64,000 nucleotides of DNA from Panorpa germanica (lineage: Eukaryota > Arthropoda > Insecta > Mecoptera > Panorpidae), in the NCBI GenBank assembly GCA_963678705.1, contig OY783213.1:10792451-10856450 (forward strand), written 5' to 3'. The notes below the pieces were generated by a model. The model was not told the origin of the DNA and made no database searches. It saw nothing but the letters and a program-made list of their open reading frames with translations. The position numbers and the translations under genes are program-made. Of this stretch, positions 1-64,000 are shown in pieces. Numbering within the stretch: the stretch's first letter is position 1; the number at the start of each line of letters is the position of its first letter.

Positions 1-714
1 CACCTGGACGAGGCTTAGCTACTGGTTTATGACTGATAACGTCTCTATAAAATAAACAAAAACATGATTAAAAGACATCCGGAAAGAATAATACAATACA
101 AGAGCATATAGATAGATACTTACTCCACATAATCATGTGTTAGTAAATCAGCGAATGTATATCCAAACATGCCCCAGACGTCACCGCAGAAAAATTTAAT
201 TTTCTTTTCACGACATATGTTGTTTATTTTAATAAGTTGTTCGATATTAGATTTAATAATAACAACTACATCGAAGTTATTGTAGAAATCAGATTCTTTA
301 CTTTCAAGTGAAGATGGATCAGCAACTACTTCAACCATTGGATTTAATGCTTGTGCTCTTTGCAAACTTGCTTCTGCTCTGTTTTTGCCAAGAGAGTCAT
401 GAGATGTAAAAAACTGAGAGCATTTATCCGTCTCAGATACTAATTCATCGTCCAACAGTGTCATGGATTTAACTCCAGATAAAATTACATTTTTGGCTAC
501 TTCAGCGCCTAAACCATTTAATCCAGCTAAAAGTATACGAGCTGCACGTAATCTGAAACAATATTATTTTATGAAAATTAATACCAATGTATGATACAAA
601 TACATTTTTTGTAAAAACTAACCGTTTCTGAGATTCAAGGCCCCATAATCTTATTTGTCTGTCGTACAATTCAGCTTCTTCCTCAGTTAATTCAATTAAA
701 TTTCTATCACCCAT
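1..714 (-). CDS. Aos1: SUMO-activating enzyme subunit 1 (Aos1/SAE1), 5' part, 3 exons, runs off window
   Basis: Exons in transcription order are 714-623, 552-124 and 44-1 (incomplete). The start is the ATG at 714-712. Exon 1 ends at a GTTAGT donor and exon 2 begins after TTTCAG; the split codon CG|A restores ..SQKR-LRAARILL... Exon 2 ends GA before GTAAGT and exon 3 begins after TTTATAG, giving E then DVISHKPVAKPRPG. Aos1 pairs with Uba2 to form the E1 that adenylates SUMO and passes it to Ubc9. Visible family features are the N-terminal EEAELYDRQIRLWG motif, the ThiF-type nucleotide-fold loop AGLNGLGAEVAKN, LLDDELV, a conserved NRAEASLQRAQALNPMVEV stretch and GDVWGMFGYTFADL. These match the animal SAE1 pattern as I recall it. 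About 188 residues are present; the family is usually about 340, so the C-terminal half lies left of the window. It shares a spacer with the divergent SH3 gene. Confidence 0.95.
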
Positions 715-1258
715 TTTTCTGAGAAATATATATAATTTAAGACTTTTTCTCTCTGTAATAAATCTTTATTGATGTTTATTCGAAACCGGCACAATAAACA
801 CTGACAAACACCAACACTTTGTTAGGTTAAAATATACAAAATGGTGGTCGCCAAAGGTGGTCGCTTATTTCGTTTGGTTATTATTAATGTCAATAGATGG
901 CTGTAAATAAATAATAAATTTACGTTATACTTTTCTAAATTGAAAACTAGATATGGGATACTAATAACCTCTTGAAATTTATATTTATTTGCCAAATTTG
1001 TTGTTTTCTAAATTAAAATTTATTTGTAGTAACATTAAATTATTGGAGAGTTTTACTTGTGGAGATTATTTTGACAGTTCTTTTCGTACCACCTTGTACC
1101 ATTCTCGAACACAACTATGGCTGCCTTTAAATGTCACTTCAGTACATTTCTGTCATTGTTAGACACTTTACTAAATGATAGTTAATAGATAATTAATTAA
1201 AATAAGCTTAAATGCTATGTGCTGTGGTATTACAAATAGCTTCTGAAATTTTTTACAA
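715..1258. promoter_or_regulatory. divergent promoter region and 5' UTR of Aos1 and the SH3 adaptor gene
   Basis: This stretch lies between the Aos1 start codon and the donor of the SH3 gene's first exon, so both transcripts must start within it. It is AT-rich, with two short GC-richer patches: 838-870, where ATGGTGGTCGCC is followed by a related GGTGGTCGC, and 1080-1135. No TATA box can be assigned. The transcription starts are unknown. If the rightward transcript begins left of 1117, its leader carries a 22-codon upstream ORF (1117-1185, ATG to TAA) and another upstream ATG at 1212 that overlaps the main start out of frame. Both would be expected to lower translation of the adaptor. Confidence 0.6.
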
Positions 1259-4200
1259 GTAAGTTTTATTTCGATTATTCCCAATGCTCTTAAATCCAGT
1301 TAAAGTATTTGATATAAATAACACATTAATTCGTTAAATTTTCATAATTCATTTTATCTGTTTAGTGACTATTCCTTCAAGATCAGCTCCACCTCCTCCT
1401 GGAAATAGAAATCTTGTGAATCGAAATAATGATCATCAAAATCGTTATGCTCCTTCAACAAATTGGGATGATAGTCCATTTGGCAGTACTTTGTCTCTAG
1501 CTTCTACCAGCTCAAATAGTTCAACAACAAGAAAAAAAGTTCCTCCACCAAGGCCACCACCACCAAAAATTAATTCAAAATCAGTTACATCACAAATAGG
1601 ACGATCCCAATCTCCAAGTTTATTATCAAATATATTTAACAAGAAACCTCCTCGTCCTTCGCCTTCAAATTCGATAAAAGATAAAACAGATTCTGGAAAT
1701 GGTACTCCAAATAGCGATACTTCTTTAATTGACTTTCAGTCACCTCCTAGTTCTCCAACACTTACAACTCGATCAAATAGTGATGGTGTTAGTGTAGATA
1801 GTTTTAGTTCTGATGGGAATTCAAATTCTGGTGCAAATAACGTTAATGGATTCAGCAGTGGAAATACGTCACAAGCTGAGAGTGGTTTTGAAGATGATTT
1901 TGATTTTTTTAATAGTGTTAGTGTAAAATCTGGTGCTGACAAGTTGGTTTCGGATCCATTTTCACCGCCAAAACAAATTTATAATATACCAACTCCAGCA
2001 AATGTGTCAAGTGCTTCATTTTATTCATATATTAAAGAAGATGATTCCGATATTAATTACTTGAGTAATGGTAAGGATACATTGCCACCTGAACCTCCAA
2101 GAACAATGCCTACGATTATAATTCCTGTTCAAAATGGCAAGAAATCACCTTTGTTTAAGAAGAAACCAACTCCAGTATCTAATAGCAAATACAGATATGG
2201 AACAAGTATGTTTTTTAAAAGCGAGAACGACGTCAGTGATTATTCTCCACCGATGCCAACTGTACCACCACCAGCACCTCCGAAAATAATAATTGACGTC
2301 CACGAAGATGCTGAACCTTACGGAATTGCCTTATATGACTATTGTGGAACACATGATGACGATTTGGCATTTAGGGTGAGTTCTATTTGTGTTTTGTAAT
2401 ACATAACAATAACTATTTATAATACAAATATTAAATATGTCGCAATTGATTACATAAAAATTTGGCATGCTTACACGATGTCAATAGCAAAATAAAAACA
2501 AATAATTTCGTAAGATATGTTACGTAAGTCTATTTCATTTAATAATTTCCAGACTCTTTGTTCTTCTTTAATGACATTAAAGTTTATAATTAATATATTA
2601 ATTCAGTAGATTAATTTCAAAAGATTATATCTGTTATTAATATTAACTTATTAGACTTAAAAACTGACTATAATTTGAAAATATAATTTCATTCTCTTGG
2701 TAGTTATTGATACTCCTTGAAAAACATTAAAGTTTTTAGCAGTAATTAAAAAATATGTTATTAATATTAACTAAATAGCCGTAAACAAATAATTCTTGAA
2801 CATATATTACAATCTTTATTCTTATGGAATTCTGATAACAAAAGTAGCATGCAAAACAAATAATAATTTAATTTTTTGTATTCTTTTTTTAAATATAATA
2901 CAAAACATGTTATACTAGTATTTTAGATTCTTTATTTTATCAACCCAGCTGCTATTATACCATTATTTATATTTTTAAGCGTACGCGTGTTATTATTTAC
3001 TATTGGTAAATTCTTGGAAAAAATAATATTTAGTTTTAAAATGTATAAGCAGCTGTGTTATCTTTTGAATTTCTGAAAATGATAGAATAAAAATATGTTT
3101 GCGCATTAATTTATATATTTCATAAATTAATTGTTATTCAGAGAATATTGTACTTATATAATTCAAATAGTTTTTCTTGAATATTTAACACAATTTTATC
3201 ATTCTGCGTATGCTGTTCTTTAACAAATAGTATCAGTAATCTCTTGAGTCACGCTTCCGGTTAGACAGGAAACAAAAAAAGATATGCAACTTGGATATAT
3301 TAATTGAATAAACTGAAATGCAGTCTTCACAATAACAAATTAGAAAACCCAAATCTTATTAAATGTGAATAATCTTATAAATATTAAATCTTATAAAGTG
3401 GGAATTTCCCATTTCTAATGAAATATTCTTCACGACTTGGGGAGATGTCTTAACTCAGGTTTTACAATATTGTATTATTTATACATATATTTATAACGGT
3501 GTTTGGTTAAATTATTCATAAATTACGTCACACACAAACGGAGAAGGAGGAACGGGACTGATTAGTTTTATGACGTCATATGTAATCTAAAATTTGGCAA
3601 CAACAAGACTAAATTTTTTAAATGAGTGTTCGTCACAGGGAGCGGTCAGGAAACCATAAAATCTGTATTTACGGATGACCCCTTAACGGAACTTTATATT
3701 TTCTCTTATTTTTTAATTAGTCATATTATTTTCAAAGAAGATATTAGTAATTAGAGGTGCGGTTTACTAGACTACCTAATAAACATTTATTAATAGTTGG
3801 CAAGTAGTCTACAAAACAAAACATAAGAATGAAAGCGAAAACTTGGTAGTTATTTAAATTTAAATTGTTATGGTAATATACATATGAATTACAAATTCAA
3901 AATTATTTAAAATATTATATAATGTTACATATTGAACTAATGTATTAGTAAAATATTTTAAATATCTTTTGCTCTTATTTAAAGAAAATGTAACAGATTA
4001 TGTTAAACTTCAGTAAATAAAAACCTAACGTTAGGTAAAGAATATAACATTAAATAACATTATTGATAATTTTTTGTTACGAGTGGTTTTTCCTATTTGA
4101 ATAATTGGGGAAGTTAAAGTGATTTAAACGACACCAAGTTCAATTTTAGTTCCAAGTAAAGATGTTCAAATTGGTTTCTTATAAACACATAATGTCCTTT

Positions 4201-7200
4201 ACTTATAAGGTACAAAAATATATTCTGTATTTAATTCTTTTTTCTATTTAATTTATATATACTGCGATTAGTCTCGCTATATACATCTAACAATAATAGG
4301 TTTACAATAAGTGCATCTTGCACGATATGTGTCTAACGATACATTCGGATCTATTTATTATTTTATTTAATTAAGTCCTGAGACGCCATTATCTTCAGTC
4401 TGTTGAAGATAGTCCTCTCTTCCATTAGCTTGCACTACTAATATACTTTGATGGTTCACAAATCGGTTTTTATATTTCTCCGTTCGTGTTTTAATTTCTT
4501 TTGTCACTGTAAGTATATTTAAATCGTGGTGCACTCGTGACATAAGTTGTGATAATAATATTGTGATGTGTAATCATCAGATAATGCATGCAGTTTAATT
4601 GCAACTTACGTGTTACACTCGTAACATGTCATCTGATGTCATCAGTCATAGTTATTACTATCGTTTGTAAAAGATTCACAGGTTTATTATACAACCAAAA
4701 TAGTTTACGTTCAAGAATAAAGTACTTATGCGCTTGCTACAATGAATAATTCATGTTTACGAAGTCATTTACTCAAACAAGGCGTTCAGTCTATCTGCTC
4801 AAAGAATTTGAATTATAATAAAAAACATTCTTTGTTTTTGTGAATTGACTGTAAGATGTATAGACTTAAATTGCACGAGTATAAAATTTGCATTTTTACT
4901 GTATAAAAAGTCGTCTATCAATATTATTTATAAAACCTGTCATCAACAGATATTATAGAAGAGAAGATTTTACAATAACAATGTTAAGTACATAAATATA
5001 TTTAATTATATAGATTTTATAAATTAGCATACTTATATAAATTGATTGTTTAACATGCTTAAGAATGAAGTGACCAACGCCACAAAGAAATTGAATAAGT
5101 TATACTTTATTTAGATAATTTTTTTTAAAAGCTTGTTTAATTTTTGAATTAGCAAAAGGAGATTATTATAGAAATTATATTGCTTTGCCATCCAAAAAGA
5201 TTGTGTGAAAATTTAAGTTAGATAGTTTTTCAGAACACTGTTTAAAAATCCATTGCAATATTGTGAAGACACATCTCAACAGATGAAGACATCTCAAAAT
5301 ATATCTTGGAAATCACTGCTTTTAATATATCACTGGTATAATATACATAGCTAGTATTTGTAAGACGCAGACAAGAGATGAACTATTGTATGCTTTGGAA
5401 TGATGTAATGTTTAGAGCAATGTCATATGTATATCATTCGTTTTTTATTTTTCAAGGAAGGGGAGCGCATAAAACTCCTCCGGCAATTGGATTCCGATTG
5501 GTTTTTCGGTAGCCTTAGAAATGGATGCGAGGGTATGTTTCCTGTGAATTATATTGAAGTAAAGGTATCTTTCAAAAATGCGGAGAAAGCTGCAGCCCCA
5601 CCAACTAAGTTTATAACATCTTATCAACCAGCAATTGTAAAAGCGTTATATACTTTTAATGCAGAAACTTCAGAAGATTTGGGATTTCAGGTAATATTGT
5701 TTTAAATTTCAGATTTAATATTTTTTAATATGTGTTTTGCTCAAGGCTTATTTTGAATGAAACCAAAAAAATAATTTTCCCTTATATATTTAAATTGAAC
5801 CATATATTAACTGCATCATTCTGTTGATGTTACATATTTGTATTAATGAAATCAATCGTATTTATGGAAAACGAAATTGTCTTTTTTAGAATGTATTTGC
5901 AGATGCTATAAATTAGGTGCATAAGTTTTCATTTTATATTCATATAATTTGTATATTTTTGAGTTTAGCGCTTATCTTAGGGTCCAATAGGGTTTCCCTT
6001 CGTATTTTTCTCTGATAGGATCCGCGATAGCATATGCAAGGGTCTAATTTATGAGACAGGATACTATATCAAATACATTGAACTAGAATTGATTATACAT
6101 GTTTTGAAATTCTTATTTTGCAAGCTTAACATTCTCCTTTATTTATTTATTTCTTATTGTAATTTTAATTAAATTTTGGTTTAGTTTCTGTAAACTTTTT
6201 CCTGCCTACTGAAGTCATATTTTTTTAAATTGGTAAGGTTTTTTTAAATTGACTTCACGGACTACTTATTACTGGTGTTTCAGTTTCACTATTGAATTTA
6301 CTATAAGTACGTCTGAATATTCTATGATTGATCTCGATTAATTTGCCAATGACGCAAAATAATTCAATGACAAATGTATCACATGTTGACATTTTATATG
6401 AATATTAAATATCGTGTTTTTCATTTATTATTATTAAAATAAATTGATCAGATATCAAATATGTGTACAGTCAAGGCCGTGATACAAAATCCTGCTTAAT
6501 TTTTTAATACAGAATATTGAATTTATATACGATAAGAGAAATGAAACTATAGTACTGCCTGCTTCTTATGTTAAAAATATAACTGATAATTGATTTTTGT
6601 ATGTGGGTTATACGTGCGTACTACAAGTTAGACCTTGGTATTTGTACTGCATTTATCTGCAGGATTGCACAAGCCTTACATAATATGCAATTTCATATAC
6701 ACATTTGGATAAAATGTTCTTAAAATTCTTTTAAGTAGTTTACAATTTATTAAACGTTATTAATATTCGTGTAATCTCATAGTGTTTTCTTCAACTGTTA
6801 AAGAAAGCAACTCTTACTATACTTAAAACAATGCGTAATTATTTGATTAGACATCTGCTTGTTGATAAGCTGTTATCTGTTAAAGATTTCATGTAACTGA
6901 TAAAATTATGCGCAAATTGTTAATTTTTACAATAATATAACAAATGATAAGGCTTTTTATAATAATAAACGAATTTATGTATTTAAGATCGAATTAAGTT
7001 GTAGATAAGAAATCAACCCCAAGTTTTAAATAGAGTTTTGTATTCAACATTGGGTAGTAGTTGTTATTCTTATCAACTTCAACGTCAATTTACAAATACC
7101 AGTCATCTGTTTTCTGTAAACGTAGTGGTTGAAATGGATACTGATTATTTGCATTTGTATTACATATAATGATATCACGTTTTCAGGAAGGGGCGGACAT

Positions 7201-7321
7201 TTTGGTTTTATCGCAAATAAACTCGGAATGGTTATATGGAAGATGTAACCACAGAGAAGGACAATTTCCAGCCAATTTTATTGAGTATATACCAGCAAAT
7301 CTACCAATTAAAGTAAATTAG
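1258..7321 (+). CDS. proline-rich adaptor with two C-terminal SH3 domains (SH3D19-like), complete
   Basis: Coding segments are 1258 (one base), 1366-2375, 5457-5690 and 7187-7321, which total 1377 coding bases plus stop, or 459 residues. Introns: 1259-1365 (GTAAGT..TTTAG), 2376-5456 (GTGAGT..TTCAAG) and 5691-7186 (GTAATA..TTTCAG). Residues 1-310 are Pro/Ser-rich and probably disordered, with SH3-ligand runs near 7-12 (APPPPG), 59-67, 94-98, 239-245 and 295-306. There is a clathrin-box-like LIDFQ at 121-125 and an AP2-type DPF at 197-199. SH3-1 spans about 318-374 (ALYDY, DWFFG, FPVNYI); SH3-2 spans about 398-452 (ALYTF, EWLYG, FPANFI). The likely role is a cytoplasmic adaptor in endocytosis or actin work; this is inference from domains. 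SH3D19 is the closest family I can suggest, but with only two SH3 domains the orthology is unsure. The start choice rests on the split ATG described under findings. Confidence 0.88.
2376..5456 (+). other. intron 2 of the SH3 adaptor gene
   Basis: This 3.1-kb intron lies in phase 0 within SH3-1, with donor GTGAGT and acceptor TTTTTCAAG. It is AT-rich and without coding signal. A stretch at 3520-3660 (around AAATTACGTCACACACAAACG and a TGACGTCA palindrome) looks like old mobile-element sequence, but I could not delimit an element. No further exon was seen. Confidence 0.8.
5691..7186 (+). other. intron 3 of the SH3 adaptor gene
   Basis: This 1.5-kb phase-0 intron lies within SH3-2, with donor GTAATA and acceptor CGTTTTCAG. 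It is AT-rich, and no repeat family or exon was recognised in it. Confidence 0.8.
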
Positions 7322-7497
7322 ATATTGCTTCAATCGATAATGGTATTTAGTATAATAGTTGTATATGTAAATATTTCTTGTATAATATTTCTTAATATAT
7401 TTTTTAATTTAGGTTTTTGTAATTAATTAATAAGTATGCTTCCATTTTCTATATATTTAATATAGACTATGATAGAACGCAATTCAACCCAGTATCG

Positions 7498-7503
7498 AAT
7501 AAA
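7498..7503 (+). terminator. candidate poly(A) signal AATAAA of the SH3 adaptor gene
   Basis: This is a canonical AATAAA about 180 bases after the stop codon, on the coding strand. In DNA this AT-rich such hexamers are common by chance, so the actual 3' end could be further right. Confidence 0.4.
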
Positions 7504-8771
7504 ACAATGAATAATTACAAAGGTGGTTATAAATAGAATATTTATTATTATTCAAGGCGTACTTTCACCTCTCTTTATCTCAAAATATCTAAAAACAAAA
7601 TTAATTTTCCAGAAAAATAGACGTTATTTTGTCGCCACTTATTTCTTGCGGTAAATATAATAGTGCGTATATGTATCTGGTTAATATTATTTGAAATCCT
7701 GGTTTAATTTCCTCATCTAGTAGGAGTTTTTTACTTATTGTTTATATATATCAAGGAAGATCTTTTGTAACCTTACTGGTGTTAAAACATTATTGATTTT
7801 TGTAGTTGTAAATGAATTGATGTAAAATTGTATTGTATTTTGAGATAGAGATTTTGAAAAATTTTCATGTATGAAATTTATAATCCAAAATAATAATAAT
7901 TTATTTATTTTATTTTATGTACCAATAGTTACCTAGCAGTGATTAAGTTTTGAATGTTTTCTTCTGCTTTATTATTTAGAATAATTTAGAAAAATCTAAA
8001 TTTAACATTGTAATCTTTGGTGATTACGTAAAAATATTCTGTGATACCAATTTTATGTATTTCGAAAATACTTGCATGATAAATTTTAAAAGATAAAAAA
8101 TAGTAAATTATGTTATTTAAACTAAAATGTTAATTTCTTAAAAATGTCTACAACATGATTTAATCAGGAAGTTAGGTACACTTAGTGTTACATCTACTTT
8201 AGTTTCTTTCCTTTTATGTTTTCTAAGCGCAGGTCGCTTCAAATATATATTTGATATTATCCATAATTGTGTTAAGATAACATTTTATTTTTGACTTTCA
8301 ATTGTTATTTAATTACTATTTTTATTAATCAGAATAATAATATTAATCAGTTAAACGTTAATTAAAATTTAATATAAAATCAATCAATCAAAAGAAATTT
8401 ATTATTTATTTTATTTTATGTATTATATTTATGTATATATATATGGTGCTTTATGTTATCCATTATATATTATTATATTGTTATATATTATTTAATAATA
8501 TTCTTATTTTATTATATCTTCATAATTAGCAATTATTGTTTAATTTATTGCGCCAAATAAACTACTTATAAACATATCTCCTACATTTCCTCAATTCCTA
8601 AGTATAACCCTTTTCCTAGTGCTATTCATCAATCGCATATTTAAAAATATATTTTCACGACATTTATGTACGAGTATTTCTAATTTTAGGAACTGTCTTG
8701 TATTAATTTAGGTCAGTTGTCATCACAAATTTATATTTGTAGAAAAAAAAGAAGTTATTTTGTAAATTATA
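7504..8771. other. AT-rich intergenic or 3' UTR stretch
   Basis: This AT-rich sequence follows the SH3 gene and contains extremely AT-biased runs at about 8340-8530. No coding region, RNA gene or repeat family was recognised. Confidence 0.5.
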
Positions 8772-8989
8772 TATAGTTGAAATTACGATAGTTCGGCGGC
8801 GACTTATACTTAAAAGAGGGTATAAGAGCGGTATAAATCTATAATACGTTAATGAATTTTATATTATTCGTTTCTATATACATTATAGAAAAATAAGTGA
8901 GTCAGTGCTTTTTAGTTATATCGGCAGTTTATACCACACAACTGGTTTTAAGTATGAGTCGCCGCCGAACTCTCGTAATTTGAACTATA
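8772..8989. mobile_element. 218-bp MITE with GC-rich terminal inverted repeats, copy 1 (family X)
   Basis: It begins TATAGTTGAAATTACGATAG and continues TTCGGCGGCGACTTATACTT; it ends with the inverse (AAGTATGAGTCGCCGCCGAA, then CTCGTAATTTGAACTATA). The inverted ends extend about 40 bp. A nearly identical copy lies at 32550-32766. The outermost TA on both sides suggests a TA target-site duplication, as in Tc1/mariner-type elements. It has no ORF and so is non-autonomous. Confidence 0.85.
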
Positions 8990-11817
8990 ATAACGCATAA
9001 AATATTTAATAAGTAAGCTTATGATGTAAAATGTGCCTGACATATTTTGATACTACCATTGTATTTGTACATAACTGATATACTAGAATGATTTTAAAAT
9101 GTAATAAAGATTTTTTAAGCTTATGTGTTTTTTTTTGATGTTTTGTTACGTTATTTTTAATTTTATATATGAGATCTGAAAACTCAGCTTAAACATAACG
9201 CCGTTTGAGGAATGTAGTCCAAAATATCAGCAGCAACAAGATTGTGGATTATTAAGTACAATTACTGTATTATACGGAGCTTCAAAAAGTAATAACAGTT
9301 ACTAACACTAGTTCAAAGAGACAGATTTTCTGAAACTAATTAATTTTTTATAAATAATGTTAAAATTATATAAACTGTTAAAGTTCAGTGTTTGTATTTT
9401 GATTTAGCAAAGCTCACCACCATTCTATTGTATAGGAGATGGCACTAGCAGTATCATTAATTTCCATTAATATTTTAAATATGATTTTTAAATTGATACT
9501 TTTTATATTTATAAAAATGTAATCATAAATTGTTTATTTGCAGGATCTTTAAATGTAATTACCAGTATAATTGTAGTAACTATTAATGAAGAAAGTTATG
9601 TGTGAATTCCAACATTAGTTTATACTATTTATAGATATAATTATCAATTAAAAGTGTTGATTATTATGCAAAAATTCATTTGCTCAATTTTTAATTGATT
9701 TAATAACAAAATTTTGAATGCAAATTTTGAACCTTTAGTGAGCCTGGAATGATCAAAAAGATAACTAAGTATATACGAGTATATATCACAAACGCACTTC
9801 TTAAAATGAATTTAAAATAAGAATAAAACAGTTCAACTATATATAGCAAAATATTTGAAAATACTGTAGAATTCTATTCTTGGAAGAAGCGACCCTTCTA
9901 TATATATCACGTGATTAAGTTCCGCTTGATCTGTAATGTCATCGCTGTATTATATAGAGGTCATGAGCTTTGTGGAGCTTTAAAAGTTCAGGGCTTGAGA
10001 TGATACTTTAAGAGCTTTGAAGTTTTTATCTTTTACAATTTGTTTTTTTTTTTAGTTATTTTTGACATTTATGTTTCGTGTTACAATATCATTCGTTTTA
10101 GTTGTTGTTCCGGATGAACATCTTTTATTTATAATAAAAATGATTTTATCAGATGACAATTTAGAAAATTGTGAGAAATATTAATTTAAAATTGGTATAT
10201 TGGCAAAATAAATTTGAAATAGTATTGCAGAAACGTTGAAACAATATTTTATTGTCAGAATAAAGTTAAAGAACAATAAAACTTTTTGAAGTTAAAATTG
10301 TTGCATAAAATCAGGCGCATAACTGTTTAATTATGTTAGACTCGTAAAAATGTTATTGAAGCAGTTAAAATAAAAGTTTTATAAATTATAAACAAAAAAT
10401 ATGTTGTAATTGCAAGTTAAAGTAAGTAAAGTAAATGGGAAAATGCTTAAACATTTTATTGTACTTACTTGAACTAGTTTACTTGAGTAATAAAAGTTAC
10501 TAGTGCAATAACATGAGTGACCATATGTATTAGTAGCTATTGGTTGTTGGAACCTGAACGTATACCACCTTGTCTACTCCTGAAGGCTTGTCTAGTGAAG
10601 CTCTAAACGGTGCTACAATTCTATAGACGACTATACCGACTCATGTACATATTGCTGGAGGAGATTGAATATTTCAGGACTATTAACACTTTGTTTTGTT
10701 TCTGTATGTTGCATTAACGCCTTAGTCTATGGTGACAAAAGCCATAAATAATGTATGTAACAATGTATTCTATAGGTGATACTATGTTTGCCATTAAATC
10801 AGGCGTAGTTTCATACACAATTTATAATTTTATTACTTATTGCCATAAAATCAGGCGTAGTGCATCTTCATAAGAGCCATTCTCGTTTTATAATGTTATT
10901 ATGGTGGTCTGATATTAGTTTTGAATTTCTTTTTGTGAAAATGTCCACAACTTAAAAATAAGCTTTTTTAAAGAATAGTCTTACATTTACAGAATCCTTA
11001 CACTCAGAGTGTCTTTTGGCTTCTCGCTATCTAGGTTTTATATTATGCATATTCTCTCATGTTTGTTCTCCATTAAATTTCCCTCGAGATCTTTGGTATA
11101 TACTCATACATGTATATTTCTAAATTGAGAATTTATATATAATTATGTATTGTATTGTTTCAATTACTGACAAAAAATAGTATCTTGTGTCATATATGTT
11201 ACTGAATGTAACGAACTAGTAGGCTCAGCAAACATGTAAGAGGAATTTACGTAATATTAATGTATTAGATATGTTCAAGTAAAAAAATTCAAGGTTATAA
11301 TAGTTGCGTAAAATCAGGCGCATAATATTGAATTTAACGTATGAAACGTATTTCTTATCTGGTAATTCAAAATAACAATTTATGGTGGTCTATCAGTTAG
11401 TTTTATGGTTTGTAAATAAACTGTATGGATAAACCGCCATCAGCACCATGTTTCATGGTTATAAAGCAATATAATTACGAACCGCGGTTTTTGAAATACA
11501 ATCCAAATGTTCAGTTGGTGGTAAAATATACAAAACACAAATATAACCTCTTTGCCTTCGGCTGAATTGAAACTTCTGCGGTTTGGTTGATCTACTAGTA
11601 TGCATGCTGATTGACAGAGGCGAACTGGTATTACTGTGTCTAATGAAGCGGGCTTCCAATATGAATACTTGTGACTATATTTCTATACCTAGTTCGCCAC
11701 TGCTTAATGGAATTGTACCCGTATAATAGAACAGAAATCATTTGCGGTTGGAACCAGTATTGATATTTGAAGAAATAATTAATATTGATATAACAGATAC
11801 GTTATAATTTAAATAAA
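8990..11817. other. intergenic AT-rich stretch with a dispersed short motif
   Basis: No gene was recognised. Four copies of a motif close to ATAAAATCAGGCGYATA or ATAAAATCAGGCGTAG occur at 10301-10322, 10791-10809, 10841-10860 and 11303-11324, all on the plus strand. A shared ATGGTGGTCT also appears near 10902 and 11383. They look like fragments of a degenerate repeat. Confidence 0.5.
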
Positions 11818-11846
11818 CTAGCAGTTTGCCCCGTTGCAACGCAACG
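11818..11846 (-). mobile_element. Helitron-like 3' terminus (hairpin + CTAG), outer copy
   Basis: Read on the minus strand this is a hairpin CGTTGC-GTT-GCAACG (11846-11832), a short linker and CTAG (11821-11818), followed outside by T. A short GC-rich hairpin about ten bases before a terminal CTRR, with T outside, is the classical Helitron 3'-end signature. No Rep/helicase gene and no 5' TC end were found. It lies 152 bp from a related terminus at 11970. Confidence 0.55.
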
Positions 11847-11969
11847 AGTGTGTGTTAAGTGCTTGTTAGATTCTTTTGTTACATTTTTTAAAAGAATTTA
11901 TATATATACATATTTTATAATTTTAATTATTTGAAATGTAATGGACCAGTTCTTTGTTTTAGAGCATAA

Positions 11970-12000
11970 CTAGCCCTTAGCCCCATTGCCTGGCAATGGG
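11970..12000 (-). mobile_element. Helitron-like 3' terminus (hairpin + CTAG), inner copy next to the satellite
   Basis: On the minus strand there is a perfect 9-bp stem CCCATTGCC/GGCAATGGG (12000-11982), the linker GGCTAAGGG partly overlapping, then CTAG (11973-11970) with T outside. It resembles the outer copy in layout and in its flank, where GTGTG is followed by a TTGTTA-containing stretch. Satellite monomers start about 50 bp away on the element's interior side, as expected if the tandem repeat was internal to the element. Confidence 0.6.
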
Positions 12001-12049
12001 TGTGTATTATATGTTTGTTATAGAAAGAGAAACTTCAAGTGAGATGAAA

Positions 12050-13502
12050 ATTTGTTTTCAAAAAGATAAATTATTGATTTCTTAATATTTTTTGATGCAG
12101 TTATATCCATTTATATTTAAGAAGACGAACTGCGTTAAAATTTTTGAAATATATTGAATATTTTGGCTGTTATAAGGGGTTCTAAAAATTCATGGACTTT
12201 TTTTTCAAAAAGAAAAATTATTGATTTCTTAATATTTTTTGATGCAGTTATATTCATTTATATTTAAGAGGACGAACTGCGTTAAAAAATTTAAATATCT
12301 TGAATATTTTGGCTGTTATAAGGGGTTCTAAAAATTCATGGACTTTTTTTTCAAAAAGAAAAATTATTGATTTCTTAATATTTTTTGATGCAGTTATATC
12401 CATTTATATTTAAGAAGACGAACTGCGTTAAATTTTTTTTAATATCTTGAATATTTTGGCTGTTATAAGGGGTTCTAAAAATTCATGGACTTTTTTTCAA
12501 AAAGAAAAATTATTGATTTCTTAATATTTTTTGATGCAGTTATATCCATTTATATTTAAGAAGACGAACTGCGTTAAAATTTTTGAAATATATTGAATAT
12601 TTTGGCTGTTATAAGGGGTTCTAAAAATTCATGGACTTTTTTTTCAAAAAGAAAAATTATTGATTTCTTAATATTTTTTGATGCAGTTATATTCATTTAA
12701 ATTTAAGAGGACGAACTGCGTTAAAAAAATTTAAATATCTTGAATATTTTGGCTGTTATAAGGGGTTCTAAAAATTCATGGACTTTTTTTTCAAAAAGAA
12801 AAATTATTGATTTCTTAATATTTTTTGATGCAGTTATATCCATTTATATTTAAGAAGACGAACTGCGTTAAATTTTTTTTAATATCTTGAATATTTTGGC
12901 TGTTATAAGGGGTTCTAAAAATTCATGGACTTTTTTTCAAAAAGAAAAATTATTGATTTCTTAATATTTTTTGATGCAGTTATATCCATTTATATTTAAG
13001 AAGACGTACTGCGTTAAAAATATTTAAATATCTTGAATATTTTGGCTGTTATAAGGGGTTCTAAAAATTCATGGACTTTTTTTCCAAAAGAAAAATTATT
13101 GATTTCTTAATATTTTTTGATGCAGTTATATCCATTTATATTTAAGAAGACGAACTGCGTTAAATTTTTAAAAATATCTTAAATATTTTGGCTGTTATAA
13201 GGGGTTCTAAAAATTCATGGACTTTTTTTTCAAAAAGAAAAATTATTGATTTCTTAATATTTTTTGATGCAGTTATATCCATTTATATTTAAGAAGACGA
13301 ACTGCGTTAAATTTTTTTAAATATCTTGAATATTTTGGCTGTTATAAGGGGTTCTAAAAATTCATGGACTTTTTTTTCAAAAAGAAAAATTATTGATTTC
13401 TTAATATTTTTTGATGCAGTTAAATTCAATTAAATTTAAAAAGACGAATTGCGTTAAAATTTTTTAAATATCTTGACTATTTTGGATTTTATAAGGAGTT
13501 CC
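12050..13502 (+). repeat. satellite array, plus orientation, about 10 monomers of ~146 bp
   Basis: Landmarks TAAGGGGTTCT, TTCATGGACTTTTTT, TTTTTTGATGCAG and AAGACGAACTGCGTT recur every 146-147 bases; GGGG starts at 12176, 12322, 12469 and 12615. Ten copies of GATGCAGTT are present. Monomers 1-3 and 4-6 match as trimers (internal variants TTAAAATTTTTGAAATATA, AAGAGGACG, TTAAATTTTTTTTAATATC), giving a ~440-bp higher-order unit. The first and last monomers are the most divergent. No coding capacity. Confidence 0.97.
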
Positions 13503-13524
13503 TTATCGTGTCCATGAATTTTTA

Positions 13525-16500
13525 GAATTCCCTATAAAATTCAAAATAGTTAAGTTATTTTAAATTTTTTAACGCAGTTCGTCTTCTTAAATAGAAATGA
13601 ATATAACTGCATCAAAAAATATTAAGAAATCAATAATTTTTCTTTTTTAAAAAAAAGTCCATGAATTTTTAGAATCCCTTATAAAATCCAAAATAATTAA
13701 GTTATTTTAAATTTTTTAACGCAGTTCGTCTTCTTAAATATAAATGGATATAACTGCATCAAAAAATATTAAGAAATCATTAATTTTACTTTTTGAAAAA
13801 AAAGTCCATGAATTTTTAGAATCCCTTATAAAATCCAAAATAATTAGGTTATTATAAATTTTTTAACGCAGTTCGTCTTCTTAAATATAAATGGATATAA
13901 CTGCATCAAAAAATATTAAGAAATCATTAATTTTACTTTTTGAAAAAAAAGTCCATGAATTTTTAGAATCCCTTATAAAATCCAAAATAATTAAGTTATT
14001 TTAAATTTTTTAACGCAGTTCGTCTTCTTAAATATAAATGGATATAACTGCATCAAAAAATATTAAGAAATCATTAATTTTACTTTTTGAAAAAAAAGTC
14101 CATGAATTTTTAGAATCCCCTATAAAATCCAAAATAATTAAGTTATTTTAAATTTTTTAACGCAGTTCGTCTTCTTAAATAGAAATGAATATAACTGCAT
14201 CAAAAAATATTAAGAAATCAATAATTTTTCCTTTTGAAAAAAAAGTCCATGAATTTTTAGAACCCCTTATAAAATCCAAAATAATTAAGTTATTTTAAAT
14301 TTTTTAACGCAGATCGTCTTCTTAAATAGAAATGAATATAACTGCATCAAAAAATATTAAGAAATCAATAATTTTTCCTTTTGAAAAAAAAGTCCATGAA
14401 TTTTTAGAATCCCTTATAAAATCCAAAATAATTAAGTTATTTTAAATTTTTTAACGCAGTTCGTCTTCTTAAATAGAAATGAATATAACTGCATCAAAAA
14501 ATATTAAGAAATCATTAATTTTACTTTTTGAAAAAAAAGTCCATGAATATTTAGAATCCCTTATAAAATCCAAAATAATTAAGTTATTTTAAATTTTTTA
14601 ACGCAGTTCGTCTTCTTAAATAGAAATGAATATAACTGCATCAAAAAATATTAAGAAATCAATAATTTTTCCTTTTGAAAAAAAAAGTCCATGAATTTTT
14701 AGAACCCCTTATAAAATCCAAAATAATTAAGTTATTTTAAATTTTTTAACGCAGATCGTCTTCTTAAATAGAAATGAATATAACTGCATCAAAAAATATT
14801 AAGAAATCAATAATTTTTCCTTTTGAAAAAAAAGTCCATGAATTTTTAGAATCCCTTATAAAATCCAAAATAATTAAGTTATTTTAAATTTTTTAACGCA
14901 GTTCGTCTTCTTAAATAGAAATGAATATAACTGCATCAAAAAATATTAAGAAATCATTAATTTTACTTTTTGAAAAAAAAGTCCATGAATTTTTAGAATC
15001 CCCTATAAAATCCAAAATAATTAAGTTATTTTAAATTTTTTAACGCAGTTCGTCTTCTTAAATAGAAATGAATATAACTGCATCAAAAAATATTAAGAAA
15101 TCAATAATTTTTCCTTTTGAAAAAAAAAGTCCATGAATTTTTAGAACCCCTTATAAAATCCAAAATAATTAAGTTATTTTAAATTTTTTAACGCAGATCG
15201 TCTTCTTAAATAGAAATGAATATAACTGCATCAAAAAATATTAAGAAATCATTAATTTAACTTTTTGAAAAAAAAGTCCATGAATTTTTAGAATCCCCTA
15301 TAAAATCCAAAATAATTAAGTTATATTAAATTTTTTAACGCAGTTCGTCTTCTTAAATATAAATGGATATAACTGCATCAAAAAATATTAAGAAATCATT
15401 AATTTTACTTTTTGAAAAAAAAGTCCATGAATTTTTAGAATCCCCTATAAAATCCAAAATAATTAAGTTATTTTAAATTTGTTAACGCAGTTCGTCTTCT
15501 TAAATAGAAATGAATATAACTGCATCAAAAAATATTAAGAAATCAATAATTTTTCTTTTTTAAAAAAAAGTCCATGAATTTTTAGAATCCCTTATAAAAT
15601 CCAAAATAATTAAGTTATTTTAAATTTTTTAACGCAGTTCGTCTTCTTAAATATAAATGGATATAACTGCATCAAAAAATATTAAGAAATCATTAATTTT
15701 ACTTTTTGAAAAAAAAGTCCATGAATTTTTAGAATCCCTTATAAAATCCAAAATAATTAGGTTATTATAAATTTTTTAACGCAGTTCGTCTTCTTAAATA
15801 TAAATGGATATAACTGCATCAAAAAATATTAAGAAATCATTAATTTTACTTTTTGAAAAAAAAGTCCATGAATTTTTAGAATCCCTTATAAAATCCAAAA
15901 TAATTAAGTTATTTTAAATTTTTTAACGCAGTTCGTCTTCTTAAATATAAATGGATATAACTGCATCAAAAAATATTAAGAAATCATTAATTTTACTTTT
16001 TGAAAAAAAAGTCCATGAATTTTTAGAATCCCCTATAAAATCCAAAATAATTAAGTTATTTTAAATTTTTTAACGCAGTTCGTCTTCTTAAATAGAAATG
16101 AATATAACTGCATCAAAAAATATTAAGAAATCAATAATTTTTCCTTTTGAAAAAAAAGTCTATGAATTTTTAGAACCCCTTATAAAATCCAAAATAATTA
16201 AGTTATTTTAAATTTTTTAACGCAGATCGTCTTCTTAAATAGAAATGAATATAACTGCATCAAAAAATATTAAGAAATCAATAATTTTTCCTTTTGAAAA
16301 AAAAGTCCATGAATTTTTAGAATCCCTTATAAAATCCAAAATAATTAAGTTATTTTAAATTTTTTAACGCAGTTCGTCTTCTTAAATAGAAATGAATATA
16401 ACTGCATCAAAAAATATTAAGAAATCATTAATTTTACTTTTTGAAAAAAAAGTCCATGAATATTTAGAATCCCTTATAAAATCCAAAATAATTAAGTTAT

Positions 16501-19430
16501 TTTAAATTTTTTAACGCAGTTCGTCTTCTTAAATATAAATGGATATAACTGCATCAAAAAATATTAAGAAATCATTAATTTTACTTTTTGAAAAAAAAGT
16601 CCATGAATTTTTAGAATCCCCTATAAAATCCAAAATAATTAAGTTATTTTAAATTTGTTAACGCAGTTCGTCTTCTTAAATAGAAATGAATATAACTGCA
16701 TCAAAAAATATTAAGAAATCAATAATTTTTCTTTTTTAAAAAAAAGTCCATGAATTTTTAGAATCCCTTATAAAATCCAAAATAATTAAGTTATTTTAAA
16801 TTTTTTAACGCAGTTCGTCTTCTTAAATATAAATGGATATAACTGCATCAAAAAATATTAAGAAATCATTAATTTTACTTTTTGAAAAAAAAGTCCATGA
16901 ATTTTTAGAATCCCTTATAAAATCCAAAATAATTAAGTTATTTTAAATTTTTTAACGCAGTTCGTCTTCTTAAATATAAATGGATATAACTGCATCAAAA
17001 AATATTAAGAAATCATTAATTTTACTTTTTGAAAAAAAAGTCCATGAATTTTTAGAATCCCCTATAAAATCCAAAATAATTAAGTTATTTTAAATTTTTT
17101 AACGCAGTTCGTCTTCTTAAATAGAAATGAATATAACTGCATCAAAAAATATTAAGAAATCAATAATTTTTCCTTTTGAAAAAAAAGTCCATGAATTTTT
17201 AGAACCCCTTATAAAATCCAAAATAATTAAGTTATTTTAAATTTTTTAACGCAGATCGTCTTCTTAAATAGAAATGAATATAACTGCATCAAAAAATATT
17301 AAGAAATCAATAATTTTTCCTTTTGAAAAAAAAGTCCATGAATTTTTAGAATCCCTTATAAAATCCAAAATAATTAAGTTATTTTAAATTTTTTAACGCA
17401 GTTCGTCTTCTTAAATAGAAATGAATATAACTGCATCAAAAAATATTAAGAAATCATTAATTTTACTTTTTGAAAAAAAAGTCCATGAATATTTAGAATC
17501 CCTTATAAAATCCAAAATAATTAAGTTATTTTAAATTTTTTAACGCAGTTCGTCTTCTTAAACATAAATGGATATAACTGCATCAAAAAATATTAAGAAA
17601 TCATTAATTTTACTTTTTGAAAAAAAAGTCCATGAATTTTTAGAATCCCCTATAAAATCCAAAATAATTAAGTTATTTTAAATTTTTTAACGCAGTTCGT
17701 CTTCTTAAATAGAAATGAATATAACTGCATCAAAAAATATTAAGAAATCAATAATTTTTCCTTTTGAAAAAAAAAGTCCATGAATTTTTAGAACCCCTTA
17801 TAAAATCCAAAATAATTAAGTTATTTTAAATTTTTTAACGCAGATCGTCTTCTTAAATAGAAATGAATATAACTGCATCAAAAAATATTAAGAAATCAAT
17901 AATTTTTCCTTTTGAAAAAAAAGTCCATGAATTTTTAGAATCCCTTATAAAATCCAAAATAATTAAGTTATTTTAAATTTTTTAACGCAGTTCGTCTTCT
18001 TAAATAGAAATGAATATAACTGCATCAAAAAATATTAAGAAATCATTAATTTTACTTTTTGAAAAAAAAGTCCATGAATTTTTAGAATCCCCTATAAAAT
18101 CCAAAATAATTAAGTTATTTTAAATTTTTTAACGCAGTTCGTCTTCTTAAATAGAAATGAATATAACTGCATCAAAAAATATTAAGAAATCAATAATTTT
18201 TCCTTTTGAAAAAAAAAGTCCATGAATTTTTAGAACCCCTTATAAAATCCAAAATAATTAAGTTATTTTAAATTTTTTAACGCAGATCGTCTTCTTAAAT
18301 AGAAATGAATATAACTGCATCAAAAAATATTAAGAAATCATTAATTTTACTTTTTGAAAAAAAAGTCCATGAATTTTTAGAATCCCCTATAAAATCCAAA
18401 ATAATTAAGTTATATTAAATTTTTTAACGCAGTTCGTCTTCTTAAATATAAATGGATATAACTGCATCAAAAAATATTAAGAAATCATTAATTTTACTTT
18501 TTGAAAAAAAAGTCCATGAATTTTTAGAATCCCCTATAAAATCCAAAATAATTAAGTTATTTTAAATTTGTTAACGCAGTTCGTCTTCTTAAATAGAAAT
18601 GAATATAACTGCATCAAAAAATATTAAGAAATCAATAATTTTTCTTTTTTAAAAAAAAGTCCATGAATTTTTAGAATCCCTTATAAAATCCAAAATAATT
18701 AAGTTATTTTAAATTTTTTAACGCAGTTCGTCTTCTTAAATATAAATGGATATAACTGCATCAAAAAATATTAAGAAATCATTAATTTTACTTTTTGAAA
18801 AAAAAGTCCATGAATTTTTAGAATCCCCTATAAAATCCAAAATAATTAAGTTATTTTAAATTTTTTAACGCAGTTCGTCTTCTTAAATACAAATGAATAT
18901 AACTGCATCAAAAAATATTAAGAAATCATTAATTTTACTTTTTGAAAAAAAAGTCCATGACTTTTTAGAATCCCCTATAAAATCCAAAATAATTAAGTTA
19001 TTTTAAATTTTTTAACGCAGTTCGTCTTCTTAAATAGAAATGAATATAACTGCATCAAAAAATATTAAGAAATCATTAATTTTACTTTTTGAAAAAAAAG
19101 TCCATGAATTCTTAGAATCCCCTATAAAATCCAAAATAATTAAGTTATTTTAAATTTTTTAACGTAGTTCGTGTTCTTAAATAGAAATGAATATAACTGC
19201 ATCAAAAAATATTAAGAAATCAATAATTTTTCCTTTTGAAAAAAAAGTCCATGAATTTTTAGAACCCCTTATAAAATCCAAAATGTTTAAGATATATCAA
19301 ATTTTTCAACGTGGTTCGTCTTTTTAAATATAAATCGATATAACTGCTTTAAAAAATATTATTAAATCAATAATTTTTCTTTTAGAAAAAAATGTCCACG
19401 AATTTAAAAAAGTCGCATAAAAATCAGACA
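13525..19430 (-). repeat. satellite array, inverted orientation, about 40 monomers of 147 bp
   Basis: This is the reverse complement of the same family. The landmark AACGCAG starts at 13571, 13718, 13865, 14012, 14159, 14306, 14453 and 14600, exactly 147 bases apart; one-base A-run differences give 148 in places. Subtypes are defined by GCAGTTCG/GCAGATCG, ATAGAAATGAA/ATATAAATGGA, CAATAATTTTTC/CATTAATTTTAC and TCCCTTAT/CCCCTTAT/TCCCCTAT. The order of subtypes repeats: monomers starting 13571-14453 match those at 15485-16367, and those from 14600 match those from about 17690. The last monomers, after 19162, are degraded. It is about 78% AT by eye and non-coding. Confidence 0.97.
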
Positions 19431-21769
19431 CGCGTAGATATTTAAAATGCAATGAAGCACTTATTTACTTTAGAGCATAACGGACATAACTGCATCAAGA
19501 TTCTTCGAAGAACCTCAACATTTTTTATTTTATTAATTTTACCATATATTTGAAAAGGGCACCTTAAAGCCAGTAGACACGTACTTATTTAAAAATTAAT
19601 TAATATTTAATAAACAGAAGCAAGCTAGCGGAGAGTAGGCTTAAGCCGATTTTTTTAAAAATTTAATTTAATTGTATTGCCTTTATCTGAGTTATTAATA
19701 ATGTGAACTACTAAAAATACATACTATATATACTCGCAGCAAAGAAGTGTTACTTTTGTTGCTTGCAATTCAGGCGTAAAACTCCCTTATAAATGATTTT
19801 TACTTTCAAAATATTTTCAAATTAGCTGTTCATTATTTTAAAGTGTAGCAAATTTAAATCCATAAAGAAATGGCTAAATATTGACTTCTGGAAGTACCTT
19901 ACTTAAATGTATTATTGTACTTAAAATATTAGGATGTATTTGACATAAAATTTTACTATTTACAATTTTTTTTTAGTGAGCATATTCAAAATACTAGGCA
20001 GTATTTTTAGAGAAATACATGAAACCTATAAATATTAAATAACAACAACAAAAAAATGAAAACAAGAAATGTTCATTTATTAATTTTATTACCAATTTTA
20101 ATTACGATATTCCACATATAGCTTTCAAATACAATAACAATTCAAATCAAACAATATATGTAAAATCAATATTTGCATTAATTAAATTGTGTGGTAACAT
20201 ATTCATCCACTGTATAAAATAACATGTACAAAAACAGAAAGTTTCAAATTGATATTGCATTACATTGAAGCTATTTATAAGTTTATAAAACCATACTTTC
20301 TTATTTCTCATTCTTGAAACAGATAGGACGATAATAAAATGATTGTAGGGTGGTTTTGGAGGGAGTGGGGAGCTGAGGAGGAGTTAATAGGTGATATTAG
20401 GTTAACATAGCGGTTATATTTACGAGATTTTTAGGAAAAGTATAACATTCAATTTATTTTACAACATTAGTATTTTATTTACAGATTATAAGATTCAAAA
20501 TCAGGAATTATGGTGACAATAGTAAGTTGTATACATAAAGGAGAGAGGGGGTTAGCCAGTAAATCATAATACGACATAGAAATCACCGTTAGTTCATGAT
20601 GAAGTCCATACGAAGTCAATTTCTTTAAATTTGCTACGAATTCCACTTGACATTATTATGGTTTGTTTACTGGCTAAGTAATTCATTGGAAACCTCAGTT
20701 ATTTTCACTTAATTTACCCTAGAGTCTTTGAGTGATATTGAAACTCACTTTTCTCAGCTTTTTTATACCGGTAACTGAATCCTATTGATAATACTTTTGG
20801 TATTTATGATTGTATTTATTAAGGTATTATCTTAAGCGTCACAGACACACTGGTTTTAACATCCTTGTTACGTCTTGTCACACTTTACGCCACCTCGTGC
20901 AACGTAATCAAGCTAGTTTTGCTATTTTGTCAACTACTCCCCTTTCGCCTTTGAATACAAATACAAATATTACATTTAATCTATTTTTAATTTTAATATT
21001 AAATTTAACAGTGTAAGAATTACAATAATGATGTGAGTTAACAACAATTGATATATGTTCATCTTTTTTGCACTTAAATTAATTTAGTACATTTACAATA
21101 TTTATTAAAACAATATTTTTAAATTCAATTATACTATCTCTTTCACACTAATGAGTGAATGACCTTGATTGATTTATTCGAATCTTTATTAAATATTTTA
21201 ATCTATTCTTGTACAATTAGCGTGGGAAAGTGCATCGTAAAGATCGTAATAATTACATAAAGTACAAGTGCTAGAAGTGCAGATTGTATTATTTAATATA
21301 CATAAGTTGATATGTTTGAAAACAGAAATATATATTTATGGTTATTTATTTTTATTTTTCTTTTTCTTTTTAAATTATCACAACATTTCTTCGGACAATT
21401 TCTATCTCAATGCAATTTGAAATTATATTTTCTATGTACAAAAATTTCCTTATAGATTCGTTTTATTTCGTAGGCTGTTGGATAAACTGGTAAATTCAGA
21501 TTTGTTTAATGTTTTTAAATTTTTACAATTTATTTTAGCTTTTTATGTGTTTTGAATATTTTTATATTTGAATTTACCGGTTTTGCAGTAACCGTACCAT
21601 TTTGAAACGAATCTATTACATTTTAATGATATCCCCTTGCTCTATTTTTATTTAAAATCACTGAGGTTAACACCAGCTTGTGTTTTATTATTTAAATTAA
21701 GTTTAAGAAAACTTTTAGTAGCCCGGATGTTTTTCCACAATTTATTTAATTTATAACACACAACTTATT
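19431..21769. other. intergenic stretch right of the satellite
   Basis: A degenerate satellite remnant continues to about 19500 (CGGACATAACTGCATCAAG at 19481). TTTAGAGCATAAC occurs at 19469-19481 and also left of the array at 11958-11970. The rest is AT-rich with no supported gene. A 68-codon ORF at 20810-21016 shows no family motif and I treat it as chance. Confidence 0.5.
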
Positions 21770-21770
21770 A

Positions 21771-22123
21771 TTGGCTTGTGTCCTATGTCTTAATTTCTAT
21801 AAAACTGTGCAATGTATTGATAAAGTTGGCTACCAGGACCTCAAATGTCCAATTATTAAAGGGATCCAACGTTATAAACAATTCCAAGATATGTGACGTC
21901 ACGACCGTTAAGTTGCTTCTCTTTTATACAGCAGAGCGTAAAAGAGATAGCATACTCAACACGGAACTCATATAACAAATAACTGACCTACCCTTAATAG
22001 TCCGACATGTTACGTCATAAATATGGCCGACATCTGTAGCGCTAAAACTACAATTCGAATTTTAAATTGTTATATCCCCGTCAATATTTAGATATTTAAT
22101 AAAATAAAAACACACAAGCCCAT
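21771..22123 (-). mobile_element. family Y non-autonomous DNA transposon, internally deleted copy
   Basis: It begins GGCTTGTGTCCTATGTCTTA and ends ACACAAGCCCAT, the inverted termini of the family. It is about 350 bp against roughly 560-640 bp in the other four copies. The terminal segment found in the others (AGTGGTCGATTTTTCAATTG) is missing next to the right end. It is oriented opposite to the copies at 40067, 60949 and 62216. Confidence 0.8.
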
Positions 22124-22996
22124 TGAGGAGTTTGACAAATTATACTTTTTGTAGGGCATAAGACATAAGGTAGAAAGAGTATTGAAAAATAAATCAATTA
22201 ATTTAAATATGAAGAATTTAATTAAATTAATTAAAAATCCCGATAAATATAATCACCTTAGTTTTAGTTTTAACGAAACAAATAAATTATGTATAATTTA
22301 CATAAAAAATTAATCATTTCGTACATTATATTTTTCTTTTATTAAAATTGCTTTCATTTGGCAGCAGATTGCGCTACCTGTATCTTCACCGGAGATATCA
22401 TTAAAAAGTCGGACAAAATAAATCGCAGTGGCAGCCCGTTTTATTAGGGTAAATAAATTGTATTACAAAAAATATTATTTACATAAAAAATACACCATAT
22501 ATTTGAAACTACTTCAAGACAATATTAAATAAAGTAATTATTTTTTAATTACGATTTAATATTTTTATAATACGATTAAATTATTTTCAAAATTTATAAC
22601 AAAATATTTTTATGCTCTTAAAATTTGTAATATTTCTTTACACACAATATTTTGCAAAAAGTGTTCTAAATTTTTAAAGCACAGGGTACTATAGAATATA
22701 TATTACACTATATTATGTTTTTAATTGAAAATATGAATTATTTTTAAATTATACAAATATCTGCTCACAAATTATTCTATTTAATATTTCTGTTAAAAAC
22801 ATTTATATGATTAAATATATTTTTGATTATTCTTTTAATTATATACACACTATTATTTTAGTTATAAAATTTTAATCATTTTTTATTTATCCTTTTCTTC
22901 TTAAGCACGAACTTAATTTTTGAATTAACTCGCTAGGCCCAGTTTAATAATATATAGAAACGTAGCGTTTATGTAACAGATACGTACATAAGTATC
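22124..22996. other. AT-rich stretch without recognised features
   Basis: This is AT-rich sequence with scattered poly(A/T) runs. No exon, RNA gene or repeat family was recognised. Confidence 0.4.
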
Positions 22997-23582
22997 TTAA
23001 GGTGAAACGGTACTTGACCATTTTTTCTCGCGAAATATAGATGGCGATACTATACAGCAAGTTAAATATTACCAAGAAAATCATGTTTTTTATGTTTAAA
23101 TCGTTTTATGTAAGTAATTATAAACGCGATTAGCTGCAATTAGTTAGATGAATAACGTATCTACATTTTAAGCTTTCTTCCACTGACTTTTAATGACTTG
23201 AAATCGCAAAAATAACTTTTGAAAATGAATATTTTCTAGTTAAATTCCAATTTTTATATGACTGGTAACATTTCTAAGGGTTTGTCATAAATTTTATAAC
23301 CTTTATTTATGTCATATAAAAATTGGAATTTAACTAGAAAATATAGCAATATTCATTTTCAAAACTTATTCTTGCAGTTCCAACTCATTAAAAGTCAGTG
23401 GAAGAAAGCTTAAAATGTAAATACGTTATTCATTTTAGTTAGATTTTGATTCGCGTTTATAGTTACTTACATAAAACGATTTAAACATAAAAAAACATGT
23501 TTTTTTTATAATATTTAACCTGCTGTATAGTATCGCCATCTATATTTCGCGAGAAAAAGGGCCAAGTATCGTTACACCTTAA
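22997..23582. mobile_element. 586-bp foldback element flanked by TTAA
   Basis: Nearly the whole element is one inverted repeat. The left arm runs TTAAGGTGAAACGGTACTTG ... GCTTTCTTCCACTGACTTTT ... TTCTAGTTAAATTCCAATTT. The right arm is its reverse complement, with a few substitutions and short indels, ending ACACCTTAA. The unpaired centre is only about 50 bp (near 23265-23315). TTAA at both ends fits a TTAA-targeting family (piggyBac- or Kolobok-type). A transcript would fold into a long double-stranded RNA hairpin. No ORF. Confidence 0.9.
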
Positions 23583-24180
23583 ACGGGTATCTTGTTTAAT
23601 GAAGAATTAACAGCTTGTTAGTCGCCAAACAAGTTCTCATAGATATAATAAATTATCAATTATTTTACCGTATTATAAATAACATCATTTTGGTTTTGTT
23701 GAAGCTTCCACAATACATTAATCCCTCATTACACAACCTGACAGCCTGTGAACTATTCATCAGAATGACATAGTGCAGTGACAGAGATAGACAACATCCC
23801 CTGGTGTCGAGTTACTGCACTATTGTGACTACTAGTTACCTGGCGGCCATGTTTGTTTAACCAGAGACCGTCGGAACTGTCACCAGTCTATTTCATTTCA
23901 GTTTAATTGCACTAGTTTTGTTTTGTTATCATAACAATTAGTTCCTGCTATAATTGAGTACATATAATGATGTAATTATAGAGTGCTTTATAATATTCGA
24001 GATGTAATTATAACAATGCTTTTCATATTTAATTTCTCTTAATTCTAGTTACTTTATATTTTATCTATATCACAAATATTAATTTATAATCATTCAAATT
24101 TAAACATATATAATTATAAGAAGGTGTATAGTAGTGTTAGTCTATTCTTTAAGATGAGTTGCATACTACATTCTTATGCC
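23583..24180. other. intergenic stretch
   Basis: This is mixed sequence with a slightly GC-richer patch at 23740-23890. No gene or repeat family was recognised. Confidence 0.4.
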
Positions 24181-24661
24181 GGTTTTACACCAAAGAGACA
24201 GTTCTGTTTTCAAAAAACAAAACAAAAACATGATTTGTTTTATTTTAAAACAGTTCTGTTTTTCGAAAACAGACAGACTTTGTTTCTAGTATTTTTGTCT
24301 CATAGAAATTTAGTATCTCACAAATTATTATTTTGTCGATACATTTCTATTACACTGCTTTTTATTTTATTTTTTATCCACTGCATTATGCACTTATTTA
24401 TAATTGCTCTTGGAACTAGTTGCTAGCCAAATGATAAACAACTGACAAACGGAAATGTTCACAAAAAACAAAACTGTGTGTTCAAACCAAGCAGATTAAA
24501 AAACAACAAGAAACGTGTTTTCCTTTGATCTTACCATTTCCATGTGTTTTGTTTACTAAAACAGTTTTTAAAGACAAACATGTGTTATGAACTGTTCAGT
24601 TTTTACAAAACATTGTTGCTTTTATTCGTGTTTTATAGTTTTGTCTCTCTGATGTTAAACC
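24181..24661. mobile_element. ~480-bp MITE with inverted ends GGTTTTACACCAAAGAGACA
   Basis: The left end GGTTTTACACCAAAGAGACA matches the reverse complement of the right end (TGTCTCTCTGATGTTAAACC) at most positions. Sub-terminal AGTTCTGTTTT motifs on the left also recur inverted or imperfectly inside. The flanks do not show a clear target duplication. The 100-codon ORF at 24124-24426 overlaps this element and is not regarded as a gene. Single copy in the window, so the family is undefined. Confidence 0.6.
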
Positions 24662-24765
24662 TGCATTAGCATTGTCTTTGTTTATTCAAACCACGTCTGA
24701 AAATAAAAGGTTTTGTTTGCGTCGTTCGTGCTTAGATAATTTTAAGATTACACAAATTCTAATAC

Positions 24766-27169
<2,404 letters not shown>

Positions 27170-27548
27170 GCTCCGGAAAGATGTTCATTTGGTAGGAAGA
27201 TGTTAACAGGTAGGTAATTTATATAGAAAAAAATTATCTGTTTGATTATAGGAACAAAAATTGTTTTACTATTAGTTTTTGTAATGAACATGTAATGTCA
27301 TTCTGTGTTTAATTGGATTAGCGCGGTGAAAGGGGGGGGGGGGTGATGTATGGAATATACATTGATTTTGTTCATTATTTTTAACGTAAATTTTTCAAAG
27401 GTCTATATTTTTTAATATTACGTTTTCGCTTATGCAAAATATGTTTACTAGTAATTTCTCTTTGTTTTTTTAAGTTTTGCAATATATATTCTAATTTAAA
27501 TATCTTGTTGCAGCTCCTTAAGATGGTTGGACTGTTCTTTCAGCGTTG
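27170..27548 (+). ncRNA. possible pair of small non-coding exons (27170-27209 and 27514-27548)
   Basis: Two very short stretches are each bounded by good splice signals on the plus strand. One is TGTTTTCAG|27170-27209|GTAGGT and the other is CTTGTTGCAG|27514-27548|GTAAGTG. Joined, the only open frame hits a stop eight bases into the second piece, so they would be UTR or long non-coding RNA exons rather than coding. No first or last exon could be placed. A 12-G run lies between them at 27332-27343. The call rests only on splice consensus and could be chance. Confidence 0.2.
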
Positions 27549-29198
27549 GTAAGTGCCTTTATGTATCTACCTGCATCTTAGTAAGATTTTTGTAAATACT
27601 GTTTTAAATTTAATTATATCAAAGCCTTATTTTGTAACTTTTTCTCTCACGTCAGGCATCATGAATTGGATAAGTGTGATATTCATTTGTTTGTTTTTAT
27701 TGGTAAATAAAAACTTAACCTCAAATTGCATTTTCACTACTAATTGTAACTACTACACTAAAACAGTCACCGTAACGTTTTATTTACAGAAATTATGGAA
27801 AAATTGAAATAAATTTGAATGTAATTTTACGTATGGTAATTAAAGTCAATAACATTTGTTTGTTCGGAAATACAACCGCGTAAAAAATATCACCCTTTTC
27901 AAATGCGCAAATGTAATACATACAATAAACATTAGCCCAGTGCTTTAGTTGCAAATGAAATAACTTTATTGAACCAATCAAATTTCATGATGGCTACGTG
28001 CTCATAAAATGGAGCCTCTCAATTTACTTTATCAGGTTGATGGTCATATTGCTGGTGTAATCAGTGTAACTGTAAAATATACATATTAAAATTTCAACTG
28101 AATTTTAAATTACAAATCATTAAAATTGTACGAGTAATGACCGAAGGGCTGTCGTAAGAGTCTTATAATAAAACATGGCCCCGCTTGGGTATTCCCAAAA
28201 AATATATGTTTAAAACGTAATTACCCAAAAAAAAAAAAAATTATACTATTAAATTTGTCACCAACTATGATAAAAAAATATCAATTATCTAAAAACCAAT
28301 TAAATATTTATATTCACAAAACATCAATTAAGAAAACTAAAATAATATTTCTTTCTATAAAAAAAATAAAAATATTTCTTTCTAATTTATTGCATCAGCT
28401 GATGGAAAATTCCACGAGTAACAAATTAATTAGGTCACTCGGTCATTGACCTTGACAAGCATCTACCGATAGCGAAAGGGGGCGGGACTTAAACAAAAAT
28501 CATCTCTAATTTTATTTAAAATAATTTTGAATTGTGTATTGTTTACATTCCATTAGCGAAACGTCGGGTATGTACGGAACACTTCGTAACTTTAGATTTG
28601 TTCATTTATAAACAAAGGGGGAGGTTCTTGCAAATTAGTTAAAATAATATTGAATTAATTTATCATCTTTTTTGTATGTAGTTGTGCGATGTTATAAACT
28701 TTTAAAACATTTATGGAAAATTTTTCTTTTTGGTTATTTATTTAGGGTTAACCTAGCATAATAAAACTTACCTGTTATATACATATACAATTTTATCTAA
28801 TATACAACGTTTTGTGACCTATTTTATAGTTTTTTGAAGAATAAATGTACCTGTTTCTGCATTTTAAAAAATCTTAAAAACATTTAGAATAACTATAAAA
28901 TAATAAATGAAGACTCCTTTAGATTTATTTATTACTACATTTTGGTTAAATAAAATATTACATAAATCTAACGTAAAATCCAAGTTTTGCCGGTATTTTA
29001 TATAACAAAAAAGAAATTCTTAGTATTTTAATTCCCTGTTCCTATTGTCACGTCTTGCTACACATTGTGGAGACAGATTTAAAAAAAAATTCTTTAGTGT
29101 TATTTTGTGATTTTAGATTATATAAAACGTCACGAATCTTGTGATAGCTCTCACATACTCTTATCACGTCTTGTCACACTTTGAGAAGCCACTGCGAC
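27549..29198. other. AT-rich intergenic stretch
   Basis: It holds a poly(A) run at about 28226-28238 and several short ORFs without family motifs. Nothing else was recognised. Confidence 0.4.
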
Positions 29199-29891
29199 TT
29201 AAGAGGGGAGGGGGTGAAAAAGTCAAAACGATAAAAAAATAGCATATTTTCGATAATGTTTTTTGACGACAAGTTAATATATAATTATTTCTATAATTAC
29301 TACATGATAAAATAACATTTAAAGAATACTTTGTGAAATTTTCATAAATAAATATCAAGAAATGAGGCATTGACAGCGAATCTTCGCAGACGTCACAAAA
29401 AAAAGTAACATTGCGGTGCCACTTATAATTCGTCACTTGATTTTCTGAAATCGAAAATCCAAAATGATTTCATTAGTTGATAAGTTCCTGTAGGTAACGC
29501 TGTCGAGTTTTTTTCTTTTTACTGATTTATAAATTTTTTACAGCACAGAAAAATCAGAAACTTTGTTATTTTAAAATACGTCAAAATTAAAAAATTAAAC
29601 AAACTCGACAGCGTTACCTCGGCATTTATGTAAAGAAAGAGTGTGCAAATTGTAAAAGAATCGGTCCTGTAGATTTTAAGCTAGAGAGGGCACCGACTCT
29701 GAAAAACGCATTTAAAAGTTTCAAAGTAACACGAAAGTAGACTAGAGAGGTGAAGACTTAAAACTCTATATCTCCGACAATTTTACTCCAATCGATTTCA
29801 AATTTTCACACAATAAACTTAATATGTTGTACATTAATATAAATAATTGAAAGAAAATGAAAAAAAAAGTTGAAACCTTACCCCCTTTTAA
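29199..29891. mobile_element. TTAA-flanked non-autonomous element, family Z copy 1
   Basis: Left end TTAAGAGGGGAGGGGGTGAA; right end, read inward on the minus strand, TTAAAAGGGGGTAAGGTTTC. The length is 693 bp. The interior matches the copies at 42216-42863 and 56953-57565, for example in GAAATGAGGCATTGACAGCG and the shared segment around CTCTATATC and CACACAATAAACTTAATATG. There is no transposase ORF. Confidence 0.85.
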
Positions 29892-31709
29892 TTAATGGAT
29901 GGCCTTAACTAATGAATTTTAACTACAGAAATTTGTTTAAAATTTTAGTGTTGATACAAATAAATATTAAGGGTCTGAGCTTGCTTAGGGCTACAAATAT
30001 TCTAGATGCGGCTCTGGATTCTAACGTTGTTATTTTCAAATAAAAATCAAGCTACATCTAATCTCATGTCCAATCCAATATTTTTCCAACGCAACCTAGT
30101 CCTAGTAATTGAGTAAATACGTATTTGATCTCATTGAAGCTACTCAAAGAAAGACAATAAACACTTTTCATGTATTTTTTATTGGTCTGATATTTATCTG
30201 AAATACTTAATTCCACGTTACTTTGGTTGCCTACCCCCTAGGAACACGTTCGATGTGTAAAAACGTGATAAATCAGCAAAACGTATTCTTTAGTAGCTAT
30301 AAAAATATATAATAAGAAAAAAAATATGAAAAAGTTATCATGAAAATATATTTTCTAGTCTCGTCCGAACACAGAATTATTTATAAGAGTAAAATAAATA
30401 AGCTATTAAATTTTGTTTCCGTTTTACATAGAAAAAGTATATGGAAAAATTATCCATTGCCTTCTTTTTTTTGTAAAAGGTTCGTTTTTATGAAAATTTA
30501 TGAATAGTTTTTCATTTTTGTTGAAAAATAAATTAAAAATACTAGAGTGCACCTTTGGTAGTACGAAAATATTCAAAAGGAAAAACTATTCATTTCTATG
30601 ATGTAGATCAAAGGTTCTCAAAGCCCGGGTAACCCAAACAAAAAGAAACGGCGAAAATTGAAAAAATACAAAATATCAAGACCTTCGAACATTAAATATG
30701 ACATGTTGCGCATTTGCATTTAAAATGATTTTAAAATCTAAAGTAGTCTTTTTTAGAAGGATTGGTGCTGATTAAATATTACTAGGTTTCGCTATGTAAA
30801 ATATTACATGAAACAAAGTATTCATATTTTGTGTTTTGCGGAATATGAAGTATTTACCTTTATGTAATAATATATGTAGATACATTTTACATAATTCTAC
30901 ATATTTATATAATATTGCAATCCAGGGCCTTAATACGAATCTAAACCGACACTGATGACATCGTCTTAATTTTATAAAATAAAAATAAAAATCATAATTT
31001 CAGAAAATTGAACTATAAAATTAAGACAACATTTAATATAGAACATATAAAGTAAAATATAAAGTTGTAAAAAGTTTTATATTTAAGAAATAAAACTATA
31101 AAATAAGACGTTTGTACGACGTCGCATTAGTGCTACTTACTGGCAGTAGGGCGTCGTAAATTGAGCATGCTAGTTAGAGTAACAAAAAACAAAAACAGTG
31201 CAAAACAATTTTATTGTATTTTTTAATTGATCATTAAAATAGTAGTTAATTGCATTTATCAAATACAAACATTTCGTTAAGATTAATAACTTGATATGGT
31301 AGAAACATAAAATCAATGGTCAATCAGTGTCGGATTAGAACAATGGAAGACTATAAGCTACGGGTGTCTTTATCTATTTTCACCTCTTGTTTCAAATGAG
31401 CTCTATTTGGCATTAACATTTGTATAATTCCCTGAAGAGAGTTCAACAAAGAAATCGAAAAGAAAAAGACAGTTTCAATAAATTCGGGGAAAAATGTGAG
31501 GACGCTAACAATCTTAGAAGTTTTTCTCTACGAAACAGGAAATTTTAGGAAAAAGAGATGCAGAAAACCGTTTTCGAGCCACTATACAAAAAACAGTATC
31601 AAACATATAAGAAAATAAACATATAAACATACATTTGGAACATTGTAATATAGGATAAAAACATTACTACTTTTCATGGAAATATTGCGTTTCTCTATTG
31701 ATTTTAAAT
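29892..31709. other. AT-rich intergenic stretch
   Basis: No gene, RNA gene or repeat family was recognised. Confidence 0.4.
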
Positions 31710-31937
31710 GACTGCTCTTGTTGAACTATCCATAAAACAACCGGTCTTGTTGTGAAACATCCATAAAATAACCGCTCTTGTTGAAACATCCATAACATGA
31801 TCGCCCTTATTGAAACATCCATAAAAAACCGCTCTTGTCCTTATTGAAACATCCATAAAATAATCGCTCTTGTTGATACATCCATAAAATAATCGCCCTT
31901 ATTGAAACATTCATAAAATGACCGCTCTTGTTGAAAG
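31710..31937 (+). repeat. ~30-bp minisatellite, about 7.5 units
   Basis: Units of the form GCTCTTGTTGAAACATCCAT followed by AAAATAACC start near 31713, 31744, 31774, 31803, 31831, 31866, 31896 and 31924. Spacing is mostly 28-31 bp, with one 35-bp unit carrying an internal duplication. Frame-shifting spacings argue against coding. Confidence 0.9.
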
Positions 31938-32549
31938 ACTCTATATAATTTTCTATTTTATTTTTAAAGTTTGAAAATCACTCTCATATAGACAACATAT
32001 TCGCACATGCAAGTATATAATAGATACTAGATGTAACAAATTAAATATTGATTCTGCAATGTGTTTGGTACAAATTAGATCGTATTATGGCGGTTCTACT
32101 AAGTTTGTTTTTATTTGGAATTATCCGTTAATGCAGTGTCCGTTAGCTCCATTGAAATGCATGCATTTGAAGCTAAACACAGTGTGACGTCAGAGAAAAC
32201 AATAAGTTGTTAGTAACAGCTGTTGTTACGTTGGTACTTGCTTGTTGCCAGTTGCCAGTACTGTGTAAAGTGTTAACTGCAAACTGTAAAATAAACAAAT
32301 GCTTTTCTGTATAGAATTTGTTTTATGTTTAAAGTTATTGAAATCCAAAACACTCATTCGATTATAAGAACCATTAATGGTCACAGTTGTTTCATTCTAG
32401 CGAAATTCAAGATGTAATACTATTTATGACGTCAGAGGGTATATGGAAGTGATGTTTTAAAGTCAGCTTTAAATGTAATTTTACTAGAAACGATAACCTC
32501 TTACCATGTTGGTAGTTTGAGTGGTCTCAGTTAGTCAATCAACTTATAT

Positions 32550-32766
32550 TATAGTCCAAATCACGATAGTTCGGCGGCAACTTATACTTAAAAGAGGTTA
32601 TAAAGCGGTATAAATCTATAATACGGTAATGAATTTTATTTTATTCGTTTCTATACACATTATAGAAAAATAAGTAAGTCAGTGCTTTTTAGTTATACCG
32701 ACAGTTTATACCCCACAACTTGTTTTAAGTATGAGTCACCGCCGAACTCTCGTAATTTGAACTATA
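32550..32766. mobile_element. 217-bp MITE, family X copy 2
   Basis: It is nearly identical to 8772-8989, with the same orientation, the same GC-rich inverted ends (GTTCGGCGGC..CCGCCGAAC) and the same outermost TATAG/CTATA. The two copies differ by scattered substitutions and a few single-base indels. Confidence 0.85.
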
Positions 32767-33524
32767 ACATCAAATTTAAATTTAATCAAATTCTATAGAA
32801 AAGTGATAATACTAGTACAAGATTTTAATTCTGATTTTCCATAGAATTTGAAATATAGTAGGTTTCTGAAAATCTTCAATAAGATTTATTATCCTAACAC
32901 TATCCTAAAAATAGATCTAAAATCTCGATAAGAATAAAAATATAAAATCTACATCGGCAAGCAATTTCTATGTGACACATTTTCACAATGTGACACCGAT
33001 AATGTATTACAAAATTATATTTTTTAAGTGAAAGATGATTTTGGATTTCTTGAATTTCACCCTCTTATGAATTTCCTTACATTATTATGATCGTTATTCG
33101 TTTCCCACTACTTAGTAGTTAATCTGACACTCTGTAAGCACACCCACCTCCTATCGCACCCCTCTCATTCCACCCTTTAACCCCTCGTGAATGGTTCGAG
33201 CTGATAACTGATACGTATAACAGATGATATTTATCAACCTCACACATCTTGGCTCTGGAGCATTGACATCGGTCTGAGCCTTGGAGCTGGAGGTCAACTC
33301 TGATTTATTTAGATAACCAACCCATATCGGATGGAGATTTAGGTACAAAAAGTTTAATCCAATCTATTACTATAGGATATATGTATATATAACTATATTA
33401 CGAACCTCTATAGCAGTATGATTGAACGTTTTATACAAAGAATAAACAAAACAGTGTTATTGTGGTGGACTATCATCGAGGCGCAAAAAGCGCGCGTATT
33501 TCAAATTCAAAAAATAAGTTTCAA
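32767..33524. other. stretch downstream of the beat-like exon
   Basis: A relatively GC-rich patch at about 33130-33330 contains a 65-codon minus-strand ORF without family motifs. If the preceding exon is spliced at 33542, a further beat exon would be expected in this direction, but I could not identify one. Otherwise this would be 3' UTR and intergenic sequence. Confidence 0.4.
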
Positions 33525-33800
33525 TTATGTGTCTTCTTTACCTGCGTTGATTGGCCACGCAAGCTTTTGATTTCGAAGCTGCGCATGTGCAGTAAATAAA
33601 GTTGCCGAAGCAGACGCTTGTCTAGGTTGCGGAGATGATCTAACTAGAAGTATCCTCGCCACACACCTCAGCCGTAACACAGCACTGGGCCCCAGAAAAA
33701 GCCTCCGTTCTGCAGGCATGTGCAAGGAAACGGAGCGAGAAACTAGCCCCAAATCATCTGCTGGAGATGATACAGGAATTGACATCAACGAATTGTGCGC
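33525..33800 (-). CDS. beaten-path (beat) family exon: second immunoglobulin domain, C-terminal part
   Basis: The acceptor ATTATTTCAG ends at 33801 and the exon opens in phase 0 with AHNSLM. It contains DDLGLVSRSVSLHM, then FLGPSAVLRLRCVARI. I read this as the region in beat proteins where a 'GL...L.F...F..G...LRC.A.I' segment supplies the second Ig cysteine. Beat proteins are secreted or membrane-anchored neuronal Ig-superfamily proteins that bind Side receptors in axon guidance. Two endings are possible: the frame stops at 33525-33527, or the exon splices at a GTAAAG donor (last base 33542), which would need an unseen further exon. The exon is near 50% GC against an AT-rich background. It joins in phase to the exon at 59180-59313. 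Family assignment is from recalled motifs. Confidence 0.7.
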   Translation of the reverse strand, partial: AHNSLMSIPVSSPADDLGLVSRSVSLHMPAERRLFLGPSAVLRLRCVARILLVRSSPQPRQASASATLFTAHAQLRNQKLAWPINAGKEDT

Positions 33801-34256
33801 CTGAAATAATTATAAATGTAATTAGTAAATTATCAAATTAGGGGGAACTAGAAGTTCTGGTTATATGTGTATACTGTTACTTATATATGAATATATATAT
33901 AAATGAAAACTTAATTAGATAGACTTAGCACACAATGAATGCGCCACTGCCTATTGCTTGACTATTAAGTTGCAAATCGATTGTCATTTTAGTACACTGT
34001 TATCATCTATATCTAACTATATAACCATGAAGTGATGTTTCACCTTAAGGCAACATTAGTAGCATTTTCTTAATATCAGTTGTTGTCACAGTATACACGT
34101 ATTTTTTGCTACATATAAATTCAATGCGTTTTATGAATGTTCTAAGATTTAATATCTCTCTAGCCTACTAACTGTCATATGTGTTTGAAAATATTATTTC
34201 AGTGTTTCGTTCTTTTATGACAAATAAGCTGCAAATGTAATTTTAACTTTCCGAAA

Positions 34257-34287
34257 AGGAAGAAGAAGAAGAAGAAGAAGAAAAAAT
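34257..34287 (+). repeat. (GAA)n microsatellite
   Basis: About eight AGA/GAA repeats. Confidence 0.95.
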
Positions 34288-35069
34288 AAAGTTTTTATAA
34301 GACGGTATATAGTCAATAGGTAATCAAACTGAAACTTTAAAAAACTTAGTTTTGAATTGAACTAAAGTAAGAATGTAACACGAAGAATATATTCTATAAG
34401 ATTAGGTTCATATTGATCGGATCGGTGGAACGTTGCACGACATTGGCGTCCACTAGGGGGCAAGCAAGGAATATATCCTCTTCTTTATAGATTTAGTAAG
34501 TTTTAAACGGATCCTGTAGTCGAATGTTACGCTAATTCCAAATCTGTAATTAATTTTTATGTTTACGAGTTATCGGCGTTTCAACGGTTAAATAATGAAT
34601 CGATTTCAAAATGGCTGCCAGATTTGGATTCAGTTATTTTTTTTTGTGTTCGTTCAGATAAAAAACAGATGTATTGTTTTTGATCTTAGAAATTTTGTAT
34701 CCCGTCTATCGATTTTTTTAGGGGCGGCTATGCTGCAAAATGTTATCAGCAAAAATAAATGTTTAAAGACGTAAAAACGTAACCATTGTGTAGAATAAGT
34801 GTTAAACAATGATCCAAGTCTTGTTAAAGATTATAAATGAAAGGGAATTTTTCAATAAAGAATATCGATATTATGTTTGTATATATATATACATATATGT
34901 GTGTGTGAATGTGTGTTAGTTGCTAAAGGTAAAAAATGTAAATTGGACTTATTGAAATCAATTGAAAACCTTTGTCATGTCAATCATTCTAATTTCCATC
35001 ACAATGGGCTTTAAAACATACATACATCAGCGGAATGTTAAAGAAAGAATTTAAATGAAATAAGAATAC

Positions 35070-35071
<2 letters not shown>

Positions 35072-35163
<92 letters not shown>

Positions 35164-35175
35164 ATTTATATATAT
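35072..35175. repeat. (TA)n microsatellite
   Basis: About 100 bp of TA dinucleotides with two TTTA interruptions near the right end. Confidence 0.98.
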
Positions 35176-36138
35176 CTGTCTGTATCATTCTTTGATATAG
35201 CTTCACTGTAACAGAAGTTATTCTTTGTTAATTTTTACTTGCAATATTTTAACAAGGAAGCCAATATTGATAAGAGAATAGTGTCCCAGAATTAATGGCG
35301 CATAGTAATTGAATGGCGATTCTGGATCCTTAGTGTCACAACAAAAAGTTTCTTTTTTTTGGTTCAGTTGTAGAATCTGATACCTTTCACCTCTACAGTA
35401 TCAATTTCAGCAGATTTTCAGATGAAAATAAGAAATTAACATTTTAGAGATAGAGCTGCACCTATTTGGTAGACATTACATTTTTTGCGTTGAACAACTG
35501 CCTGATACTTTGATCATACCATGATATCTAAAAATAGTAATTTACTTGATCTTCAAGTTGTCAGTTATCTAGAATTATCTCACCTTATTTTAAAGCATCC
35601 ACCTTAAAAAGATTCCAAATTTGAACGTTTCGTTTTAGTGAAATGAAACTAACAATACAATAGCTTTAGAGGAGGAAGGTATTGTGTCAGTATTTCTGTA
35701 CAGTGAAACGTGTCACAGAAACTCTGGATCGTATCTCATTCCCACCTTTCCTGTTCCAGTATCCCATATTCCATAATCGATATAGAATCATCTGTCACAG
35801 GATAAGATGTGGCAAATAAATTGAAATGTGTGTGCTGTCAAATAACACCATATCTGGCGTTTAACTGACATGGTAAATGATGTTCGTGACCAGTTTTTTC
35901 TTAAAGATAAGTGATTTGATTTGAGCAAAAGGTCGGATGTACTTATACAAGGAGTGTGGTAGGTTTTCTTCTTGTGCGAGTATGTTACAGTAACGATGGA
36001 ACTGATAGCTAGAGCAAACTTTTAAAGGTATTGCTTAAAGCAGCATCTATAGTAGAATAAAGTAACGACTCGAAAATATGAGCTTTAATCAAAAGCGCCA
36101 GAAGGATGGTGCACTTACACCCTCTGTTAAGTGTTTGA

Positions 36139-36235
36139 ATAAAAACTTAAGGTGTCTAGGTTGTTGCCCCAATTTGTTCAATACCTTGTTAATAAATTCA
36201 ATCCTCTCCTCCTCTACCCTTTTCCTATGAAAACT
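36139..36235 (-). repeat. family W repeat fragment with a conserved short peptide, copy 1
   Basis: This ~95-bp segment also occurs at 49544-49636. On the minus strand both translate to VLNK-(L/F)-GQQPRHLKFLFK, preceded in both by HRKR.EE. Of three differences in the best-matched 48 bases, two are synonymous in this frame. It is probably a piece of a transposon or duplicated gene coding region. The protein family was not recognised. Confidence 0.6.
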
Positions 36236-38728
36236 GAGCCTTGCACTTTCTTGAAAGAATCCGGCGCCCATGAATTAATACTTTATTATCTATAGAAGGT
36301 TATCCATTACCGTCACACAAATTGTATGATTTTTAAAAGCCCTCGTCGTTCCCATTCGATTTGAGAATCGAACGAATTATGACGTCACACATTCGAAAAA
36401 GAAATTCATGTTACTCTTATTTTCCTATAATAATGCAGGTATAAATTAAAGCCATGTTTTTCAATTATTTTACTACACTAGAAATATTAATTACGTTTGC
36501 AAATAGATTTTATGCCTTGGATAACACATATTAGTCATGCCTAGAAGCCCGTCTGTCCGTCTGGCAAGCACTGCTGTCTCAGATTCTATGGACGTATCTC
36601 ATCTGTTATACATAGATTCTATATAATTAAATTTCACTATTTAGTAATGTATCTCATGCGTTACGTAATGTTTTACATTGTAATCAAATTTAATTACAAT
36701 AATGAAATAATATGAAGCACTTGTAAATAAATGATTACTGTAGATGTAGATGTACAATTAAATCTCAGATAATGAGATTTTAAGACTGGAAATTGTAAAA
36801 GGAAATCCAGAAGAACTTTATTAAGGATTCTGTATCATTGTTAAACAATATAAGAAATTACAACACGGATTTATATTCAGGTATTACCGAGACTCAATTG
36901 AAATTTGACTTTGTTGAATTTGAATTTGTTAATAATTATGTGCTTCACTTTTAAAGAATTATTACATCGATCACCTTAATACATTGTCAACAATTTTAAG
37001 GCCTCAGGCTCTCGCCTCATGCACCTACGTAAATTCGAAATTAAAACTAAAAACTAAAACACTAGAAGAAACAAATACTATGTTCTGTGATTAAAACGGT
37101 AAGTGGGAATAATAGCTAAACTGTTTTTATAACATTGTATTAGCATTTCCATTATAGCTATAGCTCATTTTAAACAAGTCTATAGAACCATTAATTTTAC
37201 TAAAAGTAATAACGTAATATTCACTTTTGTAAACTGTGATTTAATTTAATTTATATTAAAATTGACAGGTTAAAGTGAAACTTCGTAAAAGTTACAACTC
37301 ATATACCATATAAAAGAGTATTCCGGAAGTAAGTGGAGGGAGAGGATGAGAGGGTTAACAGAACACCCTATATATATCTTAACGAACGGAAATGAAGAAA
37401 GTTCAGAAAATAAACCGCAACTGTGATGAGTAGGATCTCATCATTCGGTCTGTAATTAACTTTATTATTAACTCCAGGTTATTGATTTTTATTAAGTCAA
37501 CGCGCTCTTTGAAAAGTTCTTTTATAAAAACTCGCTGTAACGATTGTAACAAATTAAAAATACAGTTATCTCCATTATTCTTGAACCCCAATTAAATATC
37601 TAAAATGTATTTTTAATTTGTTTTCATTTTAATAGGTATATAATTATACTATATGTTAAATTGTCTAAAAGTATAAAAAACTGTGTTGTTAAAAATAAAG
37701 TATAAAAAGGGGTACTACCTAGTAAACCACAGAGATTCACTTAAAAGTTGTATTCATTTAAATTAGTCGAAGTTTGGGGCTGTAATTGTTGTTATAAACT
37801 TCGTTTACCCGAACAAAGTCTTGTTAAAACGAATAAAAGTTCGACCACAATTTGTTTTCTGGAGATGCATTGATTTTGGTTTCAAACTTAATTCAATTTT
37901 GATGTTTCTTTACATTTCTATCACATGCAACCATTTGTGACAAGACTTTATTAAAAACACACCAGTTTCCGTTCGATCTGGTGGCACTCGTTTAAATTGT
38001 GATCGTAGTGGTATACCACTCGTGCCATCGGTGAGCAACGTTCGGTTCACTATCATATTTCATTCCCCTTCTTGACAAAGACACACCAGTGATCCATATT
38101 AATTTGAGATATTTCTCTCCCAACGTTATACCTTAAGTTCCATCTTCCTCGTACATATGCAGATAATTTCTGCGAGTTTAGGACCTATAAAGACTGGCAT
38201 CGCACACCTCTAGGAGTGGAGGAAAATCGACCATAACTTATAGCACACAGGGTAGTGCTTAACTACTACTCCTCTGCTTTTAAAATCAATATTTTTTACA
38301 GTGTAGGGTTTCACACTAAATATCTGAATTATTTGTAGAGTTCTTGTTTACTCAGTCATAAAAAATAAACGCAACATAAAAATAAATAATAAAAACTGAT
38401 GAAACCTAGTCAAAACAAATCAATCAAGAAGGAAGGAGACTTTTATTTTTCTTTTTTCTTTTAGTTTTATCATCATTATGCCATGCCAATCTAGCATGTC
38501 AAATTAATCCTTTAACTCCGATAGTTCATGTTCAATATAGAAGTTTGTAATAATGAAGATAAGGGCATAAGACCTGCTCAAATTTAATATATCTTATATT
38601 GAATCGAATCTCGCAGCATCCATCGTGTAGCAGCGATTAACGTAGAACGGTAAACGGAAGTTGAATGGGCCGGAGTCAAACTCTGAGCTATGCTACTACG
38701 TGATATCCATAATAGCTCCTTTATCCAT

Positions 38729-38990
38729 TTAGGCCTAGATCACACTGAGATTTTTTCCGCGTAGTTTTTTAACACATGGAAACATATGAGCATGCACACA
38801 CCACAGGTTTTTAATTTTCTTTGTGTTACAAAGCCGCAAGAAAAAACCGCTGAGGTTTAAATCGCAGTGTGATCTAGGCCTTACAAATCCGCCAGAAAAA
38901 ACTGCTGAGGTTTAAATCGCAGTGCGTTCAAGGCCTTAGGGCTAGACCTGACAGAGGAATAAATCCGCGAGGTTTTTTACTACGGGGTTT
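38729..38990. mobile_element. small MITE with inverted ends TAGGCCTAGATCACACTG, with a duplicated terminal arm
   Basis: The left end TTAGGCCTAGATCACACTGA pairs with the right end CAGTGTGATCTAGGCCTTA (to 38882), a 154-bp element. A second right arm (ACTGCTGAGGTTTAAATCGC .. AAGGCCTTA) follows to 38938. A second left-arm-like segment (TTAGGGCTAGACCTGACAGA .. ATCCGCGAGG) follows that. The layout is therefore left-right-right-left, either two copies or one copy with a duplicated end. Confidence 0.7.
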
Positions 38991-39454
38991 CAATTCTGCA
39001 TACTAAAAGTTACCTAGCACATACTACAGATAAATTCATCTGAGTTCTTCACCCCGCCAAGAACTGCTTTTATACTGTTGTATTTATATATCTTGTCTTG
39101 TTAATGAATCCTCAAAGAGATGAAGCAACAGATGCCATACTGCTCCAAAGAGATACGCCGACAATACCATATGGGTTTTGAAGAATTAATTCCGTAGTGC
39201 AAACTATGTATTCTACAACAGCAGATTTCTAATCGGTATAAAATTTATACCAAATATAAAGGCAGTCTAGACAGGCTTATTATCAGTTTATACCTGGTAT
39301 AAATTTTATAACAGGTTTATTTGTAAGGCTGTAGAAGTTCGAAGGAAAGCATTAAAGACCTTTTGTAGATTAGATTTTGGATCATTGAAAAACGAATATT
39401 TATTTTCATTTCTTTATATTAGAAACAGAGCTTTTTGTCCTATTTCATATGGAA

Positions 39455-39487
39455 GTCCCCACTGAACTCTCGTAATTTGAACTATAC
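39455..39487. mobile_element. solo right terminus related to family X
   Basis: CACTGAACTCTCGTAATTTG followed by AACTATA matches the right end of the family X MITE. No intact left end was found nearby. A palindromic TATACC-rich stretch at 39235-39310 may be the diverged interior. Confidence 0.5.
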
Positions 39488-39965
39488 ATATAGTACTGCA
39501 TATACTCGTACTGCAGGACACAGAATGTCGTCGAAATAATTGAATTCCGGTTGATGAATGGATGGTTCGTGGCATAAATGAAAACCACCATCACATCCAA
39601 TGAAAACATACATCACCACTGAACTCTGTCTAAGTACTTGTACGAGTACAATGTATATTAATAGAGTAATGCCTGCGAAAATGTGACTCAATTAAGAGGG
39701 CCTAACATAATGTACCATAACAATGGAGCTCTACACTCAATGTGGTGGTATTATGGTTAAATTAAGTGAAGCACATTGTCAAGCGCCATCTACGAGCTTG
39801 TTTTGTGTTTATCGTTACTTTACTAACTATGAATTATGCATTAACATGTTCATTATATTTTTAATTACCACAATTCTCTAATGAAACGTAATCCATCTTA
39901 AAATGTTTTGGAAAAACATTAATGGCGCTAACATCATTTTGTGGACTTACCGGTAGAAAATCGTC

Positions 39966-40020
39966 GCGATGATATCGTAGTCACGATATAATCGTAATCA
40001 CGATAAAATCGCAGTAACGA
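39966..40020. repeat. short tandem repeat, ~17-bp unit
   Basis: There are three units of the form ATCGTARTCACGATA-A with small changes. Confidence 0.7.
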
Positions 40021-40066
40021 TATTTTTTATTAAATATTTAATGAACGATTTCTTGTTATATGTAAA

Positions 40067-40694
40067 ATGGGCTTGTTTCCTCATTTTTTAGTGGTCGATT
40101 TTTCAATTGTTGATTGAAATTGATGTCAATAAATGTGTATTGGCGTGTCTATTTTATTAAATATATAAATGTTGACGGAGATATAGCAATTAAAAGTTTG
40201 AATTGTAGTTTTAGCGCTGGAAATAGTCGGCCATATTTGTATGGCGTGAAATGCATTTTAACGTCAGTTATTTGTTGAGTAGGTCAGTGCTGTGGTAATG
40301 TTCTGTAGCTGTTGGTAGTCGAAATAATCAAGTCAAGTCAAAGAATAATAAGTTTTTATTTTATTTAACCCTGTTAAGGCAGGCATAATAGTGGAATTTT
40401 CTTGTTCCTTGAAATAGCTGTAAATAATATTGGATATTTTGATATATAAATACATATAGCAGAGATTCATGAGCTGTAAGGTTGGCAGCGGTTGTGATGT
40501 CACATGCACTTGGAATATGTACAATGTTGAATCCCTTTAATAATTGAAGAGACAAAATGACTTTTTTAATTGTTAATATCTCTTAGCATATAAGGAGTTA
40601 TTAAAGAATAATAGAACATTTGAGGTTCTAGTAACAAACTTTATCAATATTTAGTACACTTTTATAGAAATCAAGACATAGGACACAAGCCCAT
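40067..40694 (+). mobile_element. family Y non-autonomous DNA transposon, full-length copy
   Basis: It has inverted termini ATGGGCTTGT..ACAAGCCCAT and is 628 bp long. The left side is marked by TTTTTAGTGGTCGATTTTTC and the right side by ACTTTTATAGAAATCAAGAC. Five copies are in the window. There is no transposase ORF; two overlapping short minus-strand ORFs inside are chance. The target duplication could not be resolved. Confidence 0.9.
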
Positions 40695-42215
40695 TAATAT
40701 AGAATTAGTTGAATATTTGAATTTAAAAAAGGAATTAAAATTTGAAATGAAGTTAAATTCACACACAAAAGATGTATTTTTAAAAGAAGTCTGTCAAAAT
40801 TATTCGAACCTATGTTACTACATCGAAAACAAGTCATACGTACTGTAATTTATCTAGCACATCTTGTATTTAAATTACTTAATTATAGTTAACACTAAAA
40901 GTAGCAAATTAAGTTTGTGTTCAATCCTAAATTAAAACGCAACCAATTAATTAGACTGTGATGTGGGAATTGTTTAATTGGTACGCGTCTTTCCCTGACT
41001 TCAATTTCGCGTGAGCTTTATTAATATCAAGTCGTTAGCGTTATAAGAGGTTTAATTGATCTAGGAGATAGCTAGCTACATTATTAAGACAACTAGTTCT
41101 ACATCTGTTTAGCGAGACTAATTACTTCTACATATTAATTTATTTCAAAATTTCACATGTGGTTTCATTAATTATGTATCGTGTAATTATCTGTTTTAAT
41201 AAAGATGTTTTGTCATTTATTAGCAACTATTTTAATTAAAGAGAAAATTACTAAATAACTAGTTTGAGAATTATTTAACAAATAAAATGAATTCATTGAA
41301 ATCAAGAAATAAATTATGAAGTCATGTGTAAATTTTAATATATTGCACATTGCAAACAAAACTGGCACTAAACAAAAATCACGATTAGTTCTCAAATACA
41401 ATATAAACATATTCTTGATCATATATTCGAATTTGATGCACGCTACTGCATCTGAAGGTTTTGCGATATCAGTAATTGAATTGTTATTTTAACGCTTGCA
41501 GGCCGAGAATATTCTGCTGTAATAATAATGAGAGATTGTACCAACATTGATCAGAATAGAACAATTATTATGATACAAGAACCATATTAACTTCACAGAC
41601 AATCATTATTTCCAACAGACACTGGACATTTGCAGTTTTCTATAGTTTGGTTCTAATGACCATCTATGCACAATTAGTGTGTCTATACATATCACAAGTT
41701 AAAATTTTCTTTATTCAATATTTCTGGCTTCTACCGTCTCAACTCCCGCCGCCACTGGAAATTTAGGGTTTACTATTTTTTTCATTAATTATGTTGCATT
41801 TTAAAGTTGCATTTTTACTAAAATTTTATTCGCATACATTAACAAACAATAGTTACTTGCACACTCCGTCACTGTTTTCATAATATTATTACCAACATTA
41901 GGCTATAACTAACAGTTGGTAATAGCAAACATTAGCATAATGTTGGAATGACTATGACATTAATGCGATGCAAACCTTTTAAAAGTTTATGAAAGCACTA
42001 TTAGGGTTATTATGAAGCCGTCATAACCCCGCATCCCTCACCGTAGCTATTATCATTACTTGATGTCATATATCCTGGTACGTCTCATCAAGTTTTAAAA
42101 TATGAACAAATGTTTAACTACATATGTTATATTACACTCAAAATAATTTAGGTTTAAAGCTTTGCTAACTAAAAGTCATTAACCTGATATAATTATTCTC
42201 ATTTTTCTGTTTACT

Positions 42216-42863
42216 TTAAGGTCAAATCAATACTAAAAATACATATTTTCGAGAATGTTTTTTGACGACACAGTACATATATAATTATTTCTATAATTAC
42301 TACGTGATAAAATAACATTTATTGAATACTTTGTTCATAAATAAATATCAAGAAATGAGGCATTGACAGCGAATCTTCGCAGACGTTTCAAAAAAATGTA
42401 ACAAAGCGGTGCCACTCATAACTCATTACTGGATTTTCTGAATACGAAAAACCAAAATGATTTCATTAGTTGATAAGTTTCTGCAGGTACTTCAGTCGTT
42501 TTTTATTGTTTTTTTAATTTTTTACAGCTCTTAGAATTCAAAATACCGATTTTTCATGAAAAAATCAGAAACTTTGTTATTTTAAAATACGTTAAAATTA
42601 AAAATTAAAAAAAAACTTGACAGCGTTACCTTGGCATTTATGTAAAGAAAGAGTGTGCGCAATTTCAATAGGATCGGTCCAGTAGATTTTGAGGAAACCG
42701 ACTCTGAAAAAGTTATGTGTGAAAAAACGCGAGAGGTGAAGACTTAAAACTCTATATCTTCGACAGTTTTACTCCAATCGATTTCAAATTTTCACACAAT
42801 AAACTTAATATGTTTTACATTAATATAGATAAATAAAAAAATTAAACCTTAGCGCCCCCTTAA
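42216..42863. mobile_element. TTAA-flanked non-autonomous element, family Z copy 2
   Basis: It runs from TTAAGGTCAAATC to ACCTTAGCGCCCCCTTAA and is 648 bp long. Its right end is the best-preserved terminus of the family; the left G-run is lost here. The interior matches copies 1 and 3. Confidence 0.85.
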
Positions 42864-43218
42864 GACGATCGTGTCGTAATGTTAAGAAATAAATTTAATA
42901 ATTTGTATAAAATGATTCTTTACTAAATCAATAAATTGCCAACGTACATCCCGTAAGAAACCTTCAATCGATTTAAAATATACGAATTCGAAATGACGTA
43001 TTGCATTGCAGTCTCACTAGACTATAATCTCATAACACAATTTTATTTAATTCAGTTCGTTTCAACTCCAAGTTTACAGTTTTGTTTGTTTTGCTTCCAT
43101 AATACGAGTATATGATTCTACGAACTGGTAGATATTAGTGTCTGGTAACATATAATTCCTCTTAATAGTCTAGCGTTGTCTTTATAAATGATTTTAATAT
43201 AATAATGTGTATCTCAAG

Positions 43219-43321
43219 TTATAACAAAGCTGCAAAATGCCACAGCAACAACAACAGCGACGCCATCAGCAAACTTCGAACTCTGAACCCGACACGAGAC
43301 TCTGTCATCATCAACTCGAGC
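43219..43321 (-). other. GC-rich patch with a 30-codon hydrophobic ORF
   Basis: The minus-strand ATG at 43311 opens a 30-codon ORF: a short Arg-containing start, then the hydrophobic run LLMASLLLLLWHFAALL and a stop. The frame is also open upstream, in phase 0 with a weak AG at the end of CTTGGCCTTGGAG. Such a tail would suit a membrane or GPI anchor, or a signal peptide. The position inside the beat-like intron makes an alternative terminal exon conceivable. The opposite strand reads a Q-rich 41-codon ORF (43237-43362), so composition alone may explain both. Confidence 0.25.
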
Positions 43322-44683
43322 TCCAAGGCCAAGAAATTGTACATTGTACATTGTTATTATAGAATTAAGAACAACTAATTAATGTATTGTTAACTTTAAG
43401 CTCTTTAATTATTTTAAAGTGGATAATAATCACACGACTTAACTGAACATTAGACTTGAATTGTTTGAATTGTAAGAATTTACAAACAAACAAACTTTTT
43501 AAGTTTTAAACCCGAGAAACCATTATTGTAAATTTAGTCTTTTTTTTCTAATACTGATTAAACGAAACATTTAACTGATTTTATGAACGATATACGACTA
43601 GCAAATAGCAGGGAATAGGAAGGGATGGGAGGAAAAGTTTTGAAGTACTTTGAATGGGGGTGGTAAGTGTGAATCGGAACGCATCGATGTTTAACGGTGA
43701 TGAATTATGTATCGATGTTTTAAAAGTTAAACGGAGTCGTCTAGTCGGCATTACCGCATCGGATTTATAGGTCAAACATGGAAGAAAAGGAAGCTGTTGT
43801 ACTTGGCAGTATTACCTCTAATATTCTTACGTAATATTTTACCTTTTATTTGATGTAATATTTACTATCGATAATTTTATTCTCACCTCTATTTAAGATT
43901 TTTTCTTTGACATTTAGTCTGTGAATTTGTAAAATGTTTTGCGTAGGAGGTGGCGTTAGCGCCCTCGTATTCGAAACGTCAAAAGTTTGTTCCCCAAAGG
44001 ATTGAATACGATCCGGGTACAAGAATATGTGAGAATGGTTTTATAATCCTCATCCTTTGAAATTAAATATACTCGTATGTAGAATTATTCGTTCACGTTT
44101 ATTACCATCAAATTTTGAGAACAAAAACTATAGATTAAAAAACAACCAGGAATGTATATACTCGTATATACTAGCGCATCACCCCATGTTATTAAATTGA
44201 AAGTTATTTGTTAAATTGAACTTATTGCAAAATATTATTATTAAAATAATTTTCGCTAATATATCCATTTCGCTCTAAACCTACTATTTAATCTAATTAA
44301 GCTCTGTATTGAACAATGGCCAGTGTCTCACCCTTATATTATAATCATAGCCTCTTGGCTCTATAGCTCTCTATCGCTCCCCCATTTTAAACTTAATTCC
44401 TCTGCACATTCGCCAAAAAGCGCCCATTTCCATCATGATGGCACTCGCTCCGCAGCCCTCTGTCGCTTCTTGCACTGGGGCTTCTGAACTTGAAATAAGT
44501 CCCCCTGTATACAAATCTCTCATAACAGTGGTGTATCGATAAAAATTAAAGAAAAAGTTTGCTCTCGTGATAATTTATGTTAGTGCAAAACAACTCCAAT
44601 ACACCCCCTAGAGTACACAAGTTTGACTTGGTGTACTGTCGTATCGGTATGTATGTATTGTGACACAACATATGCAAAGAACA

Positions 44684-44686
<3 letters not shown>

Positions 44687-44778
<92 letters not shown>

Positions 44779-44779
44779 C
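44687..44779. repeat. (TA)n microsatellite
   Basis: About 90 bp of TA with TGTA and TACA interruptions. Confidence 0.97.
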
Positions 44780-45065
44780 ATTAATTGTATTATAATGTTC
44801 AGTTGACTTCTCACTGTAACAAAAAAAGTTCTTCTTTTTTATTGACTATAAAAAGAAATGATATCAAAAGGATTTTATGTGGGTTACAACTTACAACTCT
44901 GTTGGGTATTCAAGGAAATGGAAAAGAACGGCAAATGCATTAACCAAAAAACAATTGGGTCTGGATATATAACAGACCCTGGTTCTGCAATATTCTACAA
45001 CGATCTTATCACAAAAATAATTCAATCTACGGAAAAACAGCAATATACTTGACTTGAGAATATGG

Positions 45066-45135
45066 AATATCGTTCTATCCAGTCGAGTCTCAAGTCATAA
45101 CATTCTAACCACTAAGCTGATCTGCTCGCATCGAC
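45066..45135 (-). repeat. probable tRNA-derived SINE head
   Basis: On the minus strand, GATCAGCTTAGTGGTTAGAA is very close to a tRNA D-arm/A-box, and about 35 bases on GAACGATATTCC resembles a degraded B-box. The body probably continues leftward to about 44860, where GGGTCTGTTATATATCCAGA followed by CCC forms a hairpin. It does not fold as a complete tRNA by eye, so a SINE is preferred over a tRNA gene. The 64-codon plus-strand ORF at 44858-45052 would lie in the SINE body. Confidence 0.4.
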
Positions 45136-45921
45136 GGCAAACAAAATAAAACGAACAATTGGCCAATGGTTTTATTGTAGCTATAAAAGGCAGGATACAA
45201 ACCAATGTCTATTTTAAATTTAAAATTAATTCACAGTTATGCCAGGCGCAGACTTCAGATATGACTGTCTTAATGTCAGTCGATGTTGCCTTTGTCGTAC
45301 AAATGTTCAATCCACGTGTCATACACTGCTGCACGAATCGTTCAACAAGGGAAGGTTTTATACTTGAAAGTGTTTGTTAAACAGTGTCAGTGTGAATAAT
45401 ATCAACAAATTAATAAAATAAATAAACCATCTTGATCAAACATTCGTTCCACCGTGTAGTAGGAAACTTGCCATGTCAATCTTCCAATATTTGACTCACA
45501 CGTTGGAGCAAGCATTTATTAACGGGCTGTAGTTCACCTACGTGTTTATGACTTTTTATTTGTTAGATGGCGACACAAATATTTGCATAATAAACAAAAG
45601 CTTACTTCATAATTTTTTTGTTAATGATAAATGTTGCATGCAAGCAGGTTTATCGTCGGCAACCACAATGAGCACATGAATTTAGTTGACATATAAATCT
45701 CTCTTTGAATATGCAGGGCTTTACCTTTCAACCTTAGGTTAATGCTTCTTGACAGAACTCGCTTTAGCTGTTGCAGGTCAGTCGGCCCTTACAGCACAGT
45801 CTTTATACTTAAGCAGTGACTTTTGAATATTAATGATATATGATAAATATGAAACAGTTTTAATGAAATCCCAGTAAACAATTTGGTGAAGTGTCTCGTT
45901 TGGTGATGTTCTAGCACTTCA

Positions 45922-46480
45922 ATGGGCTTGTGTCCTATGTCTTAATTTCTATAAAAGTGTACTATATATTGATAAGGTGGGTCAAATGTTCAATTATTTA
46001 ACTCCTTATATGTTAAGAGATATTAACAATTAAAAAAGTCATTTTGTCTTTTTAATTATTAAAGATTGTACACATTGCAACTGCATGTGACATCACAACC
46101 GCTGCCACCCTTACAGCTCATAAATCTCTGCTCTATGTATTTATACATCAAATATTATTTATTAAAATTTCAATATTATGTCTGCCGTAACAGGGTTAAA
46201 TAAAATAAAGACTTATTATTCTTTGCCTTGACTTGATTATTTGACTACCAATAGCTACAAAACATTACCACTGCACTGATCTACTCAACAAATAGCTGAC
46301 GTTAAAATACATTTCACGTCATACAAATATGGCCTACCATTTCTAGCTAAAACTACAATTCAAATTTTCCGTCAACATTTACATATTTAATAAAATAGAC
46401 ACGTCAATGTATATTTATTGACATCAATTTCAATGAACAATTGAAAAATCGACCACTAAAATATGAGGACACAAGCCCAT
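45922..46480 (-). mobile_element. family Y non-autonomous DNA transposon, reverse-oriented copy
   Basis: This 559-bp copy begins ATGGGCTTGTGTCCTATGTC and ends GAGGACACAAGCCCAT. It is the reverse complement of the 40067, 60949 and 62216 copies along its length, including the CTTGACTTGATTATTTGACT and CGTCAACATTTACATATTTA segments. Confidence 0.9.
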
Positions 46481-49400
46481 TATAGTTCGCTAAGTGTAGC
46501 CGATAAAATAGACATTTCATATGAACGACTGTGAGAAACTGAACTGTGAATGAACTGTTTCATGACAAAAAAAGTATACGCATCTTCAATATGGTGTCAA
46601 AGTGACTACAAAATGTTGACTGAGATTCTGTAATGATTCTAAACTATAAATATCTATAACGTGTGAAAATAGTGTATTACTATTAATATTATTAAGCATT
46701 TGCGTTTGTAAATACAAGTATTTAGTATTATAAACTTAATACAAATCCAATTGTATTATATTAAATCATATACATAACCTATAGGTATGTATTTATTTTG
46801 GATTTAAATAGTTAAACGTTAATATATGTTGTTGCAATTGCAATATAAAATATATGTAAATAGTTATGAATGGTATTTTAATACTTGTAGTTCAACTAAC
46901 ATTTAAACAAAATCATACTTTGTAGAATATTAAACTCGATTTGTAAACTTTCGGTGCAAGTTGCTTGCTTGCTAAATATAGTACATAGTATCTTTCAAAA
47001 AGAGGTATCATTAGAGTTAAATAAGAGTGCAATATCTACTGATAACACCATCTAAGAAAAACACAACATCAAAGAGAATTACAGGGTGTTATGAATTTAG
47101 ACGGACGTGATCAATAAGATATAAAAAGTCTCGGAGAATGTATCTAAAGATTCAATAGAAATTCGATTGTATATTTTTCTTAGAGAGTTTGAAGTGAACT
47201 TCATTTCTTACTATAGCTAAGTTGACCCTTGACCCCACTGATATCAATATAATACTCGTAATTAATTCTACACTTTACCAAAGAAATACGTCTGAAGCAA
47301 ATCGTTTCTTTGAAGAGATCAGTTAAAGCTCTTTCACAGCAAGTAATACATCAGGATCAAATTCTTTACTTTGTTTGTATGTTATTTATCTCAAAAGATC
47401 CTTTCTTGTTGACCTGGAGATCATAAAGGTACGAGTGCAGTGACCCCCATTTAACTTGAACACAAAGAAAAACTTTATAAGCGATCACCCAGCAAGAATT
47501 TTCTTAGCTGAAAGAATTTCTACGACGAAAACCGTCTGAGTACCAACTTAATGTCAAGAGACAAATATTTTACGAAGAATTATAAATAATGTTAATTCGT
47601 TGTCGTCTTCGTTGTTTTGTTTATTTCTTTCTTACTCGAACGTGCGATTAAGGATTAGCTTTATGACTAGGATATGATAATTTAAAGAGATTATATATTT
47701 CACGGAATTTATGTAAAAAAATAATAATTAATATAAAAGTTTTGCTATAGAATGATAAATAGAGATGAAAAACGAGGAAATAATAAAAAAAGTTAAGTAA
47801 CTCAAACAATGTTACACGGAGCATGATATATCTTTTATCTTGAGGATTAGCAGACGCTTGCATGTGTATTTCGCGACTTTAAAAAGCCGTATAGTCATAA
47901 GTAAACTGTTTTCAAAGTATACGAGCATACTTTTTGTTTCTTTCTTAGAGGGTTTTGTTTTGGAAGAGAGTGTTGCACTTTCTAGTGCAGTTTCACTCGA
48001 TTTCCGGCACCGTGTATGTATTATGCGTTCTATCAAAGAAAGACATTCTCCTTCTAAATTTTATCGTTTTCCATTTCAAAAAGTATCGCGCTGTTTCTAT
48101 TTAACAGTATAATTATTTTGAATTTAAAGTGTCTAAATGACAGTGTCATTTTTGGAATTATCAACAACAACAAAAAATCCACACTTTATTTTTTATATTT
48201 CATTATCTTACTGTGGTTTCAATAGCTATAATCTAAGCATGATCTGTTTTTTATTCAAATACAATGTTTATAAATAATTAATAATAGACAAATAGGGTTC
48301 TGTCGGCTTCACTAACAAAATATAGCCGCAAGTAAATTTAATTAATTATTATTTTTTATATAATTTCGTTCACTTATTTTAATTCATTTCAAACAGAGAT
48401 ATGGAACTTAAAAACGTCTTAGTAACCTAAAAAAGGCATAACGGTATTTCTGTATTAATAATTATCTATAAAAAATTTAGTTTGATTAAAAAACAGATGG
48501 ATCTCTTAGTACAAGGTTATATCTCGCATTAATTGTAGTAAAATAATTGTGTATTTATTTATTATATAGCGCATTTTTTGTGTTCTATTTGTAAGCGAAA
48601 AATGACAAAACTGGTGTAAAATTATAAATACAAAGCAACACTGTACGGCGTTGAACAAGCAGTGTAACAAAATAGTGTGGAATTAAATTATGGAAAAAAA
48701 GAACGCCATTAAGATCGTTTATTAAGCGTTTATTATTCACTGCCAGTACCGCACTGAATCGTTAAAATACATTTGCTTTTAATTTTTGTCTTTTTGTACA
48801 TGTTTCTAAGTTCCTAAAAATGTTTCTTTAACTAATTACTTTAGTACTTTAGGGTAATCCTGAAGGTGCAGGATTTGCACCACATTCGGATCTTTTTAAT
48901 AATAAATTTCCAAAAAGAAACATGGTAATAAATATATATGTCGTTACAAGTTCAAATTTAGAATAAATAATTATTTACAAGTGAAATTAAAAAAAACTGT
49001 TACAGTATTTCAATGATAAACATCTAGCGTTAAGAAAAGGGTAGGGGGAGTGAATAAGAAGAAATACATCTACAAATTTGAAATTCAATTTACATTTACT
49101 ATTATTTCAATATTACACCATTCATTTTGAAACTACATAAACTTTGTCTCACGTACGATTAGTTTGAAAGCGTTGGATGTTTAGCATTCATTCCACATGC
49201 TTCAATTATCATAACGCTCCATTCTGTAAACTCTCAGCTGAACTGAGCCGAACTGGTTTAAAACAAACTTTGTCAAATAATATTTTATTGAGGATTATTT
49301 TGTACAATCTCTAAAATACTCAAATAGCAGCCATTCTTTTTACGACATAAGTATATCAATTATAATTAAATTGTATTGAGAACTGGTATTCTATTGGCGT

Positions 49401-49543
49401 GTCTTCATTGGTACAACATTTCTACATACAGAAACTATTATATTAAATAATTAATTTAGTAGTATATTTAATTATAATGTAAACTGTGTCACGAACACTT
49501 TTTAAGATTTATAAATATTGCTTTGAATAAAATTACTGTTTAA

Positions 49544-49636
49544 ATAAAAACTTAAGATGTCTAGGTTGTTGCCCAAATTTGTTCAACACCTTCCCAATGG
49601 AGTGAGTGTCCTCCTCTTTCCTTTTCCTATGAACAT
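49544..49636 (-). repeat. family W repeat fragment, copy 2
   Basis: It matches 36139-36235. The minus-strand frame again reads HRKRKEED ... VLNKFGQQPRHLKFLFK. It lies in the beat-like intron with no splice context that would make it an exon. Confidence 0.55.
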
Positions 49637-52600
49637 TCCCTGCTGCAGATCCGATAGTCAGATTCAAACTATATTTGACAACGCTGATTACCACATATAT
49701 CTTAAAAATATATATAGCTCTGTCTTTCCAACACACATTCGTGTATACTTCTCTCTTTTTAACAACTCTGTAATCTTTTTATATAAATGTATAATTTATT
49801 ATGCAAGTGTTAAGAAAAAAGCATCTACTTATAATTTTTACTTAAGTATACTTCTGCATATTAACTTTATCATTTAGCACTGTTTATCAACAGCACCCCA
49901 GTAAAAACACTAATTACATAAAAGTAATAAAAATAGTAATTTCCCGCTGTGAAAAATATAGAACTGTATTGTCAGTACGTAGCAAAACTTTTTGTGAAAC
50001 ATTTTTATCAAGAATTTCCATGAAAAGTTTCAGGTTTATTTCAAAAATAAATTATTTGTATTTTAAAAATTACAACTCAAGAAGAAATTGTTTTTAATGT
50101 AACCACCAAGTTGTTAATGAACGGTAATTATGTTTTTAGTGAAATATTTTTTAACTTAACAAAATGAAATGAAAGAAGTATTTGATGACGCAGTAGCCAG
50201 GAGCGTTTAGCGTGTTTGAGTTTGATTCTCAGATAAACGCGTCATTTTCTGGGTTTGGCTGTTAACAAGTTAATTGATATACGTTTGGCTTTGGAATGGC
50301 TTTGGAATTACCTGCAGATAGATTTCATTAACAAAAGTCAGTTAAAAGGAAAGGATTTTTTTGAATCATCCAAATTTAAGTAAGAAAAGATGATTCAGAA
50401 ATGACACCCGAAAATTTATACCAACTATAATCAAAATCAAAAGTAATCATTGCAAAATTCCAGCTCACGTGTATAAAATTAATGTTTAATCTTACGATAT
50501 TAGATCATATTATATTTAAATATATAAATATGGAGATATAAGGACAAACTTTGTTAACTAAATAAAAAGAGTAAGACAATTTCCTCTGCGCCTGGGGCCT
50601 CAAGCAACCTGAATCCACAAATATATGATACCATCTGAAAAAAAACACCATCAAAAATTACAAGGTACCGTGATTGATCCAATCAAAGATATCAAGACAG
50701 TATGAGTTTCTCATTGGAAAAACTGATCAACAAGACAAAATAGGACCCAAGATATTAAAATCACCGAAAAAAGTAGAAGAAAAAGAAAAATGAAAGTATT
50801 TAACTTTAGTTTAGTTTGATATTTAATATATAATTAATGTTAATTACCCTGCAATAACGTAGCAAATATATCATTCAAGAAGAACTTATCTACCAATTTA
50901 TTTTATTCTATTTTCTTAAATCCTTATTAAAAGTTTTCTTATAAGACTTATAAGGGATCATAATACACCGTGCTCTAAAACGACATACTTTGTTTGCGAG
51001 AATAAAATTGAGCTCCGGGGAACCAATATTTTGACGTGGACTTTAATATCATTTCATATGAAATCAAGATAAACTATTTTATTATCAGAGCCCCTTAAGT
51101 CTTCATGGTTTCCTTTCCTCAGAGAGGGTGAATTTACCCTTATCCCGTTATATATTCCACCACTGTGAGTAATTATACGAAGTTTAGTGCTTTAAGACAA
51201 ACTTGGTCGAATCTATTTTCAAGGGAATTCTATATCCTTCTTTTACTTTTAGTATATGCTTACTGTTTTATATAATTTGCATAAAAAAAACTTGAGCGAA
51301 TCCCCTTTTTGGAAAACTCAGAACATGAGCGTCCACAGAAAATTTGACAAACGAATGTAAAGATCACATTATATCGAATTTCAATTTATTATGAGTAATA
51401 AAAAATGGTCATATAGACAGAAAATTAATTTTTAGAACTGGTAAGAAAGTGTTCAAGTGAAAACGATCAAGCGTTAAGTCTGAGTTAAGATAAGTGAATT
51501 AGTATAATTTCCAATTAAAGGCGTAAGCTGCTGACCTGACAGTAGATACTCAGTAAACATTTTGGAGTTACTTTGCCGTCATATTAAGATGCGTATGATT
51601 TTTTTGTCATGAAATGACTAATTTATCGGCTACAAATGGCGAAACTACACCATCTATTAGAATACAAATGAAGATAAGCTTGATACGAACTATGCAGAAG
51701 TGCAATAGTAATAGAAACGTCACAAAGCAAGACACTTCACCAAATTGTTTACTAAGTAGCTACTGGTCTCACAACTATGTAGTTGTCATGACACAGGCGA
51801 GTAGCTGCTTTGAATTATGTTGTGTGCTGACATTCTGCTGTTTTTTGCTTAGGTGGGGAAAGCCAGTGACAGTGAAAACACATTTTTTTGTAGTTATTTG
51901 TAAGCAACTGTTAGTACTGACTCACTCGCACATGACAGTAATTCGCTTAATATGATCACACAGTGCGAGTAGCTATACTTCTACAACTGTCCAAATCAAC
52001 GTGAACGCTGACTCGCTCCGTGTATCTTTAGTATTTCTGTTTTATTTTACTTATTGTAAAGTGATAACAGATTCATGTAAAATTAGCTAGGAGTAATATA
52101 TCAACGCTTTGCACTGTATTGCGGTGCGAAGGTGATCTTGAACGTTATACTGAACTAAATTTTCAAATTTAAACTATAATTAATAAAAAAACTACTGATA
52201 ATGGTGGAAATAGTGTGACGTTTTAAGTATATAAAAGATTTATTGTGGTTTTAGATCGTTAAAAAACCTAATCCAGAAAAATGGACAGAAACAAGTGGAG
52301 AGCATTTGCTCCCTATCTTGCGGACGCACATGGCTTAGGATTCAGGATTCTAGGATCAGGAACCGCCTAGTATCCTAACTCCCTACACCAAGAATCTTAT
52401 CTGTTATTGCTTTGGATACCCTAATAATTCATCAGTGTTCCATTTATTCATAGGGGCGTACGGTGTACGGCGTATGGGGTACGAACCACTTCCTTAATCG
52501 ACCATAAATGGGTGTCCTGTAGAGTGGGCCCATTCGTCTTGTTTATTTCAGCATTTATTATATTAAAAAGTACAGGAAATTCAGCACTGCTACGCTCTTT

Positions 52601-53536
52601 TGTTATTAGCTGAAGGGTATTTTAAATTTATAAATTAACAGTCTCATCATTTTAGCGCATCTCCTCAAAAAAATTTAAACTGTCGACATGAGCAGATTTT
52701 GTGGTGTCGTGGCCTCATATAAGGAGCGAACCATAAATTATGTCACACAAATTTCCTGCAATTCTAACCCTCGCGGAAATCTTAAACAATTTCATAGATT
52801 TTCTCAAAAAAGTTATATTTTATGTCACATTTTCTTGACCCCTATGGATGGCTCTATTTGAATTACACCGCTGCCTGATACTTTTATGATTATGTACATA
52901 ACTTGATAACAATCAAATCCAGAAAATATAATTCTGAACCGAGGATCAAAAAGGAAGACACAGCAGTCATAATCAAGCATCAATGCTTTCGCTCTCTGTG
53001 TCGTTACGATCTTAAATACAAACCTTATTTATAACTGATTCATTATTTTCAGTAATCAATCAGTTGAGCGTCAATCTCTCAATTGATTTTTCTAATAATA
53101 ATAACATAAGTGTTCTTGTGTTATATGGTATAATATAACGCTTAAAATAATAGCAATGATACAACATGGTAGACATTCAAGTTAATATAGTGAGAGTAGA
53201 AATTCTAAACTATTTGTTGTTATTGGAAACAACTAGGGTTTCGGGTTATATCTTGAACATAAAGTAAACATGTGGTATTATATAAACATTTACTAAATAA
53301 ACACTAAAGTAATTCTGTACAATTATTTTGAATGTTTACTCTGAGTCTTATATAATATATTGGCACAATGTAATATTTATAGAAAATTAATCTATATATG
53401 GAAATCTCTATTATAATGATAATAGATAATATTCTCTATAAAATATACTGGTATATTAATCTATTCAATCTAATCCAAAGTAATCCTTATCGATGTACTT
53501 TATTTAGAAAGTGTTTGTTTCAAATTTGTATTGAAA
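49637..53536. other. intronic AT-rich stretch
   Basis: No exon was recognised. A plus-strand 113-codon ORF at 51614-51955 has no motif and atypical composition; I treat it as chance. A repeated GCGAGTAGCT occurs near 51798 and 51965. Confidence 0.4.
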
Positions 53537-54287
53537 TTAAGGGAGGGGTTAGGGTTTCAGCGTAAAAAAAAACACTTTTTTGCGATTTTTTTTCTAAAGT
53601 ATAGATTTTATTATTATTATTATTGAGTAATTTTATTCGAACCTTTTGTACATTATTGAGCATACTTTTGAATATGTTGTATAATTTTGTCATGCAGCAA
53701 TATTGAAGCATAAGCCGGTAACAGAGCTTCCTCCAGAAGGTCTTGGGAAAAAAGAAATTTGCGGTGTTCACTATAACTCGGCCGGATATTATCTCAAAAT
53801 GAAAAACCATTAAAATTTAGTTAAATTATAATCAAATCTTCCCACAACGTTCTCTGATAATTTTTTTTTCATTTAAAATTTTTTGGCGGCCATCTAAAGT
53901 GTGAACTGTTATTTTCCACGAAAAATTCCGCTGTTTTGTGGGTGGGAAACACCCGTAATGTAAAAAAAAATCTTTTATCTAAACGTTGGGGGGAGGTATT
54001 TTATATGTAGAAGGTTAATTAGTTTTTAAATGGCAGTAAACACGGACTTTGAAAAAGTAGTTTTGAGAAAAACGCGTTCGACAGCTGCACTGCTATCCCG
54101 AATGCCCGCTGCTGTTAGGGTTATAGCGTTAAAGGCGAGGAGATTAATAAGACAATAACTTCAAGAATATTGCTTAGATCGGCTTAAAATTTTAAGGACA
54201 AAATTTCTTGAAATGTTAAACAATAAGATAAGACAAAAAAAAAAATTTGGATTTTTCGAAAGTGAAAACTGTAACCCCCGCCCTTAA
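53537..54287. mobile_element. 751-bp TTAA-flanked non-autonomous element
   Basis: Left end TTAAGGGAGGGGTTAGGGTT; right end, read inward on the minus strand, TTAAGGGCGGGGGTTACAGT. The same TTAA target and G-run start suggest the transposase group that mobilised family Z, but the interiors do not match. It contains a 96-codon minus-strand ORF without recognisable motifs. Confidence 0.7.
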
Positions 54288-55311
54288 TATAATATGAAGT
54301 AATCATAGTAGGAGCTTTTTAATCGGGCACTAGTTCTGCGCGTTTTATAGTCCGGCATCGATTGAGTCATTTATTTTATTTTTTACTCACAGAAACGTAT
54401 TAGGCATGTCGCACAATGGAAGCGTATTTACGCGATGGCAATTTCGGACGTAAAACGTAAATGTTAATACTAAATTTTATTTTGAACAACCAATCAGGTA
54501 ATACATTTCAATTCATTCCCTGTCACTGTCGCATTAAGGCGACCTTTCCTTTTTTCCTACTTTTTGTTCTAAATGACCTTCCTTTTCCTCACGTCAAACC
54601 TAATCTAGAGGCTCTTTAGTTTATAACACTAATTCAGCCCTTGTTTAACATATTTTTATATAAATAACTTAATATATTATCTTTTTTCTAGTAACATCGT
54701 TGTCAGCATTGGCATCTCCATCTCTCGGCGCCTGCGTTGTATCACATTACATAATTTATATTCCTTTGAAACTGTACTTTATTTTACTTTACTTATACTA
54801 GTCGTAGTACCCCGGTACTCTTTGTCTTGTATTACCTACTTTCTTTATGTTTTATGTTCTTTTTCTTCGCCCGTTAATTATTAAAACAATATGCAGCATA
54901 TATCCTATTCTATATTGTGTAGTATCATATAAAAATTTCATATGAAAGTTGAAATTGCTAAAGAAATATAAAGAAATATTACTTTACGTACGAGAATATT
55001 CTTAAATATATATTGTAATCATTTTTACATAAAGGAAAATGAATTCAAAAGAACCAACCGTACCAGGTCTAAATAGACGTACGTTACGGAATATATTATT
55101 TTATATTTAATGACGAAAAATGTTTATTTAATGATTGAAAACCCTTGAGTGAAATTTTATTTTTTTTTAAATATTAGACGAGTTTTGAAAGTGCCATATT
55201 TTACAAAATTAAATTCACACAAAGCTATCGGTTGACATTAAGCAAACTGATAAATAAGTTTAATACCTTAAACCTACTTAAGAAGAGTTCTTATGCACTT
55301 AAGCATAGCAC
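54288..55311. other. intronic AT-rich stretch
   Basis: No exon or repeat family was recognised. Confidence 0.4.
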
Positions 55312-55620
55312 ATGGGCTGAAAAGTCCCGGGCCTAACACATAGATGGCGCTAGTTTTATTGCAGTCACCTTTTTTTCAGTTAATACTAACCTTCAAAAGA
55401 CAGTTGTTAAAATTTCATGATATTCTATTCAGTAGTTTGTGAGTTATTGTGCCAAGAGTGACGCTACTTTTGTTATTTTCAAAACAATGGATCAAAAACA
55501 ATTTCGTGTTTTAATTTTACACTGCTTCTTGATGGGAAAAAATACCGTTCAAGCGAAGCAATGGTTTGAAAAGTGTTATGTGGACTCCGCTCCATCAGAA
55601 ACAACAAAAGCATAGCTTTG
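55312..55620 (+). pseudogene. truncated mariner transposon, 5' end with transposase N-terminus
   Basis: The terminal-repeat-like TGGGCTGAAAAGTCCCGGGC is followed by ACATAGATGGCGC. An ORF at 55487-55615 then encodes FRVLILHCFLMGKNTVQAKQ, the first helix-turn-helix segment of mariner transposases. It ends at a TAG after 42 codons. The catalytic part (DD34D) and the 3' end are absent, so it is an inactive 5' fragment. Confidence 0.85.
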
Positions 55621-56952
55621 TTACTTCTTTTGAAAATTATCTAATTTTAAAGAGCAGCCTTAATAAGTGTAAAATATAAAAAATTTATTTGATTTTTTTC
55701 GAATTCTAAAGTTCCACTTCTTATTTCAATTAATAATCATTTTCAATTAGTAATCTATTACTTACCAGTTATTATCAGTCACTATTAACTCATCATGATA
55801 ATAGGATTTTTTGAAATTCAAGACTAGTCAGCCTAAGACACCTTAAACCCGCTAAAAACCTTTAGCCCGCTAAGTTTAAGAGATTTTTCAAACGCTTAAA
55901 TTATCTACTTATGTTCGCTCTTAGAGAGAGAATTTAGAAAATATATAAATATTTGAAACCACGCCTAAAAGTATTATTTAATATTAGACGATTCTTCAAA
56001 GAGCTATTCACCCATTTTGAAAGACCTAACTACCTAAATTTTACGTAAATACGACGTTTGTATTTCAAAATAATAAATTATATATCTACTACATTTATTA
56101 AATAGTTTTCATAATAGAATCAAATCGAGCTCTGTATTTCACTAAGTATTAATTACAAGTTTTCAAAGTCTTAAGACATTGCTTATAAATTAATACTCTC
56201 TAAAAGAAAATTTAATTTAATATATAAATTATAAATATGTTTGTCTGGAAAAGCTCTTGTGAACTGTTAATGAAAAACTAAATAAAAACTTTTTGAACAA
56301 TACACTATTACTTTGTAGAAATTTTTCTTTCTATTAGTTTTATTTTCTGCAAATACAGAAGTAGTTTATTATGTACTTTGTGTATAGGGGTTGTTTGATA
56401 TCGGAAGGAAAGTGGAGGGAGTAGAAGAAAGGGGGATTGAAACATGATATGAATGTCATTATAATGAGCTTTCAAACGTTCAATAATAAAAGCTATGCAT
56501 ATAAATACAAGATATTGATAGCAACGAGTATTCAGACCAGAGAGTAGTTTGTTCTCAAATTAATTGACGAGCCATCAATCTTGTGTTATTGGAGATAGAG
56601 GGAGATAGAAACATTTAAATGTATAAAACTGTTACTGCAGTAAAAGAACAACGTCATTTGTAATTCATTATTTTTGTAGGTTTATAATGATGTTCATATT
56701 GAGAATTATGTAAAAACTAAACTAAACTAAACACTGTTACATATATTTAAAAAAGTTTATATTTTACATATATTTTTTTTAGATTAATATTGCTACAAAT
56801 TTAACGAGGTGCAGGTGAGGAAAATGGAAGGGAGTCTAGCTCCAGAACCTAAGGTTATATAGAAAATATATATTATATCATAGGTGTCCGTTAATAAATC
56901 TTTTTATGCAAGGGTATTCAATGAGTATGTAACAGAAAATGTACTATTTAAT

Positions 56953-57565
56953 TCAAGGGGAGGAGGGGGGTGCTAAAGTCAAAACGATAAAAAGGAAGCA
57001 TATTTTCGATAATGTTTTTTGACAACACGGTTAATATATAATTATTTCTATAATCACTACATGATAAAATGACATTTGGAGAATACTTTGTGAAATTTTC
57101 ATAAATAAATATCAAGAAATGAGGCATTGACAGCGAATTTTCTCAGACGTCACAAAGAAAAGTAACATTGCGGTGTCATAACTCATCACTGGATTTATTT
57201 TTCATGAAAAAAATCAGAAACTTTGTTATTTTAAAATACGTTAAAATTTAAAAATAAAAAAAAATTCGACAGTATTACCTCGGCATTTATGTAAAGAAAG
57301 AGTGTGCAAAATTTCAAAAGAATCGGTGCAGTAGATTTTGAGCTAGAGAGGGCACCGACACTGAAAGAGCTATGTGTGAGAAACCGCGTTTAAAAATTTT
57401 AAAGAAAGACGAAACCAGAACAGAGAGGTGAAGACTTAAAACGCTATATCTCCGACAGTTTTACTCCAATCGACTCCAAATTTTTACACAATGAACTTAA
57501 TATGTTGTTAAATAAAATAAATAAATAAATAGAAAATGAAAATAAAAAAAGTTGAAACCTTTTAT
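56953..57565. mobile_element. family Z element, copy 3, right end lost
   Basis: It starts TTCAAGGGGAGGAGGGGGGT (the TTAA mutated or displaced) and follows the family through GAGGCATTGACAGCGAATTT to GTTGAAACC. It then runs into a short (TA)n tract instead of the C-rich end. Confidence 0.75.
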
Positions 57566-58083
57566 ATATATATATGTATTAAATTTATTAATAGTAGGCA
57601 TTCCAAAACAATTTTCAGTAGCATCTCTCGCTTCATAAGTGTTTTAAGAAAAGTTGGTAACCCTATTCATATTCTTCTAAAGATTCTAAAGCAGTACTTG
57701 TACTTCTAAAGATCTTCTAATTGTGTTTGACTGGCGTTACAGGTCCATTCGTTTGATGTTGTTTGATATGGTTCAAGATATTTAGCGTGGAGCTAAAGAT
57801 ATAGAAGCTTACATTATAAATATACAGTGTGATGTAAAACGGGATATAGAAAACCGTAGACATATCATTAAAACCAATGTTTGATCTCGCTTTGTTTGTT
57901 TAATACTTGCGAAGCGACAAACGAGATCCCAATAAAAATATTAATGATCTCAAGCACCATTATGTCTTTGAAGATATAAGTCCTTAAGAATCTTTAAAAT
58001 TACTGTTTTTGGTTACAGTAGGAACATACAAAAATTCAAGAAAACAATAATTTTTTTTTACATCGATTTATATAGGTAATATA

Positions 58084-59135
58084 CTCAATACATAGTAGTA
58101 TGACAAATAGATGGCTCTACTATTGACAAATCTTTGAAAATGTCAAAATTTCATGACATTCCAACCATTTGTTTACGAGTTACATTGATTAAGTGACGCT
58201 CCTTATTTAATTTTCAAAACAATTGAAAAATCTGAATTTCGTGCGTTGTTAACTTAGAGCATATAGGTATGGAGAGAATGCTGCACCTGAAAGTGTGTCA
58301 AAAATGTGTGCGAGAGAGAAAGGTATATGTTCCTATTTGTTCTCTATGCGCATGCATCGAATGTGACAGTTGTCAAGTCAGAGCTGTCTAGATATAATAC
58401 GTGACAGTTGATAAATATGACATTATATAGATGTAGAATAATGTAAATATGTATAAATATAAATAAACTGTGTTGGCCGTTATCCCTATAGCGACATCTA
58501 TGGCATTCATGAGTAAATGTTTTCACAAACGGTCACTATTTTACGGACGAACGAGCGCTGTACCAACTAAAGAAATGAAATTTCTTTACATATTTAATAT
58601 TTATTACATCTTAATAGAATATTAATATTTATTACAGCTGTCACTTTGACGCAAGCGCATAAAGAACAAATACAAAGATATACTTTTCCCTCTCGCACAC
58701 ATTTTGGACACACTTTTAATCTATAGGAAACATAGGCTATTCACACTGCATATATATATATGCTCTAAGATTGTTAAGGCATTACTTTTTAATGAGGAAA
58801 AATACCGTTTGGCAAAGTAATAGACAAATGGTAGAGAAGTCGTTTTTTGATTTTCAATGCGGCCTTACAAACACCGATGAACGATGCTGAATGCCTTTTT
58901 CCAAAAAACTTAAGAAAATGAAGAAAATCGTAAAGTCAAGTTGGGTGAGATAACTTGTACCTTTTTAAGATATTAGAAGATAGTGTATTCACTATTTTGC
59001 ATGACATTTTATTCATAAGAAAGCTCTGTTCGAAGTAAGTGCCGCGTTTTATCACTATTGATCAAAAACAACAACGTGTAGCTAATTCAGAGCGCCGTTT
59101 GAAAGTCAGTCAAAATCAATCAATATCTATAATAG
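58084..59135 (+). pseudogene. decayed mariner transposase, split by a MITE
   Basis: The leader resembles the other mariner fragment (AAATAGATGG, TTTCATGACATTCCA, GTGACGCT). The start codon position is ATT (58222-58224), followed by EKSEFRALL up to 58252. The frame resumes at 58778 with HYFLMRKNT. Further right, in shifting frames, recognisable pieces are ILHDILFIRKLCSK, VPRFITIDQKQQRV and NSERRLK. These are the usual order of mariner transposase motifs, broken by stops and frameshifts. It is inactive. Confidence 0.8.
58253..58769. mobile_element. 517-bp hAT-like MITE inserted in the mariner pseudogene
   Basis: The inverted ends are CTTAGAGCATATA and TATATGCTCTAAG, with further inverted similarity inside (GTGTGTCAAAAATGTGTGCG against CGCACACATTTTGGACACAC). 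The flanks GTTGTTAA (58245-58252) and ATTGTTAA (58770-58777) are an 8-bp target duplication with one mismatch, the length typical of hAT elements. Removing the element and one flank rejoins the mariner reading frame. No transposase ORF. Confidence 0.88.
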
Positions 59136-59179
59136 CATTTACAATTATAATGTAGTGATAAAGATTTATTATGAATTAC

Positions 59180-59313
59180 CTTTTCATCATTGATGTACCA
59201 GATAATCTGCGCAGGCGGTTCTGATTTGTCTGTGGTGCAGTTTGCCTGCACCATATCCCCCACGGAATAGTGCTCCGAGAGGCCGTGAATAATAGGATCT
59301 CGTCGAGGCAGTG
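59180..59313 (-). CDS. beaten-path (beat) family exon: start of second immunoglobulin domain
   Basis: The acceptor is TTGTTGCAG (ends 59314) and the donor is GTAATT (starts 59179). After two bases of a split codon the 44 codons read LPRRDPIIHGLSEHYSVGDM, then VQANCTTDKSEPPAQIIWYI and NDEK. The pattern Y.VGD...NCT...S.PPA...WYIN is characteristic of the second Ig domain of beat proteins, with the first Ig cysteine in NCT (also an N-glycosylation sequon) and the core Trp in WYIN. The exon is clearly GC-richer than its surroundings. The next exon in transcription order is 33800-33525; upstream exons (signal peptide, first Ig) would be right of the window. Which beat paralogue this is cannot be told. 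Confidence 0.85.
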
Positions 59314-60948
59314 CTGCAACAATAATGAATAAATTAATTAAATAATACGACTAATAGAGTAAATGGAATATTACCAAGCTCAGTAATCTATGAAGAACCA
59401 ATTTTCTAATTAATTTCATATTTAACAGATAAGTGTACATCATTAATTTTGCTTAAGTAAATTATGTCCTTGTTTATTTTCAGTTAAATGTAGTTCATTT
59501 ATTAATTTTATATGTGTGTCGTTAGACTTTCCATTCTTTCAATATTAAATCACATAATTACATCTCATTGCCAACCTAAACTTAAAACTATTCTAACATT
59601 TTTAATAATTCCAACAGCAATGTTTGATTTGTATACTCTTGCTCCTATATTTTCTTGCTCCCTACTCCTCATTGTTTCTATCTGTACTATTTATATTTCC
59701 TTTATTATTTTCTTCTCTTTTTGATTTCCTTATCTACTCTCTGCAAATTCTCTATTTTCTGAACTGAAGTTTAACTGTTTCTACTCTACCATTTTTTTTC
59801 TTTCTCTCTATCTCCTCCATCCACCGCTTCCCTTCACTGCCTCCTTTTAATAGCTGCACAATCTATGAATTTAATGTGCTCCATCGTTTCTATCTATCTT
59901 CCACACACCCTGCACATCCTTAGATCTCTATTTTCCCATTATCTGTCGCTTACTCTTTGTTTCCTAATCTAAATATTTTTGTTTTTCAAGCTTATCCGAG
60001 TGAAATACCTCGGTTACATTTTTATTGACTAAAGTAGAATTCAAATACTAATTTCTTACGTTAAACTTTAGTTGTGCCATAACTGACACATTGAAAATAA
60101 AGTTTTCATGTAGTAGCACCTACTCTATCAAATTTATATATTTTTAAACAGAAACATAGGTATTTTATTTAAAAGAAATCGTTATTTGAATAAAATATCT
60201 ATATTGATATCTAAGTAAAATATGTGTTTATATTCCTACCGAATTATTTTAATCAATATATGCTAAATATAATATTTGAATGGTACATTGCAGAAATAAT
60301 TTGTACAGAGTTTTGGTAAAAAATTAAGTAGTATGCAGGAATTACTACGATATCCGAGGTGGCCAGTGTGCTTAGTGATAGACAGGATATGGAATATAGC
60401 GGGTTTAAAAGTATAGGTGTAATAATAAATGAAATGTAAATATGTAAAATGTTAATAATAATATAATGATTTAAAAAGTGCGAAAAAAAGACCGTGGTCC
60501 CAGGAAGCCTGTGAATTATTAATAAAAAAATATATGATACATTGATTTTCAAGGAAAACAACGTTTTCTTATTTTGGATTTTGTCAAAATTTCACCTTAT
60601 TGACATAAAGGTTTAACCTTATACTTTAATACTATATTATCTTTGCTTCCTTTAGATTAAAAGTGCAAGTACAATCTAAGGAATACCAAACCATGTTTTC
60701 TAAATATTTCACCCAACAAAATCACTCGCCTACTCGGAAAATCTTAATTACGTTTATAAACAGTTATTATCTCTTAAGTAAGACATATTATTCTCGCTGG
60801 TGTAGCCATCTGTATGCACTGCACCATCCTGAGTGCAATGTTGACTTTGAATTGATCGCTAATGAGACGATTACCTTAAATATAATCTGTATCATTAAGA
60901 ACATGAACACAGTCAACAAGGACGAGAATGTTGATGCACTAACATATA
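59314..60948. other. beat-like gene intron, AT-rich
   Basis: This stretch contains a pyrimidine-rich region at 59500-60000. No exon was recognised, and the ORFs here lack family motifs. Confidence 0.4.
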
Positions 60949-61586
60949 ATGAGCTTGTGTCCTCATTTTTTAGTGGTCGATTTTTCAATTGTTGATTTAA
61001 ATTGATGTTAACAAATGTGTATTGGCGTGTCTATTTTATTAAATAGCTAAATATTGACGGAGATATAGCAATTAAATGTTTGAATTGTAGTTTTAGCGCT
61101 AGAAATGGTCGGCCATATTTGTATGATGTGAAATGCATTTTAACGTCAGTTATTTGTTGAGTAGGTCAGTGCTGTGGTAATGTTCTGTAGCTGTTGGTAG
61201 TCAAATAATCAAGTCAAGTCAAAGAATAATAAGTTTTTATTTTATTTAACCCTGCTAAGGCAGACATAATATTGAAATTTGATTGTTCCTTGAAATAGCA
61301 GTAAATAATATTTGATATTTTGATATATAAATACATATAGCAGAGATTTGTGATCTGTAAGGTTGGTAACTTTACACAAGGATTGTGATGTCACATGCAT
61401 TTGGAATGTATACAACGTTGAATCCTTTTAATAATTAAAGGGGAAAAAATGACTTTTTTAATTGTTAACATCTCATAACATATAAGGAGTTATTAAAAAA
61501 TAATTAAACATTTGAGGTTCTAGCAACCCACTTCATCAATATATAGTACACTTTTATAAATATTAAGACGTAGGACACAAGCCCAT
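60949..61586 (+). mobile_element. family Y non-autonomous DNA transposon copy
   Basis: This 638-bp copy runs from ATGAGCTTGTGTCCTC to GGACACAAGCCCAT, in the same orientation as 40067 and 62216. One T-to-A-type change in the left terminus (ATGAGC for ATGGGC) is seen. Confidence 0.9.
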
Positions 61587-62215
61587 TCTTAAAGAAATTG
61601 TAACCCTTTGTAAGACGGTAATAAAACGAATATAAATTTATGGTAACAATAAGTCCATTATTAACTTAGTGAACTACATCTAACTCTAAAAGCTCTCTAA
61701 AACGTAAATTATATGTTACAGTCACACGAAACTCGGTAAAAAAGCTCAGTATCTGAAAGGATAATAAGACTCACATTTAGGAAGCACTATAATGGTACGA
61801 AGCAGACACTATTAGTCAGCGGTACTTCCTGTAGAGATACCCAACGCTCAGCATTAAGGGGTAGAGGAGGGGGAAGGTTCTATATCCGGTACAGACAACA
61901 GCATATAGTGTCAGTTACCATTGACATGTTCCCGTTCACCGTGCACCGTACGTCTGACCACTGCACAACGACGCCAACCGCGTCGGAACGCATTAACGAC
62001 GCGTCTCTCCGGATTACCACATACTGACAAAGACAGACTCATTAGCTGGATAATGCGACGGGAATTTGTTAAATAGTTTGATGCATTACAATCTAATTTA
62101 CTAAATATACCCGCACTATTCAGGGATGCTCATAGATTTAACCATCTGACAGCAACTAGAAACAGGTTCGATAATAATAAAATTTGGGAACAATGTTTTA
62201 TATTTTTGATCGTAA
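61587..62215. other. spacer between two family Y copies with a CpG-rich patch
   Basis: 61925-62020 is GC- and CpG-rich, in strong contrast to its surroundings, but no splice-bounded open frame with a family motif was found. The rest is AT-rich. Confidence 0.4.
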
Positions 62216-62807
62216 ATGGGCTTGTGTCCTTATCTTTTAGTGGTCGATTTTTCAATTGTTGATTGAAATTGATGTTAATACATGTGTATTGGCGTTTCTA
62301 TTTTATTAAATATCTAAATGTTGACGGAGATATAGCAATTAAAAGTTTGAATTGTAATTTTAGCGCTGGAAATGGTCGGCCATATTTGTATGACATAAAA
62401 TGCATTAATACGTCAGTTATTTGTTGAGTAGGTCAGTGCTGTGGTAATATTTTGTAGCTGTTGGTAGTCGAAATAATCAAGTCAAGTCAAAGAATAATAA
62501 GTTTTTATTTTGTTTAACCCTGTTACGGCAGATATTATATTGAAATTTTATTATTTCTTGAAATAGTTGTAAATAATATTTGATATTTTGATATATAAAT
62601 ACATACAGCAGAGATTTATGAGCTGAATGTTGTACAACGTTGAATCCCTTTAATAATTAAAGAGACAAAATAACTTTTTTAATTGTTAATATCTCCTGAA
62701 ATATAAGGAGTTATTAAAAAATAATTGAACATTCGACGTTCTAGTAACCCACTTTATCAATATATAGTACACTTTTATAAATATTAAGACATAGGCCACA
62801 AGCTCAT
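62216..62807 (+). mobile_element. family Y non-autonomous DNA transposon copy
   Basis: This 592-bp copy runs from ATGGGCTTGTGTCCTTATC to GGCCACAAGCTCAT. Compared with the 60949 copy it lacks a segment near 62625, where the TTGTGATGTCACATGCA region is deleted. Confidence 0.9.
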
Positions 62808-63404
62808 TTTCTAACTATATATTCAACGAATTAATGATTTAACAACAGGTATTCCAGCACATACCTTGGAAGTAGGTTCTACTATAAAAAATACAATAAT
62901 TTTCGCGCATATTAACTCGCGCGAACTATAACTAAATAGTTGGTAAAATAATGCAAGCAATATGAAATAATTTTTATCTTCTCGAAGATGACGGAACAAA
63001 GTGTACAGTAAAACCTTTTATAGAACTATCCATTATTCTACAATGTAACAGAGTGAAGCCGTTCTAGTAAAAAGATTAAATGCAGATGATAAATGAATTC
63101 AACATGGAGAGAACTAAAGTTTCTATATGTACAAGTATGAGAGTACATCTACATGCATATTCTGAAAGCTCTTACTATTGCAAAGAGCTAGAACCCGACA
63201 ATGAGTAATTAAGCTATTTGTTTGCGTAAACAGAACAGATGAGAACACCAAAGGATTTGAGTAAAAAAGGTATTTTTCAAAATTTCAGTTCAGTATGTAG
63301 TACAGAGTATATTTATTGCAATCTGATTTGTGCAAAATACTCATTAGTAATTGAAATTAATTACTTAAGTGGTTCAAACAGAGCACTGAGTTATTAGACG
63401 AACT

Positions 63405-63520
63405 AGAACAATATATCGTCACAATATATCGTAACAATAAATCGTACCAATATACAGGGTGTCCCAAAATTCAACGATAAGCCGGCACCAGAAGGTGGTC
63501 CTGCTCATGACTACACAAGA
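63405..63520. mobile_element. short 13-bp tandem repeat next to a transposon-like terminus
   Basis: CAATATATCGTAA-type units are repeated three times (63409-63450). They are followed by ACAGGGTGTCCCAAAATTCA at 63455 and GATAAGCCGGCACCAGAAGG. CAGGGTGTCCCAAA is a start seen in several insect transposon families. Only one end is visible here and no coding part was recognised. Confidence 0.3.
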
Positions 63521-64000
63521 AAAAAAGAAAAAAAAAATGTATCTCATTTTGTGTAGGAATTAACTCATTATCAGGTGTCCATGTTTTTTCTAATTTTACT
63601 TCTAACCCGGAGCTAAACAAATAAGTAAAAAAGTGGTCGTACTATGCTCACTATCTGCTGCAGTCATTTTCCAATCGCTGAATCTACAATTTTCACCTAA
63701 AATAATTCTTTGAGATTTACAGTGAGATTTCAACGAGATTGTATCTGAGTATAAAGTAAAAAATAAAAATTGAGACAACGTCTAGAGTTTTTATTACTGG
63801 ACAATAAAAAGTAGGTGGTATTTTTTAAGCTTTAAGCTCGAAAGCTCTAAACTTGAAAGCTTGAAGAACTAATGACTTTTGCTGTGTCAGTCTCCGATCC
63901 AAACGTTTGCGTTTAGCCATTAAAACAGAAGTAGTTTCACACGTAAAAGAAAATGTTTTTTGGTTTAGTGAAAACTGAATTACTCATGAGACTAAAGTTT
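63521..64000. other. right-edge AT-rich stretch
   Basis: No gene or repeat family was recognised. Confidence 0.4.

Follow-up and report, generated by a model that had tools for sequence, protein, structure and literature searches.

A Helitron-type end most likely inserted into a decayed satellite monomer in Panorpa germanica

When the end of a rolling-circle transposon lies directly beside a satellite array, did the transposon give rise to the satellite, or did it land in one that was already there? Helitron-linked satellites are well described in passages of three papers (PMC12628747, PMC7492417, PMC11136912), and sections of a review recount satellites that expand from arrays inside Helitron or Helentron elements, arrays with an element on one side only, nested arrangements, variable orientation, and the capture of tandem repeats by Helitrons (PMC12628747). 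We addressed this question at a locus of Panorpa germanica, in a window of 64,000 nucleotides (the whole stretch of DNA that was analysed), for which a first, sequence-only reading had proposed that a Helitron-type element seeded the adjacent satellite.

Two Helitron-type 3′ ends beside a two-armed satellite

Two Helitron-type 3′ ends, A and B, lie on the minus strand, both with the layout hairpin, 8–10 nt, CTAG and then T (Table 1). They emerged from a scan of both strands of the 64 kb in which CTAGT had to be preceded by a perfect hairpin (at least 5 bp in the stem, at least 4 of them G/C) ending no more than 15 nt away; among 84 CTAGT sites (41 on the plus and 43 on the minus strand), only these two qualified. 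End A has its CTAG at 11818–11821 and a 15-nt hairpin at 11832–11846 (perfect 6-bp stem CGTTGC, 10 nt before CTAG), while end B has its CTAG at 11970–11973 and a 19-nt hairpin at 11982–12000 (perfect 9-bp stem CCCATTGCC, 8 nt before CTAG). Sixty first-order Markov sequences of equal length yielded a mean of 0.05 such ends per sequence and a maximum of 1; the three simulated matches scored 10, 10 and 11, against 15 for B and 10 for A, so that end A is not beyond this null by motif score alone. Since the tails of A and B are homologous over 51 bp (z = 8.2, with 0/500 shuffles reaching the score), we accepted end A as real; only this ~51 bp of the 11970–12050 tail of B is common to both. As single-stranded DNA, each tail folds with 8 pairs (z = −2.76 for B and −2.56 for A; for each, 3 of 200 shuffles folded at least as well), and the tails have a GC content of 44–49% vs. 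~28% for the window.

The sequence-only reading had described two such minus-strand termini, spaced 152 bp from CTAG to CTAG, with the satellite on their interior side. Both are present and are the only two that the scan recovered, and the array, which starts at 12051, lies interior to A and B alike. The accompanying suggestion that the 152-bp spacing is itself about one monomer was wrong: the interval combines ~51 bp of tail with AT-rich sequence and the 43-bp relic of a monomer. The AT-rich inner part of A also matched 25479–25521 (BLAST, E = 3e-4), a similarity taken as low-complexity. Farther left, a motif around AAATCAGGCG occurs four times over a span of 1.1 kb to the left of the satellite (10277–10322, 10788–10861, 11280–11325), twice in a 46-nt direct repeat (80%) and twice in a 22-nt repeat (95%).

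The 147-bp satellite (monomers of 146–148 bp, 21% GC) runs from 12051 to ~19405 and decays up to ~19690. It is organized in two oppositely oriented arms, L and R, with the first 1.45 kb reading in the opposite direction to the other 5.9 kb. Mean identity was 95.4% within L (36 pairs) and 96.0% within R (780 pairs), compared to 89.8% between L and R (360 pairs), and on these values each arm forms a subfamily of its own. Blocks of 13 and 21 monomers are repeated within the R arm: across 13511–19394, mean identity was 97.5%, 98.5% and 97.5% at lags of 13, 21 and 24 monomers, respectively, vs. 95.8–96.9% at all other lags from 1 to 25, a pattern that we interpret as a trace of unequal exchange. 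At the right edge, identity to the consensus falls from 86% in unit R39 to ~54% in the next unit, yet 0/500 shuffles reached the score of the latter. The satellite profile match continues to 19500, the second decayed unit matches the first at an offset of ~147 bp (0/500 shuffles), and a 27-nt direct repeat (74%) recurs there with a spacing of 147. Outside the array, 8151–8350 on the plus strand is possibly a dispersed relic monomer (0/300 shuffles reached its score against the satellite consensus); its part 8151–8300 matched this consensus best out of 2248 real windows outside the array (69.9; mean 36.9, sd 7.9).

Table 1 Features of the locus, in positions of the window; in this table and in the text, a hyphen between bases marks an insertion point.
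Feature	Position	Strand	Basis or description
End A, Helitron-type 3′ tail	11818..11868	−	Motif scan, fold, 51-bp homology to B
S′, satellite monomer relic (43 bp)	11927..11969	+	R-arm orientation, ends at the CTAG of B; BLAST, shuffles, phase, boundary
End B, Helitron-type 3′ tail	11970..12050	−	Motif scan, homology to A, fold
Satellite L arm	12051..13501	−	9 complete monomers (146–147 bp) and an outer partial unit
Inverted junction	13502..13509		8 bp without monomer match, no A-TC
Satellite R arm	13510..19394	+	40 monomers of 147–148 bp, 96.0% mean identity, block repeats
Decaying right edge	19395..19690	+	Two strongly diverged monomers, ~147-bp register kept

A monomer relic flush with the CTAG of end B

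Directly outside end B, the relic S′ shares 34 of its 43 positions with the central part of the decayed monomer at the right edge (ungapped alignment; 0/500 shuffles), a likeness to be read with the 54–55% identity of that linking unit to the satellite consensuses and with the inflated chance similarity of DNA at 21–28% GC, for which the shuffles were first-order Markov. BLAST within the window recovered the same pairing, from 11928–11970 to 19439–19481 (81.4% over 43 bp, E = 2e-6). We also counted ungapped matches to S′ of at least 25/43 on both strands of the whole window. The plus strand held 45, i.e., S′ itself, 40 in the array and 4 elsewhere (each 25), and the minus strand 2 (both 25), neither of them in the array. 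Besides S′ itself, all plus-strand matches of at least 26 fall in the array, and the maximum outside it is 25 on either strand. Within the array, 39 of the 40 matches share phase 44, the remaining one being at phase 43.

The similarity stops where the transposon end begins: the last ten bases up to 11969 are all identical to the decayed monomer (10/10), against 1–2/10 in windows past the CTAG of B. The sequence-only reading would have been refuted by insertion junctions away from CTAG-T, a test that it passed for B, where a homology boundary falls at CTAG-T. At the corresponding point of the monomer, all 49 complete units of the array carry T on the plus strand (A on the minus strand), which gives A-T; an A would thus be the expected target base of B, although the nearest relative of S′, the decayed edge unit, has G-T and not A-T at this point.

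Judging from this boundary, B most likely inserted into a pre-existing, decayed monomer. A junction inside a decayed monomer places satellite sequence on the outer side of B as well, which fits insertion better than seeding, and if B inserted into an existing monomer, then its place beside the satellite is no proof of seeding. Since the right edge of the array is likewise decayed but in phase, edge decay can account for S′. Only one side of the insertion of B can be seen: beside B, the remaining half of the interrupted monomer was not found, and the L/R junction holds no 5′ TC end. A gapped comparison of 11862–11970 with the consensus monomer was not significant (z = 1.2, 62/500 shuffles).

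One similarity is at odds with the relic. Among 2248 real windows compared to the right edge (19101–19540), the highest score went to 11801–11950 on the reverse strand (73.0; mean 42.3, sd 6.6; 0/1000 shuffles), a stretch that includes part of S′ in the contrary orientation. This alignment is heavily gapped and runs across the CTAG of A into the flank, and its pieces taken alone were not significant (tail A, 89/1000 shuffles; 11871–11950, 53/1000). At the right edge, the monomer is weakly similar to its own reverse complement (3.5 bits, E = 1; 37/500 shuffles), which may contribute to the match. Overall, the match counts against raising further the odds that B inserted into the satellite.

An insertion of A into the satellite was also considered and rejected: the flank of A (11738–11817), compared to the consensus and the decayed edge on either strand, gave z between −0.6 and 1.4, and a wider flank (11601–11818), with z = 2.5 on the plus strand (5/500 shuffles), was unremarkable among real windows.

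Inversion of the L arm and the origin of the satellite

When 12051–13509 is computationally un-inverted, unit L00 runs into unit R00 with the monomer register kept within one base, a coincidence that we estimate at ~2% if the 147 phases were equally likely. The unit touching the tail of B is not decayed (96.6% identical to the L consensus), while the outermost L unit (13369–13501) is edge-like, with 92.5% identity to the L consensus vs. 95.9–99.3% in the nine others. This outermost unit and R00 have in common two states that neither arm consensus shows; the decayed edge unit carries one of the two as well. From the register and these states we infer that the L arm would be an inversion inside one older array, and not cargo of B. 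The possibility that A and B, once the L arm is un-inverted, have the same junction between tail and monomer start, in the same phase, found no support, with shuffle counts of 831/1000 for the inner tail of B and 612/1000 for 11867–11927 of A, and with A–B alignment scores of 72.1 or 65.8 (depending on the breakpoint) after un-inversion vs. 72.0 as the sequence stands.

We favor, with moderate confidence, a composite locus in which B is a passenger in the satellite and not its source. A 147-bp AT-rich satellite in plus orientation would have decayed at its edges, and a non-autonomous or truncated Helitron, represented by end B, would have transposed into a monomer that was decaying at the left edge, using the A-T of the monomer and leaving its CTAG flush against the T. 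The 5′ part of B would later have been lost. Separately, a block of ~10 monomers (12051–13509) would have been inverted and homogenized into its own subfamily. In this order of events, the satellite block is probably older than the insertion of B.

The alternative that survives best, although we regard it as unlikely, is a Helitron-borne satellite: A would be a non-autonomous Helitron whose internal 147-bp array expanded to ~50 copies and of which only the 3′ end is still recognizable (an “intermediate” form), and B would be a related copy nested in a monomer. Monomers do lie on the interior side of A, with S′ starting ~57 bp past its tail, and none was detected on the outer side (11738–11817 vs. 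the consensus, z = 0.6 and 0.0). The sole Helitron-type ends found in 64 kb are also close to satellite sequence, with 109 bp between A and the first relic and 81 bp between B and the array. In oysters, arrays linked to a Helitron on one side are common, accounting in the relevant portion of PMC11136912 for 1373 of 5333 Cg170/HindIII arrays in C. gigas and for 24–28% of such arrays across six oyster species.

Several observations speak against a Helitron-borne satellite. A scan of both strands for 5′ ends (A-TC and TATA-like motifs) gave 20 matches, 2 of them on the plus strand inside the array and none distinctive; the array was not found bounded by both element ends, although a diverged 5′ end may have escaped the scan. 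The sequence between the tail of A and S′ does not match the start of a monomer (612/1000 shuffles). As the sequence stands, the monomers beside A (plus) and beside B (minus) are in opposite orientations relative to the tails, unlike the constant orientation described for C. gigas elements in part of PMC7492417. This last objection is weakened because the L arm beside B was probably inverted, and further eased by arrays in different directions being mentioned in the review (in a passage of PMC12628747).

No coding partner or relative was found in the material covered. None of the 5 open frames scanned by Pfam (of 17 listed in the window) encodes a Rep/helicase, and pattern scans of phage, viral and prokaryotic sequence collections returned no relatives of the ends or the monomer; a looser scan matched 2 contigs, both without the palindrome. 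A literature text search with short sequence words from the locus gave only an unrelated match, and no report linking Helitron, satellite DNA and 147 bp was found. The window has 28.5% GC and its genes look split, which suggests an animal, probably an insect, genome; Pfam identified host gene fragments in a ThiF-family (E1-like) open frame at 120–563 (minus strand) and in an SH3-domain open frame at 5409–5705 (plus strand).

The proposal that a Helitron seeded the satellite therefore stands in part: the Helitron-like 3′ ends are there and A, with monomers on its interior side only, is compatible with a transposon origin without proving it, while the junction of B inside a decayed monomer fits insertion better than seeding by B. 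A fuller scenario, which we consider doubtful, would start from a canonical-type Helitron family with a 147-bp repeat inside its 3′ end: A would have expanded to ~50 monomers, the related B would have inserted into a monomer of its own family, and an inversion would have split the array into two separately homogenizing subfamilies. If this were true, the locus would show a transposon midway in its conversion to a satellite.

It is also conceivable, but quite improbable, that the L arm arrived with B, i.e., that a Helitron carrying ~10 L-type monomers inserted into an R-type array, fusing element-borne and standalone arrays at 13501–13510. The distinct subfamilies and opposite orientations of L and R would be expected in this case, as would the intact L unit at the tail of B. 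However, the 8-bp junction between L and R lacks the A-TC of a possible 5′ end of B (across the 75 bases examined, ATC occurs once, at 13487, inside monomer sequence), and the R arm starts at a phase other than the interrupted one. Phase is instead restored by a simple inversion, and the two non-consensus states common to the outer L unit and R00 also argue against such cargo. Finally, that the two ends are chance look-alikes is extremely improbable: A alone indeed scores no better than three matches from 60 simulated windows, but B scores above every simulated match, the homology between the tails extends beyond the motif, and the boundary of S′ coincides with the CTAG of B.

Relation to known rolling-circle elements

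We next compared the locus to described rolling-circle systems. In the parts of PMC4067079 that define them, canonical Helitrons have an A-T target and a 16–20-nt palindrome ~11 bp from the 3′ end, while DINE-1, a Helentron-type element, and HINE elements have subterminal inverted repeats and a TT or T-rich target, HINE elements with a 3′ palindrome 8–35 bp from the end. Both ends here have the 3′ CTRR terminus (as CTAG) and the 3′ palindrome of canonical Helitrons, of 19 nt in B and 15 nt in A, the perfect stem of A being slightly short. By these sequence traits, i.e., CTRR, a near-end hairpin and a T after CTAG, A and B fit canonical Helitron 3′ ends. Likewise, Hel-2 of Lepidoptera, a canonical insect Helitron, is described in part of PMC4344730 with a hairpin before the 3′ CTAG, A/T dinucleotides at its flanks and internal repeats. 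The likeness to canonical insect Helitrons is by description only, and our locus differs from them in being without a 5′ TC end, a complete element or a Rep/helicase gene.

DINE-TR1 of Drosophila, the subject of Dias et al. 2015, is reportedly a rolling-circle element associated with tandem repeats. In this combination DINE-1 and DINE-TR1 resemble our locus, as they do in repeat length, for which we rely on the sequence-only reading. Two traits leave room for the likeness to DINE-1 that the same reading had drawn: TT follows CTAG at both ends on the minus strand (with T directly 3′ of CTAG), as for a Helentron-type TT target, and a 3′ palindrome also occurs in the related elements. Less in keeping with it are CTAG, a Helitron-type terminus that fits canonical Helitrons, and the consensus target at B, which is A-T. 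Membership of the two ends in Helentrons or DINE-1 is thus uncertain.

The oyster Cg170/HindIII arrays are similar in having a rolling-circle component on one side only and monomers of mostly 140–180 bp (in passages of PMC11136912, PMC12628747 and PMC7492417), and arrays in different directions and nested elements are mentioned in the review (in a section of PMC12628747). The satellite carriers of C. gigas are classed as Helentron-type (HINE) elements in part of PMC7492417, whereas the ends here have CTAG and one of them interrupts a monomer. Whichever reading holds, this kind of locus is already known, and what is added is a local sequence of events that places an element end inside a decayed monomer.

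Taken together, these observations carry a warning, namely that a satellite with a Helitron end next to it may have been the target of an insertion, and monomer relics outside CTAG help to separate insertion from seeding. A clear case of a canonical-Helitron satellite would widen the current picture, since the best worked-out cases, as presented in the passages cited, are Helentron-type (oysters, Drosophila). Where a relic abuts CTAG, as here, the events at one locus can be put in order, and this order is testable in relatives of the species.
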